From Nordella sp. HKS 07 (lineage in GTDB: Bacteria > Pseudomonadota > Alphaproteobacteria > Rhizobiales > Aestuariivirgaceae), in contig NZ_CP049258.1 in NCBI RefSeq assembly GCF_011046735.1, forward strand, positions 2,312,001-2,376,000: DNA of 64,000 nt. Reading direction: 5' to 3'. Position 1 is the first letter of the stretch. Every line of letters begins with the position of its first letter. A model generated the notes under the pieces. It was not told the origin of the DNA, made no database searches, and saw only the letters and a program-made list of their open reading frames with translations. The position numbers and the translations under genes are program-made. Positions 1 to 64,000 of the stretch are shown here, piece after piece.

Positions 1-814
1 TTGTCGCCTGGATCGTCTCGCAATAAGAGAGATTATTGAGCGCGTTGATGCGGTCGATGAAGATCACGCCGGGCTCGGCATAGTCATAGGTCGAGCGCAT
101 GATCTGGTCCCACAACGGGCGGGCGCGGATCGTTTTGTAGGTCTGGCCGGCGAAGACGAGCGGCCAGTCGCTGTCGGCCTTCACGGCCTTCATGAAGTCG
201 TCGGTGACGAGGACCGAGAGATTGAACATGCGCAGGCGCTTGGGGTCTGCCTTGGCGGCGATGAAGTCCTCGATATCGGGGTGATCGCAGCGCAAGGTTC
301 CCATCATGGCGCCGCGACGCGAGCCCGCCGACATGATGGTGCGGCACATCGCATCCCATACGTCCATGAAGCTCAACGGGCCCGACGCGTCGGCGCCAAC
401 GCCTTTGACGGCGGCGCCTTTGGGCCTGATGGTGGAGAAATCCATGCCGACGCCGCCGCCCTGCTGCATGGTCAGCGCCGCTTCCTTCAGCGCGTCGAAG
501 ATGCCGGAAAGCGAATCCTCGATCCGGCCCATGACGAAACAGTTGAAGAGCGTGACGGTGCGCGCCGTGCCCGCGCCCGACAGGATTCGCCCGGCGGGAA
601 GGAACCGGTAATCCTTCAGGAGACCCTCGAATTCGCGCGCCCATCTGGCGCGCTCCGCCGGTTTTTCGGCTTCCGCCACCGCCTTGGCCACACGCTGCCA
701 GCTCGCCTCCACCGTCGCATCGACGGCGGCGCCGTCCGGCCGCTTGAACCGGTATTTCATGTCCCAGATCTCGGCCGAGATCGGATCAAGATCATGACGC
801 TCGGTGACGGACAT
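1..814 (-). CDS. nrdJ: Adenosylcobalamin-dependent (class II) ribonucleotide reductase, N-terminal part; runs off the left edge
   Basis: Reduces ribonucleotides to deoxyribonucleotides in the cytosol using adenosylcobalamin. The visible 271 residues are read from an ATG at 814 and contain FLPAGRILSGAG (71-82), the first redox cysteine in LFNCFVMG (C92), QQGGGVGMDFS, RCDHPDIEDF (176-185), NLSVLVTD (199-206) and EPGVIFIDRIN (248-258). The last visible residues, SYCETIQAT, lead into the expected NPCGE active-site segment beyond the edge. These motifs are typical of the NrdJ/NrdZ branch. The reading frame is open to the window edge, so the length is unknown. A candidate NrdR box lies 25 bases upstream. 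The strand-matched open frame over 84-644 is only a shadow of this gene. Confidence 0.95.
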   Translation of the reverse strand, partial: MSVTERHDLDPISAEIWDMKYRFKRPDGAAVDATVEASWQRVAKAVAEAEKPAERARWAREFEGLLKDYRFLPAGRILSGAGTARTVTLFNCFVMGRIEDSLSGIFDALKEAALTMQQGGGVGMDFSTIRPKGAAVKGVGADASGPLSFMDVWDAMCRTIMSAGSRRGAMMGTLRCDHPDIEDFIAAKADPKRLRMFNLSVLVTDDFMKAVKADSDWPLVFAGQTYKTIRARPLWDQIMRSTYDYAEPGVIFIDRINALNNLSYCETIQAT

Positions 815-838
815 GGGCTGCTCGCTGAACTGACCAAG

Positions 839-854
839 CCACAGTATATAGTAT
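839..854 (-). promoter_or_regulatory. Candidate NrdR box upstream of the ribonucleotide reductase
   Basis: Read on the minus strand the site is ATACTATATACTGTGG, which I align to the published NrdR-box consensus acaCwAtATaTwGtgt with 13 of 16 positions agreeing. It lies 25 bases upstream of the nrdJ start. NrdR boxes normally occur as tandem pairs, and no convincing second box is visible between 855 and 889, so the assignment is tentative. Confidence 0.45.
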
Positions 855-889
855 TGTTCTCGTTTTGGACATGCCTGTTTTAGGCGATG

Positions 890-1564
890 TTATACTGCCC
901 TAGCCGAACTTTGCGGGCGATCTTGTGGGGGGATCCACCACACTGGCGGATCATATTCGCGGGGGCGCCTTCCGGCGGGGTTAGTCCCTCTCATGACAAT
1001 CGCGGGGAAAACGCACCAGTCGAGATGGTCTTTCGTGATAGCAAGTCTGTTGCCATTGGTGTAGCGCGCTATATCCACCGAGAAATTTCGGCCAGGCGGC
1101 GCGACTGTGACCAGCTGCTTGTTCGGGAACCGATCCCTGAATATCCGCGCTGTCGCCGCTTGATCTGAATCCGCAGTTACCAGATACGCCTTATCGAATA
1201 CGTCATCCTGAGCATCGGTTATCAGGCTCAGGGCCACATTGATATCCGTCTCCTTCTCGGTCGGCCTTTTCCAGGCTCGACCGCATTTGCTGCAATCCAA
1301 ATCCTCATGGACGTAGTGACCTCTGACGGTCGTGACTCCGACATTCTCAAGCGCGTTCAGATATTGCTGGTGCCGCCATTTTTTTCTTTCGTCGCCGGGG
1401 TAGAAGGCGGTGCAAAAGACCGCCTTTACGAGCTCTTCGGTTTGCTTGGGGATGAGGCGTTCACCCAACTCCCAGAGATTGCACCATTTTAGATACGGTT
1501 CACCCAAGTCATTGATTGCATGGTATAAATTGAAGCCATCATAGTAAAATGCCGCTTTCAACAT
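890..1564 (-). CDS. NYN-domain (PIN-like) protein with a CxxC knuckle
   Basis: A 224-residue protein of the NYN/LabA family, which belongs to the PIN-like metal-dependent nuclease fold. Candidate acidic active-site residues are D9 and N12 in YYDGFNLYH, D107 in KETDINVAL and D132/D134 in VTADSDQ. A CSKCGRAW stretch at 91-98 interrupts the domain and could bind a metal with other cysteines. The start at 1564 follows a divergent intergenic region. The gene is visibly less GC-rich than its neighbours, which suggests acquisition by transfer. It lies upstream of nrdJ on the same strand with a 75-base gap; no functional link is shown. Substrate unknown. Confidence 0.8.
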   Translation of the reverse strand: MLKAAFYYDGFNLYHAINDLGEPYLKWCNLWELGERLIPKQTEELVKAVFCTAFYPGDERKKWRHQQYLNALENVGVTTVRGHYVHEDLDCSKCGRAWKRPTEKETDINVALSLITDAQDDVFDKAYLVTADSDQAATARIFRDRFPNKQLVTVAPPGRNFSVDIARYTNGNRLAITKDHLDWCVFPAIVMRGTNPAGRRPREYDPPVWWIPPQDRPQSSARAV

Positions 1565-1576
1565 GCCCTCTTAGCC

Positions 1577-1605
1577 TTGACATACCAGCGCCAAAAACGT
1601 ATATA
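1577..1605 (+). promoter_or_regulatory. Candidate sigma-70 promoter of a short transcript
   Basis: TTGACA (1577-1582), a 17-base spacer and TATATA (1600-1605). The -35 matches the consensus fully and the -10 in 4 of 6 positions. An imperfect inverted repeat, TTGACATACCA facing TGGTGTCAA, spans the -35 and the predicted start near 1612, so a repressor site is possible. Confidence 0.5.
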
Positions 1606-1611
1606 GCATGG

Positions 1612-1672
1612 TGTCAACGCGATGCGGTACGCCGCTAGCAACCCCCGGGCCTCGGCTCGGGGTTTAATTTTT
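1612..1672 (+). ncRNA. Candidate ~60-nt small RNA between promoter and strong terminator
   Basis: The predicted start near 1612 and the T-run ending at 1672 bracket about 60 bases with no open reading frame of note. The 3' half is a strong intrinsic terminator hairpin (1640-1664). The next gene starts only at 1723 and has its own ribosome site, so the terminator would end a stand-alone short RNA. It could instead be an attenuated leader of the NTF2-like gene. No family was recognised. Confidence 0.4.
1640..1672 (+). terminator. Intrinsic terminator
   Basis: AACCCC (1640-1645) pairs with GGGGTT (1659-1664). After one bulged C, GGGC pairs with GCUC (one G-U pair) and closes a CUCG tetraloop. 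TTTAATTTTTT follows directly. No protein gene precedes it on this strand. Confidence 0.7.
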
Positions 1673-1722
1673 TATGGACCTCTTTTTTCGCTCCGTGCTC
1701 ACCTTCCTGATCGGAGGCGACC

Positions 1723-2106
1723 ATGCCCGACCTGGAGCGCAACAAGCGCAGTGTCGTGGCCTTCTATGATCTGATGTTCAACCGGTGCCGGCCGCGCGAG
1801 GCGATCGAACGTTATGCGGGCGCGAGCTATACCCAGCACAATCCGGGCGTCGCCGACGGCAAGGAAGGCTTCATCGCGTATTTCGAAGAGGCGGCGCGCG
1901 ACTATCCGGGCAAAAGTGTCGAGTTCAAACGGGTGATCGCCGAGGGCGATCTCGTGGTGCTACATTGCCGGCAGGACTGGCCGGGCGATCATGTCTGGGC
2001 CGGCATCGACATCTTCCGCCTCGATGAAGCGGGCAAGATCGTCGAGCACTGGGACGTGCTGCAGATCGTGCCGGATCAGGCCGCCAATCCGAACGGGATG
2101 TTCTGA
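1723..2106 (+). CDS. NTF2-like (SnoaL-type) small protein
   Basis: A 127-residue single-domain protein resembling SnoaL-like polyketide cyclases and other NTF2-fold proteins. It has an N-terminal helix ([14 protein letters not shown]), a [15 protein letters not shown] stretch, and a C-terminal sheet with [22 protein letters not shown], the usual signature in this family. CGGAGG lies six bases before the ATG. There is no signal peptide. Members include cyclases, isomerases and proteins with no known reaction, so the substrate cannot be named. It is a single gene, convergent with plsC. Confidence 0.8.
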
Positions 2107-2121
2107 GGCCAAATTCTCATA

Positions 2122-2850
2122 TCACTCTCGCGCTGAGGCGCGCCCTTCCTTCACCAGCCGCGCCGTCGCCGTCTCGATCGTCTCCTGCAATCGATTCGAG
2201 AAATCGCGCCGCGACAGGCCCGGCTCGATCACGGGCAATATCTCGACCACGATCGTGCCCGGATAGCGCAGGAACTTGCGCCGGGGCCAGAACAGGCCGG
2301 AATTGAGTGCGATCGGGAGACAGGGCAGGCCCAGATGCAGGTAAAGGGCGGCCGCTCCCGGCTTGTAGTCGGGGGCCGCATCGGGCGCGGTGCGCGTGCC
2401 TTCCGGGAAGATCACCAGCTGGCGGCCCATTTTCGCCGCTTCCCTGGCGCGCGCCAGCATGGTCTTGAGACCTTGCGCGCCGGCCGAGCGCTCGACCGGG
2501 ATCATGCGGAATTTCGGGATGAACCAGCCGAACAGCGGGATGAAGATAAGCTCGCGCTTCAAGACCATCGCCGGATCATCGAAGAGCGGCAGCAGCGCGA
2601 AAGTGTCCCAGGTCGATTGATGCTTGGACGCCACCAGCACCGCGCCCGCGGGGATATTCTCGCGGCCCCTGACCTCGAGCTTCGTGCCGCAGATCACTTT
2701 CAGCCACCACAGGCTGGTGGTCGCCCAGGCCTGCAGAGCGCGGATCGACCATTTGCGCGGGGTCACATAGAAGGGCGAGCCCAGCACCAGGAACAGCACC
2801 AGATTCACATAGAAGACGATATTGTAGACGAACGAGCGGAACCAGGTCAC
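2122..2850 (-). CDS. plsC: 1-acyl-sn-glycerol-3-phosphate acyltransferase (PlsC-like)
   Basis: Transfers a fatty acyl chain to lysophosphatidic acid during phospholipid synthesis at the inner membrane. The 242-residue protein begins with a membrane segment (about 8-28) and carries the HX4D catalytic motif (HQSTWD, 77-82), the substrate-binding FPEGTR motif (148-153) and the IPLFGWFIPKF and PVERS blocks. I chose the GTG at 2850 because it overlaps the ftsX stop as GTGA, giving translational coupling, and the family begins at this point. The open frame runs further upstream only inside ftsX. It is the last gene of the ftsE-ftsX-plsC group. Confidence 0.9.
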   Translation of the reverse strand: MTWFRSFVYNIVFYVNLVLFLVLGSPFYVTPRKWSIRALQAWATTSLWWLKVICGTKLEVRGRENIPAGAVLVASKHQSTWDTFALLPLFDDPAMVLKRELIFIPLFGWFIPKFRMIPVERSAGAQGLKTMLARAREAAKMGRQLVIFPEGTRTAPDAAPDYKPGAAALYLHLGLPCLPIALNSGLFWPRRKFLRYPGTIVVEILPVIEPGLSRRDFSNRLQETIETATARLVKEGRASARE

Positions 2851-3752
2851 CGGAGACTCTTCAGGATGCGCAGCAGCGTCACGCGCGACGTGATGAGGCA
2901 GATGAGTGTCACCACCAGCGGCACCGCTGCCAGCGAGAGATAATTCTGCGTCAGGTGACCGCCCGAAAAGGAGAGGAATTCCTGGGTGATGGCGGCGAAG
3001 CTTTCGGGCGCCGCCCCCGCCGCCAGAAAGAAGGTGAGGATGCCGAGCACGAGGCCGATGACACCGGCGGTGAGTCCGGTGCGCAGGAAGCGGCCCCAGA
3101 CCTGGCGCGCGATGAAACTGTCGCGGGCGCCGACGAGATGCAGCACCTCGACCACTTCCCGATTGGCCTCGAGTGCCGCGCGCGTGGCGAAGACGACGAT
3201 GGCGATGGTGCACAGGCCGATCAGGGCCAGGATGGCATAAGCGAGCGTCGTCAGCACGCGCGCCATGCGGGTGAGTTCGGCCTGCCAGCGTTTATGCGTG
3301 TCGAGGCTGACGCCCGGCACCTCATTGCGCAGAGCGGTTTCGAGCGCGGCGAAATCCGGCGGGTTGCCGGGATCGATCTCGATCGCGATGAGGCGCGGCA
3401 CGGGCAGGTCCTCCAGCCCGTCGATGCCGCCGATCCACGGCTCGAGCAGGTCGATCGCCGCTTTTTCGTCGAGCACCGTGACATTCAGGACACCGGGCGT
3501 GGCCTTGAGAATGGCGGCCGCCTTGGCGAGATCGTCCTCCATGTTGCGCCCCTGGATCTCGCGGATCTGAACGGTGATCTCGCGCGACAGATCGCCGGTC
3601 CAGGCCTCGACCGAGCGGTTGATCAGTACGAGGCCGCCCGCCGCCAGCACGGCCAGATAGCACATCACCGCCATTGCGAGAGTGAGCGTGCGCAAGGGCG
3701 CCGCGTCGGGCGGGATGATGGCTTCGGGACGATGCGCGGCCTGGTCGGTCAT
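2847..3752 (-). CDS. ftsX: Cell division protein FtsX (FtsX-like permease)
   Basis: The membrane partner of FtsE, which transmits ATP hydrolysis across the inner membrane to activate peptidoglycan hydrolases during division. The 301-residue protein shows the expected plan: a cytoplasmic N-terminus, a first membrane segment (about 24-46), a periplasmic domain to about 165, and three C-terminal membrane segments. EVVEVLHLVGARDSFIARQ is the conserved FtsX loop between membrane segments. It lies 214 bases downstream of ftsE rather than touching it, and the gap is filled by a GC-rich repeat. Its stop overlaps the plsC start. Confidence 0.92.
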   Translation of the reverse strand: MTDQAAHRPEAIIPPDAAPLRTLTLAMAVMCYLAVLAAGGLVLINRSVEAWTGDLSREITVQIREIQGRNMEDDLAKAAAILKATPGVLNVTVLDEKAAIDLLEPWIGGIDGLEDLPVPRLIAIEIDPGNPPDFAALETALRNEVPGVSLDTHKRWQAELTRMARVLTTLAYAILALIGLCTIAIVVFATRAALEANREVVEVLHLVGARDSFIARQVWGRFLRTGLTAGVIGLVLGILTFFLAAGAAPESFAAITQEFLSFSGGHLTQNYLSLAAVPLVVTLICLITSRVTLLRILKSLR

Positions 3753-3782
3753 GCCGTCATTCCAAAATGGGGCGCGGGCTGC

Positions 3783-3947
3783 TTCTTACCCTCGCCCCCC
3801 ACGGGGGAGAGGGAGGGGCCCAATGCGAAGCATTGGGAGGGTGAGGGGGAACGGACAGCAAAAGTCCTGAATCTGAGGCTCGGAATTCTCCGTCGGTTCC
3901 CCCTCACCCTAGCCCTCTCCTCCGCAGGGGGAGAGGGGATGAGTGTC
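3783..3947 (+). repeat. GC-rich palindromic intergenic repeat between ftsE and ftsX
   Basis: The stretch contains two inverted modules. One is built on CCCTCGCCCCCCACGGGGGA and GAGGGAGGGG. The other is CCCTCTCCTCCGCAGGGGGA followed by GAGGGG. A small CCCAATGCGAAGCATTGGG palindrome lies in between. This resembles the CCCTCTCCC/GGGAGAGGG dispersed elements common between genes in Hyphomicrobiales, and a related element occurs at 58990-59140. It lies between ftsE and ftsX and would form stable hairpins if transcribed. Confidence 0.7.
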
Positions 3948-3966
3948 GATGCACCACAGGAGATTC

Positions 3967-4626
3967 TCATGCCGCCAGTCTCAATTCGCCCTGATCGAGG
4001 GTCATGACCGGCATCCGCGCCTGGGCGATGAGCTGCGCGTCATGGGTGGCGATCAGCACAGTGGTGCCGAGGCGGTTGAGCTCGAGGAACAATCTCAGCA
4101 GCCGCTTGGCCAGCGCCGGATCGACATTGCCCGTCGGCTCGTCGGCGAGCAGCAGCTGCGGCTTGGCGATGACGGCGCGCGCGATCGCGGCGCGCTGCTT
4201 CTCGCCGCCCGAGAGCACCTGCGGCATCACGCGCGCCTGCTCGGCGAGCCCCACCCATTTGAGGAGTTCCATGACATCGGCTCGATACCTTTCTTCAGCC
4301 AGCCCCGCCACGCGCAACGGCAGAGCGACATTCTCGTAAGTGGTCAGATGGTCGAGCAAGCGGAATTCCTGGAACACGATGCCGATACGGCGGCGCAGCA
4401 ATGGCAGGTCCTTGCGACCGATCTGTGTCGTGTCCTGGCCGAACACGCTCATGAAGCCGCGCGTCGGCGCCATCGACAGAAACAGGAGGCGCAGAAGCGA
4501 TGTCTTGCCGGCGCCCGATGGCCCGGTGAGAAAACGGAACTCACCCGGCGCCAGGATGAAGGAGACGTCCTTCAGGATCTCCGGCCCATGCCCATAGCGC
4601 AGGCCGACATTTTCGAGACGAACCAT
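3967..4626 (-). CDS. ftsE: Cell division ATP-binding protein FtsE
   Basis: The cytoplasmic ATPase of the FtsEX complex. The 219-residue ABC protein has Walker A GPSGAGKT (35-42), a Q-loop in IVFQEFRLL, the signature LSGGEKQR (138-145), Walker B LLLADEP (158-164) and a switch histidine in IATHD. The length is normal for FtsE. The ATG at 4626 is the only suitable start before the motifs. It is divergent from the zinc-ribbon gene at 4834, and a dispersed repeat lies in the shared upstream region. Confidence 0.94.
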   Translation of the reverse strand: MVRLENVGLRYGHGPEILKDVSFILAPGEFRFLTGPSGAGKTSLLRLLFLSMAPTRGFMSVFGQDTTQIGRKDLPLLRRRIGIVFQEFRLLDHLTTYENVALPLRVAGLAEERYRADVMELLKWVGLAEQARVMPQVLSGGEKQRAAIARAVIAKPQLLLADEPTGNVDPALAKRLLRLFLELNRLGTTVLIATHDAQLIAQARMPVMTLDQGELRLAA

Positions 4627-4643
4627 GTGGTCCCCTTCAGCAT

Positions 4644-4743
4644 TAGAGCGCCGGACAGTCTGATAGAATCCGGTGCTCTAACTCTTTGATTTGAGCATCG
4701 GATTATCCGAAAACCGCTTCGCACTTTTCGGTCCGATGCTCTT
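4644..4743 (+). repeat. Dispersed repeat family A, copy 1
   Basis: A roughly 100-base element starting TAGAGCGCCGG and ending in GATGCTCTTA. Its right half is a hairpin with perfect 10-base arms, GAGCATCGGA and TCCGATGCTC, and inner CCGAAAA/TTTTCGG arms. The same layout recurs at 14909-15037, and the hairpin half recurs inverted at 56826-56876. Here it occupies the divergent region between ftsE and the zinc-ribbon gene. Confidence 0.75.
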
Positions 4744-4833
4744 AACGCCGCCTTAACCCTGTTTGCGGTTAATCTTCAAGACCATAGGGACAGTCGGGCC
4801 CTGGTCTCGAATCGTTTCAACGGCACCCTCGGA

Positions 4834-5583
4834 ATGATAGTCGCCTGCCCCGCTTGCGCAACTCGCTATGACTTCCCCGCTACGCGCTTCAGCGCCAGCG
4901 GCACCATGGTGCGCTGCGTCGAATGCGGCCATAATTGGATCGAGTGCCGTCCCACCGAGATCATCGACGTGGCGCCGAGGCCCGTATCTCATTCCGTCTC
5001 TCCGGTGCCGGCTGCCGCGCCATTGATCGATGTCCGCCCCGACGAGGACCGCGAGATCCGCCGCCTGACCGAGGCGGCCCGCCTGGCGCGTGAGGATTTC
5101 GTCGCCGCCCAGCGCCGCCGACGCCATAGGCTTTGCGGCTGGGGCGCCTTCGCCGCCGCCGCCGTCACGCCTTTCATCGCCGCTTTTTCGATGCCCGAGG
5201 CGACGGTGCGTCTCTTCCCGGTCAGCATGCGCGCCTTCGAGCAGGCCGGCATCGGCGTCAATATCTACGGCCTCGAGGTGCGCCGCGTCGAGCAGCAGCA
5301 TCTGATCGTCGACGGCACCCGCGTCATCGCGATCAAGGGCGAGATCGTCAATGTGAGCGAGGGGGACCGCAAGGTTCCCTCTTTGCGCTTTACCTTGCAG
5401 GATGCAGGGGCCGCCGCGGTCTATGCCTGGACGCTCGATTCCGCCATAAGGCCCCTGCGTCCGGGGGAAATCACCACCTTCACCACCCGCGTCGCTTCGC
5501 CGCCGGAAACCGCCGAAAATGTGCAGATTCGCTTTGCCCATGCCGATGAAATTGGCGTAAATCCCCGCCATGAGTCACATTGA
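4834..5583 (+). CDS. Zinc-ribbon (MJ0042-type) single-pass membrane protein
   Basis: A 249-residue protein with an N-terminal zinc ribbon, C5-P-A-C8 and C28-V-E-C31, of the MJ0042 finger type. A charged linker, one hydrophobic segment (about 104-122) and a C-terminal domain with SEGDRKVPSLRFTLQDA follow. This architecture is frequent beside ftsE/ftsX in alphaproteobacteria. The role is not established; the topology suggests a metal-binding cytoplasmic head tethered to the inner membrane with a periplasmic domain. It overlaps hpt by 14 bases, so the two are probably co-translated. Confidence 0.8.
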   Translation: MIVACPACATRYDFPATRFSASGTMVRCVECGHNWIECRPTEIIDVAPRPVSHSVSPVPAAAPLIDVRPDEDREIRRLTEAARLAREDFVAAQRRRRHRLCGWGAFAAAAVTPFIAAFSMPEATVRLFPVSMRAFEQAGIGVNIYGLEVRRVEQQHLIVDGTRVIAIKGEIVNVSEGDRKVPSLRFTLQDAGAAAVYAWTLDSAIRPLRPGEITTFTTRVASPPETAENVQIRFAHADEIGVNPRHESH

Positions 5584-6121
5584 AATAGACGGCCACCGCA
5601 TCGCGGTGTTGTTCTCCGAAGCCCAGATCTCCGAACGTATCGAAGCCATCGCGCAGGCGATCGCCAAGAAGCAACCGCACCGCCTCCTGGTCGTGCCGGT
5701 GCTGAAGGGCAGCTTCGTCTTCGCCGCCGACCTCATCCGCGCCATGCACCGCGCCGGCCTGTCGCCGGAAGTCGATTTCATGATGCTGGCGAGCTATCGC
5801 GACAAGACCCGCTCCTCCGGCAAGGTCGATGTATTGCGCGACGTCGAATCGCCGATCGAGGACCGCGACATCCTGCTCATCGACGACATCCTCGAATCGG
5901 GCCGCACGCTGGCCTACGCCAAGGACCTGCTCGCCGCGCGCGGCGCCCGCAGCGTTTCGACCGCCGTGCTGCTCGAAAAGCCCGGCCATCTCGCCGCCGA
6001 CATCGAGGCCGATCACCGGGGCTTCGTCTGCCCGGACAAGTTCGTCGTCGGCTATGGTATGGACATGGCGCACCAGTTCCGCGAACTGCCTTTCGTCGGT
6101 CACGTGCTGACGGCGAAGTGA
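5570..6121 (+). CDS. hpt: Hypoxanthine phosphoribosyltransferase
   Basis: Salvages hypoxanthine and guanine by joining them to PRPP in the cytosol. The 183-residue protein has the type I PRTase PRPP loop ILLIDDILESGRTL (101-114), the pyrophosphate-binding VPVLKGSFVFAADL segment, the flexible-loop SYRDKTRSSGKV, and KFVVGYGMD near the C-terminus, which binds the purine. The length is normal. It starts inside the preceding zinc-ribbon gene and ends five bases before a convergent gene. Confidence 0.93.
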   Translation: MSHIEIDGHRIAVLFSEAQISERIEAIAQAIAKKQPHRLLVVPVLKGSFVFAADLIRAMHRAGLSPEVDFMMLASYRDKTRSSGKVDVLRDVESPIEDRDILLIDDILESGRTLAYAKDLLAARGARSVSTAVLLEKPGHLAADIEADHRGFVCPDKFVVGYGMDMAHQFRELPFVGHVLTAK

Positions 6122-6125
6122 CGAT

Positions 6126-6892
6126 TTAAAAATGAGCGAGATAGCCGCCGTCGACCGCCAGCATGTGGCCGGTGACATAGGAGGCGGCGGGTGACGCCAG
6201 AAAAACGACGGCGCCGGCAATTTCCTCGGGCCTGCCCCAGCGCCCGAGCGCGGTGCGTTGCCTGAGCCACTCGGCGATGCGCGCATCGGCGACGAGCTGT
6301 TCATTGGTTTCGGTGGCAAAAAAGCCCGGCGCCACGGCATTGACCGTGATGCCATGCGCCCCGAGCTCGGCGGCAAGTGCCCGGGTCAGCGCCAGAAGGC
6401 CGCCTTTCGCCGTCGTATAGACCGCATCGCCCGAATTGGCGACGGGGCCCGCGATCGAGGTGATGTTGACGATGCGCCCGCCTTGCGCCTTGCCGATCAT
6501 CAGCTTCACCGCCCGCCGGCTGAGCTCGAAGGGCGCCACCAGATCGGCCTCGATGAGCTTGCGCACATCGCCAAGGGTGAAATCGAATATGGGGCGGCGG
6601 TCGCGCAGGCCGACATTGTTGACCAGTATGTCGAGCCCGCTTTGCTCGGCGGCGATCCGCGCGAAGGCCGCCTCGACCTGCGCCTCGTTGGTGACGTCGA
6701 AGGCGATGGGTGATGCCGAAGCGCCCGCCGCCCGGATCTGTTCGGCCGCCCGCTCGAGAGGTTCCGGTCTGCGCCCGTTCAAAGGACGTGAGCGCCGGCT
6801 TCGGCCAGCGCCTTGGCGATGGCGAGGCCGAGGCCTCGTCCGGCGCCGGTGACGAGCGCGGTCTTGCCCGCAAGCGCGAACAGCGTGCTCAT
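6126..6892 (-). pseudogene. SDR-family oxidoreductase split by a one-base deletion
   Basis: The N-terminal part (MSTLFALAGKTALVTGAGRG, then LGLAIAKALAEAGAHVL) reads to a TGA at about 6781. The remainder (LNGRRPEPLERAAEQ onward) continues in the next frame. One missing base in the T-run at 6780-6783 explains the break, and 767 nt is one short of 256 codons. Restored, it is a full-length SDR with the TGxxxGxG cofactor loop, NNVG, a Y-x3-K dyad in VYTTAKGG and a C-terminal GGYLAHF. The start overlaps the upstream methyltransferase stop as TAATG. It may be a sequencing error. Substrate unknown. Confidence 0.85.
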
Positions 6893-7629
6893 TATTTCGC
6901 GCGCGGCAGCTTCACATCGAAAGAGACGAGCGCCGGCCTGAGCCGCGGCAGCATGCGGCGCGAGCGCTTTCGGGTCGACACGGCATAGACCTGTTTCACC
7001 GCCTCGACGATGATGACGCCGGAGAAAGCCGGTGAGGTCCTGAGACCCAGCCTTTCCCAGGCCGCCGCCGACTTGAGGAGCAGGCCGCGCTCGGAGGGCG
7101 GCATGAATAAAGCCTGCGACCAGCCGACGGGCGAGAACTTCGTTTCCTTGAGCGCCTGTTGCAGTTGCGAGCGCGAATAAGGCTGGCCATAGCCGAAAGG
7201 TGTCGCATCCGAACGCGCCCACAGGCCGCGCCGGTTCGGCACCACAATCACCAGCCGGCCTTGCGGCGACATGACCCGCCAGATTTCCTGCAGCATCTCG
7301 GAGGGCTGGTCGGTGAGCTCGAGCCCATGGATGACGAGCGCGAAATCGACCGTGCTTTCGAGCAGCGGCAATTCGCATTCCTCGACCAGGGCGGCGGCAT
7401 TGGGCTGGCCTTCCGGCCAGTGCAGCACGCCGCGCTGCGCCATCATGAAGACAAGGCTGCGCTCGGCACCATCGGAGGGATGATCGAGATAGGGTGCCGC
7501 GAATCCCAGGCCCAGCACCGTGGCGCCGGTGAGATCGCCGAAACGGTCGCGCAAGCGATGCGCGATCAGCCGGCGAGTCGCCTGGCCGAGCCGGCTTGCG
7601 TAGAATTCGCGTAGATCGGCAACATCCAT
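6892..7629 (-). CDS. Class I SAM-dependent methyltransferase (methyltransf_11-like)
   Basis: A 245-residue protein with a Rossmann methyltransferase core: motif I in TVLGLGFAAPYLD (about 37-49), an acidic ELPLLESTVDFALVIHGLEL stretch, and a post-motif segment with SPQGRLVIVVPNRRGLWAR. The residues replacing the usual GxGxG are GLGFA, so the SAM loop is atypical. Genes of this type commonly sit divergent from gloB in alphaproteobacteria, as here (gloB starts 67 bases away). The substrate is unknown. Its stop overlaps the start of the SDR gene. Confidence 0.8.
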   Translation of the reverse strand: MDVADLREFYASRLGQATRRLIAHRLRDRFGDLTGATVLGLGFAAPYLDHPSDGAERSLVFMMAQRGVLHWPEGQPNAAALVEECELPLLESTVDFALVIHGLELTDQPSEMLQEIWRVMSPQGRLVIVVPNRRGLWARSDATPFGYGQPYSRSQLQQALKETKFSPVGWSQALFMPPSERGLLLKSAAAWERLGLRTSPAFSGVIIVEAVKQVYAVSTRKRSRRMLPRLRPALVSFDVKLPRAK

Positions 7630-7695
7630 TATAAGGAAGATAGGTATTCACAAGGCTGCGGTCACGCACCAATTTCGACCAAGGGAAACACGCTG

Positions 7696-8469
7696 TTGCC
7701 TCAGCTCGACCTTCACCCTTTCATCTGCCGTGAGGACAATTATGGCGTCCTCGTCCACGACGCCGCGACCGGCCAGACCGCCACCATCGACGCGCCCGCG
7801 GCCCCCGCCATCGAGCGCGAACTTGCGCGCAAGGGCTGGAAGCTTACCCATATCCTGACCACGCACCACCATACCGACCATGTCGAGGGCAATCTCGCCC
7901 TCAAGGAGAAATGGGGCGCGACGATCATCGGTCCCAAGGCCGAAGCTGCCCGCATCCCCGGCATCGACCAGCGAGTCTCGGGCGGCGACTCTTACGACTT
8001 CGCCGGACGGGAAGTGAAGGTTATCGCCACTCCCGGCCATACCAAGGGGCATATCGTGCTGCATCTGCCGGAAGAGAAGCTGCTCTTCGCCGGCGATACG
8101 CTGTTCGCGCTCGGCTGCGGCCGGGTGATCGAGGGCACGCTCGCCGAGATGTGGACCTCGCTCGACAAGTTGCGCAAGCTGCCGCGCGACACGGTCTTCC
8201 ATTGCGGCCACGAATATACGGAATCGAACGCCCGCTTCGCGCTCACCATCGAGCCCGGCAACGAGGCGCTGGTGAAGCGCGCCGCCAGGACCAAGGCGCA
8301 GCGCGCCAAGTCTGAGATGACCTTGCCCGGCACGATCGGCGAGGAGCTCGACACCAATGTCTTCCTGAGGCCCGAGAGCAAGGAGATCCGCTCCATCCTG
8401 AGCATGGCGCTGGCCGGCAATGCGGATGTCTTCGCCGAGGTCAGGAAGCGCAAGGACGCTTTCCGATGA
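7696..8469 (+). CDS. gloB: Hydroxyacylglutathione hydrolase (glyoxalase II)
   Basis: Hydrolyses S-D-lactoylglutathione to D-lactate and glutathione, the second step of methylglyoxal detoxification. The 257-residue metallo-beta-lactamase-fold protein has the THHHTDH metal motif (56-62), further ligands in TPGHTKGH, FAGDTLF and FHCGHEYT, and the C-terminal KRKDAFR substrate-binding tail typical of GloB. TTG at 7696 is used as the start, since it opens the conserved N-terminal strand. It overlaps the cupin gene by four bases (ATGA). Confidence 0.93.
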   Translation: MPQLDLHPFICREDNYGVLVHDAATGQTATIDAPAAPAIERELARKGWKLTHILTTHHHTDHVEGNLALKEKWGATIIGPKAEAARIPGIDQRVSGGDSYDFAGREVKVIATPGHTKGHIVLHLPEEKLLFAGDTLFALGCGRVIEGTLAEMWTSLDKLRKLPRDTVFHCGHEYTESNARFALTIEPGNEALVKRAARTKAQRAKSEMTLPGTIGEELDTNVFLRPESKEIRSILSMALAGNADVFAEVRKRKDAFR

Positions 8470-8891
8470 CACTCGGGGCCAGCGATATCATCCGCCTGCT
8501 GGATCTGAAGCCGCATCCCGAAGGTGGCCATTATCGCGAGACCTGGCGCGCCGATGCCGCCCTGGGCGAGCGTTCCGCCGGCACCGCCATCTATTACCTC
8601 CTGGGTGAGGGCGAGATCAGCCATTGGCATCGGATCGATGCCGAAGAGATATGGCATTGGCATGCGGGGGCACCCCTCGCCCTCGGCCTCTCGCATGACG
8701 GGCGCCATGTCGACCTCAATCACCTCGGCCCCGATCTGGCCAGCGGCCAGCGCCCGCAGGTGATCGTGCCGCGCTTCTGCTGGCAGACGGCGCGCTCGCA
8801 AGGCGCATGGACGCTGACAAGCTGCACCGTCTCGCCGGCTTTCGCCTTCGACGGCTTCGAGCTGGCGCCGAAGGACTGGGCGCCGCATTGA
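8466..8891 (+). CDS. Cupin-domain protein (DUF985 family)
   Basis: A 141-residue single-domain cupin. PHPEGGHYRETWR is the DUF985 signature, followed by AIYYLLGEGEISHWHRIDAEEIWHWHAG, where SHWHRIDAEE carries the metal-binding histidines and glutamate of a cupin. Length and motif order fit the family, whose activity is generally unassigned. It is coupled to gloB by an ATGA overlap, so it is probably co-expressed with it. The next gene is convergent. Confidence 0.85.
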   Translation: MTLGASDIIRLLDLKPHPEGGHYRETWRADAALGERSAGTAIYYLLGEGEISHWHRIDAEEIWHWHAGAPLALGLSHDGRHVDLNHLGPDLASGQRPQVIVPRFCWQTARSQGAWTLTSCTVSPAFAFDGFELAPKDWAPH

Positions 8892-8924
8892 TTGTTTGAC
8901 GTAGGTGTCGAACCGATATGATAG

Positions 8925-9797
8925 CTAGCGACTCTTGAAAAGCAGGTCCTTCGCGGCGATCACCGCGCCTGCGGTGATGAGCAGGCAGGCGATGAGGATC
9001 GACCAGTGACAGGCGGCGTAGCCCGTCGCGATCAGGACCAGCGTGGAGAGGAGCGGCGAGGCGTAGGACGAGGCGCCGAGCGCCATGATGTCGCCGCGCT
9101 TGACGCCGAGGTCCCAGCTGTAGAAGGCGGCCCCCACCGGAAAGAGGCCGAGGCCCAGTATCGCCAGCCACTGGCCCGCCGTCTCAGGCCATAGTGTCGT
9201 CTCGAACAGAAGATGGCAGATAAAGGCGAGGGCCGAGGTGATGAGGCAGTAGCCCGCCACCACATCGGTCGAGACCCGGCCGAAGCGTCGCGACAGCACC
9301 GAATAGGAAGCCCAGATCAGGGCGCAGGCGAAGCCCAGCGCATGGCCGGGACCGAAGCCCTGCGCGAGGCCCAGGCCCTGGCCGCGGGTGATCACCAGGC
9401 CAGCGCCCAGAAGTCCGACGACGACACCGATGATGTGATGCGCCTTCAGCTTCTCGCCCGGCAGCAAGGCCGAGAAGGCGACAAGGAAGAGCGGCCAGAG
9501 ATAGGCGAGCAGGCTCACCTCGACCGGCGGTGCCGCCCGTATGGCGGTGAAATAGACGAAGTGATAGCCGAACAGCCCGGCGATGCCGAGCGCCCAGACC
9601 CGCCAATCGGTGGGCATCGTCGCAAGTATGCCCGGCCGGAACGGCCAGGTGGCGACACCGAGCAGCCCGCCGACGAGGAAGGTCATGGCGGCGAGTTGGA
9701 AGGGCGGTACCTGGCCGCTGGCGGCGGTCAGGAAGGCCAGCACCGCCCACATGAGGACGGCCGTGAAGCCAATAAGCGTCGCGGTATTGCGGGACAA
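8925..9797 (-). CDS. DMT-superfamily exporter (EamA family, YddG-like)
   Basis: A 290-residue integral membrane protein with about ten hydrophobic segments in two EamA repeats, predicted in the inner membrane. The first repeat covers about 6-140 and includes FTAIRAAPPVEVSLLAYLWP. The second covers about 150-285 and includes YSWDLGVKRGDIMALGASSY. These two stretches closely resemble the aromatic amino-acid exporter YddG. It may therefore export aromatic amino acids or similar metabolites, but substrate specificity in this superfamily cannot be read from motifs. It stands alone downstream of a palindromic repeat. Confidence 0.85.
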   Translation of the reverse strand: MSRNTATLIGFTAVLMWAVLAFLTAASGQVPPFQLAAMTFLVGGLLGVATWPFRPGILATMPTDWRVWALGIAGLFGYHFVYFTAIRAAPPVEVSLLAYLWPLFLVAFSALLPGEKLKAHHIIGVVVGLLGAGLVITRGQGLGLAQGFGPGHALGFACALIWASYSVLSRRFGRVSTDVVAGYCLITSALAFICHLLFETTLWPETAGQWLAILGLGLFPVGAAFYSWDLGVKRGDIMALGASSYASPLLSTLVLIATGYAACHWSILIACLLITAGAVIAAKDLLFKSR

Positions 9798-9799
9798 GA

Positions 9800-9935
9800 G
9801 AGCCTCGAAATATTCCCCTCCCCGTTGCGGGGGCGAGGCGCGGCGGCGAAGCCGACAAAAAGGTCCAGTGGACCTTTTTGAGCGACGAGCGCCCGAAGCG
9901 CAAGCGGAGGGCCGGACGGGTCAGCGCTGAGGGAG
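9800..9935 (+). repeat. GC-rich intergenic repeat containing a perfect palindrome
   Basis: The stretch between the exporter and phaB is filled by a GC-rich, inverted-repeat-rich sequence, including CCCCTCCCCGTTGCGGGGGC and a central hairpin with 10-base arms. It looks like another dispersed intergenic element rather than a gene. Confidence 0.5.
9857..9879. terminator. Perfect palindrome AAAAAGGTCC-AGT-GGACCTTTTT
   Basis: Ten-base perfect arms flank a three-base loop, with A-run and T-run tails on opposite sides, so it could terminate transcription from either direction. It lies 65 bases past the phaB stop on the minus strand and fits as the end of the phaA-phaB transcript. Confidence 0.55.
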
Positions 9936-9943
9936 TTTGGGAA

Positions 9944-10669
9944 TCACACCATATATTGGCCGCCATTGGCGGTGAGCACCGAGCCGGTGATGAAGCCGGA
10001 ATGATCAGACGCCAGGAAGACGACGCAGCGCGCGACTTCCTCCGGCTGGCCGAGGCGGCCGACCGGGATTTGCGGGATGATCGACTTGTCGAGCACCTCC
10101 TTGGGCACCGCCATCACCATCTCGGTGGCAATGTAGCCGGGGCAGATGGCGTTGACGGTGATGCCTTTCCTGGCATTCTCCTGCGCCAGCGCCTTGGTGA
10201 AGCCGATATCGCCGGCCTTGGAGGCGGAGTAGTTCACCTGCCCCATCTGGCCCTTCTGCCCGTTGATGGACGAGATGTTGATGATGCGGCCGAAGCTGCG
10301 CTCGCGCATGCCTTCGATGAGCGGCCGGCACATGTTGAACAGCGAGTTGAGATTGGTGTTGATCACCTGATACCACTGCTCGGACGTCATCTTGTGGAAC
10401 ATGCCGTCCTTGGTGATACCGGCATTGTTGACCAGGATGTCGACCGGCCCGATCTCGGCCTCGATGGCCTTGAGATTGCCGGCGCAGGCCTCGTAGTCGC
10501 CGACATCCCATTTGCGCACCGCGATGCCGGTCTCGGCCTTGAACTTGGCCGCCGCCTCGTCATTGCCGGCATAGTTGGCCACCACCTGATAGCCCTCAGC
10601 CTTGAGCGCCCTGGCGATGGCCGCGCCGATGCCGCGTGTTCCGCCGGTTACGACAGCAACTCGTCCCAT
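9944..10669 (-). CDS. phaB: Acetoacetyl-CoA reductase
   Basis: NADPH-dependent reduction of acetoacetyl-CoA to (R)-3-hydroxybutyryl-CoA, the second step of polyhydroxybutyrate synthesis. The 241-residue SDR has TGGTRGIG (8-15), NNAG (81-84), catalytic S134, Y147 and K151 in the S-x12-Y-x3-K arrangement, and the family hallmark INGQKGQMGQVNYSASKAG. The C-terminus FITGSVLTANGGQYMV matches PhaB. It follows phaA by 54 bases on the same strand. No phaC synthase is in the window. Confidence 0.95.
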   Translation of the reverse strand: MGRVAVVTGGTRGIGAAIARALKAEGYQVVANYAGNDEAAAKFKAETGIAVRKWDVGDYEACAGNLKAIEAEIGPVDILVNNAGITKDGMFHKMTSEQWYQVINTNLNSLFNMCRPLIEGMRERSFGRIINISSINGQKGQMGQVNYSASKAGDIGFTKALAQENARKGITVNAICPGYIATEMVMAVPKEVLDKSIIPQIPVGRLGQPEEVARCVVFLASDHSGFITGSVLTANGGQYMV

Positions 10670-10723
10670 GTGTCCTCACCCCTTGCCTGTTGTCACCTCA
10701 CCTCGTCCAGCATCTACGGGTCT

Positions 10724-11911
10724 TCACGCCCGCTCGACGCACATTGCGATACCCATGCCGCCGCCGATGCACAAAGTGGCGAGGCCCTTCTTCGACTTGC
10801 GCCTGCCCATCTCGTGCAGCAGCGTGACCAGGACGCGGGCACCCGACGCCCCGATCGGATGACCAAGCGCGATGGCGCCGCCATTCACATTCACGATATC
10901 ACCCGACCAGCCCATGTCCTTGTTGACCGCGCAAGCCTGCGCCGCGAAGGCTTCGTTGGCTTCGACCAGATCCAGATCCTCGACCTTCCATCCCGCCTTC
11001 TTGAGCGCCGCGCGCGACGCCGGGATCGGGCCCGACCCCATGATGGCGGGATCGACGCCGGCATGCGCCCAGGAGACGATGCGGGCGAGTGGCTCGAGAC
11101 CGCGCTTCTCGGCGTCCTTGGCGCTCATCAGGATGACGGCCGCCGCACCGTCATTGATGCCGGAGGCATTGCCGGCGGTGACGGTTCCGTCCTTCTGGAA
11201 CACCGCCTTGAGCTTGGCGACCTGGTCGAGGGTGGCGCCGAGGCGGATATATTCGTCCTGGTCGACGACGATATCGCCCTTGCGCGAGGGGACGGTGACG
11301 GGGGCGATTTCGTCCTTGAACCGGCCGGCCTTCTGGGCCGCCTCCGCCTTGTTCTGCGAGGCGACCGCGAAATTGTCCTGGGTGTCGCGGGTGATCTGCC
11401 ACTGGCGGGCGACATTCTCGGCCGTGTTACCCATATGATAGCCATTGAAGGCGTCCCACAGGCCGTCCTTGATCATCGTGTCGATCATCTGGAAGTCGCC
11501 CATTTTCACGCCATTGCGCAGATGCTGGCAGTGCGGAGCGAGCGACATCGATTCCTGGCCGCCCGCCGCCACCACTTTGGCATCGCCATTGGCGATCTGC
11601 TGCAGGCCTAGCGCCACCGCGCGCAAGCCCGAGCCGCACAACTGATTGACGCCCCAGGCCGGGCTTTCGACCGGAATGCCGGCGGCGATCGCCGCCTGGC
11701 GGGCCGGATTCTGCCCCTGCCCCGCGGTCAGGATCTGACCCAGTATGACCTCGTCGACCTCCTTGGGCTCGACCTTGGCGCGGCTCATGGCGGCCTTGAG
11801 CGCCACGGCGCCGAGCGCATGAGCGGAGATGCTCGACAGCGCGCCATTGAAGGACCCGACAGGGGTCCGTGCGGCCGAGACGATGACGACGGAATGATCA
11901 GAATTTGCCAT
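10724..11911 (-). CDS. phaA: Acetyl-CoA acetyltransferase (beta-ketothiolase)
   Basis: Condenses two acetyl-CoA to acetoacetyl-CoA, the first step of polyhydroxybutyrate synthesis. The 395-residue thiolase has nucleophile C92 in [12 protein letters not shown]351 in [11 protein letters not shown] and C381 in [11 protein letters not shown] start at the ATG at 11911, eight bases after a GGAGG; an in-frame ATG 33 bases upstream lacks such a site and would add residues unlike the family. It forms an operon with phaB and is divergent from phaR. Confidence 0.95.
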
Positions 11912-11965
11912 GAAAGAGGCCTCCGGTGCTGGGTTGCGGAACATTAAGCCCGACTATCGCGGGCG

Positions 11966-12022
11966 TTGCAATGCGCGCTTTCAGCCAAGATGGATATTCT
12001 TTTTGCGCTTGCAATTGTGCAC
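11966..12022. promoter_or_regulatory. TGC-rich candidate PhaR operator region
   Basis: In the phaA-phaR divergent region, TTGCAATGCGC (11966-11976) and TTGCGCTTGCAATTGTGCA (12004-12022) form TTGC/GCAA-rich inverted motifs. PhaR regulators are known to bind TGC-rich sequences and to autoregulate, so these are candidate sites. The placement is inference. Confidence 0.35.
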
Positions 12023-12146
12023 CGCACGGAGCACCCTTTGCGGGTATTTCCCGGCGGATTATGCGATTTGGCGGGAATGGCGCAGCAGCAGACTATCCAA
12101 CGAGATTGCCGGCAGGCAGCACGGGCTTGGGTAAGGGAGACGGAGT

Positions 12147-12755
12147 TTGAGCGGCGAACAGACAGCCACCGCCAATGCGGTCGTTATCAAGAAATACGCG
12201 AACCGGCGTCTCTACAACACCGCGACCAGCACATACGTGACGCTCGATGACCTGGCCGAAATGGTCAAGAAGGGCACCGATTTCGTCGTCTATGACGCCA
12301 AGACCGGCGAGGAGATCACCCGCTCGGTCCTGACCCAGATCATCTTCGAGGAAGAGGGCAAGGGCCAGAATCTGCTGCCGATCCGCTTCCTGCGCCAGCT
12401 CATCCGTTTCTATGGCGACAGCATGCAGGCCTTCGTGCCGGGCTATCTGGAGATGTCGCTCGAATCGCTCACCAAGGAACAGGACAAGCTGCGCCAGCAG
12501 ATGGCCGAGATCTGGGGCGCCGACCCTTTCAAGGCGATGCAGGAACAAACCGAGCGCAATATGGTGATGTTCCACGACGCCATGCGCATGTTCAATCCCT
12601 TCACCGCCGCCATGGCGGGCCAGCAGGGCCCGCCGAAGCCGGCCGAGACGGCAAAGCCGCGTGAGGCGCAAGGCGGCAAGGACGACCTTCAGGCCCTGAA
12701 GGATCAGCTCTCCGCCATGCAGCGCAAGATCGACGCCATCGCCGGCGGGAAATAG
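12147..12755 (+). CDS. phaR: Polyhydroxyalkanoate synthesis repressor PhaR
   Basis: A DNA- and PHB-granule-binding repressor that couples storage-polymer level to phasin and pha gene expression. The 202-residue protein has the PhaR DNA-binding domain at the N-terminus, with VIKKYANRRLYNTATSTYVT as its signature, followed by the PHB-accumulation regulatory domain (FEEEGKGQNLLPIRFLRQLI) and a charged C-terminal tail. The start is TTG at 12147, close behind GGGAGACGGAG. It is divergent from phaA-phaB, the classical arrangement. Confidence 0.93.
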   Translation: MSGEQTATANAVVIKKYANRRLYNTATSTYVTLDDLAEMVKKGTDFVVYDAKTGEEITRSVLTQIIFEEEGKGQNLLPIRFLRQLIRFYGDSMQAFVPGYLEMSLESLTKEQDKLRQQMAEIWGADPFKAMQEQTERNMVMFHDAMRMFNPFTAAMAGQQGPPKPAETAKPREAQGGKDDLQALKDQLSAMQRKIDAIAGGK

Positions 12756-12791
12756 CCTGCCCTTGCCCCCTGAAACGGGGAGGCGCAGATC

Positions 12792-14790
12792 TCAATCCCG
12801 GCCGCGGCGGAATTGTGCGTTGAGGGCATCGATGGCCAGCCTGAGCCGCGACATGTCGGGTTCGTCGTTTTCCTCGAATGTCGGGCGCGGGGGCTCGACG
12901 CGCGCATTCGGCTCCTCGCGCACCGCAGGGGTCTCGCTTTTTTCCGCGATCGCCGGCCTGCTCGCGGTTTCTGGCTTGGTCTCGGCAGGCGGCGCTTCCC
13001 CGTCGCCGTCACCCGGCCAGGGAATGTCGAGCGAGGCCTTGCCGAACAGATTGCCCTGCAGGTAGTCCGCCCCCAGCTGGCGCAGGAACTCGGCGTCTTC
13101 CGGCGTCTCGACCCATTCGGCGACGGTCTTGATCTGGAACTGCCGCGCCATGTCGATCAGGGAACGGACGAAATACTGGTTCTCCAGATTTTCCGCCAGA
13201 TTGGCGCAGAAAGAGCCGTCGAGCTTCAGGATATCGACACTCAGCGCCTTGAGATTGCGGAACGACGTATAGCCGGCGCCGAAATCGTCGATGGCGACGC
13301 GACAGCCGAGATCGCGCAGCGTGCGGGTGAAGCGCACCGTCTCGTCGAGATCGCCGAGCGCCACCGTCTCGGTGATCTCCACCGTGAGGCGCGGCGTGAC
13401 CTCGCGATGGGCTTTCAGGATCTCGGTCAACTGCCCGAACCAGCGCGGGTCGGTGGCGGTGATGCCGGAGACGTTGAAGGTGAGGTGGGCTTGCGGATAG
13501 GCGAGCAGCGTCGAGACGGTGAGTTGCGTCACCGTGCGGTCGATGAGGCGGACGAGGCCGAGCTTCTCGGCGATCGGAATCAGATGCGCCGCGGCGATCA
13601 TGTCGCCGCGCGCATCGGCCATACGCAACAGCGCCTCGTGCATCACCACATCGCTGGTCGTCGCATCGACGATCGGCTGGAAGGCGAGCTTGAAACGGTC
13701 CTCCTTGAGGCAGGCGACAATCTCATGCGCGGCGCGCGCATTGATGCTGCGCTCGGAAATGAGCTTCTGCGACGGCTTGTAGACGACGAAGCCGTCGGAC
13801 GGCATGCGCTTGGCCTCGGTCAGGGCCTCCTCGGCGCGCGCCATGGCGGTGTTGGCGTCGGCGGCATGGCCCGGCAGGATGATGGCGCCGATCGACAGCA
13901 TGGCCCATACCGGGCCGTGCTCGGTTTCGATGACGCTCTCGCGCGCCACCTGCAGGAAGCGCTCCGCCGCGACGGCGAGCTCGCGCTCGTCGCAATTGTT
14001 GAGGATGATGGCGAACTTGCTGCCCGAATAACGCGCGATCGGATCGCCGGCGCGCACCACGTTCTTGAGACGGCGCCCAACCGCGATGATGACTTCGTCG
14101 GCCACCTCGAAGCCATAGGCATCGTTGACGACGGCGAGATTGTTGATGCCGGCGATGACGAAGGCGCGGGCGACGCCCTCTCTGTCGGCGGCGATGATCG
14201 CCTCGTCCAGGGCTTCCGCCATGCGGCCGCGATTCATCATGCCGGTAAGCGGATCGCAATTGCCGAGGAAGTTCAGATGCTGGTCGCGCGAATGGCGGTC
14301 GTCGATGCGGCGCACGATGCCGAAGGCCTCCGCCGGCCGACCGTCGGCGCCGGCATACCAGCGTCCGGTGTCCTCGAGCCAGTAGGCGGTCTTGCCGTTC
14401 TTGCCGTCGGGCCGGAACAGATATTCGATCTGATAGGGGGATGCCCTCGCCCTCGTCCTTGTAGACGGTGCGCATCACCGCGTCATAGCGGGTGGTGAAA
14501 TTGTCGATATCGAGTAGGGCCGCGTAGGACCGCCCGGTGGTGAGCCGGCCCGCCGGGCAATGCAGGATTTCCGGCGCATTGGCGCTCCAGAAGATCTCGT
14601 CCGATTCGATCACCCAGTGATAGGCCGCCTCGCCGACCGCGAGCACCGCCATGCGCACCCGCTCCAGCTCCTCGGCGCTGATGACGCGCGCCAGCGATTC
14701 GACCGGACCCGCCGCGCGCTCGGCATAGCTGCGTTCTTCCGCTTTCTTCTGCGGATCTGCGCTGGATGATCTCGGTGATGGTTCGCTCAA
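12792..14790 (-). pseudogene. PAS-GGDEF-EAL signalling protein, frameshifted at a C5 run
   Basis: The N-terminal 119 residues (from ATG 14790, PAS-like, with VIESDEIFWSANAPEILHC) read in one frame up to GEGIP. YQIEYLFRPDGKNGK and all later domains read in another. One extra base in the C5 run (14436-14440 on the given strand as G5) explains this, and 1,999 nt is one over 666 codons. The GGDEF domain is degenerate, with SGSKF replacing GGDEF, so no cyclase activity is expected. The EAL domain keeps HEALLR, LTFNVSG, VEITET, AIDDFGAGYTSF and LKLDGSF, consistent with c-di-GMP hydrolysis. A Pro/Glu-rich tail follows. Possibly a sequencing error. Confidence 0.85.
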
Positions 14791-14908
14791 GCGGCCTCCA
14801 GAGCGCTGATGAGATAAGATTACTCGCCGGCCGGCAAATTGCCAGCCATCCTTGCCCCGGCCAAGTTAACGGGCAATTGGTAAATTAAGTGAGAAATGGC
14901 GAGAGGGC

Positions 14909-15037
14909 TAGAGCGCTGGTTGTTCTCATGGAATCGCCTCGGCGCTCTATCTCTTTGTTTATACGCATCGGCTTATCCGAGAACCGCACGCATGGTCGGG
15001 CAAGCCCGACCACAAGGTTCTCGGGCCGATGCTCTAA
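14909..15037 (+). repeat. Dispersed repeat family A, copy 2
   Basis: It has the same order of blocks as copy 1: TAGAGCGCTGG, TCTCATGGAATC, GGCGCTCTA, CTCTTTG, then GCATCGGCTTATCCGAGAAC and GGTTCTCGGGCCGATGCTCT as hairpin arms. Here the hairpin tip carries an extra GGTCGGGC/GCCCGACC mini-palindrome. The element reaches into the stop codon of the gamma-glutamyltransferase gene (15034-15036) and may form its 3' end. Confidence 0.75.
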
Positions 15038-16647
15038 TAGCCGAGCGCCATTCCATCCTTGCGGAAGTCCGAGCCGCCGGCGAGGACACCCTGCTCGCGA
15101 TCGAAAAGTATGGCCTGCCCGCCGCCGAAAGGCTCGGCCGCCTGGGCGACATCATGGCCGAGCGCCGCGAGGCCTCTGCGCAGAGCTTCATCACAGCCAG
15201 CCTCGATTTCGACACGGCCCTGATCGGGAAAGGCGCGCGGCAGATCGAGCGTTTCCTGGACGTCGAGACCGTAGACATAGCGGTTGAGCATGACGCCGAC
15301 ATGGCCCATCGGCTGGAACGACCCGCCCATGACGCCGAAGGACATGTCGATTAGGCCTTTGGCGCGCACCATGGCCGGTATGATCGTGTGCAGTGGACGC
15401 TTGCCGGGCCCGATGCAATTGGGATGCTTGAGGTCGGTGACGAAATTTGCGCCGCGGTTCTGCAACGCGATGCCGCTCTTTGGCGTGACGATGCCGGAGC
15501 CGAAGGCCCAATAGATCGAATTGATGAAGGACACGGCCATACCGTGGCAATCGACGACGGTGAGATAGACCGTGTCCGAGCCCGGCATTGGGATCAGGTT
15601 CTCCGGGCTCTTCAGCGCCCGCTTCATGTCGATGAGGCCGGCAAGCTCCGTTGCCGTCTTGTCGCTCAAGAGATCCTCGGGCGCGACCGTCATATGCTCG
15701 CGCTCGGCGATATGGCGATTGCGCAGCACCCAGGCGAGCTTCATCGCCTCGATCTGCAGATGGTAGCGCTCGACGCTGCTTACACCATACTTCGCCATGT
15801 CAAACTGCTTGAGGATGTTAAGCGCGATGAGCGCCGTCAGCCCCGAACCATTGGGTGGTATTTCCGCAAGCTCGACACCGGCGAAGGAAGTGGAGATCGG
15901 CGCGACCCAGCTCGCTTTCGTTGCGGCGAGGTCATCGAGCGTGAGCAGCCCTCCCCGGGCGCCGAGATGGCGGACGATCTCCTCGGCGATCTCGCCGGCA
16001 TAGAAACCGTCGCGGCCGCGCTCGCCGATGAGCTTCAGCGTGCGCGCCAGCGCCGGATAGCGCATCACCTCGCCTTCGCGCGGTGCGCGCCCGTCTTTCA
16101 GATAGTGAAGCTTCGCACCTTCGTCGTGGGCGAGATCGTCCGCGTCCAGCGCCCAGTCCTGGGCGACGCGCGGCGTCGTCGGCACGCCCTCTTCGGCGAG
16201 CCGGGTCGCCGGCTTGAGCGCTTCCTTGAGATCTATCGTCCCGTGCCTGGCGAGAAGTGCCGCCCACGCATCGATGGCGCCCGGCACCGTCACCGCATGC
16301 ACGCTCTTCGGCTCTATGCCGGCGAGCCGTGCCGACTTCAGCCAGTCGGCATCGGCGCGCCGGCCGGCGCGGCCCGATCCATTGATGCCCTCTATCGTGC
16401 CATCGTTCTTTCCGATGAGCGCGAAGCAATCGCCGCCGATGCCGGTCATATGCGGCTCGGTGATGCAGAGAACGGCGGATGCGGCGATGGCGGCATCGGC
16501 CGCATTGCCACCATTCCTCATAATATCGAGGGCCAGAAGCGTCGCCAGAGGCGATGATGTTGCGGCCATGCCCGCAGTGCCATAGGCGACCGAGCGGCCG
16601 GGAAGCTGGAAGTTACGCATGCTTCCGTTTAGCGTGGGCTTGCGCAT
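15034..16647 (-). CDS. ggt: Gamma-glutamyltransferase family protein
   Basis: An N-terminal-nucleophile hydrolase that cleaves or transfers gamma-glutamyl groups, for example from glutathione. The 537-residue precursor would self-cleave before the catalytic threonine T359 in [11 protein letters not shown], giving large and small subunits. Other family blocks are [27 protein letters not shown], and IPAMVRAKG with [15 protein letters not shown] near the C-terminus. No signal peptide is visible, unlike secreted Ggt, so a cytoplasmic relative is likely and the substrate is uncertain. Its 3' end overlaps a dispersed repeat. Confidence 0.88.
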
Positions 16648-16789
16648 CTATCCACTGCCTTCTCGGCTCGCTCGGGCCAGAGTGTCGCAATTCGCTTCAG
16701 GATGCCGTTTCGCGCTCGCCTTGCCGCAATGGCCTGTCTATTGTTCGCTCCTCTTTTCGCAATTTCGAGACTGGGAGGAAGTCACCGTC

Positions 16790-18469
16790 ATGGCCACCGT
16801 CAAGAGCGACATCGAGATCGCCCGCGAAGCAAAGATGAAGCCGATCCTCGAAATCGGCAAGAAGCTCGGTATCCCCGCGGACGATCTGATCCCCTATGGC
16901 CATACCAAGGCCAAGCTGTCCTTGGACTTCATCTCGGGGCTCTCCAAGAAGAAGGACGGCAAGCTCATCCTCGTCACCGCGATCAACCCGACGCCCGCCG
17001 GCGAAGGCAAGACGACGACGACGGTCGGTCTCGGCGACGGCCTCAACCGCATCGGTAAGAAGGCGATGATCTGCCTGCGCGAGCCGTCGCTCGGCCCCTG
17101 CTTCGGCATGAAGGGGGGCGCCGCCGGCGGCGGCTATGCGCAGATCGTGCCGATGGAGGACATCAATCTCCATTTCACCGGTGACTTCCACGCCATCACC
17201 GCCGCGCACAACCTGCTCTCGGCGATGATCGACAACCATATTTACTGGGGCAACGAGCTCGGCCTCGACACGCGCCGCATCTCCTGGCGCCGCGTGATGG
17301 ACATGAATGACCGCGCGCTGCGCGACATCGTCTGCTCGCTGGGTGGTGTGGCCAACGGCTTCCCGCGCGAAGCGGGCTTCGACATCACGGTCGCCTCCGA
17401 GATCATGGCCATCCTCTGCCTTGCCACCTCGATCGAGGATCTCGAGCGCCGCATCGGCCAGATCGTCATCGGTCACAAGCGCGACAAGGGCCAGGTGCTT
17501 GCCAAGGACATCAAGGCGGCCGGCGCCATGACGGTGCTGCTGAAAGACGCGCTTCTCCCCAATCTGGTGCAGACGCTCGAGAACAATGCGGCCTTCGTGC
17601 ATGGCGGTCCCTTCGCCAATATCGCCCATGGCTGCAATTCGGCAATGGCGACCAAGGCGGCGCTCAAGCTCGCCGACTATGTTGTCACCGAGGCGGGCTT
17701 CGGCGCCGATCTGGGCGCGGAAAAATTCTTCGACATCAAATGCCGCAAGGCGGGCCTGCATCCCGACGCGACGGTGATTGTCGCCACGGTGCGCGCCCTC
17801 AAGATGCATGGCGGCGTCGGCAAGGACGATCTCAAGAAGGAAAATGTCGAGGCGATGAAAAAGGGCCTCGCCAATCTCGGCCGCCATATCGAGAATGTGA
17901 AGAAGTTCGGCGTGCCGATCGCGGTCGCGGTCAATCACTTCATCAGCGACACCGATGCCGAGGTGAAGGCGATCACCGATTTCTGCCATGACCACGGCGT
18001 CGAGGGCTTCAAATGCACGCACTGGGCCGATGGCGGCAAGGGCACCGAGGCGCTGGCGAAGCATGTGGCGGCGCTCGCCGACAAGGGCTCGAGCCAGTTC
18101 TATCCCATCTATGACGACGCCATGCCTTTGTGGGACAAGGTCAAGACCATCGCGCGCGAGATCTACCGCGCCGACGACATCGTCGCCGACAAGTCGGTGC
18201 GAGACCAGTTCAAGGCCTATGAAGCCCAGGGCTACGGCAAGTTCCCGATCTGCATGGCCAAGACGCAGTACTCCTTCTCGACCGATCCCAACCTCAAAGG
18301 CGCGCCCTCGAACCATGTGGTGCCGATCCGCGAGGTGCGGCTGGCGGCGGGTGCGGAATTCATCGTCGTCATCTGCGGTGACATCATGACCATGCCGGGC
18401 CTGCCCAAGGTGCCTTCGGCCGAGACGATCGGCCTCGACGCCAAGGGCCAGATCGCCGGATTGTTCTGA
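16790..18469 (+). CDS. fhs: Formate--tetrahydrofolate ligase
   Basis: ATP-dependent formation of 10-formyl-tetrahydrofolate from formate, feeding one-carbon metabolism in the cytosol. The 559-residue protein has the nucleotide-binding [11 protein letters not shown] loop (68-78), [20 protein letters not shown] (the FTHFS signature) and the [12 protein letters not shown] and [14 protein letters not shown] blocks. I start at ATG 16790 because GGGAGGAA lies nine bases before it; the open frame continues upstream without family similarity. A convergent hairpin follows the stop. Confidence 0.96.
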
Positions 18470-18482
18470 GCCGACGGATCGG

Positions 18483-18521
18483 CTCGGGGCGTTTCGGTGC
18501 GGCCGACGGAAACGCTCCGAG
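18483..18521. terminator. Hairpin between fhs and the convergent beta-barrel gene
   Basis: CTCGGGGCGTTTC (18483-18495) pairs with GAAACGCTCCGAG (18509-18521) over 13 bases with one wobble pair. It lies between two convergent stops and could serve both strands. It lacks a T-run, so it may need Rho or only protect the 3' ends. Confidence 0.55.
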
Positions 18522-18525
18522 TGCG

Positions 18526-19374
18526 CTAGTTCGGCTGAGTAGTCGGAGGCGGAGTCCCCACGGTCGTCGGCGGCGCCGTGCCGGTGTTGCTGTCCGAGCT
18601 GCCCTTGGTTTCCTTGGCTTCCTTGAAGCCGACGAAATCGAGGATGCGGTTGCGCGGATCGTCCTCGCGGTGACGGCGGATCAGGCTCTTTTCGCCCCCG
18701 CCGAAGTAGAAGCTGAGACCGCCGGTGACGTTGTAATAATCGTCTTCGCCGATCTTTGCGCCGAAGGACGCGGTGAGCCCGTCGGCGAACTGAAACTCCA
18801 TCCCAGCCCGCAGGAATTCCTGGTCGCCGATGATGCTGCCGCCCACCGACAGCCGGAAGTCGTCGGTCGCGTAGAAAGCGGCATCGACGATGCCAAAGCC
18901 GTCGCTATCCGAGCCGTCGTCGGAATCGATGTCGACATAGCCGCCCCAGGCTTCGAGGCTGAATTGGCCGAAATAGAGCTCGGCCTCAGGTCCGACCGCC
19001 CAGATATTGGTGTCGCCAGCATCGAAATAGCCGCCCGTTACGCCGAGCAGATAGGACTCGGGGTCGCGCGTGAAGAGATGCGCGGCGCCGCCATAGGTCG
19101 TCCTGTCCAGCTCGTCGATCACGCCGACATCGGCCTGGAAGCCGAAATCGCAGCCCAGGGGCATGCTGAGCGAACCCAGTCCGCTCACCAGCGCATCGCC
19201 GCCCTGGTCATCGTTTTCGGAATATCCGCCAAGGGCCTCGACCTTGCCGTTGAAACCCGAGACTGCGCAGAGCGGCTCATTGATGATGTCGGCGGCCTGG
19301 ACCGCGGGCACCTGATTGATCAAGGCAAGAGCAAGCGCCGAACTCGCGCTCAGCAGCGACGTCTTCAAGGACAT
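18526..19374 (-). CDS. Exported beta-barrel-like protein of unknown function
   Basis: A 282-residue protein with a Sec signal peptide (hydrophobic stretch to AVQA, cleavage near 28), then alternating, glycine- and aromatic-rich strands such as ESYLLGVTGGYFDAG, AELYFGQFSLEAWGGYVDI and YYNVTGGLSFYFGGG, typical of an outer-membrane barrel. After the barrel comes a basic segment and a Thr/Pro-rich tail (TAPPTTVGTPPPTTQPN). Two cysteines (in EPLCAVSG and PLGCDFGF) might form a disulphide. It does not match a porin family I can name. It is the gene after the kinase-like/glycosyltransferase fusion on the same strand, 200 bases downstream. Confidence 0.7.
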   Translation of the reverse strand: MSLKTSLLSASSALALALINQVPAVQAADIINEPLCAVSGFNGKVEALGGYSENDDQGGDALVSGLGSLSMPLGCDFGFQADVGVIDELDRTTYGGAAHLFTRDPESYLLGVTGGYFDAGDTNIWAVGPEAELYFGQFSLEAWGGYVDIDSDDGSDSDGFGIVDAAFYATDDFRLSVGGSIIGDQEFLRAGMEFQFADGLTASFGAKIGEDDYYNVTGGLSFYFGGGEKSLIRRHREDDPRNRILDFVGFKEAKETKGSSDSNTGTAPPTTVGTPPPTTQPN

Positions 19375-19574
19375 AGGCGTTCCCCCCGACTGCCAGTTGG
19401 TGTGCGATGGATGAACTTACCGGAGATCGCGATCGTTTCCCATGGGGAATGATGCGCGGTTGCTCGCCGCCAACAAGAAAATTCCGCGGCGTTGCATTTT
19501 GATCACAGCGGAAATGGAAAAGATTAACCCCGCCTGACAATGAAATATTGAAATTTCCGCGTCTTTTCCGCTCG

Positions 19575-22500
19575 CTAGACTGAGGAAGCGGTAGGAATCC
19601 ACGACAGGCATTCGTCCGCCAGCCTCAGGTATTCCGTATTTTCGGTCGCTGCGAAATTCTTCAGAGCGGCATCGAACAGCTCACAATAGGTCTGCGTTTT
19701 CTCCTCATCCTGCATGGGGAAGGTGCGCAAATGCTCGAACTCGAGCCTGGCCCAGCCATTGACGGGATCCGGCTCGCCACACCGACGCAGCAACGCCGAC
19801 TGCTTGGCGATCTGGGCATTCAACACCAGAGAGAACCGCCTTGTCATTGAAGAATTATCACCATGCAACCTATAGTCGACGAGCGCATCGGCCAGATTTG
19901 CCAGCTTGAAGCGTTCATCCAGACGTAGCCAAAGGTCCAAATCGCTCGCGACGTCGAATTGCCTCCTGAGACCGCCGCACTGCTCGAACGCCGCTTTCCT
20001 GATCATGGCCGCAGGATTGCCGATCGGGCCGACGGTCGCATTTTCGAGCGCCGCATGGCAGGCCTCGGCGGTGAGTGGATAGGAGGCTGTTTTCCCCGTG
20101 AGCTTTCCCTCGCGATCGATATACCGCAGGCTGCCGCCAAGAGCCGCAATGTCTTCGTTCCTCTCCATGAACGCAACCTGCAGCGCCAGTCTTTCCGGCA
20201 GGGCCACATCGTCATGATCGAGCCGGGCCAGCAGCGCGAATCGCGCTTCGGCGCTTCCCCGATTGAAGGCAGCCGCTTCGCCACCATTCTCCTGGTGGAT
20301 GACACGGACGCGCTTGTCGACTCGCGCATAGCTTTCGGCGACGGCGCCGGATGAATCGACCGATCCGTTATTCACGACGATCAGCTCGAATTTGCCGTGC
20401 GTCTGCAGAAGCACGCTCTCGATCGCCTGAGCGAGGTACGCCGCGCCATTATAGACGGGAATGATGACGGACACGCCTGTCTCGCCGCTCGCGGCCAAGA
20501 CGGCAGATGCCCGCCTTGCCTTCGGCACGGCCGCATTGCGGCTGAACACGATAAGATTCCGCTGATAGTGATCGTCGGCGCGGGGATCGCGGGCCAGCGC
20601 CGGACGCAAGCAATCCACGGGCCTATATCCGCGGCGCGTAAAGAGTGTAGTCCAGGAGGCGCGCAGCCGGTTTGTATCGATCGCACCGCGAGCTTCCGGT
20701 CGCGCAAAAGCGAATACGATGACCGGCGCGATAGAAGTGAGCCGCAAGACGAGTTGCTTGCCCTGCGTCGCCGAAGAGACGCCAGGAGGCTCGAAACAGC
20801 AGACGAGATCAGCCGCACGGGCGTCCGGGCCCCCTTCCCTCTCATCGTGCGCCGATGCAATGCCGAGGCGAGAAAATTCGCGCGCCCAGATCCCGGAGCC
20901 GCGCCCGATGCAGGCTACGGATTCGAAGGCGAAGTTATCGAGCAGGATCGGCACCGCGACTTCGGCGACGAAGCGCAGCCGCGCCTCGTTCAGATCGTAG
21001 GGTTCGTCATCGTCAATAACGTCCGATCTCACAGAATCGGGACTTTTGTCATCGCCCGATTGCACGGCCAGCTCCTTGCGGATGGTGGCAAAGATGCGGT
21101 CGGCTTTCTGCCATCCCAGAAGCTCACGGAAATGGTTGTGCATTTCCGCGCTATCCCAGCCGATCTCGTCAAAGCCGATGAGATAGTTGCGGATCCGGTC
21201 TTCCCATTTATTGGGATAGGGCGCTCCCATCGGCCGGCCAAAGCGATGCAGCCAGCGCAATGACGGCATACACAGCGTGCGGCCACCGGCTTGCCGGAAT
21301 CTCTCATGGATATACCCTTCCTCGCCGCCAAAGCCGCGGAAAGCCGGATTGAAACCGGGCCAAGCGCGTCGGCGGCAGGCAAAGACCCCGAGACCCTGCA
21401 AAGGAATCTCGAAAGGCTGCCCGTCGGACTCCAGCCCGCCGAGATCCTTGGCCCACTGCCCGAACATGCCGTCCCGCCAGCCTTCCGACCAATGAGTGCT
21501 GACCTTCGTGAGATCGTTGGAGATCATCGGCCCCTGAATCAGATCGATGCTGGAAGGCGCCGTACGGAAATAGTCGATGAGCTTCCTCAGGCTGCCCGGC
21601 GCGAGCAGCACATGGCAATCCATGCACAGCACGAATTCGCCGCCCGCTTCGCTGAAGACGCGGTCGCGCACGGCCGTTCCGGTCACATCGTCGGCGGGGA
21701 TGTAACGCAAATTCGCGACATCCTTCTCGAGATCCTTGAGTGCCGCGCCGCACGGTCCGTCGGGATGATTATCGATGACCAGAAACTCCACCTCTTCGAG
21801 GATCTCCGGATGGTAGAGGCGAATGGCCTGCAAGCTGAAATAGACGCCGTCATAGTCGTCATAGGTCGCCATGCCGATCGTCATGAAGGGCGAGAACCGC
21901 CGCGTGCTGCGTTCAGGAACGGGATGGCGGCGTGTAGATGCGGGGTCGGAGCGTCCGATTCCGGAGACGAACCGGTCCAACGCATCAGGTGACAGTTTCT
22001 CATCGATCACGAGCCTGACGAGCCGATCGAGCAGACCATCAATCTGCCGATAGTCGGAATAAGTGAGAGCGATGGCGGGTGTGTCCCGCGCCAGTTCGAC
22101 AATCCAGTAATCCGTTTCCAGGGGTGGCGACTGCAATTGCGCCTTGACGAGGCGCGCGGCGGAAGCAGTTTTGAGTTTTTCGATACGCGCGCGCGCATCC
22201 GGCACATAGCGGGGAAAAATGATCATCCCGCAGGGACAGGCATCGTCCCCGGCGCGCCAGGAGTCCTTGATACCAACATGAATCTGCGCGGCGGTACGGG
22301 CCATGGGCGCCGTGCCGAACTCGGCAAGCCCGACCAGATGAGCGGCGGCATCGGCGGCAAAGGTGAAGGGCGCCGGATAACCACCGACCGACCCGGCGTC
22401 ATCGACGACGGCGACCTGGTCATCGGCGATGAGCGCGAAACCCTTCTCGACGAACCACGCGGCGAGCGATGACTTTCCGCAGGCCTCAGGACCGGCGAGG

Positions 22501-22817
22501 AGCACGGCGCCGTCGCCCCATTTCACCGCGGCGGCGCGCAGTATCGGAACGCCTGCTTTTTCCGCGAGCCGGGTGGCGAGACAGGCGCGCAGGCGCTCGA
22601 GCACGTCGCCGCGCTTCAGTCCAGCCTCCCTCAGCCCACCATCGCCCGTCAGCACGTAGCTGCGATCACCTGCGTCACGGACGACGATCCTTTCATCGCC
22701 ACCGGAGAAGGTCGCATCACGCTTCAGGCTGGTGAGAAGGCCAGCGCTGAGCAGATGATGAGGCAGCTCGATCGCAACGGTGTGCTGACCCAATTGGACG
22801 ATGACTTCGCTCATCAC
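19575..22817 (-). CDS. HprK-like kinase / GalNAc-transferase-like / GT2 glycosyltransferase fusion, 1,080 residues
   Basis: Four segments can be read. Residues 1-270 resemble the HPr-kinase fold, with a P-loop GPEACGKSS (109-117) and an ADDQ acidic segment (131-134). Residues 310-545 form a GT-A glycosyltransferase resembling polypeptide GalNAc-transferases, with a DCH (DxH-type) metal motif (400-402) and GFGGEEGYIHERFRQAGG (497-514), then CMPSLRWLHRF. Residues 600-760 may be a degenerate methyltransferase (IGRGSGIWAREF, 642-653). Residues 782-990 are a GT2 domain, SVIIPVYNGAAYLAQAIESV and LDHDD (866-870). There is no membrane segment. The start is a GTG with AAGG upstream. It may build or modify a glycan or glycopeptide; donor and acceptor are unknown. 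Confidence 0.8.
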   Translation of the reverse strand: MMSEVIVQLGQHTVAIELPHHLLSAGLLTSLKRDATFSGGDERIVVRDAGDRSYVLTGDGGLREAGLKRGDVLERLRACLATRLAEKAGVPILRAAAVKWGDGAVLLAGPEACGKSSLAAWFVEKGFALIADDQVAVVDDAGSVGGYPAPFTFAADAAAHLVGLAEFGTAPMARTAAQIHVGIKDSWRAGDDACPCGMIIFPRYVPDARARIEKLKTASAARLVKAQLQSPPLETDYWIVELARDTPAIALTYSDYRQIDGLLDRLVRLVIDEKLSPDALDRFVSGIGRSDPASTRRHPVPERSTRRFSPFMTIGMATYDDYDGVYFSLQAIRLYHPEILEEVEFLVIDNHPDGPCGAALKDLEKDVANLRYIPADDVTGTAVRDRVFSEAGGEFVLCMDCHVLLAPGSLRKLIDYFRTAPSSIDLIQGPMISNDLTKVSTHWSEGWRDGMFGQWAKDLGGLESDGQPFEIPLQGLGVFACRRRAWPGFNPAFRGFGGEEGYIHERFRQAGGRTLCMPSLRWLHRFGRPMGAPYPNKWEDRIRNYLIGFDEIGWDSAEMHNHFRELLGWQKADRIFATIRKELAVQSGDDKSPDSVRSDVIDDDEPYDLNEARLRFVAEVAVPILLDNFAFESVACIGRGSGIWAREFSRLGIASAHDEREGGPDARAADLVCCFEPPGVSSATQGKQLVLRLTSIAPVIVFAFARPEARGAIDTNRLRASWTTLFTRRGYRPVDCLRPALARDPRADDHYQRNLIVFSRNAAVPKARRASAVLAASGETGVSVIIPVYNGAAYLAQAIESVLLQTHGKFELIVVNNGSVDSSGAVAESYARVDKRVRVIHQENGGEAAAFNRGSAEARFALLARLDHDDVALPERLALQVAFMERNEDIAALGGSLRYIDREGKLTGKTASYPLTAEACHAALENATVGPIGNPAAMIRKAAFEQCGGLRRQFDVASDLDLWLRLDERFKLANLADALVDYRLHGDNSSMTRRFSLVLNAQIAKQSALLRRCGEPDPVNGWARLEFEHLRTFPMQDEEKTQTYCELFDAALKNFAATENTEYLRLADECLSWIPTASSV

Positions 22818-22979
22818 CTCATCAGCCTTTGCGCAGAGAGATCACCGTCGGCGTTCAGCGATTGCGAAGCCTGACGAAGACGAGTCTCCACAGCTCTTCA
22901 TGTCCTCAATTCGCGTGCCCTCGAATGCTATGGCATGACGGGCGGCGCGTCGAGGATAAGCTGAATTCGTTTGCGCGAA

Positions 22980-24215
22980 CTATACCGCCTCGCCCCGCAA
23001 GAGCTTCGGCACATGGCCGGTCTCGCCCGCCGCTTCGCGCATGAAGAAACCTTTGAGCGCCCCGACGCTGCCGGCGGCGCGCAGGCCGACGCCACGCAAC
23101 GCCCTCAGCGCCGGATTGTCGTTCGAGAAGAGCCTGGTCAGTCCGTCGGTCGCCATCGCCGTAATCACCGTGTCGAAGCGGCGCCAGCGCGCATAGGTTT
23201 CGAGCACGGAGGCCGATCCCGGATCGAGGCCGAGCTTCACCGCCTCGGCGATGCTCTCCGCCAAAGCGGCGACATCGCGCAGCCCCAGATTGAAGCCCAG
23301 CCCGGCGATCGGATGGACGACATGCGCCGCATCGCCGATAAGCGCCAGCCTCTCAGCCGTGAAGGACTGGGCGATCTGCATGGAGAGCGGATAAGCGTGG
23401 CGCGGGCCGACCACTTCGATCTCGCCCAGATGGCCGCCGAAGCGGCGGGAGAGCTCGGCCAGAAAGGCCTGATCGTCGAGCGCGATGATGCGCCTGGCGT
23501 CGTCGCTGCGCTCGGTCCACACCAGCGAGCTGCGATTGTTCGGCAAGGGCAGGATGGCGAAGGGGCCGGAGGGGAGGAAATGCTCCTCGGCGCGGCCGTT
23601 ATGCGGCCTTTCATGCGCGACGGTGGTGACGATGCCGGTCTGGTCATACGACCAGCCAGAGGTCGCGATGCCGGCCGCCTTGCGGGCGGGGGAGGCGCGG
23701 CCGTCGGCGGCGATGAGAAGCGAAGCCTTGGCGATATCGCCGGCTTCGGTGCCGATGCTCACAAATCCCGGTCCGAAGCTGTAGGATGCGATGCGCGTGT
23801 CCGTCCTGAACCGGACCGTCGGCGAAGCGAGCGCCGCGTCGAGCAGCGCGCCATAGAGATGGCGGTTCTCGACCATGTGGGCGGAGGGTTCGCCGCCGTG
23901 ATCTTCCTCGCCGAAATGCAGCAGCGCCGGTCGCGCCGTGGCGCCGAGCTTCGAGTCGGTGATGATGATGTCGCGCATGGGCTGGGCATGGGGAAGGATC
24001 GCCTCCCACACACCGAGCGCGTCCAGCATGCGCCGCGACGAGGCGGTGATGGCCGAGGCGCGGCCGTCGAACGTGTCACGCGCGTATTTGGTCGGATCGG
24101 CCTGATCGAGGATCAGGATGTCGAGCGGCCGGAGCGCTTTCGGCCCGGCCAGCGCCACGGCCGCCGCAAGTCCGTTGAGGGCCGCTCCCGCGATCAGAAT
24201 GTCGGCTTTGTCCAT
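22980..24215 (-). CDS. UbiH/COQ6-family FAD monooxygenase
   Basis: A 411-residue flavoprotein hydroxylase of the UbiH/UbiF/VisC group, which hydroxylates the ring of ubiquinone precursors. The N-terminal dinucleotide fold is DILIAGAALNGLAAAVAL, with AGAALNG in place of the usual GxGxxG, so the first glycine pattern is loosened. AADGRASPARKAAGI is the DG motif, and ALIGDAAHVVHPIAGLGFNL is the second FAD motif with the family's GDAAH-x-hPxxGxG pattern. In related genomes this gene sits near glnK/amtB/ftsK, as here. Which hydroxylation step it performs cannot be decided from sequence alone. Confidence 0.87.
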   Translation of the reverse strand: MDKADILIAGAALNGLAAAVALAGPKALRPLDILILDQADPTKYARDTFDGRASAITASSRRMLDALGVWEAILPHAQPMRDIIITDSKLGATARPALLHFGEEDHGGEPSAHMVENRHLYGALLDAALASPTVRFRTDTRIASYSFGPGFVSIGTEAGDIAKASLLIAADGRASPARKAAGIATSGWSYDQTGIVTTVAHERPHNGRAEEHFLPSGPFAILPLPNNRSSLVWTERSDDARRIIALDDQAFLAELSRRFGGHLGEIEVVGPRHAYPLSMQIAQSFTAERLALIGDAAHVVHPIAGLGFNLGLRDVAALAESIAEAVKLGLDPGSASVLETYARWRRFDTVITAMATDGLTRLFSNDNPALRALRGVGLRAAGSVGALKGFFMREAAGETGHVPKLLRGEAV

Positions 24216-24380
24216 GGCGATGAGAAGCCAGCTTATGGCGGGATCGTCAAGCTATCGCGTCTGCACATTTATTAGTCGTTCGGGCCGGTCTGCATGATTT
24301 TTCATCAACTCTAAGTGGCGGACCTTCGATCAATTTCCATAAGTCACAGCATTATCAATGAGTTATCGGGCCGCAAGAAT

Positions 24381-24397
24381 CTGGCACGGAACTTGAT
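24381..24397 (+). promoter_or_regulatory. Sigma-54 (RpoN) promoter of glnK-amtB
   Basis: CTGGCACGGAACTTGAT matches the -24/-12 consensus YTGGCACGrNNNTTGCW at all but one fixed position (A for C in the -12 element). The spacing to the GTG start of glnK (36 bases downstream of the element) fits a short leader. Nitrogen control through NtrC is expected for glnK-amtB, but no clear NtrC site was found upstream. Confidence 0.7.
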
Positions 24398-24433
24398 TTG
24401 CCTGCTGCGCTGCAACATCAGGGAGGTGGGCGC

Positions 24434-24772
24434 GTGAAGTATATTATTGCCGTCGTCAAACCCCATAAGCTCGACGAGGTCCGCGAGGCCCTGGCCTCGA
24501 TCGGGATCCAGGGGATTACCGTCACCGAAGTGAAGGGCCATGGCCGGCAGGGCGGCCATACCGAATTCTACCGCGGCGCCGAATATGCCGTGACCTTCGT
24601 GCCGAAGGTCAAGATCGAGATCGCCATCGACAGCGCCTTGAGCCCGCGCGTCGTCGAAACCATCCGCAGGGCCGGCGAGACCGGCCAGATCGGCGACGGC
24701 AAGATCTTCGTGCTCCCTCTCGAAGAGGCGGTGCGTATTCGCACCGGCGAGGTCGGCAACGATGCGCTGTGA
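24434..24772 (+). CDS. glnK: Nitrogen regulatory protein P-II
   Basis: A trimeric signal protein that senses 2-oxoglutarate and ATP/ADP and controls AmtB and other nitrogen functions. From GTG 24434, with GGAGG nine bases before, it is 112 residues, exactly the family length. Y51 in the T-loop (EFYRGAEY) is the uridylylation site, and the B-loop and C-terminal TGEVGNDAL are present. It lies just before amtB in the usual glnK-amtB pair, behind a sigma-54 promoter, which favours GlnK over GlnB. Confidence 0.95.
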   Translation: MKYIIAVVKPHKLDEVREALASIGIQGITVTEVKGHGRQGGHTEFYRGAEYAVTFVPKVKIEIAIDSALSPRVVETIRRAGETGQIGDGKIFVLPLEEAVRIRTGEVGNDAL

Positions 24773-24803
24773 GACCCAGAATTTCCAGATGAAGGATCAT
24801 GCG

Positions 24804-26330
24804 ATGACACTCCGTGCGTTTTCACGGCGCAGGCTGGCCCTGCCCGCACTCGGCCTGGCGCTGGCCGGCCTCCTCCCGGGCGGCGCGGCGCAAGCCGCCG
24901 CCACCGTCAACAAGGGCGACACGGCATGGATGCTCATCGCCACCATACTGGTGATCCTGATGACTATACCGGGTCTCGCTCTCTTCTATGGCGGCCTGGT
25001 GCGCGCCAAGAACGTACTGTCGGTCCTGACCCAGGTCTTCCTCTGCTTCTCGCTCATCGGCATTCTCTGGGTGATCTACGGCTATTCGATCGCCTTCACC
25101 GGCGGCACAGCCTTCTTCGGCGGCTTGTCAAAGTTCTTTCTCGCCGGCGTCGACATCACCACGCTCGCCGCCACCTTCTCGAAGGAAGTCTATGTGCCGG
25201 AGCTCACCTACGTGATGTTTCAGCTCACCTTCGCGGCGATCACGCCGGCGCTTATCGTCGGCGCCTTCGCCGAGCGCATGAAGTTCTCCGCCGTGCTGCT
25301 CTTCCTCGTCCTGTGGTTCACCTTCGCCTATCTGCCGATGGCGCATATGGTGTGGTTCTGGGCGGGGCCGGACGCCTACACGCTCTCGTCCGACAATATC
25401 GACGCGGTGAAGGCGGCGGTCGGCGAGCAGGCGGCGGCGGATTTCCTCGGCCGTCTCACTGCCGCGACCGATGATGCGGCAAAGGCCGCAGTGCTCGCCG
25501 ATTACGGCGCGGCTGTGAATGCATCGAATGGCTGGCTCTTCAACTGGGGCGCCATCGATTTCGCCGGCGGCACCGTCGTGCACATCAATGCCGGCATCGC
25601 CGGCCTCGTCTGCGCGCTGGTCCTCGGCAAGCGCGTCGGCTACGGCAAGGACGCCATGGCGCCGCACAGCCTCACTTTGACCCTGATCGGCGCCGCGCTG
25701 CTCTGGGTCGGCTGGTATGGCTTCAATGCCGGCTCCAATCTCGAGGCGAACGGCCTCACCGCTCTCGTCGTCCTCAACACGACGATCGCCACCGGCGCCG
25801 CCGCACTCGCCTGGACCTTCGGCGAATGGGTGACACGCGGCCATCCGAGTCTGCTCGGCGCGGCTTCGGGCGCGGTGGCGGGACTCGTCGCCATCACGCC
25901 TGCCTGCGGCTGGGTAGGGCCGGCGGCGGCCATCATCATCGGCATCATCGCCGGCCTCGTCTGCCTGTGGGCCGTCGTCTGGATGAAGGCGAAGTTCGGT
26001 TATGATGATTCGCTCGACGTGTTCGGCGTTCACGGCGTCGGCGGTATTGTCGGGGCCATCCTCACCGGCATATTCGTCAATCCGACGCTGGGCGGCATGG
26101 GCGTCACCGACTATCTCAGCCTCGATACGTCCTCCAAGGTCGCCGAGTATGCCTTCGGCGCGCAGATGACGGCGCAGATCGTCGCGGTGCTAACCGCCAT
26201 TGTGGTGTCGGGCGTGGTGAGCTTTGCCGCGCTGATGGTATGCAAGGCCGTCACGGGCCTGCGTGTCTCGGAAAGCCAGGAGCGCGAGGGCCTCGACATC
26301 GCGTCGCATGGCGAGCGCGCCTATAACTGA
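24804..26330 (+). CDS. amtB: Ammonium transporter
   Basis: An inner-membrane channel for ammonium/ammonia. The 508-residue precursor starts at ATG 24804, eight bases after AAGGA, with a signal peptide ending near AAQAA. DTAWMLIATILVILMTIPGL opens the first of about eleven membrane segments, and FYGGLVRAKNVLSVL is conserved. The twin pore histidines are in MAHMVWFW and in FGVHGVGGIVGA. A hydrophilic insert with ANDDAAKAAV-like residues (TAATDDAAKAAVLADYG) lies mid-protein. The C-terminal SESQEREGLDIASHGERAYN is the GlnK-binding tail. It ends in an intrinsic terminator. Confidence 0.95.
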   Translation: MTLRAFSRRRLALPALGLALAGLLPGGAAQAAATVNKGDTAWMLIATILVILMTIPGLALFYGGLVRAKNVLSVLTQVFLCFSLIGILWVIYGYSIAFTGGTAFFGGLSKFFLAGVDITTLAATFSKEVYVPELTYVMFQLTFAAITPALIVGAFAERMKFSAVLLFLVLWFTFAYLPMAHMVWFWAGPDAYTLSSDNIDAVKAAVGEQAAADFLGRLTAATDDAAKAAVLADYGAAVNASNGWLFNWGAIDFAGGTVVHINAGIAGLVCALVLGKRVGYGKDAMAPHSLTLTLIGAALLWVGWYGFNAGSNLEANGLTALVVLNTTIATGAAALAWTFGEWVTRGHPSLLGAASGAVAGLVAITPACGWVGPAAAIIIGIIAGLVCLWAVVWMKAKFGYDDSLDVFGVHGVGGIVGAILTGIFVNPTLGGMGVTDYLSLDTSSKVAEYAFGAQMTAQIVAVLTAIVVSGVVSFAALMVCKAVTGLRVSESQEREGLDIASHGERAYN

Positions 26331-26357
26331 CCCGGTAGTACTCCTCGAAAGTTGTGG

Positions 26358-26385
26358 AGCGGGGCCCGGAAAGCCCCGCTTTTCT
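26358..26385 (+). terminator. Intrinsic terminator after amtB
   Basis: AGCGGGGC (26358-26365) pairs with GCCCCGCT (26373-26380), followed by a TTTTCT tract. It ends the glnK-amtB transcript 28 bases past the stop. Confidence 0.8.
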
Positions 26386-26462
26386 CATGCATTTAACGCC
26401 ACCTTAACCACGTCCCGCCAGACTCCGCGTTAACCATTCTTATCACGCAGACGGGGTTCTCC

Positions 26463-29027
26463 ATGGCGGGCCGGCGCATGGCAATCGAGCAACCAATCGA
26501 CACGGACGACGGTGCCGTACCGGCGGCCATACGCCGGTTCCTGCGTAACCGCCTGATGGAGTTCATCGGCTTCCTGAGCTTCGCGCTGTGCGTCGCGGTC
26601 GGCGTGGCGCTCGCCACCTGGTCGCCGGCCGATCCGTCCTTCAGCCGCGCCATCGACGGCGAGCCGCGCAACCTGCTCGGCTATCCGGGCGCGGTGATCT
26701 CCGACCAGCTCATGCAGCTTTTCGGCCTCGGCGTCATCGCGGTGATGGCGCTGCCCCTGTTGTGGAGCATGCGGCTGATGACGCATCATCCGGTCATCCG
26801 TCCGGTGCGTTCCGTCTTTGCCTGGATCCTGTTCGTCATCTGCTTCTCCGCCTTCCTCGCCATGATGCCGGCGCCGCAGGCTTTCGCGCTCGAGGCGGGT
26901 TTCGGCGGCCAGACCGGCGAGGTGCTGAAATCGGCGCTGCTCGCCGTGCTCAATCTCGGCTTCAAGGGTTTCTTCGCATCGCTCGTCGCCGCCGCGCTGT
27001 TCGGCGCCGGCGCCGTCCTGACCGGCGCCAAGGCGGTGGGACTGACCCGCTCGGACGGCGCATTGTCGGCGGCAATCGGCTATTACATCCGCTGTGGCGT
27101 CCACAGCCTGTGGGGCTTGCTGCGTAATCTCTATCAGCGCTGGCGCATGCATCGCGAGCTGAAGGCGCAGGACAAAGCCTTCCAGGCGCGCCAGGCCGCT
27201 GCTTCAGCTCCCGCCCGCAAGTCGCAGGCGCGCGTCGAGCCGCGTCTCGATGGCGCCGGCAAGACGAGGCGCAAAGTCGACGACAGGCAGGACAACCCGC
27301 CCTGGCTCAAGCTGCCTGCCGCCGAGGCGGAAGAGGACATCGACATCGAGCTGGAGGAGGAACAGGCAGCGGGCGAGCCGATCGACGAAGAAGTCGAGGA
27401 CGACATGGACGAGGCGCCGGTCGCGGCCTCGCGCCGGGTCAGCCCGCGCGCCGATCCGGTCATCAAGCAGGCGAAGCCCGGCAAGAAGCAGCGGGCCGCC
27501 AGCGATTACGAGCTTCCCGCGCTGACGCTTCTTGCCGAGCCAAAGAAGAACACCCGCGCCGTCGACCTGTCGCCGGAGGTGCTGGAGCAGAATGCCAGGG
27601 CGCTCGAAGGCGTGCTCGAGGATTTCGGCGTCAGGGGCCAGATCGTCAATGTGAGGCCGGGTCCGGTCGTCACGCTCTATGAGCTCGAGCCCGCGCCCGG
27701 CATCAAATCCTCGCGCGTCATCAGCCTCGCCGACGACATCGCGCGCTCGATGAGCGCCATCTCGGCCCGCGTCGCCGTCGTGTCGGGGCGCAATGCCATC
27801 GGCATCGAGCTGCCCAACCCGAAGCGCGAGACCGTGTATCTGCGCGAGCTTCTGGGCTCCGAGGCGTTCGAGAAGACCAATCAGAACCTGGCCATGGCGC
27901 TTGGCAAGAATATCGGCGGCGAGCCGGTCTTCGCCGATCTCGCGCGCATGCCGCATCTGCTCATCGCCGGCACCACCGGCTCCGGCAAGTCGGTCGGCAT
28001 CAACACGATGATCCTGTCGCTGCTCTATCGCCATACGCCGGACCGCTGCAAGCTGATCATGATCGATCCGAAGATGCTCGAGCTCTCGGTCTATGAAGGC
28101 ATTCCGCATCTCCTGGCGCCGGTCGTCACCGATCCGCGCAAGGCGGTGGTGGCGCTCAAATGGGCGGTGCGTGAGATGGAAGACCGGTACCGCAAGATGT
28201 CGAAGGTCGGGGTGCGCAATATCGACGGCTTCAATGCCAGGCTCGAGCAGGCGCGCGAGAAGGGCGAGGCGATGTCGCGCACCGTGCAGACCGGCTTCGA
28301 TCCGGAGACCGGCGAGCCCATCTTCGAGCGCGAGGAAATGGATATGTCGGCGATGCCTTACATCGTCGTCATCATCGACGAGATGGCCGATCTCATGATG
28401 GTGGCGGGCAAGGACATCGAAGGCGCGGTGCAGCGTCTGGCGCAGATGGCGCGCGCCGCCGGCATCCATGTCGTCATGGCGACCCAGCGTCCGTCCGTCG
28501 ACGTCATCACCGGCACGATCAAGGCGAATTTCCCGACCCGCATTTCCTTCCAGGTGACCTCGAAGATCGACAGCCGCACCATTCTGGGCGAGCAGGGCGC
28601 CGAGCAGCTCTTGGGCCAGGGTGACATGCTCTATATGGCGGGCGGCGGACGCATCTCGCGCCTGCATGGTCCCTTCGTCTCGGACGACGAGGTGGAGAAG
28701 ATCGTGCGCTCGCTGAAGAGGCAGGGTGCCCCGGAATATATCGAGGCGATCACCGAGGAGCCGGAAGAGGGCGCCTATGGTGAGCCGGGGGCTTCGGGTG
28801 GTTCCGGCGAAGGCAGCGGCTCTGGCGACGATCTCTACGACCAGGCTGTCGCAGTGGTCTTGCGCGACAAGAAGGTGTCCACCAGCTATATCCAGCGCCG
28901 TCTGCAGATCGGCTACAATAAAGCCGCGAGCCTCATTGAGCGCATGGAGAAGGAAGGCCTGATCTCGGCCGCCAACGCCACCGGCAAACGCGAAATCCTG
29001 GTTCCGGGCGACAGTGCCCGGGCCTGA
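26463..29027 (+). CDS. ftsK: DNA translocase FtsK
   Basis: A septal DNA pump that clears chromosome ends and activates dimer resolution at division. The 854-residue protein has four N-terminal membrane segments (about 30-190), a charged linker rich in Glu/Asp (about 280-320), and a motor domain with P-loop GTTGSGKS (about 502-509) and Walker [12 protein letters not shown] (about 634). A C-terminal winged-helix gamma domain (about 790-852, with [20 protein letters not shown]) reads KOPS-like polarity sequences. The ATG at 26463 is taken; a second ATG lies 15 bases later. It is followed by lolA. Confidence 0.95.
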
Positions 29028-29176
29028 GGGATCATGCTCTGAGGAGAGCCGGCTGGCTGATCGCCGGTTTCGCGCAAGCCGACAGGCCTAGGCTTAGGTC
29101 CGAATAGCGCAGGTGAGCGCCGCAAAAGCGCCCCGTTGTTGGGGGAATAGCGGCAATAGAACGAAGGGAACCCATT

Positions 29177-29830
29177 GTGAAGAAACTCTTCAGCAGGAAT
29201 TTTATCGGCCTCGCCGCCGCGGCCGCCCTCGGCGCCATGATCGTGGTCGCAGGTCCCGCCGGTGCGGCGAAATCCGACGACCTCACCGCCGACCAGTCGG
29301 CTCGGGTGAAGGAAGTCGCCAATTATATTCAGGGATTCCGGACCCTTCAGGGTGAGTTCACGCAGGTGAGCTCGAAGGGCAATGTGTCGAAGGGCGTTTT
29401 CGTTCTGGCCAAGCCCGGCAAGATGCGGTTCGAATATGCCGCCCCCAACCCCTTCATCATCGTGTCGGACGGTACCTGGGTGACGATCAAGAATCGCGAG
29501 AAGGAGAAATTCGAGGAATATCCTCTCTCGCAGACACCGCTCCGCCTGGTGCTTGATGACGACATCGATCTTCTGCAGGAAGCGAATATCCTCGGCGTCG
29601 ACACCAAGGACGGGCTCACCACCATCACCTTGCAGGATCGCAAGAAGACCGTGCCCGGCCATTTGATCCTGGTTTACGACGACAACCGCAAGGAGCTGCA
29701 ACAGTGGGTGGTTGTCGACGGGCAGGGCCGGCGGACGACTGTTTCGCTCGAAAACATCGTCACCGGCGTCAAGGCCGATCCTAAATTATTTTCAATCCAA
29801 GTCCGTCGCCTGAAAGACAGACGCAATTGA
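29177..29830 (+). CDS. lolA: Outer-membrane lipoprotein carrier protein LolA
   Basis: A periplasmic chaperone that ferries lipoproteins from LolCDE to the outer membrane. The 217-residue protein starts with a signal peptide (cleaved near AGAAKS, about 30). It contains the LolA core: YIQGFRTLQGEFTQ, LAKPGKMRFEYAAPNP, SDGTWVTI and the late DNRKELQQWVVVDGQG strand pair. The length matches alphaproteobacterial LolA. It lies between ftsK and xth, the usual order in this group. Confidence 0.9.
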   Translation: MKKLFSRNFIGLAAAAALGAMIVVAGPAGAAKSDDLTADQSARVKEVANYIQGFRTLQGEFTQVSSKGNVSKGVFVLAKPGKMRFEYAAPNPFIIVSDGTWVTIKNREKEKFEEYPLSQTPLRLVLDDDIDLLQEANILGVDTKDGLTTITLQDRKKTVPGHLILVYDDNRKELQQWVVVDGQGRRTTVSLENIVTGVKADPKLFSIQVRRLKDRRN

Positions 29831-29977
29831 GCGGTGGGCGAATAAGCCGCACTGGATGTGGAATCCACGCTGATTCAAGTTCTTAGGCGAAATGTGCAAT
29901 TTCTGTGACTGGCATTCCGACGTTGCCGCCCCGTAAATTGGGCATATCTGCTCCCCTGAATGTGATTGAGCAGGGCA

Positions 29978-30007
29978 TTGAAATCCGGGCACGGACTATC
30001 TAATTAT
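29978..30007 (+). promoter_or_regulatory. Candidate promoter of the xth leader/small RNA
   Basis: TTGAAA (29978-29983) and AATTAT (30002-30007) are separated by 18 bases. Transcription would begin close to 30014, the first base of the hairpin series. Matches are 5 of 6 and 4 of 6 to consensus, so this is plausible but not certain. Confidence 0.35.
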
Positions 30008-30012
30008 CCAGT

Positions 30013-30150
30013 TGTGCAGCGGGCCAAATCCTCATTTACGCCCCCCCGCTTGTAAATGAAGGATCTGCTGCACGCGCCGGTTTTCCCCTCCCGGCGCAAT
30101 TGCGCACGAGGCGCCGGGCGCCCGGACCCCGAACCGGGCGCCCAATTTAT
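30013..30150 (+). ncRNA. Candidate structured RNA: three consecutive hairpins with C-rich loops, upstream of xth
   Basis: The 365-base lolA-xth gap (29831-30195) has no gene. It contains hairpin 1 (30014-30073: outer GTGCAGC/GCTGCAC, inner ATCC-TCATTTAC/GTAAATGA-a-GGAT, loop GCCCCCCCGCTT), hairpin 2 (GCGCCGG 30074-30080 with CCGGCGC 30091-30097, loop TTTTCCCCTC) and hairpin 3 (GGGCGCCCGG 30116-30125 with CCGGGCGCCC 30134-30143, loop ACCCCGAA, then AATTTATTT). It could be a small RNA or a long 5' leader of xth. The C-rich loops could pair with purine-rich ribosome-binding sites. No known family was recognised. Bases 29831-29977 show nothing else I can name. Confidence 0.4.
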
Positions 30151-30195
30151 TTGCCCTCTTGCCTCAGGCCCCGCCCGCAAGGCATGAGGGCCCCC

Positions 30196-31008
30196 ATGAA
30201 AAAGCTCAAAATCGCCACCTGGAACATCAATTCCGTCCGCCTGCGCATCGGTCTGGTCTGCCGCCTGCTCAAGGAACACAGCCCTGACGTCCTGTGCCTG
30301 CAGGAAACCAAATGTCCGCCGGGCCAGTTTCCCTCCTCCCCGCTAAAGGAACTCGGCTACACGCATATCGCCGAGTCCGGCCAGGCCGGCTATCATGGCG
30401 TCGCCATCGTCTCGCGCCTGCCGCTCAACCAGATCGCGGTGCGTTCCTTCTGCCAGAAGCAGGATTGCCGGCACATCGCCGCCGTGATCGGCGAGCGCGA
30501 GCCGATCATCATCCACAATCTCTATGTTCCGGCGGGCGGCGACGAGCCTGATCGCACCATCAACGAGAAATTCGGCCACAAACTCGATTTCGTCGCCGAG
30601 CTCGAGCATTGGTTCGGCAACGGCTCGGTGCCCGAGAAACATCACGGGATCGTGGTCGGCGATCTTAATATCGCGCCGCTCGAAAACGATGTCTGGTCGC
30701 ACAAGCAGCTGCTGAAGATCGTCAGCCACACACCGGTGGAGACGACGGGCCTCATCCAGGCTCAGAAGGCCGGCAACTGGGTCGATCTGATCCGCCAGCA
30801 CATCCCGGCCGAGGAGAAAGTCTATACCTGGTGGAGCTACCGCGCCCATGACTGGGAGTTGTCCAATCGCGGCCGCCGGCTCGACCATATCTGGGCGACA
30901 CCCGATCTGGCGAAGCGCAGCAAGGGGATCGAGATCCTGCGCGAGGCGCGCGGCTGGACGCAGCCTTCGGATCATGTCCCGGTGATGGCGACGGTCGGGC
31001 TCAGCTGA
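30196..31008 (+). CDS. xth: Exodeoxyribonuclease III / AP endonuclease
   Basis: Repairs abasic sites and removes 3'-blocking groups in DNA. From ATG 30196 the protein is 270 residues. It has KIATWNINSVR (5-15), catalytic E37 in LQETK, YHGVAIVSR, the D/N pair in VVGDLNIAP (about 151-159), RRLDHIWAT and the C-terminal SDHVPV (about 260-265) with the catalytic D-H. I use ATG 30196 because MKKLKI matches the family N-terminus; the open frame extends 96 bases upstream without support. It is preceded by a structured region. Confidence 0.94.
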   Translation: MKKLKIATWNINSVRLRIGLVCRLLKEHSPDVLCLQETKCPPGQFPSSPLKELGYTHIAESGQAGYHGVAIVSRLPLNQIAVRSFCQKQDCRHIAAVIGEREPIIIHNLYVPAGGDEPDRTINEKFGHKLDFVAELEHWFGNGSVPEKHHGIVVGDLNIAPLENDVWSHKQLLKIVSHTPVETTGLIQAQKAGNWVDLIRQHIPAEEKVYTWWSYRAHDWELSNRGRRLDHIWATPDLAKRSKGIEILREARGWTQPSDHVPVMATVGLS

Positions 31009-31044
31009 GCGCTGTCGCTTTGCACCGCGGCCCGCTTGGCGGCC

Positions 31045-31977
31045 TCAGCTTTCCCCTTCAACCACCGCTGACATATCCATCGCCGCCGAGACAATGGTAC
31101 GTCTCAACCATGTGTGCCTGGGCGCGTCCTGCTGGCGCGCGTGCCAGGCGAGGCTCATCGTGAAACGTCCAAGATCGAAGGGAGGCGGCAACGAAACGAA
31201 GCGCCTCATATTGGCGGCGGCTCGTGCCAGGCTCGTGGGCAAGGTCATGATGAGGTCTGAGCGAGCGGCGATCTCGACCGCCGCGAAGAAGTTCGGCACG
31301 CGCAGCTTCACCCGTCGCGTCCGCCCCATCCGCGCAAGCACCTCATCGACAGGTGCAGGCCAGACACCGGTGACGCTCACCACGATATGCTCAAGCGCCA
31401 AAAAACTGTCGAGCGTGAGTTTTCCGGCGAGCGCAGGGTGTTGCGCCCGCATGAGCGTCACGAGTTCCTCGTCATAGAGGCGGCGTCGGTGGATGCCGGC
31501 CGGCGCTTCGTCGATCAGCGCCACCATCGCATCCGCGACACCGTTCTCCAGCGCTTCGAACCCGTTCGTGTCCGGCGCGATAATGTCGAGATCGAGGGAC
31601 GGTGCCTCGCGGGCGAGCAGGGCGAGCAAATGCGGCGTGAGCGCGGCGGCCTGAAGATCGGGCATCAGAAGCCGGATTCGCCCCGTCGCCGTCGCAGGAT
31701 CGAACGAGTTCGCTTCCAACATTTCTCCGACACCTGCCAGTATCCTGCGCAGCAGGGGGCGAACCTCCTCGGCACGGGAGCTGAGGATGTAGCCGCCGGG
31801 CCCATCGACCAGCAATGCGTCCGAAAACAGCGTGCGTAATCGCCCCAGGGCACGGCTCGCGGCCGGCTGGCTCATGCCGAGCCGGTGGGCGGCCCGCGTG
31901 ACGTTTTTCTCGTCCAGCAGCGCCTCGAGCGCCACCAGCAGGTTGAGGTCGATCCGACGTAAATCCACTTCGCGCAT
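31045..31977 (-). CDS. LysR-family transcriptional regulator
   Basis: A 310-residue LysR regulator. The N-terminal winged helix-turn-helix is DLNLLVALEALLDEKNVTRA followed by AHRLGMSQPAASRALGRL (about 10-50). The rest is a periplasmic-binding-like sensor domain with GRIRLLMPDL opening the effector region. It is divergent from the NmrA-like gene 85 bases away, the usual arrangement in which the regulator controls its neighbour and itself. LysR sites typically have a T-N11-A core, but none was assigned. I start at the second ATG (31977), as the extra six residues of the longer form are not conserved. The inducer is unknown. Confidence 0.88.
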   Translation of the reverse strand: MREVDLRRIDLNLLVALEALLDEKNVTRAAHRLGMSQPAASRALGRLRTLFSDALLVDGPGGYILSSRAEEVRPLLRRILAGVGEMLEANSFDPATATGRIRLLMPDLQAAALTPHLLALLAREAPSLDLDIIAPDTNGFEALENGVADAMVALIDEAPAGIHRRRLYDEELVTLMRAQHPALAGKLTLDSFLALEHIVVSVTGVWPAPVDEVLARMGRTRRVKLRVPNFFAAVEIAARSDLIMTLPTSLARAAANMRRFVSLPPPFDLGRFTMSLAWHARQQDAPRHTWLRRTIVSAAMDMSAVVEGES

Positions 31978-32061
31978 GCTGACTATATACGGCATGCATT
32001 GGACGCATGGAAAGCCGCGCCTATCGTTACTTTATCGAGCGAGCAGACGGAGTGGCAGATC

Positions 32062-32940
32062 ATGTATGTCGTGCTTGGAGCAAATGGACGGGCCGGCGGC
32101 CAGGCGGCACGCGCGCTCATCGAGCGCGGCGAAGCCGTGCGTGTCGTCCTGCGCCGCAAGGAGCAGGGTGAAAAATGGACAGCCCTGGGCGCGGAGGTGG
32201 CCGTCGCCAGCCTCGAGGATGCCGACACTATGGTCGATGCGCTGAAGGGCGCGGCGGGAGCATTCCTGATCAATCCGCCGCCGGTGAGCGGTGATCCCTA
32301 TGCGCGCACGTAAGATGTCGGCGCGGCGCTGGCCGACGCGGCACGGCGGGCGCGCCTGCCGAAGGCCGTTGTCCTGTCGTCCGTCGGAGCGCAGCATGCC
32401 TCCGGCACCGGCGTCATCGCCACCCTCAACCAGTTCGAGGCACGGCTGGAAAAGGTAGCACCGGCGACCGCCTTCCTGCGGTCAGGCTATTTTGTCGAGA
32501 CCTGGGGCGAGGTGGCGGCAACTGTAATGTCGGAAAGCGTGCTGCCGACCTTTCTCGATCCATCTCAGAAAATCCCGATGGTGAGCACGATCGATGTCGG
32601 GCGCGCGGCGGCAACCTTGCTGGGCGAGGAATGGACCGGGAAGCGGGTCGTGGAGCTGGGCGGGCCGGAAGACTGGAGCGCCGGCGATGTGGCGTCGGCC
32701 TTCGCGGAAGCTCTCGGCCGCCCGGTAGTGCCGATGTCGGTCCCGCCGGAGCGCCGCGCCGCGCTGCTTGCCGAGGAAGGCGTTCCTGGCGAGGTGGCGA
32801 GCGCGCTGCTCGGCATGTATGAGGGAATCGCCAACGGCCTGTTCACGCACCAGAACGACAGCGAGCACCGACGCGGCACGATTTCTCTGACGACGGCGAT
32901 AAAGCGCGTTATCGCAACGTTTGAACCAGCCGGCCGCTGA
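32062..32940 (+). pseudogene. NmrA-like NAD(P)-binding protein with an internal stop codon
   Basis: One open frame of 293 codons encodes an atypical SDR, with the Rossmann loop GANGRAGG at residues 6-13, but a TAA at 32311-32313 interrupts it after residue 83, in the context DPYAR-T-stop-DVGAALADAAR. The frame is the same on both sides, so this is a single nonsense change (GAA to TAA would be the simplest origin). Downstream parts such as VVLSSVGAQH and YFVETWGEV are well preserved. Members act as NAD(P)-sensing regulators or reductases. It may be a recent pseudogene or a base-calling error. It is divergent from the LysR gene. Confidence 0.85.
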
Positions 32941-32943
32941 TCC

Positions 32944-33420
32944 TCAGCGGCGCGGGAACGAGGCCGCGCGCTCGAAGAGGTGGCGCACGCGGTCGAAGTC
33001 GTCGACCGACCCCGCGAGCTTGCGCGACAGGGCGGCCATGACATGGGCGCCGAAATCGGGGAACTCGCCCACCACGCGCATGAACATGTCCCGGCTGATG
33101 CGGGTGGCGGTGACCTCGGTCCTGGCCGTCGCATTGAGCGAATAGTCGAGACCGGCGATCATCGCGAGCTCACCCAGGAACGCGCCGGGCCCGGCGAGCG
33201 CCACGGGAACACGCTTATCGCCCGCGTTCACCCATACATCCACCTCACCGGACAAGATGAGAAAGGCCGAGGCGCCTTGGCCGCCGATGCGGAAAATTTC
33301 CTGGCCGGCGGCAAAGCGTGCTTGCTCGCCGGCAAAGGCCATGACCTGCAGGTGTGCCGGATCGCATTCCGCGAAGAGCGGAATTTGCCTCAAGCTTTCG
33401 GCGTTTGCCCTGACATTCAT
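32944..33420 (-). CDS. Cyclic-nucleotide-binding-domain protein without DNA-binding domain
   Basis: A 158-residue protein made of one Crp-type cNMP-binding domain: PLFAECDPAHLQVMAFAGE, FRIGGQGASAFLILSGEVDV and FLGELAMIAGLDYSLNATARTEV, where the phosphate-binding cassette normally has GE and R-S/T residues and here reads GELAMIAGLDYSLNATA. There is no helix-turn-helix, so it is not a classical Crp/Fnr regulator and may act by protein contacts. I start at ATG 33420 because the earlier GTG at 33447 lies inside a dispersed repeat. Ligand unknown. Confidence 0.75.
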   Translation of the reverse strand: MNVRANAESLRQIPLFAECDPAHLQVMAFAGEQARFAAGQEIFRIGGQGASAFLILSGEVDVWVNAGDKRVPVALAGPGAFLGELAMIAGLDYSLNATARTEVTATRISRDMFMRVVGEFPDFGAHVMAALSRKLAGSVDDFDRVRHLFERAASFPRR

Positions 33421-33436
33421 GGTCGGCGCGCTGATC

Positions 33437-33546
33437 CCCTGGATCACGATTACCTCAGATCGGTCCGACCTGAAGTGATAAATGTGATCGATCCTTTAGT
33501 TTAGCGCGTGATCGGAAGCCGGCACCCACTTTTTCTGATCATGCGC
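33437..33546 (-). repeat. Dispersed repeat family B, copy 2 (inverted)
   Basis: Read on the minus strand it begins GCGCATGATCAGAAAAAGTG and proceeds through GTGCCGGCTTCCGATCACGC, ACATTTATCACTTCAGGTCG and ends TAATCGTGATCCAGG. It matches the copy at 62061-62177 throughout and the shorter copy at 34918-35001. It runs into the upstream extension of the cNMP-binding gene. Confidence 0.7.
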
Positions 33547-33619
33547 GAAAACGCGAATCACCCTCTTCCTCAGTACCACGTCGGCTAGAAAAGTTCAGTC
33601 GCCGCCTAGCGCGGGATGC

Positions 33620-34300
33620 CTAGGGCACCAGCTTGTAGCCGCCGGCTTCCGTCACCAGGATCTCGGCATGCGAGGGATCGCGCTCGATCTTCTGGCGCAG
33701 CCGGTAGATATGAGTTTCCAGCGTGTGAGTGGTGACGCCGGCATTGTAGCCCCACACATCGTGGAGAAGCGTGTCGCGTCCGATCACCTGCTCGCCGGCA
33801 CGATAGAGAAACTTGATGATCGCGGTTTCCTTCTCGGTGAGCCGGACCTTCTTGGCGTCGTCGCGTATCAGAAGCTTGGCCGACGGCTTGAACGTATAGG
33901 GCCCGACCCGGAACACCGCGTCCTCGCTCTGCTCGTGCTGGCGCAGATGCGCCCTGATGCGCGCCAGCAGCACGCCGAAGCGGAACGGCTTGGTGACATA
34001 GTCATTGGCCCCGGCATCAAGGCCGAGGATCGTATCTGAATCCGACGTCTGACCGGTCAGCATGATGATGGGGCCCTTGTGGCCGTTGCGCCGCATCGCC
34101 TTGCAGGCCTCGCGACCGTCCATATCGGGCAGGTTGACGTCGAGAAGCACCACATCGGCGGGCTCGCTCTTGAGCTGCTTGAGGCCCGAGGTCGCGGTGG
34201 CGGCATCGCTCACCGTAAATTCCTCCTGAAGAGCGAACTGCTCCTTCAAGGTGTCGCGCAAGACATCATCGTCATCGATGATGAGAATGCGTATGGCCAT
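33620..34300 (-). CDS. OmpR-family response regulator (CenR-like)
   Basis: A 226-residue two-component regulator. The receiver domain has acidic pocket residues DDDD (about 9-12), phosphorylation site D54 in VLLDVNLPDMDG, T/S in MLTGQ and K in VTKPF. The C-terminal winged helix (about 125-226) ends in THTLETHIYRLRQKIERD and ILVTEAGGYKLVP. Similar regulators (CenR type) control envelope functions in alphaproteobacteria; this assignment is inference. I start at ATG 34300, which follows CAGGGACC. It is divergent from the L,D-transpeptidase gene, fitting an envelope role. No sensor kinase is in the window. Confidence 0.85.
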   Translation of the reverse strand: MAIRILIIDDDDVLRDTLKEQFALQEEFTVSDAATATSGLKQLKSEPADVVLLDVNLPDMDGREACKAMRRNGHKGPIIMLTGQTSDSDTILGLDAGANDYVTKPFRFGVLLARIRAHLRQHEQSEDAVFRVGPYTFKPSAKLLIRDDAKKVRLTEKETAIIKFLYRAGEQVIGRDTLLHDVWGYNAGVTTHTLETHIYRLRQKIERDPSHAEILVTEAGGYKLVP

Positions 34301-34390
34301 GCTGGTCCCTGCCATGCCTGCTATATTGCTCCCGTCCTGAATTGGTGTTTTAAGGGGCTGGTCCCCTGTTGAAAAGCCCCGCGCCCTGTG

Positions 34391-34914
34391 GTGAACCGTC
34401 TCCTCCCTCTGCTTCATGTCATGGGCCTGACGCCCGCGTCCCAGGACGGGATTCTGCTTGCCGGTAACCTCCGAGTCCCCTGCAAGCTCGATCGGGACGG
34501 CGCTGGCTGAAACGCGAAGGCGACGGCGCCACCCCGCGGGGAGTATGGCCGATGCGGCGAATTCTGGCGCGGAGGGATTCGTCTTGGGGTTTACGCAGCG
34601 GCCTGCCGTTGCGTTTCATGGCGGGAGACGACGGCTGGTGCGACGCGGCCGAGGACCGCAATTACAACCGCTTCGTCAAGCTGCCTTACCCCGCGAGCCA
34701 CGAGGAGCTCTGGCGCCAGGATCATCTCTATGACGTGGTGGTCATCCTCGGTCATAACGACCTGCCGCGCATCCGCGGCTTCGGTAGTGCCGTGTTCTTT
34801 CATCTGACCGATCCGGAGGGCGGGCCGACCGCCGGCTGCATCGCCGTCACTGCGCGCGACATGCGCAAGATATTGCAGCTCTGCGGACCGAACACCCGGA
34901 TAAAGGTCTGGTAG
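34391..34914 (+). pseudogene. L,D-transpeptidase (YkuD-type) with a one-base deletion near the N-terminus
   Basis: From GTG 34391 the frame reads VNRLLPLLHVMGLTPAS...VPCKLDRDGA, then hits TGA at 34508. WLKREGDGATPRGVWPMRR and everything after is in the next frame. A one-base deletion between about 34499 and 34504 accounts for it. The C-terminal domain keeps the YkuD features RFMAGDDGWCDAAEDRNYNR, ILGHND, and HLTDPEGGPTAGCIAV with the catalytic cysteine. The family crosslinks or anchors peptidoglycan in the periplasm. No clear signal peptide is seen at the N-terminus. It may be an error in the sequence, since the catalytic part is intact. Confidence 0.8.
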
Positions 34915-34917
34915 TTA

Positions 34918-35001
34918 AGCGCCTGATCAGGAAAATTGGATACCGGTTTACCGCCCGATCACGCACTAAACTCGAGATTCCGACCACATTTATCAGTCAG
35001 G
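34918..35001 (+). repeat. Dispersed repeat family B, copy 3 (shorter)
   Basis: AGCGCCTGATCAGGAAAATT, GGATACCGGTTTACCGCCCG, ATCACGCACTAAAC and GATTCCGACCACATTTATCA follow the same order as copy 1 at 62061-62177. It ends in TCAGG, lacking the 3' extension. It fills the gap between the L,D-transpeptidase and yggS stops. Confidence 0.7.
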
Positions 35002-35006
35002 GCGTT

Positions 35007-35711
35007 CTAAGCGAGTTTCTTGGCGCGCTCGCCGAAGATGGCCGAGCCGACCCTCACATGGGTAGCGCCGAAGCGGATCGCCGTCTCGAAATCCGCGCTC
35101 ATGCCCATGCTCAGCTTCGTCACGCCGTTGCGCCTGGCGATCGTCTCGATCAGGGCGAAATGGAGGGCAGGCTCCTCATCGGCGGGCGGGATGCACATGA
35201 GCCCTGAAATGGCGAGCCCGTAAGTATCGCGGCAGGAGGCGATGAAACGCTCCGCTTCGCCGGGCCGGATGCCGGCCTTCTGCTCCTCTTCGCCGCTATT
35301 GATCTCGACGAAGAGCTCCGGTGAACGGCCCTGGCGCTGAATCTCGTCCGCCAGCACGCGCGCCAGTTTCTCGCGGTCGAGAGTCTGGATACAGTCGAAC
35401 AGCGCCACGGCGTCGGCCGCCTTGTTGGTCTGCAGGGGGCCGATCAGGTGCAGTTCGATGCCGCCATAGCGTGATTTGAGCTCCGGCCATTTGAGCTTGC
35501 TTTCCTGGACCCGGTTCTCGCCAAAGACCCGCTGGCCGGCTTCGATGACGGGCTCGACGGCCGGAGCCTCGAAAGTCTTGCTGACGGCGATCAGGGTGAC
35601 GTCTGCCGGGCGCCGGCCGGCTTCCGTGGCGGCGACCGCAATGCGCTGGCGCACCTGGGCGAGGCCGGGATGGTCGGAATCGACGTCAAGATGGGCGGGA
35701 TGGCGGCTCAT
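35007..35711 (-). CDS. yggS: YggS-family PLP-binding protein
   Basis: A single-domain alanine-racemase-like TIM barrel of 234 residues that binds pyridoxal phosphate and takes part in vitamin B6 and amino-acid homeostasis. PLP attaches to K45 in [38 protein letters not shown], and [20 protein letters not shown] with RVGSAIFG are family blocks. I start at ATG 35711; the open frame continues upstream 84 bases into the divergent leuS 5' region without support. Confidence 0.92.
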
Positions 35712-35775
35712 GGCCCGCGATATACGCGGCTTGCGGGGCTTTGCAAGTGCTGGTACTTCCAAACCGCCCAACTGG

Positions 35776-38394
<2,619 letters not shown>

Positions 38395-38399
38395 GAGTC

Positions 38400-38903
38400 A
38401 TGAAGCCCTGGCGGATCCTGGTTGTTCTCCCGCTGCTGCTGCTGCTCGGCGCCTGCGGCTTCCGGCCGCTTTACGGCACTGACGGCGTGTCTTCGGGTGT
38501 TGCCGGCGACCTTGCCTCGGTGGCGATTCCCGAACCCAAGTCGCGTCTTGACCAGCTCATCCGCAACGAGCTCTTGTCGACGATGCGGCCGGCGGGCACG
38601 GCGGCGCCCGACCGCTATCGACTCGATATCGCGGCTAATGCCGTCGATGACAGGTCGATCGAGAATTCCTCCGATGCGCGCCAGGCCCGGCGCTTGACGA
38701 TCAGGGTCATCGCGAGCTTCCAGCTCAAGGATCTGTCGGGGGGCAAGGTCGTCTATAAGGGCACGACATTCTCGAATGTTTCCTATGATGATGTCCAGCA
38801 GTCCTTCTCCGATATGCAGGCGCGGACCAATGCGATCGAGCGTGGCGCCCGCGAGATCGCCCTCGATATCCGCACCCGGGTCGCGGCTTATTTCTCGCGC
38901 TAG
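38400..38903 (+). CDS. lptE: LPS assembly lipoprotein LptE
   Basis: The outer-membrane lipoprotein plug of the LptD translocon, needed to place lipopolysaccharide on the cell surface. The 167-residue protein has a lipoprotein signal with lipobox LLGAC (lipidated C19), followed by GFRPLYG, the hallmark of alphaproteobacterial LptE, and RLTIRVIASFQLKDLSGGKV in the core. It sits between leuS and holA, the conserved order for lptE. GAGAG precedes the ATG. Confidence 0.9.
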   Translation: MKPWRILVVLPLLLLLGACGFRPLYGTDGVSSGVAGDLASVAIPEPKSRLDQLIRNELLSTMRPAGTAAPDRYRLDIAANAVDDRSIENSSDARQARRLTIRVIASFQLKDLSGGKVVYKGTTFSNVSYDDVQQSFSDMQARTNAIERGAREIALDIRTRVAAYFSR

Positions 38904-38908
38904 CGGCC

Positions 38909-39955
38909 ATGGCGATCCTTAAATGGACCGGCCTTGACAGTTTTCTGCGTCGCGACGCCGATACGGCCGGGGCGGTTCTCATCTATGGCCCGGACGCCGG
39001 CACCGTGCGCGAGCGCGCCCGCCAGCTCGTGATCTCGATAGCCGGCAGCATCGACGATCCTTTCGCGGTCATCCGGCTCGATGATAGCGATCTCGCCGGC
39101 GACCCGGCGCGGCTCGTCGATGAGACGCAGGCTCTGTCCTTCGGCGGCGGCCGCCGTGTCGTCTGGGTCGAGAATGCCGGCAGCGCATTTGCCAAGGCGG
39201 TGCCATTGCTGGTGGCGGACCGGCCCGGCAATCTGGTCGTGGCGGAGGCCGGCGTACTCGCCAAAACGGCGGCCTTGCGCAGCCTCTTTGAGCCCGCCGC
39301 TCATTTGTGGATCGTGCCCTGTTATGAGGATTCGGAGGTCGATCTCGAGCGCCTGATCGTCGAGGAACTCGACGCCAAGGACCTCGCCACCGATCTGGAG
39401 GTACGCCAGGCGCTCATCGACCTGCTGGGCGCCGATCGCCGCATGTCGCGTCAGGAGCTCGCCAAGCTGGCGCTCTATTGCCATGGCAGGACCCGGGTGA
39501 CGCTGGCCGATGTCGAGGCGGTGTGCGGCGATGTCGCCGATTTGTCGGTCGACGACCTGTTGAACGCGGTGTTCGACGGTGCGCTCGCCGATGCCGATGA
39601 GGCGTTTATGCGCCTGCGCGATTCGGGCCAGAGCGGCGCCGGGCTTCTCGCCATGGCGGCCAATCATGCCGCCCGGCTAACCCGGCTCCGGGTCGACGTA
39701 GAGCGCGGCAAGTCGCCCGAAATGGCGGTGCGCCAGGCGCGGCCCCCGATTTTTTACAAACAACAGCCGGTGCTGCAGCGCCAGGTTGCTCTGTGGGATG
39801 GCGAATCGCTGCTTGCCGCTTCCGAGATGATCGGCCGGGCGACGCGCGACACCCGCACCACGATCCTGTCGGCGCTCAACGATCAGATCACTCACCGCGC
39901 TTTCCTGTCGCTGGCGCGGTTGGCGTTGCAGCACCGCCACAATACAAGAAATTGA
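38909..39955 (+). CDS. holA: DNA polymerase III delta subunit
   Basis: The clamp-loader delta subunit, which opens the beta sliding clamp. The 348-residue protein carries the N-terminal delta domain with VLIYGPDAGTVRERARQL (RFC-like fold without a P-loop) and RVVWVENAG, and the C-terminal collar domain with SLARLALQHR. It is five bases downstream of lptE. Sequence motifs are weak in this family, so assignment rests on the whole-length pattern and the leuS-lptE-holA order. Confidence 0.9.
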   Translation: MAILKWTGLDSFLRRDADTAGAVLIYGPDAGTVRERARQLVISIAGSIDDPFAVIRLDDSDLAGDPARLVDETQALSFGGGRRVVWVENAGSAFAKAVPLLVADRPGNLVVAEAGVLAKTAALRSLFEPAAHLWIVPCYEDSEVDLERLIVEELDAKDLATDLEVRQALIDLLGADRRMSRQELAKLALYCHGRTRVTLADVEAVCGDVADLSVDDLLNAVFDGALADADEAFMRLRDSGQSGAGLLAMAANHAARLTRLRVDVERGKSPEMAVRQARPPIFYKQQPVLQRQVALWDGESLLAASEMIGRATRDTRTTILSALNDQITHRAFLSLARLALQHRHNTRN

Positions 39956-39969
39956 TCCGTACGCGGAGG

Positions 39970-40105
39970 GACAATAGACCCTCATGCTGAGGTGCCCGGC
40001 GCAGCCGGGTCTCGAAGCATCGATCAGGATAGAGCAAGTCTATTTCAATGAACCCTTCGAGGCTCCCCCGGCATGAGGTCGGGTCGCACCTCAAGTTGCG
40101 AATAC
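39970..40105 (+). repeat. Intergenic dispersed repeat between holA and parB
   Basis: ACCCTCATGCTGAGGTGCCC, then GGCGCAGCCGGGTCTCGAAG and, inverted, CCCTTCGAGGCTCCCCCGGC then ATGAGGTCGGGTCGCACCTC. These are the two arms of an element resembling the CCTCATnCTGAGG-type interspersed sequences common in this order. It separates two convergent stops and contains no gene. Confidence 0.6.
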
Positions 40106-40115
40106 AGGCCTCAAT

Positions 40116-40994
40116 CTACGACGTTCTCACCAGCCGGTTACACACGTCGTCGAGCTGCTCCAGCGACTTGTAGCGCACTGTGAGCGTACCGCCGGCACGA
40201 CCCTTGTTGACAATCTCGACCTTGAGGCCGAGCACTTCGCCAATCTGCTTTTCGAGCGCCAGCGTGTCGGTGTCCTTGTGCGCCTTGGCGGCGGCGGGCT
40301 TGCCTTTGGCTTCGGCCTCGCTGCGCGTCAGGCCTTCCGCCTCGCGAACCGTCATGCCGAGCTCGATGATCTTCTCGGCGAGCTCGTGCGGCGAATCTGT
40401 AGCGACCAGCGCGCGTGCGTGGCCGGCGGTGAGCGCGCCGTCTTCGATGTGACGGCGCACGCTTTCGGGCAGCGAGAGCAGGCGGATCGTGTTGGCGACA
40501 TGGCTGCGGCTCTTGCCGACCGAATCGGCGAGTTGCTGCTGCGTGTAACTGAACTGATCCATCAGCTGCTGATAGGCGCGGGCTTCTTCCAGCGCGTTGA
40601 GGTCGGCGCGCTGGATATTCTCGATGAGCGCGATCTCCAGCGCCTCGCCGTCGGTGAGGTTGCGGACGAGCACCGGTACCTCATGTATCCCGGCGCGCTG
40701 CGCCGCTCGCCAGCGCCGCTCGCCGGCGACGATTTCGTATTCACCGTTGTTGCGCTGACGCACCACCAGAGGCTGTAGAAGCCCCTTGTCGCGGATCGAG
40801 CGCGTCAGGTCTTCGAGATCGCTGTCGGCGAAGTGCTTGCGCGGGTTGTTGGGATTGGCGTGCAGGAACTCGATCGGCAGATGGCGGAGGCTGCGTGCAT
40901 CCTCCATCACCGCGTCTTCCGTCGTATCGTCGCCGATGAGGGCTGCGAGGCCACGGCCGAGCCGGCGTTTTTGCGGTTGTGTCATCATGGTCAT
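40116..40994 (-). CDS. parB: Chromosome partitioning protein ParB
   Basis: A CTP-dependent DNA clamp that loads at parS and moves origins with ParA. The 292-residue protein has the [11 protein letters not shown]-terminal ParA-binding motif, NPRKHF (50-55), the CTPase motif GERRWRA (91-97), the helix-turn-helix [20 protein letters not shown] (about 150-170) and a C-terminal dimerisation domain. The length is typical. It lies 71 bases downstream of parA. Confidence 0.95.
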
Positions 40995-41065
40995 GGGCGC
41001 CCCTAAATCGCGCGAATCATATAGTTAACAATACCTTAACAGAGTTCGTTGCGGCTGCGAATCGG

Positions 41066-41896
41066 TTACGCCGCACGCAGATCGCGCTCCCGGCGGATGA
41101 TTTCCGAGGCCAGCCTTATATAGGCCTGGGACCCGGCGCATTCATGGTCGTACAGCAAGACCGGCTTGCCGTGGGATGGCGCTTCCGACACCCGGACGTT
41201 GCGCGGTATGACCGTCTGGTAGACCTTGTCGCCCAGCACGCTGCGAACATCCTGCGCCACCTGCTCGGAGAGTGAATTGCGCCGGTCGAACATAGTGAGT
41301 ACGACGCCCTGGACAGACAACCTGGGATTGAGTGTGCCTTTGACCCGTTCTACGGTCTTGAGCAGCTGGCTCAGGCCTTCCAGCGCGAAAAATTCGCATT
41401 GCAGCGGCACCAGCACCGCATCGGCGGCCGACAGCGCGTTGATGGTCAGGAGATTGAGAGAGGGCGGGCAGTCCGCCAGGATATAGCTGTAGCGGCGCGC
41501 CTTGGGATCGGCATCGAGCCGGTGGATGGCGTCGGCCAGCCGGTAGGTCTTGCGGCTGATCTCGGAAAGCTCGAGTTCGGCGCCGAGCAGGTCCATGGTG
41601 GAAGGGGCGCAATCGAGACGCGGTATGCCCGAGCTCACGATGATGTCCTGGAGCTCCGCCTCGCCCATTAGCATGTGATAGGTCGAGCGCTGCTGCGGTC
41701 GGCGCGCCACGCCAAGGCCCGTCGAGGCGTTGCCCTGCGGGTCGAGGTCGACGATGAGCACGGTCTCGCCTACAGCTGCCAGGGCAGTGCCGAGGTTGAT
41801 CGCCGTCGTCGTCTTCCCCACGCCGCCTTTTTGATTGGCGAGCGCCAGGATACGGGGCGTGGATGTCTGTGGCAGCAACTTTTCAGCGACGGACAC
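41066..41896 (-). CDS. parA: Chromosome partitioning ATPase ParA
   Basis: A Walker-type ATPase whose nucleoid gradient segregates replication origins. The 276-residue protein has the deviant Walker A KGGVGKTT (23-30) with the signature lysine, switch I DLDPQGNASTGLG, and switch II ILADCPPSL. The start overlaps the end of rsmG by 14 bases. parB follows, and two near-perfect parS sites lie 0.6 and 2.5 kb upstream of its start. Confidence 0.95.
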   Translation of the reverse strand: MSVAEKLLPQTSTPRILALANQKGGVGKTTTAINLGTALAAVGETVLIVDLDPQGNASTGLGVARRPQQRSTYHMLMGEAELQDIIVSSGIPRLDCAPSTMDLLGAELELSEISRKTYRLADAIHRLDADPKARRYSYILADCPPSLNLLTINALSAADAVLVPLQCEFFALEGLSQLLKTVERVKGTLNPRLSVQGVVLTMFDRRNSLSEQVAQDVRSVLGDKVYQTVIPRNVRVSEAPSHGKPVLLYDHECAGSQAYIRLASEIIRRERDLRAA

Positions 41897-42521
41897 GGTG
41901 GGCCTCCTTCACCACGAGAATCATGCCGCGGGAATCGGTCATGCTCGGGTGCTTTTCAAGCTGCAGTTTCCAAGATTTGGTGGCATCGGTCAATTCCGCA
42001 TCCACATCTTGTCCCTTGTGAAAATAGCCTATGGCACCATTTTCGAGGAAAGGTGCGGCAAAATCGAGGAGCTTGGGCAACGGGGCAAGTGCCCGCGCGG
42101 TCACCGCGCCCACTTTCATCCTGGCTGCATCGGCCGCCGCATGCTCGATCCGGGTGCTGTGGATATGGGCCCGGGCCACCGTCTGGCGGGCCGCCTCGCG
42201 CAGGAAGGCGCCCTTCTTGAGATTGCTTTCGAACAGATGCGCCTCGATCGGCAGGGCGATGGCGAGGATCAGCCCCGGTATGCCGGCGCCGCTGCCAAGA
42301 TCGGCCAGGCTCTCGAGATCCCGCGGCAGGAGCGGCAGCAGCTGCAGCGCGTCGGCGATATGACGGGTCCAGACGTCGTCGCTTGTCGAAGGCCCGATCA
42401 GATTGATCCGCGCCTGCCAGGTGAGCAGCAGGCTCACATAAAGATCGAGCCGCTGACCTGATTCACGTGAAACACCGAACCGATTGAGGACAGCTTCTCT
42501 GCCGGTCTCTGCCTTGCTCAC
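41883..42521 (-). CDS. rsmG: 16S rRNA (guanine-527-N7)-methyltransferase
   Basis: Methylates G527 of 16S rRNA using SAM. The 212-residue protein contains motif [18 protein letters not shown] (72-88), [16 protein letters not shown] and [20 protein letters not shown] start at GTG 42521 because it overlaps the mnmG stop (GTGA). The open frame extends further into mnmG in a different product. The 5' coding region contains a parS-like palindrome. It is next to mnmG, the standard pair. Confidence 0.93.
42459..42474. promoter_or_regulatory. parS site 1 (within rsmG)
   Basis: TGATTCACGTGAAACA matches the parS consensus TGTTTCACGTGAAACA at 15 of 16 positions. It lies inside the rsmG coding region, 0.6 kb upstream of parA and about 8.5 kb from the probable origin. 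Confidence 0.85.
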
Positions 42522-44383
42522 GCGCTTTCCTTGAGCGCGTAGCGGCGGACATGGCCGAGTATGGCGGTGAGCGCGGCCGGGGTCATGCCGTCGATACGGG
42601 CGGCTTGGCCAAGTGACTGCGGCCGTACCCGGTTCAGCTTCTGGCGCAACTCCGCCGACAGTGACGGGATGGCCGCGTAGTCCAGGCTCGCCGGCAGGGT
42701 CAAACTCTCGTCGCGCCGCAACGCGACGATGTCGGCTTCCTGGCGCGCCAGATAGCCGGAATACAGGGCATCGGCCTCGAGCGCCTCGCGTGCGTAGCGC
42801 GGCAGGCTTCCGAATTCCGGCCACATGGCCGCGACCCGCTCATAGCCGACATCGGGGGCGGCGATGAGATCGAGGGCAGAGCGACGTTTGCCATCCTGAT
42901 TGACCTTGAGCCCAGCTTTCGCCGCCTCGGCCGAGGTCAAGGCGAGGCTTCGCGCGTCCTGGCGGGCCCCGGCCAGCACCGCCTGGCGGCCGGCGAAAAT
43001 GCGCGCCCGCTCGCCACCCACCAGACCCAGGCCCAGGCCCTTGGGCGTGAGGCGTTCATCGGCATTGTCCGCTCTGAGGCTCAAGCGATACTCGGCCCGC
43101 GAAGTGAACATGCGGTAGGGCTCGGACACACCCTTGGTGACGAGATCGTCGATCATCACGCCGAGATAGGCCTCGGCGCGGTCGAATATCACGGGGCTCC
43201 GGCCCGAGACCTGGCGCGCCGCATTGAGGCCGGCGACGAGGCCCTGTGCGGCGGCCTCCTCATAACCGGTCGTGCCGTTGATCTGGCCGGCGAGAAAAAG
43301 GCCGGGGAGGGCTTTCACTTCGAGCGCGGGCGTGAGCTCGCGCGGATCGACATGGTCATATTCGATCGCATAGCCCGGGCGGATCACGCGCACCTGCTCG
43401 AGGCCTGGAATAGTCCTGAGGAAAGCGTCCTGCACATCCTCGGGCAGCGAGGTTGAGACGCCATTCGGATAGATGGTGTCGTCATCGAGTCCCTCCGGCT
43501 CAAGGAAGATCTGATGCGCCGAACGGTCCTTGAAGCGATTGATCTTGTCCTCGATCGACGGACAGTAGCGCGGGCCGATGCTTTCGATCTGGCCTGAATA
43601 CATCGGGCTCAGATGCAGGTTGTCGGCGATGATGCGGTGAGTCGCTTCATTCGTCTCGGTGATATGGCAGGAGATCTGCGGTGTGGTGATCGCCGTGGTG
43701 AGGATCGAGAAGGCGGCGGGATCCGCATCGCCTTTCTGCTCTTCGAGCCGCGCCCAGTCGATGCTGCGGCCGTCGAGACGCGCCGGCGTACCGGTCTTGA
43801 GACGGCCGAGTTTCAATCCGGCATCGCGCAGCTGCTGCGAGAGTCCGAGCGCCGGCGGCTCGCCCACGCGGCCGGCCGGTATCTTCTTAGTGCCGAGATG
43901 GATCAGACCGTCGAGAAAGGTGCCGGTCGTCAGCACCACAGCGCCTGCGGTGAAGGTACGCCCATCCTCGCCGATGACTCCACCGACGCGGCCGTCCTCG
44001 AGTAAAAGCGCCGAAACGCCAACCTCGATGACCTCGAGCGACGCTTGCGCGCGGATCGCTGCCTGCATCGCGAGACGATAGAGCTTGCGGTCGGCCTGGG
44101 CACGGGGCCCGCGCACGGCGGGGCCCTTCGAGCGGTTGAGCAGGCGGAACTGGATACCGGCCGCATCGGCGATGCGCCCCATCAGCCCGTCGAGCGCGTC
44201 GATCTCGCGCACCAGATGGCCTTTGCCGAGTCCGCCTATGGCGGGATTGCACGACATCTCGCCGATTGTCGCAAAGCGATGCGTCACCAGCGCGGTCCTG
44301 GCGCCGAGGCGGGCAGCGGCCGCGGCCGCCTCGCAGCCGGCATGTCCGCCGCCGACAATGATGACATCGAAATGTGTTTTCAT
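42518..44383 (-). CDS. mnmG: tRNA uridine-5-carboxymethylaminomethyl modification enzyme MnmG
   Basis: FAD-dependent partner of MnmE in making cmnm5U34 in tRNA. The 621-residue protein has the FAD loop [11 protein letters not shown] (10-20), [12 protein letters not shown], the tRNA-binding [34 protein letters not shown] and the C-terminal YKGY-like tRNA domain. The start is ATG 44383 ([10 protein letters not shown]); the longer open frame adds residues absent from the family. mnmE is 134 bases upstream and rsmG overlaps by four bases. Confidence 0.96.
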
Positions 44384-44430
44384 GCGCCGCTCATACTTAA
44401 TCCGGCCCCAAACGTCAAAACTCATCCACT

Positions 44431-44446
44431 GGTTTCACGTGAAACA
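44431..44446. promoter_or_regulatory. parS site 2 (upstream of mnmG)
   Basis: GGTTTCACGTGAAACA matches the parS consensus at 15 of 16 positions. It lies between mnmE and mnmG, about 6.5 kb from the probable origin and 2 kb from site 1. Confidence 0.87.
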
Positions 44447-44483
44447 AGGTTAAGCAAAAGTATCGTGACTCATCCGTGACTTA

Positions 44484-44518
44484 GTTACCGATTCCTTGCC
44501 GGACATGGTTACCGATTC
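44484..44518. repeat. Short direct repeat beside parS
   Basis: GTTACCGATTC occurs at 44484-44494 and again at 44508-44518, 24 bases apart, between the parS site and the end of mnmE. It may be a protein site or chance; no protein is assigned. Confidence 0.35.
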
Positions 44519-45839
44519 ATTTCCCGATGCAGAAATCGCGAAAAATCGAATCCAGAACATCCTCGACATCGATCCTGCCAGTCAGCCGGCCCATATCATA
44601 GGCCGCCGCGCGCAGCGCTTCAGCCATCAGTTCCAGATGATCCGCCGACTGAGCAGAAGCACGCAGCAGGTTCTCCACGCAGGACGTAGAGATCTGCTTA
44701 TGACGGCTCCGAATCAGAACGGCTGAATCGGCATGGGCGGCCATCCCCAGCACCCGATCCTCCAGTGCCGCGAAGAACTCGGCCATACCGGCGCCGGTTT
44801 TGGCCGAGATCCGGTATTGCGCCTGGGACTTTGGTATGCCGGCGGCGAGGTCGGTCTTGTTCTCGATCCATAACGTCTCCGAATCGAGATCGGGCGGTGG
44901 ACCTGAAGGGCTATCCGGTACGCTCATCCACACGATGATATCGGCGCCGGCGAGTTCCCGGCCGGTCCGGTCCATGCCGATCCGCTCGATCTCGTCCTCG
45001 GTCGAGGCCCTGAGACCGGCGGTATCGGTCAGGATCACCGGCACGCCGGAGAATTCCATCGCGACCTCGATAACATCGCGCGTGGTTCCCGGTATGGCCG
45101 AAACGATAGCCGCCTCGCGCTGGGCCAGGCGGTTGAGCAGGCTGGATTTGCCGACATTGGGCGGGCCGGCGAGCACCACCTTGAGCCCGTCGCGCAGCGC
45201 CTGGGCCCGGTCCGCTTCCGCCAGCGCCGACCGCATCCGACCGATAAGGTCATCCAGGCGTCGCCTGACATCGGCGACAGTCGCCCGCGCCACATCCGCC
45301 TCGTCGGAGAAATCCACCGCTGCCTCGACACGGCCCAATATGGCGATGAGATCCCGGCGCCAGGTCTCGATGACCTGCGATGCACCACCCAGCGCATGAT
45401 GGAGCGCCTGTTTGCGCTGCCTTTCGGTTCGGGCCCGAATCAAGTCCCCGATTCCCTCCGCCGCCACCAGATCCATCCGGCCATTGCGGAAAGCACGCCG
45501 AGTGAACTCGCCCGGTTCCGCCAGGCGCAGGCCGGCCATGCCGCCCAGCGCCTCCAGCACGGCGCGGACCACCGCCAGGCTGCCATGCAGATGGAACTCC
45601 GCCACGTCCTCGCCGGTAAAGCTGTGCGGCCCCGGAAAGACCAGCAGCAGTCCGTCGTCCAGGATATCTTTTGTCTGCGGATGCCGGAAGGCGCGCCTGG
45701 CCGCCTGCCGCGGCGCCGGTAGGACTCCGGCCAGACTCCGCGCCGCCGCGAATGCCCCGGCTCCGCTGAGCCGTATGACCGCGATGCCGGCCATTCCGCT
45801 GCCGGAAGAAAGGGCGAAAATGGTACTACTTTCACTCAT
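44517..45839 (-). CDS. mnmE: tRNA modification GTPase MnmE
   Basis: GTPase working with MnmG on tRNA uridine-34. The 440-residue protein has the N-terminal formyl-THF-binding domain with AEPGEFTRRAF (107-117), a Ras-like domain inserted in a helical domain with P-loop GPPNVGKS (225-232), GTTRD (251-255) and DTAGLR, NKTD, and the C-terminal FCIGK (436-440) with the essential cysteine. The start is ATG 45839; the 54-base upstream extension is unsupported. Confidence 0.96.
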   Translation of the reverse strand: MSESSTIFALSSGSGMAGIAVIRLSGAGAFAAARSLAGVLPAPRQAARRAFRHPQTKDILDDGLLLVFPGPHSFTGEDVAEFHLHGSLAVVRAVLEALGGMAGLRLAEPGEFTRRAFRNGRMDLVAAEGIGDLIRARTERQRKQALHHALGGASQVIETWRRDLIAILGRVEAAVDFSDEADVARATVADVRRRLDDLIGRMRSALAEADRAQALRDGLKVVLAGPPNVGKSSLLNRLAQREAAIVSAIPGTTRDVIEVAMEFSGVPVILTDTAGLRASTEDEIERIGMDRTGRELAGADIIVWMSVPDSPSGPPPDLDSETLWIENKTDLAAGIPKSQAQYRISAKTGAGMAEFFAALEDRVLGMAAHADSAVLIRSRHKQISTSCVENLLRASAQSADHLELMAEALRAAAYDMGRLTGRIDVEDVLDSIFRDFCIGK

Positions 45840-45910
45840 TTCGGATTCGAATCGATACTGTGTTCCATCGCCAGGTTTCCCTTGAGGCCTCAACGGGCTA
45901 GCATGGCGTT

Positions 45911-47932
<2,022 letters not shown>

Positions 47933-47947
<15 letters not shown>

Positions 47948-49216
47948 GTCGAAGAAGTCGCCATTCGTCTTGGTCTGGCGTAACTTGTCGAGCAGGAACT
48001 CGATCGCATCCACGGTTCCCATCGGGTTCAGGATGCGGCGCAGAACATAGGTCTTCTTCAGCAGGTCCGGCTTGACCAGCAACTCTTCCTTGCGGGTGCC
48101 GGAGCGCAGAATGTCGATCGACGGGAAGACACGCTTGTCCGCCACCTTGCGGTCGAGGATGATTTCCGAGTTGCCGGTGCCTTTGAACTCTTCGAAGATC
48201 ACTTCGTCCATGCGGCTGCCGGTATCGATCAGCGCTGTGGCGATGATCGTCAGCGACCCGCCTTCCTCGATATTGCGCGCCGCGCCGAAGAACCGCTTCG
48301 GCCGCTGCAACGCATTGGCGTCCACACCGCCGGTCAGCACCTTACCGGATGAGGGCACCACGGTGTTATAGGCGCGCCCGAGCCGGGTGATCGAATCGAG
48401 CAGGATGACCACGTCGCGGCCATGCTCGACCAGGCGCTTGGCTTTCTCGATCACCATTTCGGCGACCTGCACATGTCGCGACGCCGGTTCGTCGAAGGTC
48501 GACGATATGACTTCGCCCTTAACGGACCGCTGCATATCGGTCACTTCTTCCGGGCGCTCGTCGATCAGGAGAACGATCAGATAGCATTCCGGATGGTTTG
48601 AGGTGATCGACTGCGCGATATTCTGCAGGAGCACCGTTTTGCCGGTGCGCGGCGGCGCCACGATCAGGCCGCGCTGGCCCTTGCCGATCGGCGACACGAT
48701 ATCGATCACCCGGGCCGAGAAATCCTTCCTCGTCGGATCCTGGATTTCCATTTCAAGCCGCTCGTCCGGATAGAGCGGCGTCAGGTTGTCGAAATGAACT
48801 TTATGACGGGTCTTGTCCGGATCCTCGAAATTGATCGTGTTGACCTTGAGCAGCGCGAAATAGCGTTCGCCGTCCTTCGGGCTGCGGATCTGCCCCTCGA
48901 CCGTATCGCCGGTGCGCAAGGTGAAGCGCCGGATCTGGCTCGGGCTCACATAGATATCGTCGGGACCGGCAAGATAATTCGCGTCGGGAGAGCGCAGGAA
49001 ACCGAAGCCGTCCTGCAGCACCTCGACGACGCCTTCGCCGATGATCTCGACGTCGCGTGCCGCCAAGCTCTTGAGGATGGCGAACATCAGCTCCTGCTTG
49101 CGCAGCGCGCTGGCGTTCTCGACCTGCAGCTCCTCGGCGATGACCAGGAGCTCCGCGGGTGTTTTTTCCTTCAGGGAATGGAGTTTTATTTCTTTGAGTT
49201 CTGAAATGGTTGTCAT
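47933..49216 (-). CDS. rho: Transcription termination factor Rho
   Basis: A hexameric RNA helicase that ends transcription. The 427-residue protein has an N-terminal Rho domain, an OB-fold RNA-binding domain ([20 protein letters not shown]), the P-loop APPRTGKT (187-194), [14 protein letters not shown] (Walker B), [12 protein letters not shown] and the C-terminal [20 protein letters not shown]. The start [12 protein letters not shown] is taken over a 72-base upstream open extension. The 205-base region upstream contains a GCCGG-AAAAG-CCGGC hairpin just before the start, which could take part in autoregulation. Confidence 0.97.
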
Positions 49217-49391
49217 GGGGGTTATCGTGGACGCCGGAAAAGCCGGCATCGACCAAAAATCGGTGTTGAGGTACCGGGTCTTAAACAAGGGGCCCGGCGG
49301 GCGAGGGAGGGAGCTGATTCTGGAGAAGAATCCTGCCGGTCCTTTGAGGGGGGAACCTTGAACCGGTCACTGCTTCGCGAGAGCTTTAACA

Positions 49392-49430
49392 AAATCCGCT
49401 CCCCTTGAAAACTATTAATTTTCAGAGCGG
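49392..49430 (-). terminator. Candidate terminator of hemE-hemJ
   Basis: Read on the minus strand, CCGCT pairs with AGCGG and TGAAAA with TTTTCA around TTAATAG, followed by ATTTTGTT. It overlaps the hemJ stop and lies upstream of rho, so it probably separates the two units. Confidence 0.55.
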
Positions 49431-49853
49431 TTTTACCACCGCCATGATCACGATGACGATCAGGAGCACCGTCGGGACCTCGTTGATCAGCCGGAAGAAC
49501 CCCTCATCGCGCGGCCGCTCATCCTCGCCGAACGCCTTGACGAATTTTGCCAGCCACAAATGAAAGGCCGTCATCGCGACAGCGCCCAGAAGCTTGACCC
49601 ATAGCCACAGGCTCGGATTCGCCGCCGCATCCGTCACCCAGATCAGCGCCAGGCCAAAGACCCAGGTCAGACCCATCGCCGGATACATGATCGCCTTGAG
49701 CAGTCGGCGCTCCATGGTCTTGAAGATTTCAGAGGTTTCCCCGCCCACCGCGGTGCGCCGATGATAGACCATCAGCCGCGGCAGATAGAACAACCCCGCC
49801 ATCCAGGCCACCATCGCAATGATGTGGAATGCCTTGAGCCATAGATACGCCAT
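49422..49853 (-). CDS. hemJ: Protoporphyrinogen oxidase HemJ
   Basis: A small integral membrane enzyme oxidising protoporphyrinogen IX to protoporphyrin IX in haem synthesis. The 143-residue protein has four membrane segments, with KAFHIIAMVAWMAGLFYLPR (conserved histidine near residue 10), MERRLLKAIMYPAMGLTWVFG, LWLWVKLLGAVAMTAFHLWL and a C-terminal LLIVIVIMAVVKP. It is six bases downstream of hemE, another haem gene, which supports the assignment. Confidence 0.92.
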   Translation of the reverse strand: MAYLWLKAFHIIAMVAWMAGLFYLPRLMVYHRRTAVGGETSEIFKTMERRLLKAIMYPAMGLTWVFGLALIWVTDAAANPSLWLWVKLLGAVAMTAFHLWLAKFVKAFGEDERPRDEGFFRLINEVPTVLLIVIVIMAVVKPL

Positions 49854-49859
49854 AGCCAG

Positions 49860-50894
49860 CTATCCATCTCGTTTGCGCAAGATTTTCACCACCCGATCGA
49901 CATGCTCTGGCGGCGTCGCCGGCCGCATCCCGTGCCCCAGATTGAAGATATGCCGCTCCATCGGCAGGACACGAGCCACTTCCTCCACGCCTTCCTCCAA
50001 AGCCTTGCCGCCCGCTTCCACCAGCAGAGGATCGAGATTGCCCTGAATGGCATGGGCCGCCGATAGATTGTCCCGCGCCCAATCGAGCCGCATCGACGTC
50101 TCCACCCCTAAGCATTCAGCCCCGGTCATTTCGCCGATCCGCTTATGGCCCGCTCCCGCGCCGCGGGCGAAAACGATCACCGGCACGCCCGGCCTCTGCT
50201 CCCGGACCTTTGTTATGATGGCCGCGATCGGCTCCCCGCTCAGTGTCTCCTGCAGATAGCCCGGCAGGTCTCCCGCCCAGGAATCGAAAATCTGCACCAC
50301 ATCGGCGCCTGCATCGATCTGACGCACGAGATAGGCCGCCGATGCCTCGATCACCAGCTCCATCAGAACGGTGAACCACTCCGGCCGGCTCGCTGCAACC
50401 GCGCGCGCCACCTCCCGCCCGCCTTCTCCGCCGCCACCGATCATGTAGCTTGCCACCGTCCACGGGGCGCCGCAGAAACCGATCAATGCGATATCATGTG
50501 GCAATTCCGCCTTGACGGCTTTCACCGTCTCGCAGACGAGACGTACTTCCTCCGCTTCATCGAGCGGCCGCAAGGCATTCACCCGGTCGGACCCGCTGAC
50601 CTTCTCGACGACCGGCCCTTCGCCTTCCGCAAAGGCAAGACCCAGCCCCATCGCCTGCGGCACGACCAATATGTCGGCGAAGACGATCGCCGCGTCGACG
50701 TCGAAGCGCCGCAATGGCTGCAGCGTCACTTCCTTCGCGAGATCGGGCGCGTAACACAATTTGAGGAACGAACCCGCCTTGCCCCGCGTTGCCCGATACT
50801 CAGGCAAATAGCGGCCTGCCTGGCGCATGAACCAGACTGGACGCCTCGAAGGCTTTCTTCCTTTCAAGACGTCGAGCAGCGCTGAATGATTCAT
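49860..50894 (-). CDS. hemE: Uroporphyrinogen decarboxylase
   Basis: Removes four carboxyl groups from uroporphyrinogen III to give coproporphyrinogen III. The 344-residue protein has VWFMRQAGRYLPEYR (20-34), the catalytic aspartate in IVFADILVVPQAMG, GFCGAPWTVASYM, and FDSWAG. Length and motifs are standard. It forms an operon with hemJ. The region on its other side is the probable origin of replication, a common arrangement in alphaproteobacteria. Confidence 0.96.
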   Translation of the reverse strand: MNHSALLDVLKGRKPSRRPVWFMRQAGRYLPEYRATRGKAGSFLKLCYAPDLAKEVTLQPLRRFDVDAAIVFADILVVPQAMGLGLAFAEGEGPVVEKVSGSDRVNALRPLDEAEEVRLVCETVKAVKAELPHDIALIGFCGAPWTVASYMIGGGGEGGREVARAVAASRPEWFTVLMELVIEASAAYLVRQIDAGADVVQIFDSWAGDLPGYLQETLSGEPIAAIITKVREQRPGVPVIVFARGAGAGHKRIGEMTGAECLGVETSMRLDWARDNLSAAHAIQGNLDPLLVEAGGKALEEGVEEVARVLPMERHIFNLGHGMRPATPPEHVDRVVKILRKRDG

Positions 50895-51281
50895 GAGTAC
50901 ATACCAATAGAATAGAATAGATGAGAGTCTGATTAGGATGCTGGGGGTCGAGAGTCATGAATACTGACCTTGTCCAGACTTTGCCAACCGGGACCTGTTA
51001 TCACACTTTCCCAGTGCTGCTGAGGGAAACAGGCTGATGCAAAATACCGCATGTTTCTCAAAGAGTTGTGCTCTAAGTACGCGATATCGTCCACAGGTCA
51101 TCAGGCTGATGTCAACAGCCGCGCCATTGTCCACAGAATAAGCGGGTGGGAATTCTTGCCGGGGAAATTGTGGATTACCCCACCAACAAAATGATAGAAA
51201 CCTTTCCAAGGCCTTAACCGGCGCCCTTTATCCACAAGTGATCCCCGGCCTTCCCAGTGTCCTCGCCAAGATTTTTCCACA
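50895..51281. other. Probable chromosomal replication origin (oriC) between hemE and ppsR
   Basis: No gene lies in 50895-51256. Five DnaA-box-like 9-mers occur within 195 bases: TTATCCACA perfect (51228-51236), TTGTCCACA (51127-51135), TAATCCACA on the minus strand (51169-51177), TTTTCCACA (51273-51281, just inside ppsR) and a weaker TCGTCCACA (51087-51095). The left part (50895-50945) is AT-rich and has ATAGAATAGAATAGATGAGA, a candidate unwinding region. A hemE-adjacent origin is known from Caulobacter and relatives, and parAB with two parS sites is 6.5-10 kb away. GC skew would test it. Confidence 0.75.
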
Positions 51282-52093
51282 TGCATCTGATCTCGGATGC
51301 GACGGGCGAAACGCTCAACACGGTGGCCCGCGCCGCCATGGCCTATTATGGCGACTATCAACCCGTCGAGCACATCTATGCCCTGGTGCGCACGTCCAAA
51401 CAGCTCGCGCGTGCGCTGACGGAGATTGAAAGCCAGCCGGGAGTGGTCCTTTTCACGCTGATCGACACCGAGCTCAGGACCCAGCTCGAGAGAAGATGCG
51501 CCGAGCTCTCCATTCCCTGCATCTCGATCCTCGATCCGGTGATCGCCAGCCTCGCCCAATATCTCAATGCCCAGTCGCGTCCTCAGCTCGGCGGCCAGCA
51601 TGCTCTCAACGCTGAATATTTTCGCCGCATAGACGCCTTGAACTTCACCATGCTCCATGACGATGGTCAGCATGCTGAGGATCTCGAGCAGGCCGATGTC
51701 ATCTTGACAGGCATCAGCCGCTCTTCCAAGACGCCGACCAGCATCTATCTCGCCAATCGCGGCATAAAAACCGCGAATGTCCCGATCGTGCCCAATATCG
51801 CGCCCCCGAAAGAGCTCGAGACGGTCACCAGACCGCTCGTCGTGGGTCTCATCGCCAGTACCGAACGCATCGCCCAGATCCGCAAGCACCGGCTGCTGGC
51901 GATGAATGAACAGGGCGAGACCGACTATGTCGATCATGGCGCGATCGCGGCGGAGCTGTCACATATGCGCAGACTGTGCAGCCGCCATAATTGGCCGATC
52001 ATCGATGTGACCCGCCGCTCGATCGAGGAGACCGCTGCCGCGATCATCAACCTGATGCGTGAGCGTCATGAGAAAGAGGACTCTAGTTCATGA
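51257..52093 (+). CDS. ppsR: Pyruvate, phosphate dikinase regulatory protein (bifunctional kinase/phosphorylase, DUF299)
   Basis: Phosphorylates and dephosphorylates the target dikinase or PEP synthase, using ADP and phosphate. The 278-residue protein has an N-terminal HMHLISDATGETLNTVARAA, the GISRSSKT nucleotide loop (152-159) and a C-terminal TRRSIEETAAAI. Start GTG 51257 restores the conserved RFFHMHLISD. Whether the partner is PpdK or PpsA is not seen here. It leads a run of overlapping genes with maf, aroE and coaE. Confidence 0.92.
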   Translation: MSSPRFFHMHLISDATGETLNTVARAAMAYYGDYQPVEHIYALVRTSKQLARALTEIESQPGVVLFTLIDTELRTQLERRCAELSIPCISILDPVIASLAQYLNAQSRPQLGGQHALNAEYFRRIDALNFTMLHDDGQHAEDLEQADVILTGISRSSKTPTSIYLANRGIKTANVPIVPNIAPPKELETVTRPLVVGLIASTERIAQIRKHRLLAMNEQGETDYVDHGAIAAELSHMRRLCSRHNWPIIDVTRRSIEETAAAIINLMRERHEKEDSSS

Positions 52094-52677
52094 AACTGGT
52101 TCTGGCCTCGACCAGCCGGATCCGAGGCGAACTTCTGGCCAAAGCCGGGCTTACTTTCGAAACGATTGCGCCGGATGTGGACGAAACGGAGCTGAAACGA
52201 CACTCTCATGGGTTAAGTCCCGGAGATCTCGCCCAGAAACTGGCGGGCGCCAAGGCTGTTTCGGTGGCGAATCGAGTTTCTGGGGCACTGGTCATTGGCG
52301 CGGATCAGGTTCTCAATCTCGCCGGTAGGGCCTATGACAAGCCGGCCAGCGCAGAGGATGCCCGCCGCCAGATGACCGAGCTGCGCGGCCGCCGCCATAT
52401 ACTCGAAACGGCCTTGTGCTGCGCCCAGGATGGAAAGATCGTCTGGCAGACTCTGGGCCAGGCCACGTTGACGATGCGGTCCTTCTCAGACGGCTTTCTC
52501 GAGGACTACCTGGTGAAGGTGGGCGGCGATGTGACGACATCGGTCGGTGGCTACAAGCTCGAAGGTCTCGGTGCCCAGCTTTTCGAAAAGATCGACGGCG
52601 ACTACTTCACCATACTGGGCTTGCCGCTGCTGCCGCTGCTGGATTTCCTGAGACGAAAAGGGGCCGTGCCGGTATGA
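52090..52677 (+). CDS. maf: Maf-family nucleoside triphosphate pyrophosphatase
   Basis: Hydrolyses non-canonical or modified nucleoside triphosphates to monophosphates. The 195-residue protein starts KLVLASTSRIRGELLAKAG, the Maf signature (SxRR-type loop), followed by PDVDETELKR, GADQVLNLAG and GGYKLEGLGAQLFEKIDGDY. Overlaps ppsR and aroE by four bases each. The exact nucleotide preference (dTTP/UTP or 7-methyl-GTP) is not decided. Confidence 0.92.
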   Translation: MKLVLASTSRIRGELLAKAGLTFETIAPDVDETELKRHSHGLSPGDLAQKLAGAKAVSVANRVSGALVIGADQVLNLAGRAYDKPASAEDARRQMTELRGRRHILETALCCAQDGKIVWQTLGQATLTMRSFSDGFLEDYLVKVGGDVTTSVGGYKLEGLGAQLFEKIDGDYFTILGLPLLPLLDFLRRKGAVPV

Positions 52678-53516
52678 CCCGGAAAGCCTGTGTCATTGGA
52701 TGGCCGATCAGCCATTCACGCTCACCGCTCATCCACGGCTATTGGCTGAAGCGCTATGGTATTGCCGGCAGCTATGAAAGGCTCCCGGTGAAGCCGGAGG
52801 AACTATCGGCTTTCTTCTCCAGCCTCATGGCTAATGGCCTCGCCGGCTGCAATGTGACTCTCCCGCATAAGGAAGCGGCCTTCCGCGCGGTGCGCACTGC
52901 CGATGCGGCGACCGCCCGGCTCAGTGTCGTCAATACGGTCTTTGCCCGCGACGGCGAATTATGGGGCACTAGCACAGATGGCGAAGGTTTCCTTGCGAGC
53001 CTCGCGGCCGGCCACCCCGGCTGGCGTGCCGCGGGGCAAAGCGTGGTCATACTCGGCGCCGGCGGGGCCACCCGCGCCCTTGTCGGAGCGCTCCTCGATG
53101 CTGGCGCCGGCCGGATTTTTATCGCCAACCGTACGCGCGCCAAGGCGGAAGAGCTGAAGCGCGATTTCGGATGCCGGGCGGAGCCGCATGACTGGGCCGA
53201 AGCGAGCGACCTGCTGCGCCATGCCGATCTCGTGATCAACACGACATCGCTCGGTATGACCGGCCAGCCGGCGCTCGAGATCGATCTCGGCAACCTGCCG
53301 AATACCGCTCTTGTCACTGACATCGTCTATACGCCGCTCGAGACCGATCTGCTCAAGCGCGCCGAGGCGCGCGGCAATCCGATCGTGCCCGGGCTCGGCA
53401 TGCTGCTGCACCAGGCGGTCCGCGGCTTCGAATTGTGGTTTGGCACCCGCCCTGAAGTGACCGATGATCTCTATGACCTTGTCGCCCGCGATATCGATCC
53501 CGGATACCGGCGATGA
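52674..53516 (+). CDS. aroE: Shikimate dehydrogenase
   Basis: NADPH-dependent reduction of 3-dehydroshikimate in chorismate synthesis. The 280-residue protein has [18 protein letters not shown] (7-24), the catalytic lysine in [11 protein letters not shown], the aspartate in STDGEGF, the cofactor loop GAGGATRA and NTTSLGM. The start ATG 52674 overlaps the maf stop; the open frame continues upstream only inside maf. Confidence 0.95.
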
Positions 53517-54103
53517 TCGTGATCGGCCTGACCGGATCGATCGGCATGGGCAAATCAGTGACCGCCGGGATGTTCGCCGGGGAAGGGATGCCGGTCTGCG
53601 ACTCCGATGCGGTCGTGCACCGGCTCTACGACAAGGGTGGCGCCGCGGTGGCGCCCGTCGCCCGGGCTTTTCCGGATGTCATCACCGACGGCGCCATCGA
53701 CCGGCAGAAGCTTGCCCGCCATCTCGGCCACAAGCCTGAGGATTTCACCAAACTCGAGGCGATCGTGCATCCGCTGGTGCGCGTCGAGCAGGAGAAATTC
53801 CTTGAGGATGCTCGAGAACGCAACGCCCCGCTCGCGGTTCTCGACATTCCCCTGCTTTTCGAGACCGGCCGTGATCGCGACGTCGACAGGATCGTCGTCG
53901 TCTCCGCGCCGGCCGATATCCAGCGCACCCGCGTACTCGCCCGGCCCGGCATGACGGAGCAGAAATTCGCGAGCATCCTGGCGCGCCAGCTGCCTGACGC
54001 CGAAAAGCGCGCCCGCGCCGATTTCATTGTGGACAGCGGCCGCGGTTTCGATCACGCCCGCGCCCAGGTCCGGCGTATAATTGCCGAGCTTTCCAAGGGC
54101 TGA
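53513..54103 (+). CDS. coaE: Dephospho-CoA kinase
   Basis: Last step of coenzyme A synthesis, phosphorylating the ribose 3'-hydroxyl. The 196-residue protein has P-loop [11 protein letters not shown] (5-15), [18 protein letters not shown] (the CoA-binding region) and [17 protein letters not shown]. Overlaps aroE by four bases; dnaQ follows 15 bases later. Length normal. Confidence 0.95.
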
Positions 54104-54118
54104 TTCGGGACAAAGAAG

Positions 54119-54811
54119 ATGCGTGAGATCGTTCTCGACACCGAGACAACCGGCATTGAACACGCCAAAGGCCATCGCATCGTCGAGATCGGCGCCGTCG
54201 AGCTCATCAATCACATACCGAGCGGCAAGGTCTTCCATCACTATATCGATCCCGAGCGCGATATGCCGCCGGATGCCGAGGCCATCCACGGCCTGTCGAC
54301 GCAATTCCTGAGAGGCAAGCCGGTCTTTGCCGCGATCGCCGACGAATTCATCGCCTTCATCGACGGCGCCAGCCTCATCATCCACAATGCCGCCTTCGAC
54401 GTCGGCTTTCTCAATGCCGAGCTCGCGCGCGTGAAGGGGCCGGCGATCCTGCCCGAGCGCGTCATCGACACGCTGGGGCTGGCGCGCCAGAAGCATCCCA
54501 TGGGCCCAAACAGCCTCGATGCCTTGTGCAAACGCTATGGCATCGACAACTCGAAGCGCGAGAAGCACGGCGCCTTGCTCGACTCGGAACTGCTGGCCGA
54601 TGTCTATCTCGAACTGATCGGCGGCCGCCAGGCGGCGCTGTCGCTCTCCGCCATCTCGGTCAAGACACGCACCGCGATGACCCCTCAAGGTCTTGTGCGG
54701 GCGAGGCCCAGTCCGCTGCCGAGCCGGCTCACCGAAGCTGAAATAGCGGCGCACCAAGCGCTCCTCGCCGAGATCGGCGAGAAGGCGCTGTGGAACGAGA
54801 TTCTGAACTGA
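54119..54811 (+). CDS. dnaQ: DNA polymerase III epsilon subunit (3'-5' exonuclease)
   Basis: The proofreading subunit of the replicase. The 230-residue protein has ExoI VLDTETTG (5-12), ExoII HNAAFDVGFLNAEL, ExoIII HGALLDSELLADVY with the DEDDh histidine, and a short C-terminal tail that binds the alpha subunit (no extra nuclease domain). It closes the ppsR-maf-aroE-coaE-dnaQ run. secB is convergent. Confidence 0.95.
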   Translation: MREIVLDTETTGIEHAKGHRIVEIGAVELINHIPSGKVFHHYIDPERDMPPDAEAIHGLSTQFLRGKPVFAAIADEFIAFIDGASLIIHNAAFDVGFLNAELARVKGPAILPERVIDTLGLARQKHPMGPNSLDALCKRYGIDNSKREKHGALLDSELLADVYLELIGGRQAALSLSAISVKTRTAMTPQGLVRARPSPLPSRLTEAEIAAHQALLAEIGEKALWNEILN

Positions 54812-54900
54812 TATTCAGTCTACGGACTGATCTTGTCCGCTGCGCCCCGTCTCCCGCCGCTGGCAGGAGAGGGAAAATATGCCGAGGCGATCCGGGCGGA

Positions 54901-55461
54901 TCAGACCGCGGCTTGCGCCTGAGCGGCCATGCGCTTCTGATACATGCCGGCGAAATCGATCGGGTCGAGCATCAAGGGCGGGAAGCCGCCATTGCGCGTC
55001 GCATCGCCGAGGATCTGGCGGGCGAAGGGGAACAGCATGCGCGGGCATTCGATGAGCACCGCCGGATGCAACATGTTCTGCGGAAAGTTCTCGAGCCTGA
55101 ACACACCGGCGTAGAGGATCTCCGCAGCGAAGACGACCTTGCTCTCCGCGGTAGCCTTGGCGTCGATATGCAATTCGACCTCGAAGTCATTCGGCGCCAG
55201 GTTGCGGGCATTCACATTGATCGAGATGCTGATTTCGGGCTGCGCCTTTTGCGGGGCGAGCGAGCCCGGCGCGTGCGGGTTCTCGAAGCTCAGATCCTTC
55301 AGATACTGGCCGAGAATACGCATCGACGGCTGACCACCTTCCTGCGGCGCGGCGGCCTCGAGATCGATCGTGCCGGTTTCCGGCGCGGCGACCGCTTCAG
55401 GGGCCTCGTCGTCATGCGCGCCGCCATTGGTGGCGGCCGGTTGCTTGGGCGTCTTGGCCAT
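54901..55461 (-). CDS. secB: Protein-export chaperone SecB
   Basis: A tetrameric chaperone that keeps preproteins unfolded for SecA. The 186-residue protein has an N-terminal Gln/Glu/Ala-rich stretch, then the SecB core: RILGQYLKDLSFENPHAPGS, INVNARNLAPNDFEVELHID, the SecA-contacting CPRMLFPFARQILGDATRNG and a C-terminal LDPIDFAGMYQKRMAAQ. Longer at the N-terminus than the E. coli protein, as is common in this order. It is downstream of fxsA on the same strand. Confidence 0.93.
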   Translation of the reverse strand: MAKTPKQPAATNGGAHDDEAPEAVAAPETGTIDLEAAAPQEGGQPSMRILGQYLKDLSFENPHAPGSLAPQKAQPEISISINVNARNLAPNDFEVELHIDAKATAESKVVFAAEILYAGVFRLENFPQNMLHPAVLIECPRMLFPFARQILGDATRNGGFPPLMLDPIDFAGMYQKRMAAQAQAAV

Positions 55462-55538
55462 GGACTGTCGTGCCTTTCGTGAAGGATGATGGGCCGCCAG
55501 CTATCATAAATGGCCGACGACCCGCAAGCTTTACGGCA

Positions 55539-55995
55539 CTACCGGTTCCAGGGCGACGGGTTGTCCTGATCAGGGCGCGGCAACCGCTCGTCGATGATTT
55601 CAACCGCCTCGCCGTCGATCACCACCGTACCCCGTCGCGTCTGGGCGCCCGGCCGGATAAAGCGGCGTCCGATGATCCGCTGCACGAAGGGCAGCAGCAA
55701 AAGAACAGCCGCCGCGTCCGACAGGAGACCGGGCAGGATGAACAGGATTCCGGCGAAAAACCCCAGGATTCCGCCAAGCGCCGCGTCCGTGCCGGTCTGG
55801 CCGCTGCGGCTGGCCTGGGCGATTTCCTTCAGCGATTTGACCCCGGTATGGCGGATGGTCACACCGCCCGCCACAAAGCCCAGTATCACCGCCAGGAGGG
55901 GGAAACCACGCGCCGAACCATTGCCCGGTCTTAACCAGCAGGAAGAGCTCCAGAAGGCCGAGCGCAAAAAGGACAAAAAATATGGTTCTGATCAC
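55539..55995 (-). pseudogene. fxsA: FxsA-family membrane protein, frameshifted at a C5 run
   Basis: From GTG 55995 the frame gives VIRTIFFVLFALGLLELFLL, then VKTGQWFGAWF, and breaks. PLLAVILGFVAGGVTIRH and the rest continue in another frame. One extra base in the C5 run (G5 at 55898-55902 on the given strand) explains it, and 457 nt is one over 152 codons. The restored protein has several membrane segments and GLLSDAAAVLLLLPFVQR, the FxsA core. FxsA proteins affect phage exclusion in E. coli; the general role is unknown. Possibly a sequencing error. Confidence 0.85.
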
Positions 55996-56108
55996 CTGAA
56001 ACCTGTAGGAACTGAAAAGGCGGCGGACTTTGGTCCGCTCCCAAGCCCCCCTATATAAGGGGGCGACGACAGTGACTTCAATTTGTGCCAGACGAAAGAC
56101 CCGCCGAA

Positions 56109-56825
56109 ATGATGAATCAGGCTTTTGATCCACTCAATTTGCTGATCCTTGCGATTGCAGTGGTGGTCATTCTGCGCCTGCGCTCGGTCCTCGGCAAACG
56201 GACCGGCAACGAGCGGCCGCCTTTCGATCCCTATGCCGCTCAGCGCCGCGCTGAAAAGCCGCAACCGAACGGCAATGTCATCAATATGCCGCAGCGCGAC
56301 AACGCCCCCGACAATCCCGTGCTGGACAAGCCGGCTGAACCTGTCTGGTCGGGCTATGCTGAGGCCGATTCCAATGTCGCCAAGGGCCTGGAGAAGATCG
56401 CCGCCGCCGACAGCCAGTTCTCGACCCAGATATTCGTCGACGGCGCCAAGGTCGCCTATGAGATGGTGGTGACCGCCTTCGCCCAGGGCGATCGCCAGTC
56501 GCTCAAGAATCTCCTCTCGCGTGATGTCTATGAAGGCTTCGCCAAAGCGATCGAGGAGCGCGAAAAGGTCGGCAATGTGCTCGAATCGCGCTTCGTCGGC
56601 ATCGACAAGACGGACGTCGTTGGTGCTGATATGAAGGGCAAGAAGGCCACGATCACCATCCGTTTCCTCGCCGAGTTTATCTCGGCAACGCTCAACAAGG
56701 CGGGCGAGGTCATCGAGGGTGATCCGAAGCAGGTGCGCGAGGTCACCGATGTGTGGACCTTCGAGCGCGACACCGGCTCGCGCGATCCCAACTGGAAACT
56801 CGCGGCCACGGACGAGACGGGCTGA
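56109..56825 (+). CDS. Tim44/TimA-family membrane-anchored protein
   Basis: A 238-residue inner-membrane protein with one N-terminal membrane segment (NLLILAIAVVVILRLRSVLG), a polar linker, and a C-terminal Tim44-like domain (about 90-230, with FSTQIFVDGAKVAYEMVVTA, and IRFLAEFISATLNKAGEVIE). Members are related to the mitochondrial import protein Tim44 and occur widely in alphaproteobacteria; the bacterial role is not settled. The start is ATG 56109 or 56112. It is divergent from fxsA, and is followed by mltA, smr and an XRE gene, the common order. Confidence 0.88.
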   Translation: MMNQAFDPLNLLILAIAVVVILRLRSVLGKRTGNERPPFDPYAAQRRAEKPQPNGNVINMPQRDNAPDNPVLDKPAEPVWSGYAEADSNVAKGLEKIAAADSQFSTQIFVDGAKVAYEMVVTAFAQGDRQSLKNLLSRDVYEGFAKAIEEREKVGNVLESRFVGIDKTDVVGADMKGKKATITIRFLAEFISATLNKAGEVIEGDPKQVREVTDVWTFERDTGSRDPNWKLAATDETG

Positions 56826-56876
56826 TAGCGTATCGGCCTAAAACGTGTGAAGCGGTTTTCGGAAAAGCCGATGCGC
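56826..56876 (-). repeat. Dispersed repeat family A, copy 3 (inverted hairpin half)
   Basis: Read on the minus strand, GGCGCATCGGCTTTTCCGAA, AACCGCTTCACACGTTTTAG and GCCGATACGC match the hairpin half of family A (4694-4742). It lies between the Tim44 stop and the mltA start and overlaps the first mltA start candidate (56871). Confidence 0.65.
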
Positions 56877-58046
56877 CAAAAAACCAACATGCGCCGGCTC
56901 TTGAGTTCGGCGCTGCTTTTGGTCATGTCATCGATCATGAGCGCCGCGGCCTCTCCGATTCTCGAGCCGACCTCCTTCGACCGTATCGCCGGCTGGAGTG
57001 AGGCCGATCATCGGGCTGCGCTCGCCACCTTCAAGCGTTCCTGCGCCGAAATCGAGGCGACTGGCCATGCCTTCCGGCGCAAGGTCGCCTATGGCGGCAC
57101 CAGGCGCGACTGGCTCGCTGTCTGCTCCACGCTGACTGCGGGCAGTGATCCGCGCGCCTTCTTCGAGGCGGCGTTCACGCCGCTGATCGTGCATGATCCG
57201 GCGCGGCCCGAGGGCCTGTTCACCGGCTATTACGAGCCCGAGGCGGAAGGCAGTCTGACGCCCGGCGGCGCGTATAAGGTGCCGGTCTATGCCCGGCCCG
57301 CCGATCTCGTCGCCTTCGATCAGCGTGCCGCCAAGCGCCTGGGCCTCGCCTATGGCCGCCTGGTCGACGGCAAGCCGCAGGGCTATTTCACCCGCCGCGA
57401 GATCGAGGAGGGCGCGCTCAAGGGCCAGGGCCTCGAGCTCGTCTGGCTCAAGGATTGGGCCGACGCCTTCTTCATTCAGGTTCAGGGCTCGGGCCGTGTG
57501 CGCCTGCCCGAGGGCAGGACGATGCGTCTGGGCTTTTCCGCTAAGACCGGCCAGCCCTATACCGCCATTGGCGGGCTTCTCGTCGAACGCGGCATCCTCG
57601 CCCGCGAGGACATGTCGATGCAGGCGATCCGCGCCTGGATGCGCCAGAATCCGAAGGACGCGCGCGCCCTCATGTGGGAGAACAAGTCCTTCGTGTTCTT
57701 TCGCGAAGTGACGGTGGAAGATCCCAAGCTCGGGCCGCCCGGCGCCCAGAAAGTCGCCCTCACGCCGTACCATTCCCTCGCCATCGACCGCTCGCTCTGG
57801 GTCTTCGGCACGCCGATCTGGCTCGACACCGAAGCGCCCCGCGGCGAGACCGGAACGCTCACGCCGTTCCGCAATCTCATGGTGGCGCAGGACACCGGCA
57901 CGGCCATCAAGGGCCATGCGCGCGGCGATGTCTTCTGGGGCGCGGGCGAGGCGGCCGCCCTGACAGCGGGCCATATGAAGAGCCCGGGGCGCATGATCGT
58001 GCTCCTGCCCAAGGCGCTGGCCAAGAGGCTGCTCAGTAAGCAATGA
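56871..58046 (+). CDS. mltA: Membrane-bound lytic murein transglycosylase A
   Basis: Cleaves peptidoglycan glycan strands by forming 1,6-anhydro ends. The 391-residue precursor has a signal peptide ending near SAAA. The MltA domain contains LFTGYYEPEAEGS, VYARPADLV, FFIQVQGSGRVRL, GFSAKTGQPYTAIG and a C-terminal 3D domain with RNLMVAQDTGTAIKGHARGD carrying the catalytic aspartate, and FWGAGEAA. No lipobox is evident, so it may be periplasmic. The start is uncertain: ATG 56871 lies in a repeat, and ATG 56889 gives a shorter signal peptide. Confidence 0.93.
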   Translation: MRQKTNMRRLLSSALLLVMSSIMSAAASPILEPTSFDRIAGWSEADHRAALATFKRSCAEIEATGHAFRRKVAYGGTRRDWLAVCSTLTAGSDPRAFFEAAFTPLIVHDPARPEGLFTGYYEPEAEGSLTPGGAYKVPVYARPADLVAFDQRAAKRLGLAYGRLVDGKPQGYFTRREIEEGALKGQGLELVWLKDWADAFFIQVQGSGRVRLPEGRTMRLGFSAKTGQPYTAIGGLLVERGILAREDMSMQAIRAWMRQNPKDARALMWENKSFVFFREVTVEDPKLGPPGAQKVALTPYHSLAIDRSLWVFGTPIWLDTEAPRGETGTLTPFRNLMVAQDTGTAIKGHARGDVFWGAGEAAALTAGHMKSPGRMIVLLPKALAKRLLSKQ

Positions 58047-58624
58047 TCCGCAAGCTCCCGCCCGATTATGCGCTATGGGAGGATGTCGCCCGGACCGTCA
58101 AGCCCCTCCACAAGGCGAAGAAAAAGCCGCCGGCCAAGGCCGATATCCCGGCGCTCGGTGTCAAGGCGAAGGCCACGCCCGCCGAACCGCAGAAAGCGAT
58201 CGCCCGGCCACCAGTCTCTCGGCATGAGCCGCCGCCGATCACCGGCCTCGACCGGCGCCAGGAACGGCGCATGACGCGCGGCCAGGTCGAGATCGAGGCG
58301 CGCATCGATCTCCATGGCACCGGCATCGAGCGCTCGCATGACCGTCTTTTGCACTTCCTGATCGATTCGCGGGCGCGCGGCCTGCGCCTCGTTCTCGTCA
58401 TCACCGGCAAGGGCGCGTCGCCCTTCGCGCGCCACACGCTGCACGGCTCCGATCACTATCACGCGCCGGAGCGCCAGGGCCGTCTGCGGCGCCTGGCGCC
58501 CGAATGGTTTCATGAGACACGCTTCCGCGAGCATATCGCCGGCTTTCAGCCGGCCCATCCGCGCCATGGGGGCGGTGGAGCCTTCTATGTGAAATTGCGC
58601 AAGAAGGAGCGCAGCGGAAGATGA
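58043..58624 (+). CDS. Smr/MutS2-domain protein
   Basis: A 193-residue protein. After a basic, proline-rich N-terminal stretch, the C-terminal Smr domain (about 85-190) has RIDLHGTGIERSHDRLLHFL and LRLVLVITGKGASPFAR, then GGGGAFYVKLRKKE. Smr domains often bind or nick nucleic acids. The LDLH and TGKG signatures are kept. It overlaps mltA and the XRE gene by four bases each, so the three are probably translated together. Target unknown. Confidence 0.9.
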   Translation: MIRKLPPDYALWEDVARTVKPLHKAKKKPPAKADIPALGVKAKATPAEPQKAIARPPVSRHEPPPITGLDRRQERRMTRGQVEIEARIDLHGTGIERSHDRLLHFLIDSRARGLRLVLVITGKGASPFARHTLHGSDHYHAPERQGRLRRLAPEWFHETRFREHIAGFQPAHPRHGGGGAFYVKLRKKERSGR

Positions 58625-58989
58625 CGCCCTTCGGCGAACGCATGCGCAAGCTCCGGGCCGAGCGCAATGTGACCTTGAAGGAGATGGCGGAAGCGATCGG
58701 CGTGTCGAGCGCCTATCTCTCCGCTCTCGAGCATGGCAAGCGCGGGCGCCCGGGCTGGCATCTGCTTCAGCGCATCATCAGCTACTTCAACATCATCTGG
58801 GACGAGGCGGAGGATGTCGTGCGCCTTGCCCGTATCTCGCATCCGCGCGTCGTCATCGACACGTCGGGCTTGGCACCCCAGGCGACCGAGCTCGCCAACC
58901 GCCTGGCCGACGACATTTCCGAGCTCGACCAGAAGGAGCTCGCCGAGATGCTCGCGGTGCTCAACCGCAAGAAGCTGAAGAAGAAATGA
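58621..58989 (+). CDS. XRE-family transcriptional regulator
   Basis: A 122-residue protein with an N-terminal Cro/C1-type helix-turn-helix (FGERMRKLRAERNVTLKEMA, then EAIGVSSAYLSALEHGKRGR) and a C-terminal leucine- and charge-rich helix region ending in lysines (RKKLKKK). The wing is typical of small XRE regulators. It ends the mltA-smr-xre run. Its operator is unknown. Confidence 0.85.
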   Translation: MTPFGERMRKLRAERNVTLKEMAEAIGVSSAYLSALEHGKRGRPGWHLLQRIISYFNIIWDEAEDVVRLARISHPRVVIDTSGLAPQATELANRLADDISELDQKELAEMLAVLNRKKLKKK

Positions 58990-59140
58990 ACTCACCCTCT
59001 CCCTTGCGGGGAGGGTCGACGCGAAGCGTCGGGGTGGGAGTCGGGTGGCGCGTGAGCACTTGCGCGACCACCCGACCCCCATCCGGTTCACCCGGCCTAC
59101 GGCCGGATGAACCACCGTCCCCGCAAGGAGGAAGGACAAG
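58990..59140 (+). repeat. GC-rich palindromic intergenic repeat after the XRE gene
   Basis: CACCCTCTCCCTTGCGGGGA, then GGGTCGACGCGAAGCGTCGG and, on the far side, ACCACCCGACCCCCATCCGG and CACCCGGCCTACGGCCGGAT, GTCCCCGCAAGGAGG. It has several nested palindromes, like the CCCTCTCCC family at 3783-3947. It separates two convergent stops. Confidence 0.65.
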
Positions 59141-59146
59141 AAGCAC

Positions 59147-60451
59147 TTACAAAATGAACTTCGACAGATCGGTATTACGCGCCAGATCGCCCAGATTCTT
59201 CTCGACGAAATCCTTGTCGATCCTGACCGTCTCGCCGGAGCGGTCGGTCGCCGAATAGCTCACATCGTCGAGCACCCGCTCCATCACGGTCTGCAGACGC
59301 CTGGCGCCGATATTCTCGATCGCCGCATTGATCTCGGCGGCGATATCAGCGAGCGCGTCGATGCCGTCCTCGCTGAAGTCGAGCGTGACGCCCTCGGTCT
59401 GGAGCAGCGCCTTGTATTGCTTGATCAGGCTCGCCTCCGGCTCGGTCAGGATGCGGCGGAAATCGTCGCGTGTCAGCGCCTTGAGCTCGACGCGGATCGG
59501 CAGCCGGCCCTGCAGCTCAGGCAGCAGGTCGGACGGCTTGGCGATGTGGAAGGCGCCCGACGCGATGAAGAGGATATGATCGGTCTTCACCGGACCGTAT
59601 TTGGTCGACACCGTCGTGCCTTCGATGAGGGGCAGGAGATCGCGCTGCACGCCCTCGCGGCTCACATCCGCGCCCTGGCGCTCCGAGCGGGCACAGATCT
59701 TGTCGACCTCGTCGAGGAAGACAATGCCGTTGTTCTCGGTGACGTCGATCGCCTCCTGGGTGATCTGCTCCTGGTCGAGCAGCTTGTCGCTTTCCTCGGC
59801 GAGCAGAACTTCGTGGCTCGCCTTTACCGTCAAGCGCTTCGATTTGAGCCGATGCCCGAAGGCCTTGCCCAGCATGTCGGAGAGATTGATCACGCTCGCC
59901 GAACCCCCCGGCATGCCCGGAATGTCGAAGCTCGGCACCGCCGGCGAATCCATCACCTGGACCTCGATCTCCTTGGTGTCGAGCTCGCCCGAGCGCAGCT
60001 TCTTGCGGAAGCTCTCGCGCGTCGTCTCTGCTGCATTCACGCCGACGAGAGCATCGAGCACGCGGCTTTCCGCATTGATATGGGCCTGCGCCTCGACATC
60101 CTTGCGGCGCGCCGTCTTCACCATGCCGATCGCCGCCTCGAGCAGGTCGCGGATCATCTGCTCGACATCGCGCCCGACATAGCCGACTTCGGTGAACTTC
60201 GTCGCCTCCACCTTGATGAAGGGCGCATTGGCGAGCTTGGCGAGGCGGCGCGCGATCTCGGTCTTGCCCACGCCGGTGGGTCCGATCATCAGGATGTTCT
60301 TGGGCATCACCTCTTCTCGCAAGGAACCCTCGAGCTGCTTGCGCCGCCAGCGGTTGCGCAGCGCGATGGCGACGGCGCGCTTGGCGTCCTTCTGGCCGAC
60401 GATGTGACGGTCGAGTTCGGAAACGATTTCGCGGGGAGTAAAGTCGGTCAT
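59147..60451 (-). CDS. hslU: ATP-dependent protease ATPase subunit HslU
   Basis: Unfoldase of the HslUV (ClpYQ) protease. The 434-residue AAA+ protein has N-terminal [18 protein letters not shown]-loop GPTGVGKT (57-64), the pore [11 protein letters not shown] motif, a Walker [11 protein letters not shown] and the C-terminal sensor-2 [18 protein letters not shown]. The C-terminal FIL residues enter HslV. It is separated from hslV by an unrelated membrane protein gene. Confidence 0.96.
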
Positions 60452-60458
60452 GGATAAC

Positions 60459-61496
60459 TCAGCTTCTGACGACAGGCAGATATTGGGTGAGGGATAAAGG
60501 AATGAAAGACATCACGGCGCGTCGCGCCCGCTGCCAGCCGACGCCCAGAAGGATGACGCTGGCGCCGATGAGGAGGAGCGTGATCCACGTCGCATTCTGC
60601 TCGCCGCCGAGGCGGGTGAAGGCATAGACCATGGCGCCGCCCAGATAAGCGAGCGAGGAGACGAGCAAGGCGCGCCGGTCGATGATAAGGGCGGCGAGCG
60701 TGAAGACGACCACGACGGCGACGGTGACGAGGCTCGTCTCAGGCGTCATTTCCTCACCCGACGAGATCAGCCCGGCGATCGGATGCACGATCAAGGGGGC
60801 CGCGATCAAGGTGAGCCAGAAGCCGCAATCGGCGCGCCGCGTCAGGCGCTCGCGGTCCGAACTGTCATACCACTGCGCCGCCGCCAGCGTGGCCAGTCCG
60901 GCGAACAGGAATAGACCATAGGTGACGGCTTCTGAGGTTTCACCGAAGAGCCTCGCATAGGCGGCGATGAAGGCGGCGACCAGGCTGCCGGCGAGAAGAA
61001 GAAGCGCGAAGGGCAGCCGGAAGCGCAGATAGAACAGAAGTGCGGCGAGGCTCGCGGCGAGGCCGGGGATCAGCAGGCTCTGCGGGAAGCCCGCCCATCC
61101 CATGTCGCTGTTGCCCATCTGGAGCAGCCCGTAGAGCTGCCAAGCCATGCCGGGCACGATGAACAGCGCCAGTATGATGCTGGGCAAGGTGAGCTTGAGC
61201 TGGCGCGTCAGATATTCGGCGAGCGCCCACATCACGGCGATGAATATGATGATGAATCCGGCGCCGAGCCCCAGGAAGGTGATATTGGCCGCCCACAGGC
61301 CGATGCTGAGCAGCACGACGCCGAGCGCAATGAAGAACTCGTTGAAGTTTTTCATGAACACGAAGCGTTCGTCGCCCGCCCCATGAAGATGCCGCGCCGC
61401 CTGGCGTTTCGCCGGCAGCTCCTGCAACGCCGCCGCTTGGCCTTCCGTGATGATGCCGCTCCTCACGGCCTCATCGAGATCGGCGCGTGTCAGCAT
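60459..61496 (-). CDS. DUF2157-family integral membrane protein
   Basis: A 345-residue protein with a short cytoplasmic N-terminus ([20 protein letters not shown], typical of DUF2157) and about ten hydrophobic segments. It has no recognised catalytic residues. It lies between hslV and hslU, overlapping the end of hslV by seven bases and ending seven bases before hslU, so it is probably part of their transcript. No function is known for this family. Confidence 0.85.
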
Positions 61497-62035
61497 GCGA
61501 GGCTTTCGACGGTCAGATTATTGTTTGTGTAGACGCAGATCTCGGCCGCGATGGCCATCGCCTTGCGGGCGATCGCTTCGGCTTCCATGTCGGTATCGAT
61601 CAGAGCCCGCGCCGCCGCCAGCGCATAATTGCCGCCCGAACCGATGCCGATCACGCCGCGCTCGGGCTCGAGCACGTCGCCAGTGCCGGTGAGCACCAGG
61701 CTGACCTGCGTGTCGGCGACGATCATCATGGCTTCCAGGCGCCTGAGATAGCGGTCGGTGCGCCAGTCCTTGGCGAGCTCGACGCAGGCGCGGGTGAGCT
61801 GGAGCGGATATTGCTCGAGTTTGGCTTCGAGCCGCTCGAACAGCGTCATGGCATCGGCGGTCGCGCCGGCGAAACCCGAGATCACCGAGCCTCCGGCCAG
61901 CGGCCTGACCTTGCGGGCGTTGGATTTGATGACCGTCTGGCCGATGGAGACCTGGCCGTCGCCCGCGATCACCACCCGGTTGCCTTTACGGAGGCTCAGT
62001 ATGGTCGTGCCGTGCCACTGCTGGGGATCGCTCAT
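61490..62035 (-). CDS. hslV: ATP-dependent protease peptidase subunit HslV
   Basis: Proteolytic subunit of HslUV. The 181-residue protein has the propeptide MSDPQQWHG removed before the catalytic threonine (T10, GTTI), [15 protein letters not shown]-like residues ([12 protein letters not shown]), [14 protein letters not shown] and the C-terminal [12 protein letters not shown] 62035 is used; the longer open frame reaches into a dispersed repeat. Belongs with hslU. Confidence 0.95.
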
Positions 62036-62060
62036 GGAAGTCCTTTTCGTCGCCAAACCT

Positions 62061-62177
62061 AGCGCGTGATTAGGAAAAGTGGGTACCGGTTTTCCGTCCG
62101 ATCGCGCGCCAAACATAAGATTCCGATCACGTTTATCAATTCAGGTCGGTACGATCTGAATTGATCGTGATCCAGGG
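62061..62177 (+). repeat. Dispersed repeat family B, copy 1
   Basis: AGCGCGTGATTAGGAAAAGT, GGGTACCGGTTTTCCGTCCG, ATCGCGCGCCAAACATAAGA, TTCCGATCACGTTTATCAAT and TCAGGTCGGTACGATCTGAA, then TTGATCGTGATCCAGGG. The same order is found inverted at 33437-33546 and shortened at 34918-35001. It occupies the divergent hslV-hisB region. Confidence 0.75.
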
Positions 62178-62329
62178 CCGGGCGGGGCCCGGCTGGCCGT
62201 CATGTAGGCCTTGATAACCGAGAAGAAAAGCCTTGCGCCTGACGGCCAAGTTAACTCGGCGGCAGTGAAAGGGTGGTGCTGGCTTGCTGCACCTGCTAAG
62301 AGACCGCCGCAACAAAGGGTTAGAGGGCC

Positions 62330-62923
62330 ATGCGCAAGGCCAGCATCGAACGCAAGACCACCGAAACCGAGATCGCCGCGAGCGTCGTGCTCGATGGCAC
62401 CGGCGCCTATGACGTCAAGACCGGCGTCGGCTTCCTCGATCACATGTTGGAGCAGTTGGCCCGCCATTCGCTGATCGACATCAAGCTTCGCGCCAAAGGC
62501 GATCTCCATATCGATTTCCACCACACGACGGAGGATTCCGGCATCGCGCTGGGCCAGGCGGTGGCCAAGGCGCTCGGCGACCGCAAGGGCATCCGCCGCT
62601 ATGCGAGCCTGCATCTGCCGATGGACGAGGCGATGACGCGCGCCGCCATCGACGTGTCGGGCCGGCCCTTCCTTGTCTGGAAGGTCGATTTCTCGCGACC
62701 GAAGATCGGCGATTTCGACACCGAGCTGGTGCGCGAGTGGTTCCAGGCCTTCGCCATGAATGCCGGCATCACGCTGCATGTCGAAACGCTCTATGGCGAC
62801 AACAATCATCACATCGCCGAAAGCTGCTTCAAGGCGCTGGCGCGCTGCCTTCGCGAGGCGATCGAGATCGATCCGCGCCAGAAGGACCGCATTCCTTCGA
62901 CCAAGGGGTCGCTGAGCAAATAA
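62330..62923 (+). CDS. hisB: Imidazoleglycerol-phosphate dehydratase
   Basis: Sixth step of histidine synthesis. The 197-residue monofunctional enzyme has [15 protein letters not shown] (32-46), the metal-binding HHTTED (64-69), [11 protein letters not shown] and [20 protein letters not shown] near the C-terminus. GAGG lies close before the ATG. It begins the hisB-DUF2628-hisH unit. No phosphatase domain, unlike enterobacterial HisB. Confidence 0.96.
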
Positions 62924-63399
62924 TGGCCTGGTGGACCGCCCATAACAAACAGGGCCGCGGCGCCGACGACGTCGTCTTCGTGCGCGAGGGTTTCAGCTGG
63001 TGGGCCCTGCTCTTCCCGCTGCTCTGGCTCGCGGCCAAGGGCATGTGGATCGTCCTCGTCATCGCCGTCTCGGCGCAGCTGCTGATTTGGGCCGTCGCCG
63101 AAGCCTTGGGTTTCGGCGATGCGGTGCGGCTCATTTCCGGCCTCGCCATCAATCTCATTCTGGGCTTCCAGGGTAACGACCTGCTGCGCTGGACCTATGC
63201 ACGGCGCGGCTACGACGAAGTAGGCTTGGTCCAGGGCGATGATCTCGAGGAAGCGGAATACCGCTTCTTCAGCGAAGGTGGTGTGCCGCTCCCCGCCGCC
63301 GAGCCGCCGGCGTCCGACACACCGGCGCTCCCCGGCCTGTCGCGCAACTGGAAATCGTCCGAGCCCGATTTCATCTTTCCGGGATTCAGCCGGACATGA
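62923..63399 (+). CDS. DUF2628-family small membrane protein
   Basis: A 158-residue protein with hydrophobic segments (about 25-75, [20 protein letters not shown] and [19 protein letters not shown]), then a polar tail with [16 protein letters not shown]. The [10 protein letters not shown] patch is typical of this family. The start ATG overlaps the hisB stop TAA by one base, and the stop overlaps hisH. It is found inside the his operon in many Hyphomicrobiales; its function is unknown. Confidence 0.88.
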
Positions 63400-64000
63400 G
63401 CCTCGTCGCCATCATCGATTACGGCTCCGGCAATCTCCATTCCGCGGCCAAGGCTTTCGAGCGTGCCGCCCGCGATGACGGCTCCTCCGCCCGGATCGCC
63501 GTGACATCGGACCCGCAAGAGGTACGCCGGGCCGAGCGTATTGTGCTGCCGGGGGTGGGCGCCTTCCGCGATTGCCATGACGGCCTCAAAGCCGTTCCCG
63601 GCATGTGGGAGACGCTCGCCGACGAGGTTCGCCGCGGCAAGCCCTTCCTCGGCATCTGCGTCGGCATGCAATTGATGGCCGATCGTGGCCTCGAGCATGT
63701 CGAGACACAGGGCTTCGGCTGGATCAGGGGCGATGTGAAAGTGATCGAGCCGCGAGATCCCACCCTCAAGATCCCGCATATGGGCTGGAACACGCTGGAC
63801 CCGGCCAGGCCTCATCAGCTGTTCGACGGTATCGCTCTCGGGGCTGCCGGACTTCATGCCTATTTCGTCCATTCCTATCATCTGGCGCCGAGCGACGGCG
63901 CGGCGCTGATTGCCACCGCCGATTATGGCGGGCCTGTAACCGCCTTCGTCGCCCGCGACAATATCGCCGGCAGCCAGTTCCATCCCGAGAAGAGCCAGGC
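63396..64000 (+). CDS. hisH: Imidazole glycerol phosphate synthase, glutaminase subunit (incomplete, right edge)
   Basis: Supplies ammonia from glutamine to HisF. The visible 201 residues contain [12 protein letters not shown] (5-16), the nucleophile C88 in [25 protein letters not shown], and the catalytic H196 and E198 in QFHPEKSQ. The C-terminal residues lie beyond the window. The start overlaps the DUF2628 stop as ATGA. Confidence 0.95.

Follow-up and report, generated by a model that had tools for sequence, protein, structure and literature searches.

A four-domain bacterial fusion protein with a polypeptide GalNAc-transferase-like domain as a candidate O-glycosylation enzyme for a neighbouring Thr-rich-tailed barrel protein

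We propose that a four-part fusion protein encoded in the window (the whole stretch of 64,000 nucleotides of Nordella sp. HKS 07 analysed here) is probably a cytoplasmic protein O-glycosylation enzyme dedicated to the Thr-rich-tailed, barrel-like protein encoded beside it, with a GalNAc-transferase-like GT-A domain, here GT1, starting the glycan and an HprK-like domain serving in docking and not as a kinase. This model rests on the computed domain architecture and fold, the invariant motif residues, the pairing of fusion and barrel, and the Thr-rich neighbours found at about half of the loci of the family. The cytoplasmic location is our own reading. GT1 would work like a polypeptide GalNAc-transferase, with a UDP-sugar (most likely UDP-GalNAc or UDP-Gal) as donor and Thr and Ser in the Thr/Pro/Ser-rich C-terminal tail of the barrel as acceptor sites, after which the C-terminal GT2 domain would probably add the next sugar or sugars. 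Here the HprK-like domain probably does not work as a kinase and is kept to dock peptides, which would be a legacy of systems that process small exported peptides by means of an HprK kinase, a PqqD peptide chaperone and a nucleotidyltransferase. The modified barrel would then be exported, bearing a mucin-like glycosylated tail. The features of the locus are as follows.

19575 to 22817, minus strand: fusion gene, HprK-like / GalNAc-transferase-like GT-A / spacer / GT2, open for 1,080 codons
21954 to 22814, minus strand: HprK-like P-loop domain, residues 2-288, with K115 and D132-D133 present and R94 at the His position
21063 to 21890, minus strand: GT1, polypeptide GalNAc-transferase-like GT-A domain, residues 310-585, with DxH at 400-402, GFGGEE at 495-500 and H524
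20514 to 20993, minus strand: spacer of no assigned family, residues about 609-768, alpha/beta pattern in the model
19836 to 20477, minus strand: GT2 glycosyltransferase domain, residues 781-994, with LDHDD at 866-870
18526 to 19374, minus strand: proposed acceptor, apparently exported barrel-like protein of 282 aa (signal and barrel judged by eye), encoded by the gene that follows the fusion on this strand
18529 to 18600, minus strand: tail rich in Thr, Pro and Ser at the C-terminus of the proposed acceptor, SSDSNTGTAPPTTVGTPPPTTQPN

The uninterrupted 1,080-residue frame and four-part domain order described in the sequence-only reading both hold, the frame being open, the domains parsed and the orthologues unbroken, as do its motif positions (GPEACGKSS at 109-117, GFGGEEGYIHERFRQAGG at 495-512 and LDHDD at 866-870), with DxH at 400-402. 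The frame starts with a GTG followed by ATG as codon 2 (22814), and this ATG is probably the real start, as in the orthologues L009 and L010. These two and L011, from three other congeneric species, are 1,076-1,095 aa long, keep the same domain order and are 51-81% identical per domain, with third codon positions varying most in every domain. Since three congeners carry the fusion in one piece with this domain order, it is no assembly join of split genes, a possibility that the sequence-only reading had raised against itself. A fourth congener (87% complete, 600 contigs) holds no match to the fusion at E<=1e-20, no plasmid-borne relatives were found at the same threshold, and a scan for promoters and terminators gave signal near chance.

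The resemblance of the GT-A domain to GalNAc-transferases, first noticed in the letters, now extends to the fold and to the motif blocks. The AlphaFold model of GT1 (residues 310-585) has a pLDDT of 94, and the best 50 of its 467 Foldseek matches in the PDB (E<=0.001) are all polypeptide GalNAc-transferases (best E=2.2e-13, TM by query 0.57-0.68, 14-19% identity in the fold alignments), a comparison made with this one query model, and in which an unrelated GT-A model might also match GalNAc-transferases first. D400, H402, E499, E500 and H524 are identical in 49/49 aligned GT1 members. The GT1 sequence profile matches GalNAc-T10 (E=7.7e-4), and the DSH, GGE and late-His blocks line up in that match; its top match in the PDB is not a GalNAc-transferase but a beta-1,3-GlcNAc-transferase (E=6.6e-5) and covers just the N-terminal half. 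The full-length fusion model likewise has GalNAc-transferases in all 50 Foldseek matches listed, which is uninformative on the spacer and the GT2 domain.

GT1 is thus alike to the GT27 polypeptide GalNAc-transferases (GalNAc-T2, T10) in fold and in its DxH, GGE and late-His blocks, and the candidate acceptors are alike in being Thr/Pro-rich. Unlike those enzymes, the fusion is bacterial, has no signal or membrane anchor by eye and has no ricin-type lectin domain (no Pfam match to one at E<=1 in the 1,080-aa protein), and GT1 shares its chain with HprK-like and GT2 domains or, among relatives, with PqqD, GT25 or GalE. Membership in GT60 was considered and rejected: the 49 members match seven Pfam families at E<=0.1, none of them of the GT60 kind, judged by the Pfam model that we take to stand for that family. 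DxH is reported in place of DxD in GT27 and GT60, both of which carry out polypeptide Ser/Thr O-glycosylation, and GT60 polypeptide alpha-GlcNAc-transferases, reported from prokaryotes and protists, are alike to the proposed enzyme in both respects (PMC7185993).

The next gene on the strand encodes an apparently exported barrel-like protein, as the earlier reading had it. The Thr/Pro-rich tail of this neighbour went unremarked there. In 464 kb of this genome only two of 3,091 six-frame ORFs, this one included, have within their last 60 residues a 20-mer that is rich in Thr/Ser/Pro/Ala/Gly/Val/Asn and contains at least seven Thr. Fusion and tailed barrel are paired in 4/4 species, in which the body of the barrel is conserved and the tail varies in sequence, with 8-9 Thr kept. 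Homologous barrels adjoin HprK-GT1 genes in L058 (54% identity) and L015 (31%) and lie one gene off in G056 (36%). No solved relative of the tailed barrel was found, the single match having E=0.6.

The similarity of the N-terminal part to HPr kinases, on which the earlier parsing had been staked, is supported by Pfam Hpr_kinase_C (E=3.3e-5, 23.9 bits, under the curated cut-off of 33.3), by NCBIfam HprK_rel_A (TIGR04352, HprK-related kinase A; E=3.4e-9, 36.2 bits, under the curated cut-off of 200) and by a profile built from 28 HprK-like domains, which retrieves solved HPr kinases (1ko7, E=5.2e-6). Lasso-peptide kinases require a His-Lys-Asp-Asp set, according to PMC9266682, and this set is incomplete in the window protein (R94, K115, D132, D133). 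In a column placed through alignment with the HPr kinase 1ko7, the lasso kinases themselves lying outside the alignment, the His position holds Arg in the window protein and two congeners, Ser in the third and Asn in L058. Because Arg replaces the His of HPr and lasso-peptide kinases, the sequence does not support an active kinase in the HprK-like domain of the window fusion.

An active HprK-like domain would phosphorylate the acceptor, and both transferases would build on the phosphorylated residue, in the manner of pseudomycoidin, which has PsmK for phosphorylation and requires PsmN for the addition of a hexose. We regard this as unlikely. It could draw on the P-loop Lys and the Asp pair retained in the window protein, on the system in which a lasso-peptide kinase and then a nucleotidyltransferase-like protein act on a peptide Ser (PMC9266682), and on the 12/25 fused HprK domains (the window protein among the 25) that keep His-Lys-Asp-Asp/Glu. 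An NTP_transf_5 gene is adjacent at 11/12 loci with this intact set versus 0/13 without it (Fisher p=2.7e-6), a difference that comes to two independent contrasts on well-supported branches, with a median sign-test p of 0.5, once kinship is considered. The window protein belongs with the latter, and the sole NTP_transf_5 of its genome lies in another cassette at 5.76 Mb; the lost His and this pattern of association both argue against a kinase in cis. To our knowledge, moreover, GalNAc-transferase-like enzymes need no phosphorylated acceptor. The kinase and its phosphorylated intermediate are the part of the earlier interpretation that lacks support; its domain parsing, its GalNAc-transferase resemblance and its acceptor processing are supported. 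The HprK-related kinase A system and lasso-peptide tailoring (PadeK/ThcoK, PsmK/PsmN) are alike in the HprK-like domain, in small exported peptide-like acceptors and in the PqqD and NTP_transf_5 of relatives' loci (PqqD near or fused in 21/53, NTP_transf_5 in 13/53); the window lineage differs in lacking the catalytic His and in adding a GalNAc-transferase-like enzyme.

Behind GT1, the spacer had been read as a possible degenerate methyltransferase, which found no backing: sequence searches brought up nothing in the PDB at E<=10 and, for four members, no methyltransferase among the Pfam families at E<=1, and only the alpha/beta secondary-structure pattern of the model is compatible. We have accordingly dropped a SAM-dependent methyltransferase as a candidate for lack of a sequence match. 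The C-terminal GT2 domain is confirmed by PF00535, which scores 141.5 bits against the whole protein (cut-off 23.3, E=3.2e-41, best stretch 783-944), and its DxD motif is intact in LDHDD. It is 38% identical to the GT2 domain encoded beside the HprK-GT1 gene in L022, and in the full-length model the half that contains it is of poor quality.

GT2-family enzymes are mostly polysaccharide makers, and the closest solved match of this domain is chondroitin synthase, so that both GT domains might build a lipid-linked or surface-polysaccharide glycan, with the barrel as exporter only or a chance neighbour. That reading seems improbable to us, as 0/11 neighbouring ORFs scanned is a polysaccharide gene, in keeping with the absence of a surface-polysaccharide cluster first reported, and the DxH motif of the middle domain is that of peptide O-glycosyltransferases. 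The tailed barrel, furthermore, persists in L011 although none of the other genes there up to 10 kb away clusters with a gene of L009 or L010, and Thr-rich neighbours recur across the family.

An ORF with a strict Thr-rich tail lies within 2.5 kb of GT1 at 26/53 other loci and is absent from that distance at 27/53, where looser inspection finds acceptor-like genes at about nine of the 27 and none at the rest. Such ORFs number 31 in 226,562 bases near GT1 against 6 in 311,204 bases beyond 5 kb, an approximately 7-fold higher density (p=2.8e-7 with ORFs treated as independent), under a criterion fixed after part of the data had been inspected and with at least one strict match that looks spurious. 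They encode two unrelated types of candidate acceptor, namely small proteins with an RR signal and barrels, and by record titles their loci belong to Alpha- and Gammaproteobacteria, Burkholderiales, Desulfobulbaceae and an actinobacterial MAG. Three congeneric relatives of one lineage (G533, G561, G607) have HprK-GT1 with an adjoining barrel-like gene that lacks the Thr-rich tail, and no strict tail occurs in the stretch examined. That the tails are unmodified low-complexity linkers, near the gene by chance or through a common mobile or exported-protein region, would suit their variable, repeat-prone sequence, these three relatives and the 27 loci with no strict match, but is very improbable given the near-versus-far enrichment within the same loci, its taxonomic span and the two unrelated acceptor types. 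The Thr-rich-tailed neighbours instead lend support to the processing of a peptide or glycan acceptor that had been suggested from the letters. Among ten sampled candidate acceptors the search for a known family gave only a Tat-signal model, above cut-off in 2/10; their other matches (PqqD-like, Ig-like, glue- or mucin-like, low-complexity) are weak and most plainly due to chance.

One locus, L032, has GalE fused to GT1, and four others (L016, L018, L037 and L056) have it at a distance of up to 3.5 kb (5/53 loci in all), which is a circumstantial sign of the donor sugar; GalE-like matches also occur beyond 5 kb in two loci, and none is found among the 11 neighbours scanned around the window gene. 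The family is patchy, with record titles placing it in Hyphomicrobiales, Desulfobulbaceae, Acidobacteria, Gammaproteobacteria and Streptomyces. GT1 is present in 1/385 genomes sampled by class and 1/398 by phylum, its own genome each time, and in 8/397 sampled by order, of which three are new and have no strict Thr-rich tail; G620 and G685 are the same contigs as L012 and L058. Searches of the open-licence PMC literature found no title or displayed abstract on the bacterial family or on a pairing with Thr-rich acceptors, which is weak evidence given that scope.

Autotransporter heptosyltransferases and the GtfA/B enzymes of serine-rich-repeat adhesins glycosylate exported adhesins in the cytoplasm, and the modification by an adjacently encoded enzyme proposed here is alike, although the enzyme families differ. 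A GalNAc-transferase-like enzyme beside an exported protein with a Thr-rich tail hints at an overlooked bacterial form of mucin-type sugar attachment. More tentatively, as a possibility that we take seriously and hold less firmly than the local model, bacteria of several phyla may have a mucin-type pathway in which HprK-like or PqqD peptide-binding modules direct a GalNAc-transferase-like enzyme that densely glycosylates Thr/Pro-rich peptides or tails in the cytoplasm before export. The window lineage would then have kept its HprK-like domain as a catalytically dead docking module, joined initiation and extension in one chain and taken an outer-membrane barrel as its acceptor in place of a small RR-signal peptide. 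If true, the cassettes of HprK-related, PqqD and nucleotidyltransferase genes would gain a concrete kind of substrate, and the enzyme family would be the functional equivalent in bacteria of the enzymes with which animals initiate mucin glycosylation and might offer a soluble bacterial tool for mucin-type glycoprotein synthesis.

The gene under study is one continuous frame in the window:

19575-22817, minus strand: fusion gene of 1,080 codons, open throughout

The sequence-only reading took it for a single-chain fusion, and the fusion is real. A search of genome contigs found the full domain order, as intact frames, in three congeners among 52 relatives (Rhizobiales bacterium Y, L009; Aestuariivirga sp. 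YIM B02566, L010; Taklimakanibacter lacteus, L011), with 62-69% identity to the window protein over the best segment. Searching 60 related genomes gave the same identities and lengths for congeners G001, G003 and G002, and no match in a fourth congener, 87% complete. The gene is single-copy in its genome (one contig, 7.18 Mb). Pfam and NCBIfam assign about 79-257 to an HprK-like domain, 395-454 weakly to a glycosyltransferase and about 783-990 strongly to GT2. Identity between the window and the three congeners is 51-66% for the HprK domain, 77-81% for the middle GT-A domain (GT1, residues 310-585), 56-63% for the spacer and 66-72% for the GT2 domain, with most differences at third codon positions in every domain. 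Third-position G+C of the fusion gene is 0.72, against about 0.79-0.87 in the larger neighbours, although the gene is common to the congeners.

GT1 is the conserved core: outside the genus its identity to the window is 44-63%, against 24-34% for HprK. We counted 53 further GT1 loci, a figure that excludes the window locus and three duplicates. Some of them are near-copies (e.g. L038/L039, L046/L049), and contig ends truncate many. HprK is fused N-terminal to GT1 in 24 of the 53, the three congeners counted, and GT1 stands alone or with other partners in 29. A Pfam scan covering 12 of these 29 found GT1 fused to PqqD (L030, L031, L035, L060) and to a GT25 domain (L031, L033, L035, L038, L046, L060); the PqqD and/or GT25-type fusions are possible initiation-plus-extension chains. 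HprK_rel_A is a gene of its own adjoining GT1 in L035, and an HprK-GT1 frame in L013 (9074-11677) carries almost 300 additional N-terminal residues.

GT1 looks like a polypeptide GalNAc-transferase, as first read from its sequence, and the model matches and invariant motif residues agree. Its structure model (mean pLDDT 94) finds GalNAc-transferases in all of the best 50 of 467 PDB matches (E<=0.001), and D400, H402, E499, E500 and H524 show no substitution in 49 of 49 aligned rows. The GT1 profile matches GalNAc-T10 at E=7.7e-4, with the DSH, GGE and late-His blocks aligned; its top match, a beta-1,3-GlcNAc-transferase (E=6.6e-5), covers the N-terminal part only. Passages of PMC7185993 report DxH in GT27 and GT60, both of which perform polypeptide Ser/Thr O-glycosylation.

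The candidate acceptor is encoded by the adjoining downstream gene (18526-19374, minus strand), alone among 11 scanned neighbouring ORFs in matching no Pfam or NCBIfam family; the other 10 belong to ordinary families, including a UbiH-like hydroxylase, formate-THF ligase, gamma-glutamyltranspeptidase, a GGDEF/EAL protein, an ammonium transporter and FtsK. By eye it comprises a Sec-type signal, a barrel-like body and the tail SSDSNTGTAPPTTVGTPPPTTQPN. Orthologues in the three congeners are 72-77% identical and end in GTSTGTSTSTSTSTSTFNPS, NNTGTGTNTQPPPTTSPPFTGTFPG and SSSGTSTGTGTSTVTSTPGPTGAPGPTGAPG, differing in letters and alike in kind. A survey of 464 kb of its own genome, made up of the window and 20 sampled stretches, gave 3,091 six-frame ORFs; 2 of these, the barrel among them, have at least 7 Thr in a 20-mer of suitable composition within their last 60 residues. 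Homologous barrels adjoin HprK-GT1 genes at two loci: the L058 barrel shows 54% identity and has 13 Thr in a 20-mer, and the L015 barrel shows 31% and is linked through an ambiguous codon to the following frame. A third homologue (36% identical), in G056, stands one gene removed from HprK-GT1, and its tail has many Ala, Ser and Thr residues. Three newly sampled congeneric genomes, G533, G561 and G607 (loci L111, L112, L113), have HprK-GT1 with an R-K-D-D-type site and an adjoining barrel-like gene without a Thr-rich tail.

Across the 53 loci, a Thr-rich-tailed ORF lies within 2.5 kb of GT1 in 26: 17 of 24 with fused HprK against 9 of 29 without. Leaving the intermediate zone uncounted, 31 such ORFs fall in 226,562 bases within 2.5 kb and 6 in 311,204 bases farther than 5 kb away; at least one near match (L053) and one of two in L027 resemble spurious frames, and one of the six far matches (L012) resembles a genuine acceptor. 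A typical acceptor is a small protein with RR, a hydrophobic stretch and an LPxxWTKPVVxxVxxPAHA-like motif. The rest consists mainly of Thr, Pro, Ala and Ser, so a mucin-like peptide could be nearly all that the mature product contains. Of 10 acceptors sampled, 2 exceed the cut-off of a Tat-signal model. Looser inspection added acceptor-like genes in L015, L026, L031, L038, L039, L042, L048, L051 and L059; none was noticed in L025, L028, L029 or most remaining loci without HprK, nor in the stretch read of newly sampled congeneric genomes G533, G561 and G607. Acceptor-like proteins in L042, L046 and L049 have a PqqD-like N-terminal part (a weak match in L046) before the Thr-rich stretch, and would combine chaperone and substrate in a single chain.

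By BLAST, PqqD is fused to GT1 or within 3.5 kb in 21 of the 53 loci, NTP_transf_5 in 13 and HprK in at least 26, and none of the three was found farther than 5 kb away in any locus. The window's genome has a second HprK-related cassette:

G000:C1:5758000-5761000 (L100 8088-10723), minus strand: RR-signal-like protein, PqqD-HprK frame and NTP_transf_5

Its small protein is 92 aa long, RR-signal-like and contains a Gly run. In this cassette partners of the same kind accompany a different low-complexity peptide; the genome's one GT1 match at E<=1e-40 is in the window.

The sequence-only reading had suggested, as speculation, that the kinase-like module in cis with the transferases points to a phosphorylated intermediate; the evidence here disfavours this. 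According to passages of PMC9266682, HprK-like kinases phosphorylate Ser of lasso peptides and require a His-Lys-Asp-Asp set, and hexose addition requires PsmN, a nucleotidyltransferase-like protein. Counting that of the window protein, 12 of 25 fused HprK domains keep His-Lys-Asp-Asp/Glu, as do all three aligned separate HprK genes; the window protein has R94-K115-D132-D133, and G533, G561 and G607 read by eye as R, K, D, D, with NTP_transf_5 not found in the stretch read. NTP_transf_5 is adjacent in 11 of 12 loci with the intact set against 0 of 13 others (Fisher p=2.7e-6), of which L026, L028 and L058 have less than 1 kb on one side and ten (window plus nine) at least 1 kb on both; extending the G056 locus still revealed none. 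These labels cluster on the tree (5 changes), and the contrasts are non-significant because only 2 independent ones fall on starred branches. We conclude that kinase activity is unlikely in the window protein, whose HprK-like domain may instead have been kept for docking the peptide.

A polypeptide O-glycosyltransferase is a catalytic kind already known, in eukaryotes, and passages of PMC7185993 report GT60 from prokaryotes too. Among the papers listed by searches of an open-licence library there was no account of the bacterial GT1 family, its RiPP-like partners or Thr-rich acceptors, and Pfam and NCBIfam searches did not show them as named families. A UDP-Gal or UDP-GalNAc donor is suggested solely by GalE, which is fused to GT1 or lies next to it in 5 of 53 loci; in one of these, a Bradyrhizobium frame (L032 8402-10885), GalE (UDP-glucose 4-epimerase, above the NCBIfam cut-off) precedes GT1. 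Weaker GalE-like matches lie beyond 5 kb in two further loci. BLAST relatives of a gene read by eye as sulfotransferase-like lie within 3.5 kb of GT1 in L019, L021, L040 and L050, and sulfation of the glycan is possible. The window GT2 domain is 38% identical to the GT2 beside the HprK-GT1 gene of L022. We propose, as a probable model, that in the cytoplasm GT1 would attach the first sugar to Thr/Ser of the barrel tail, that the GT2 domain would extend it, and that export of the barrel would follow its glycosylation.
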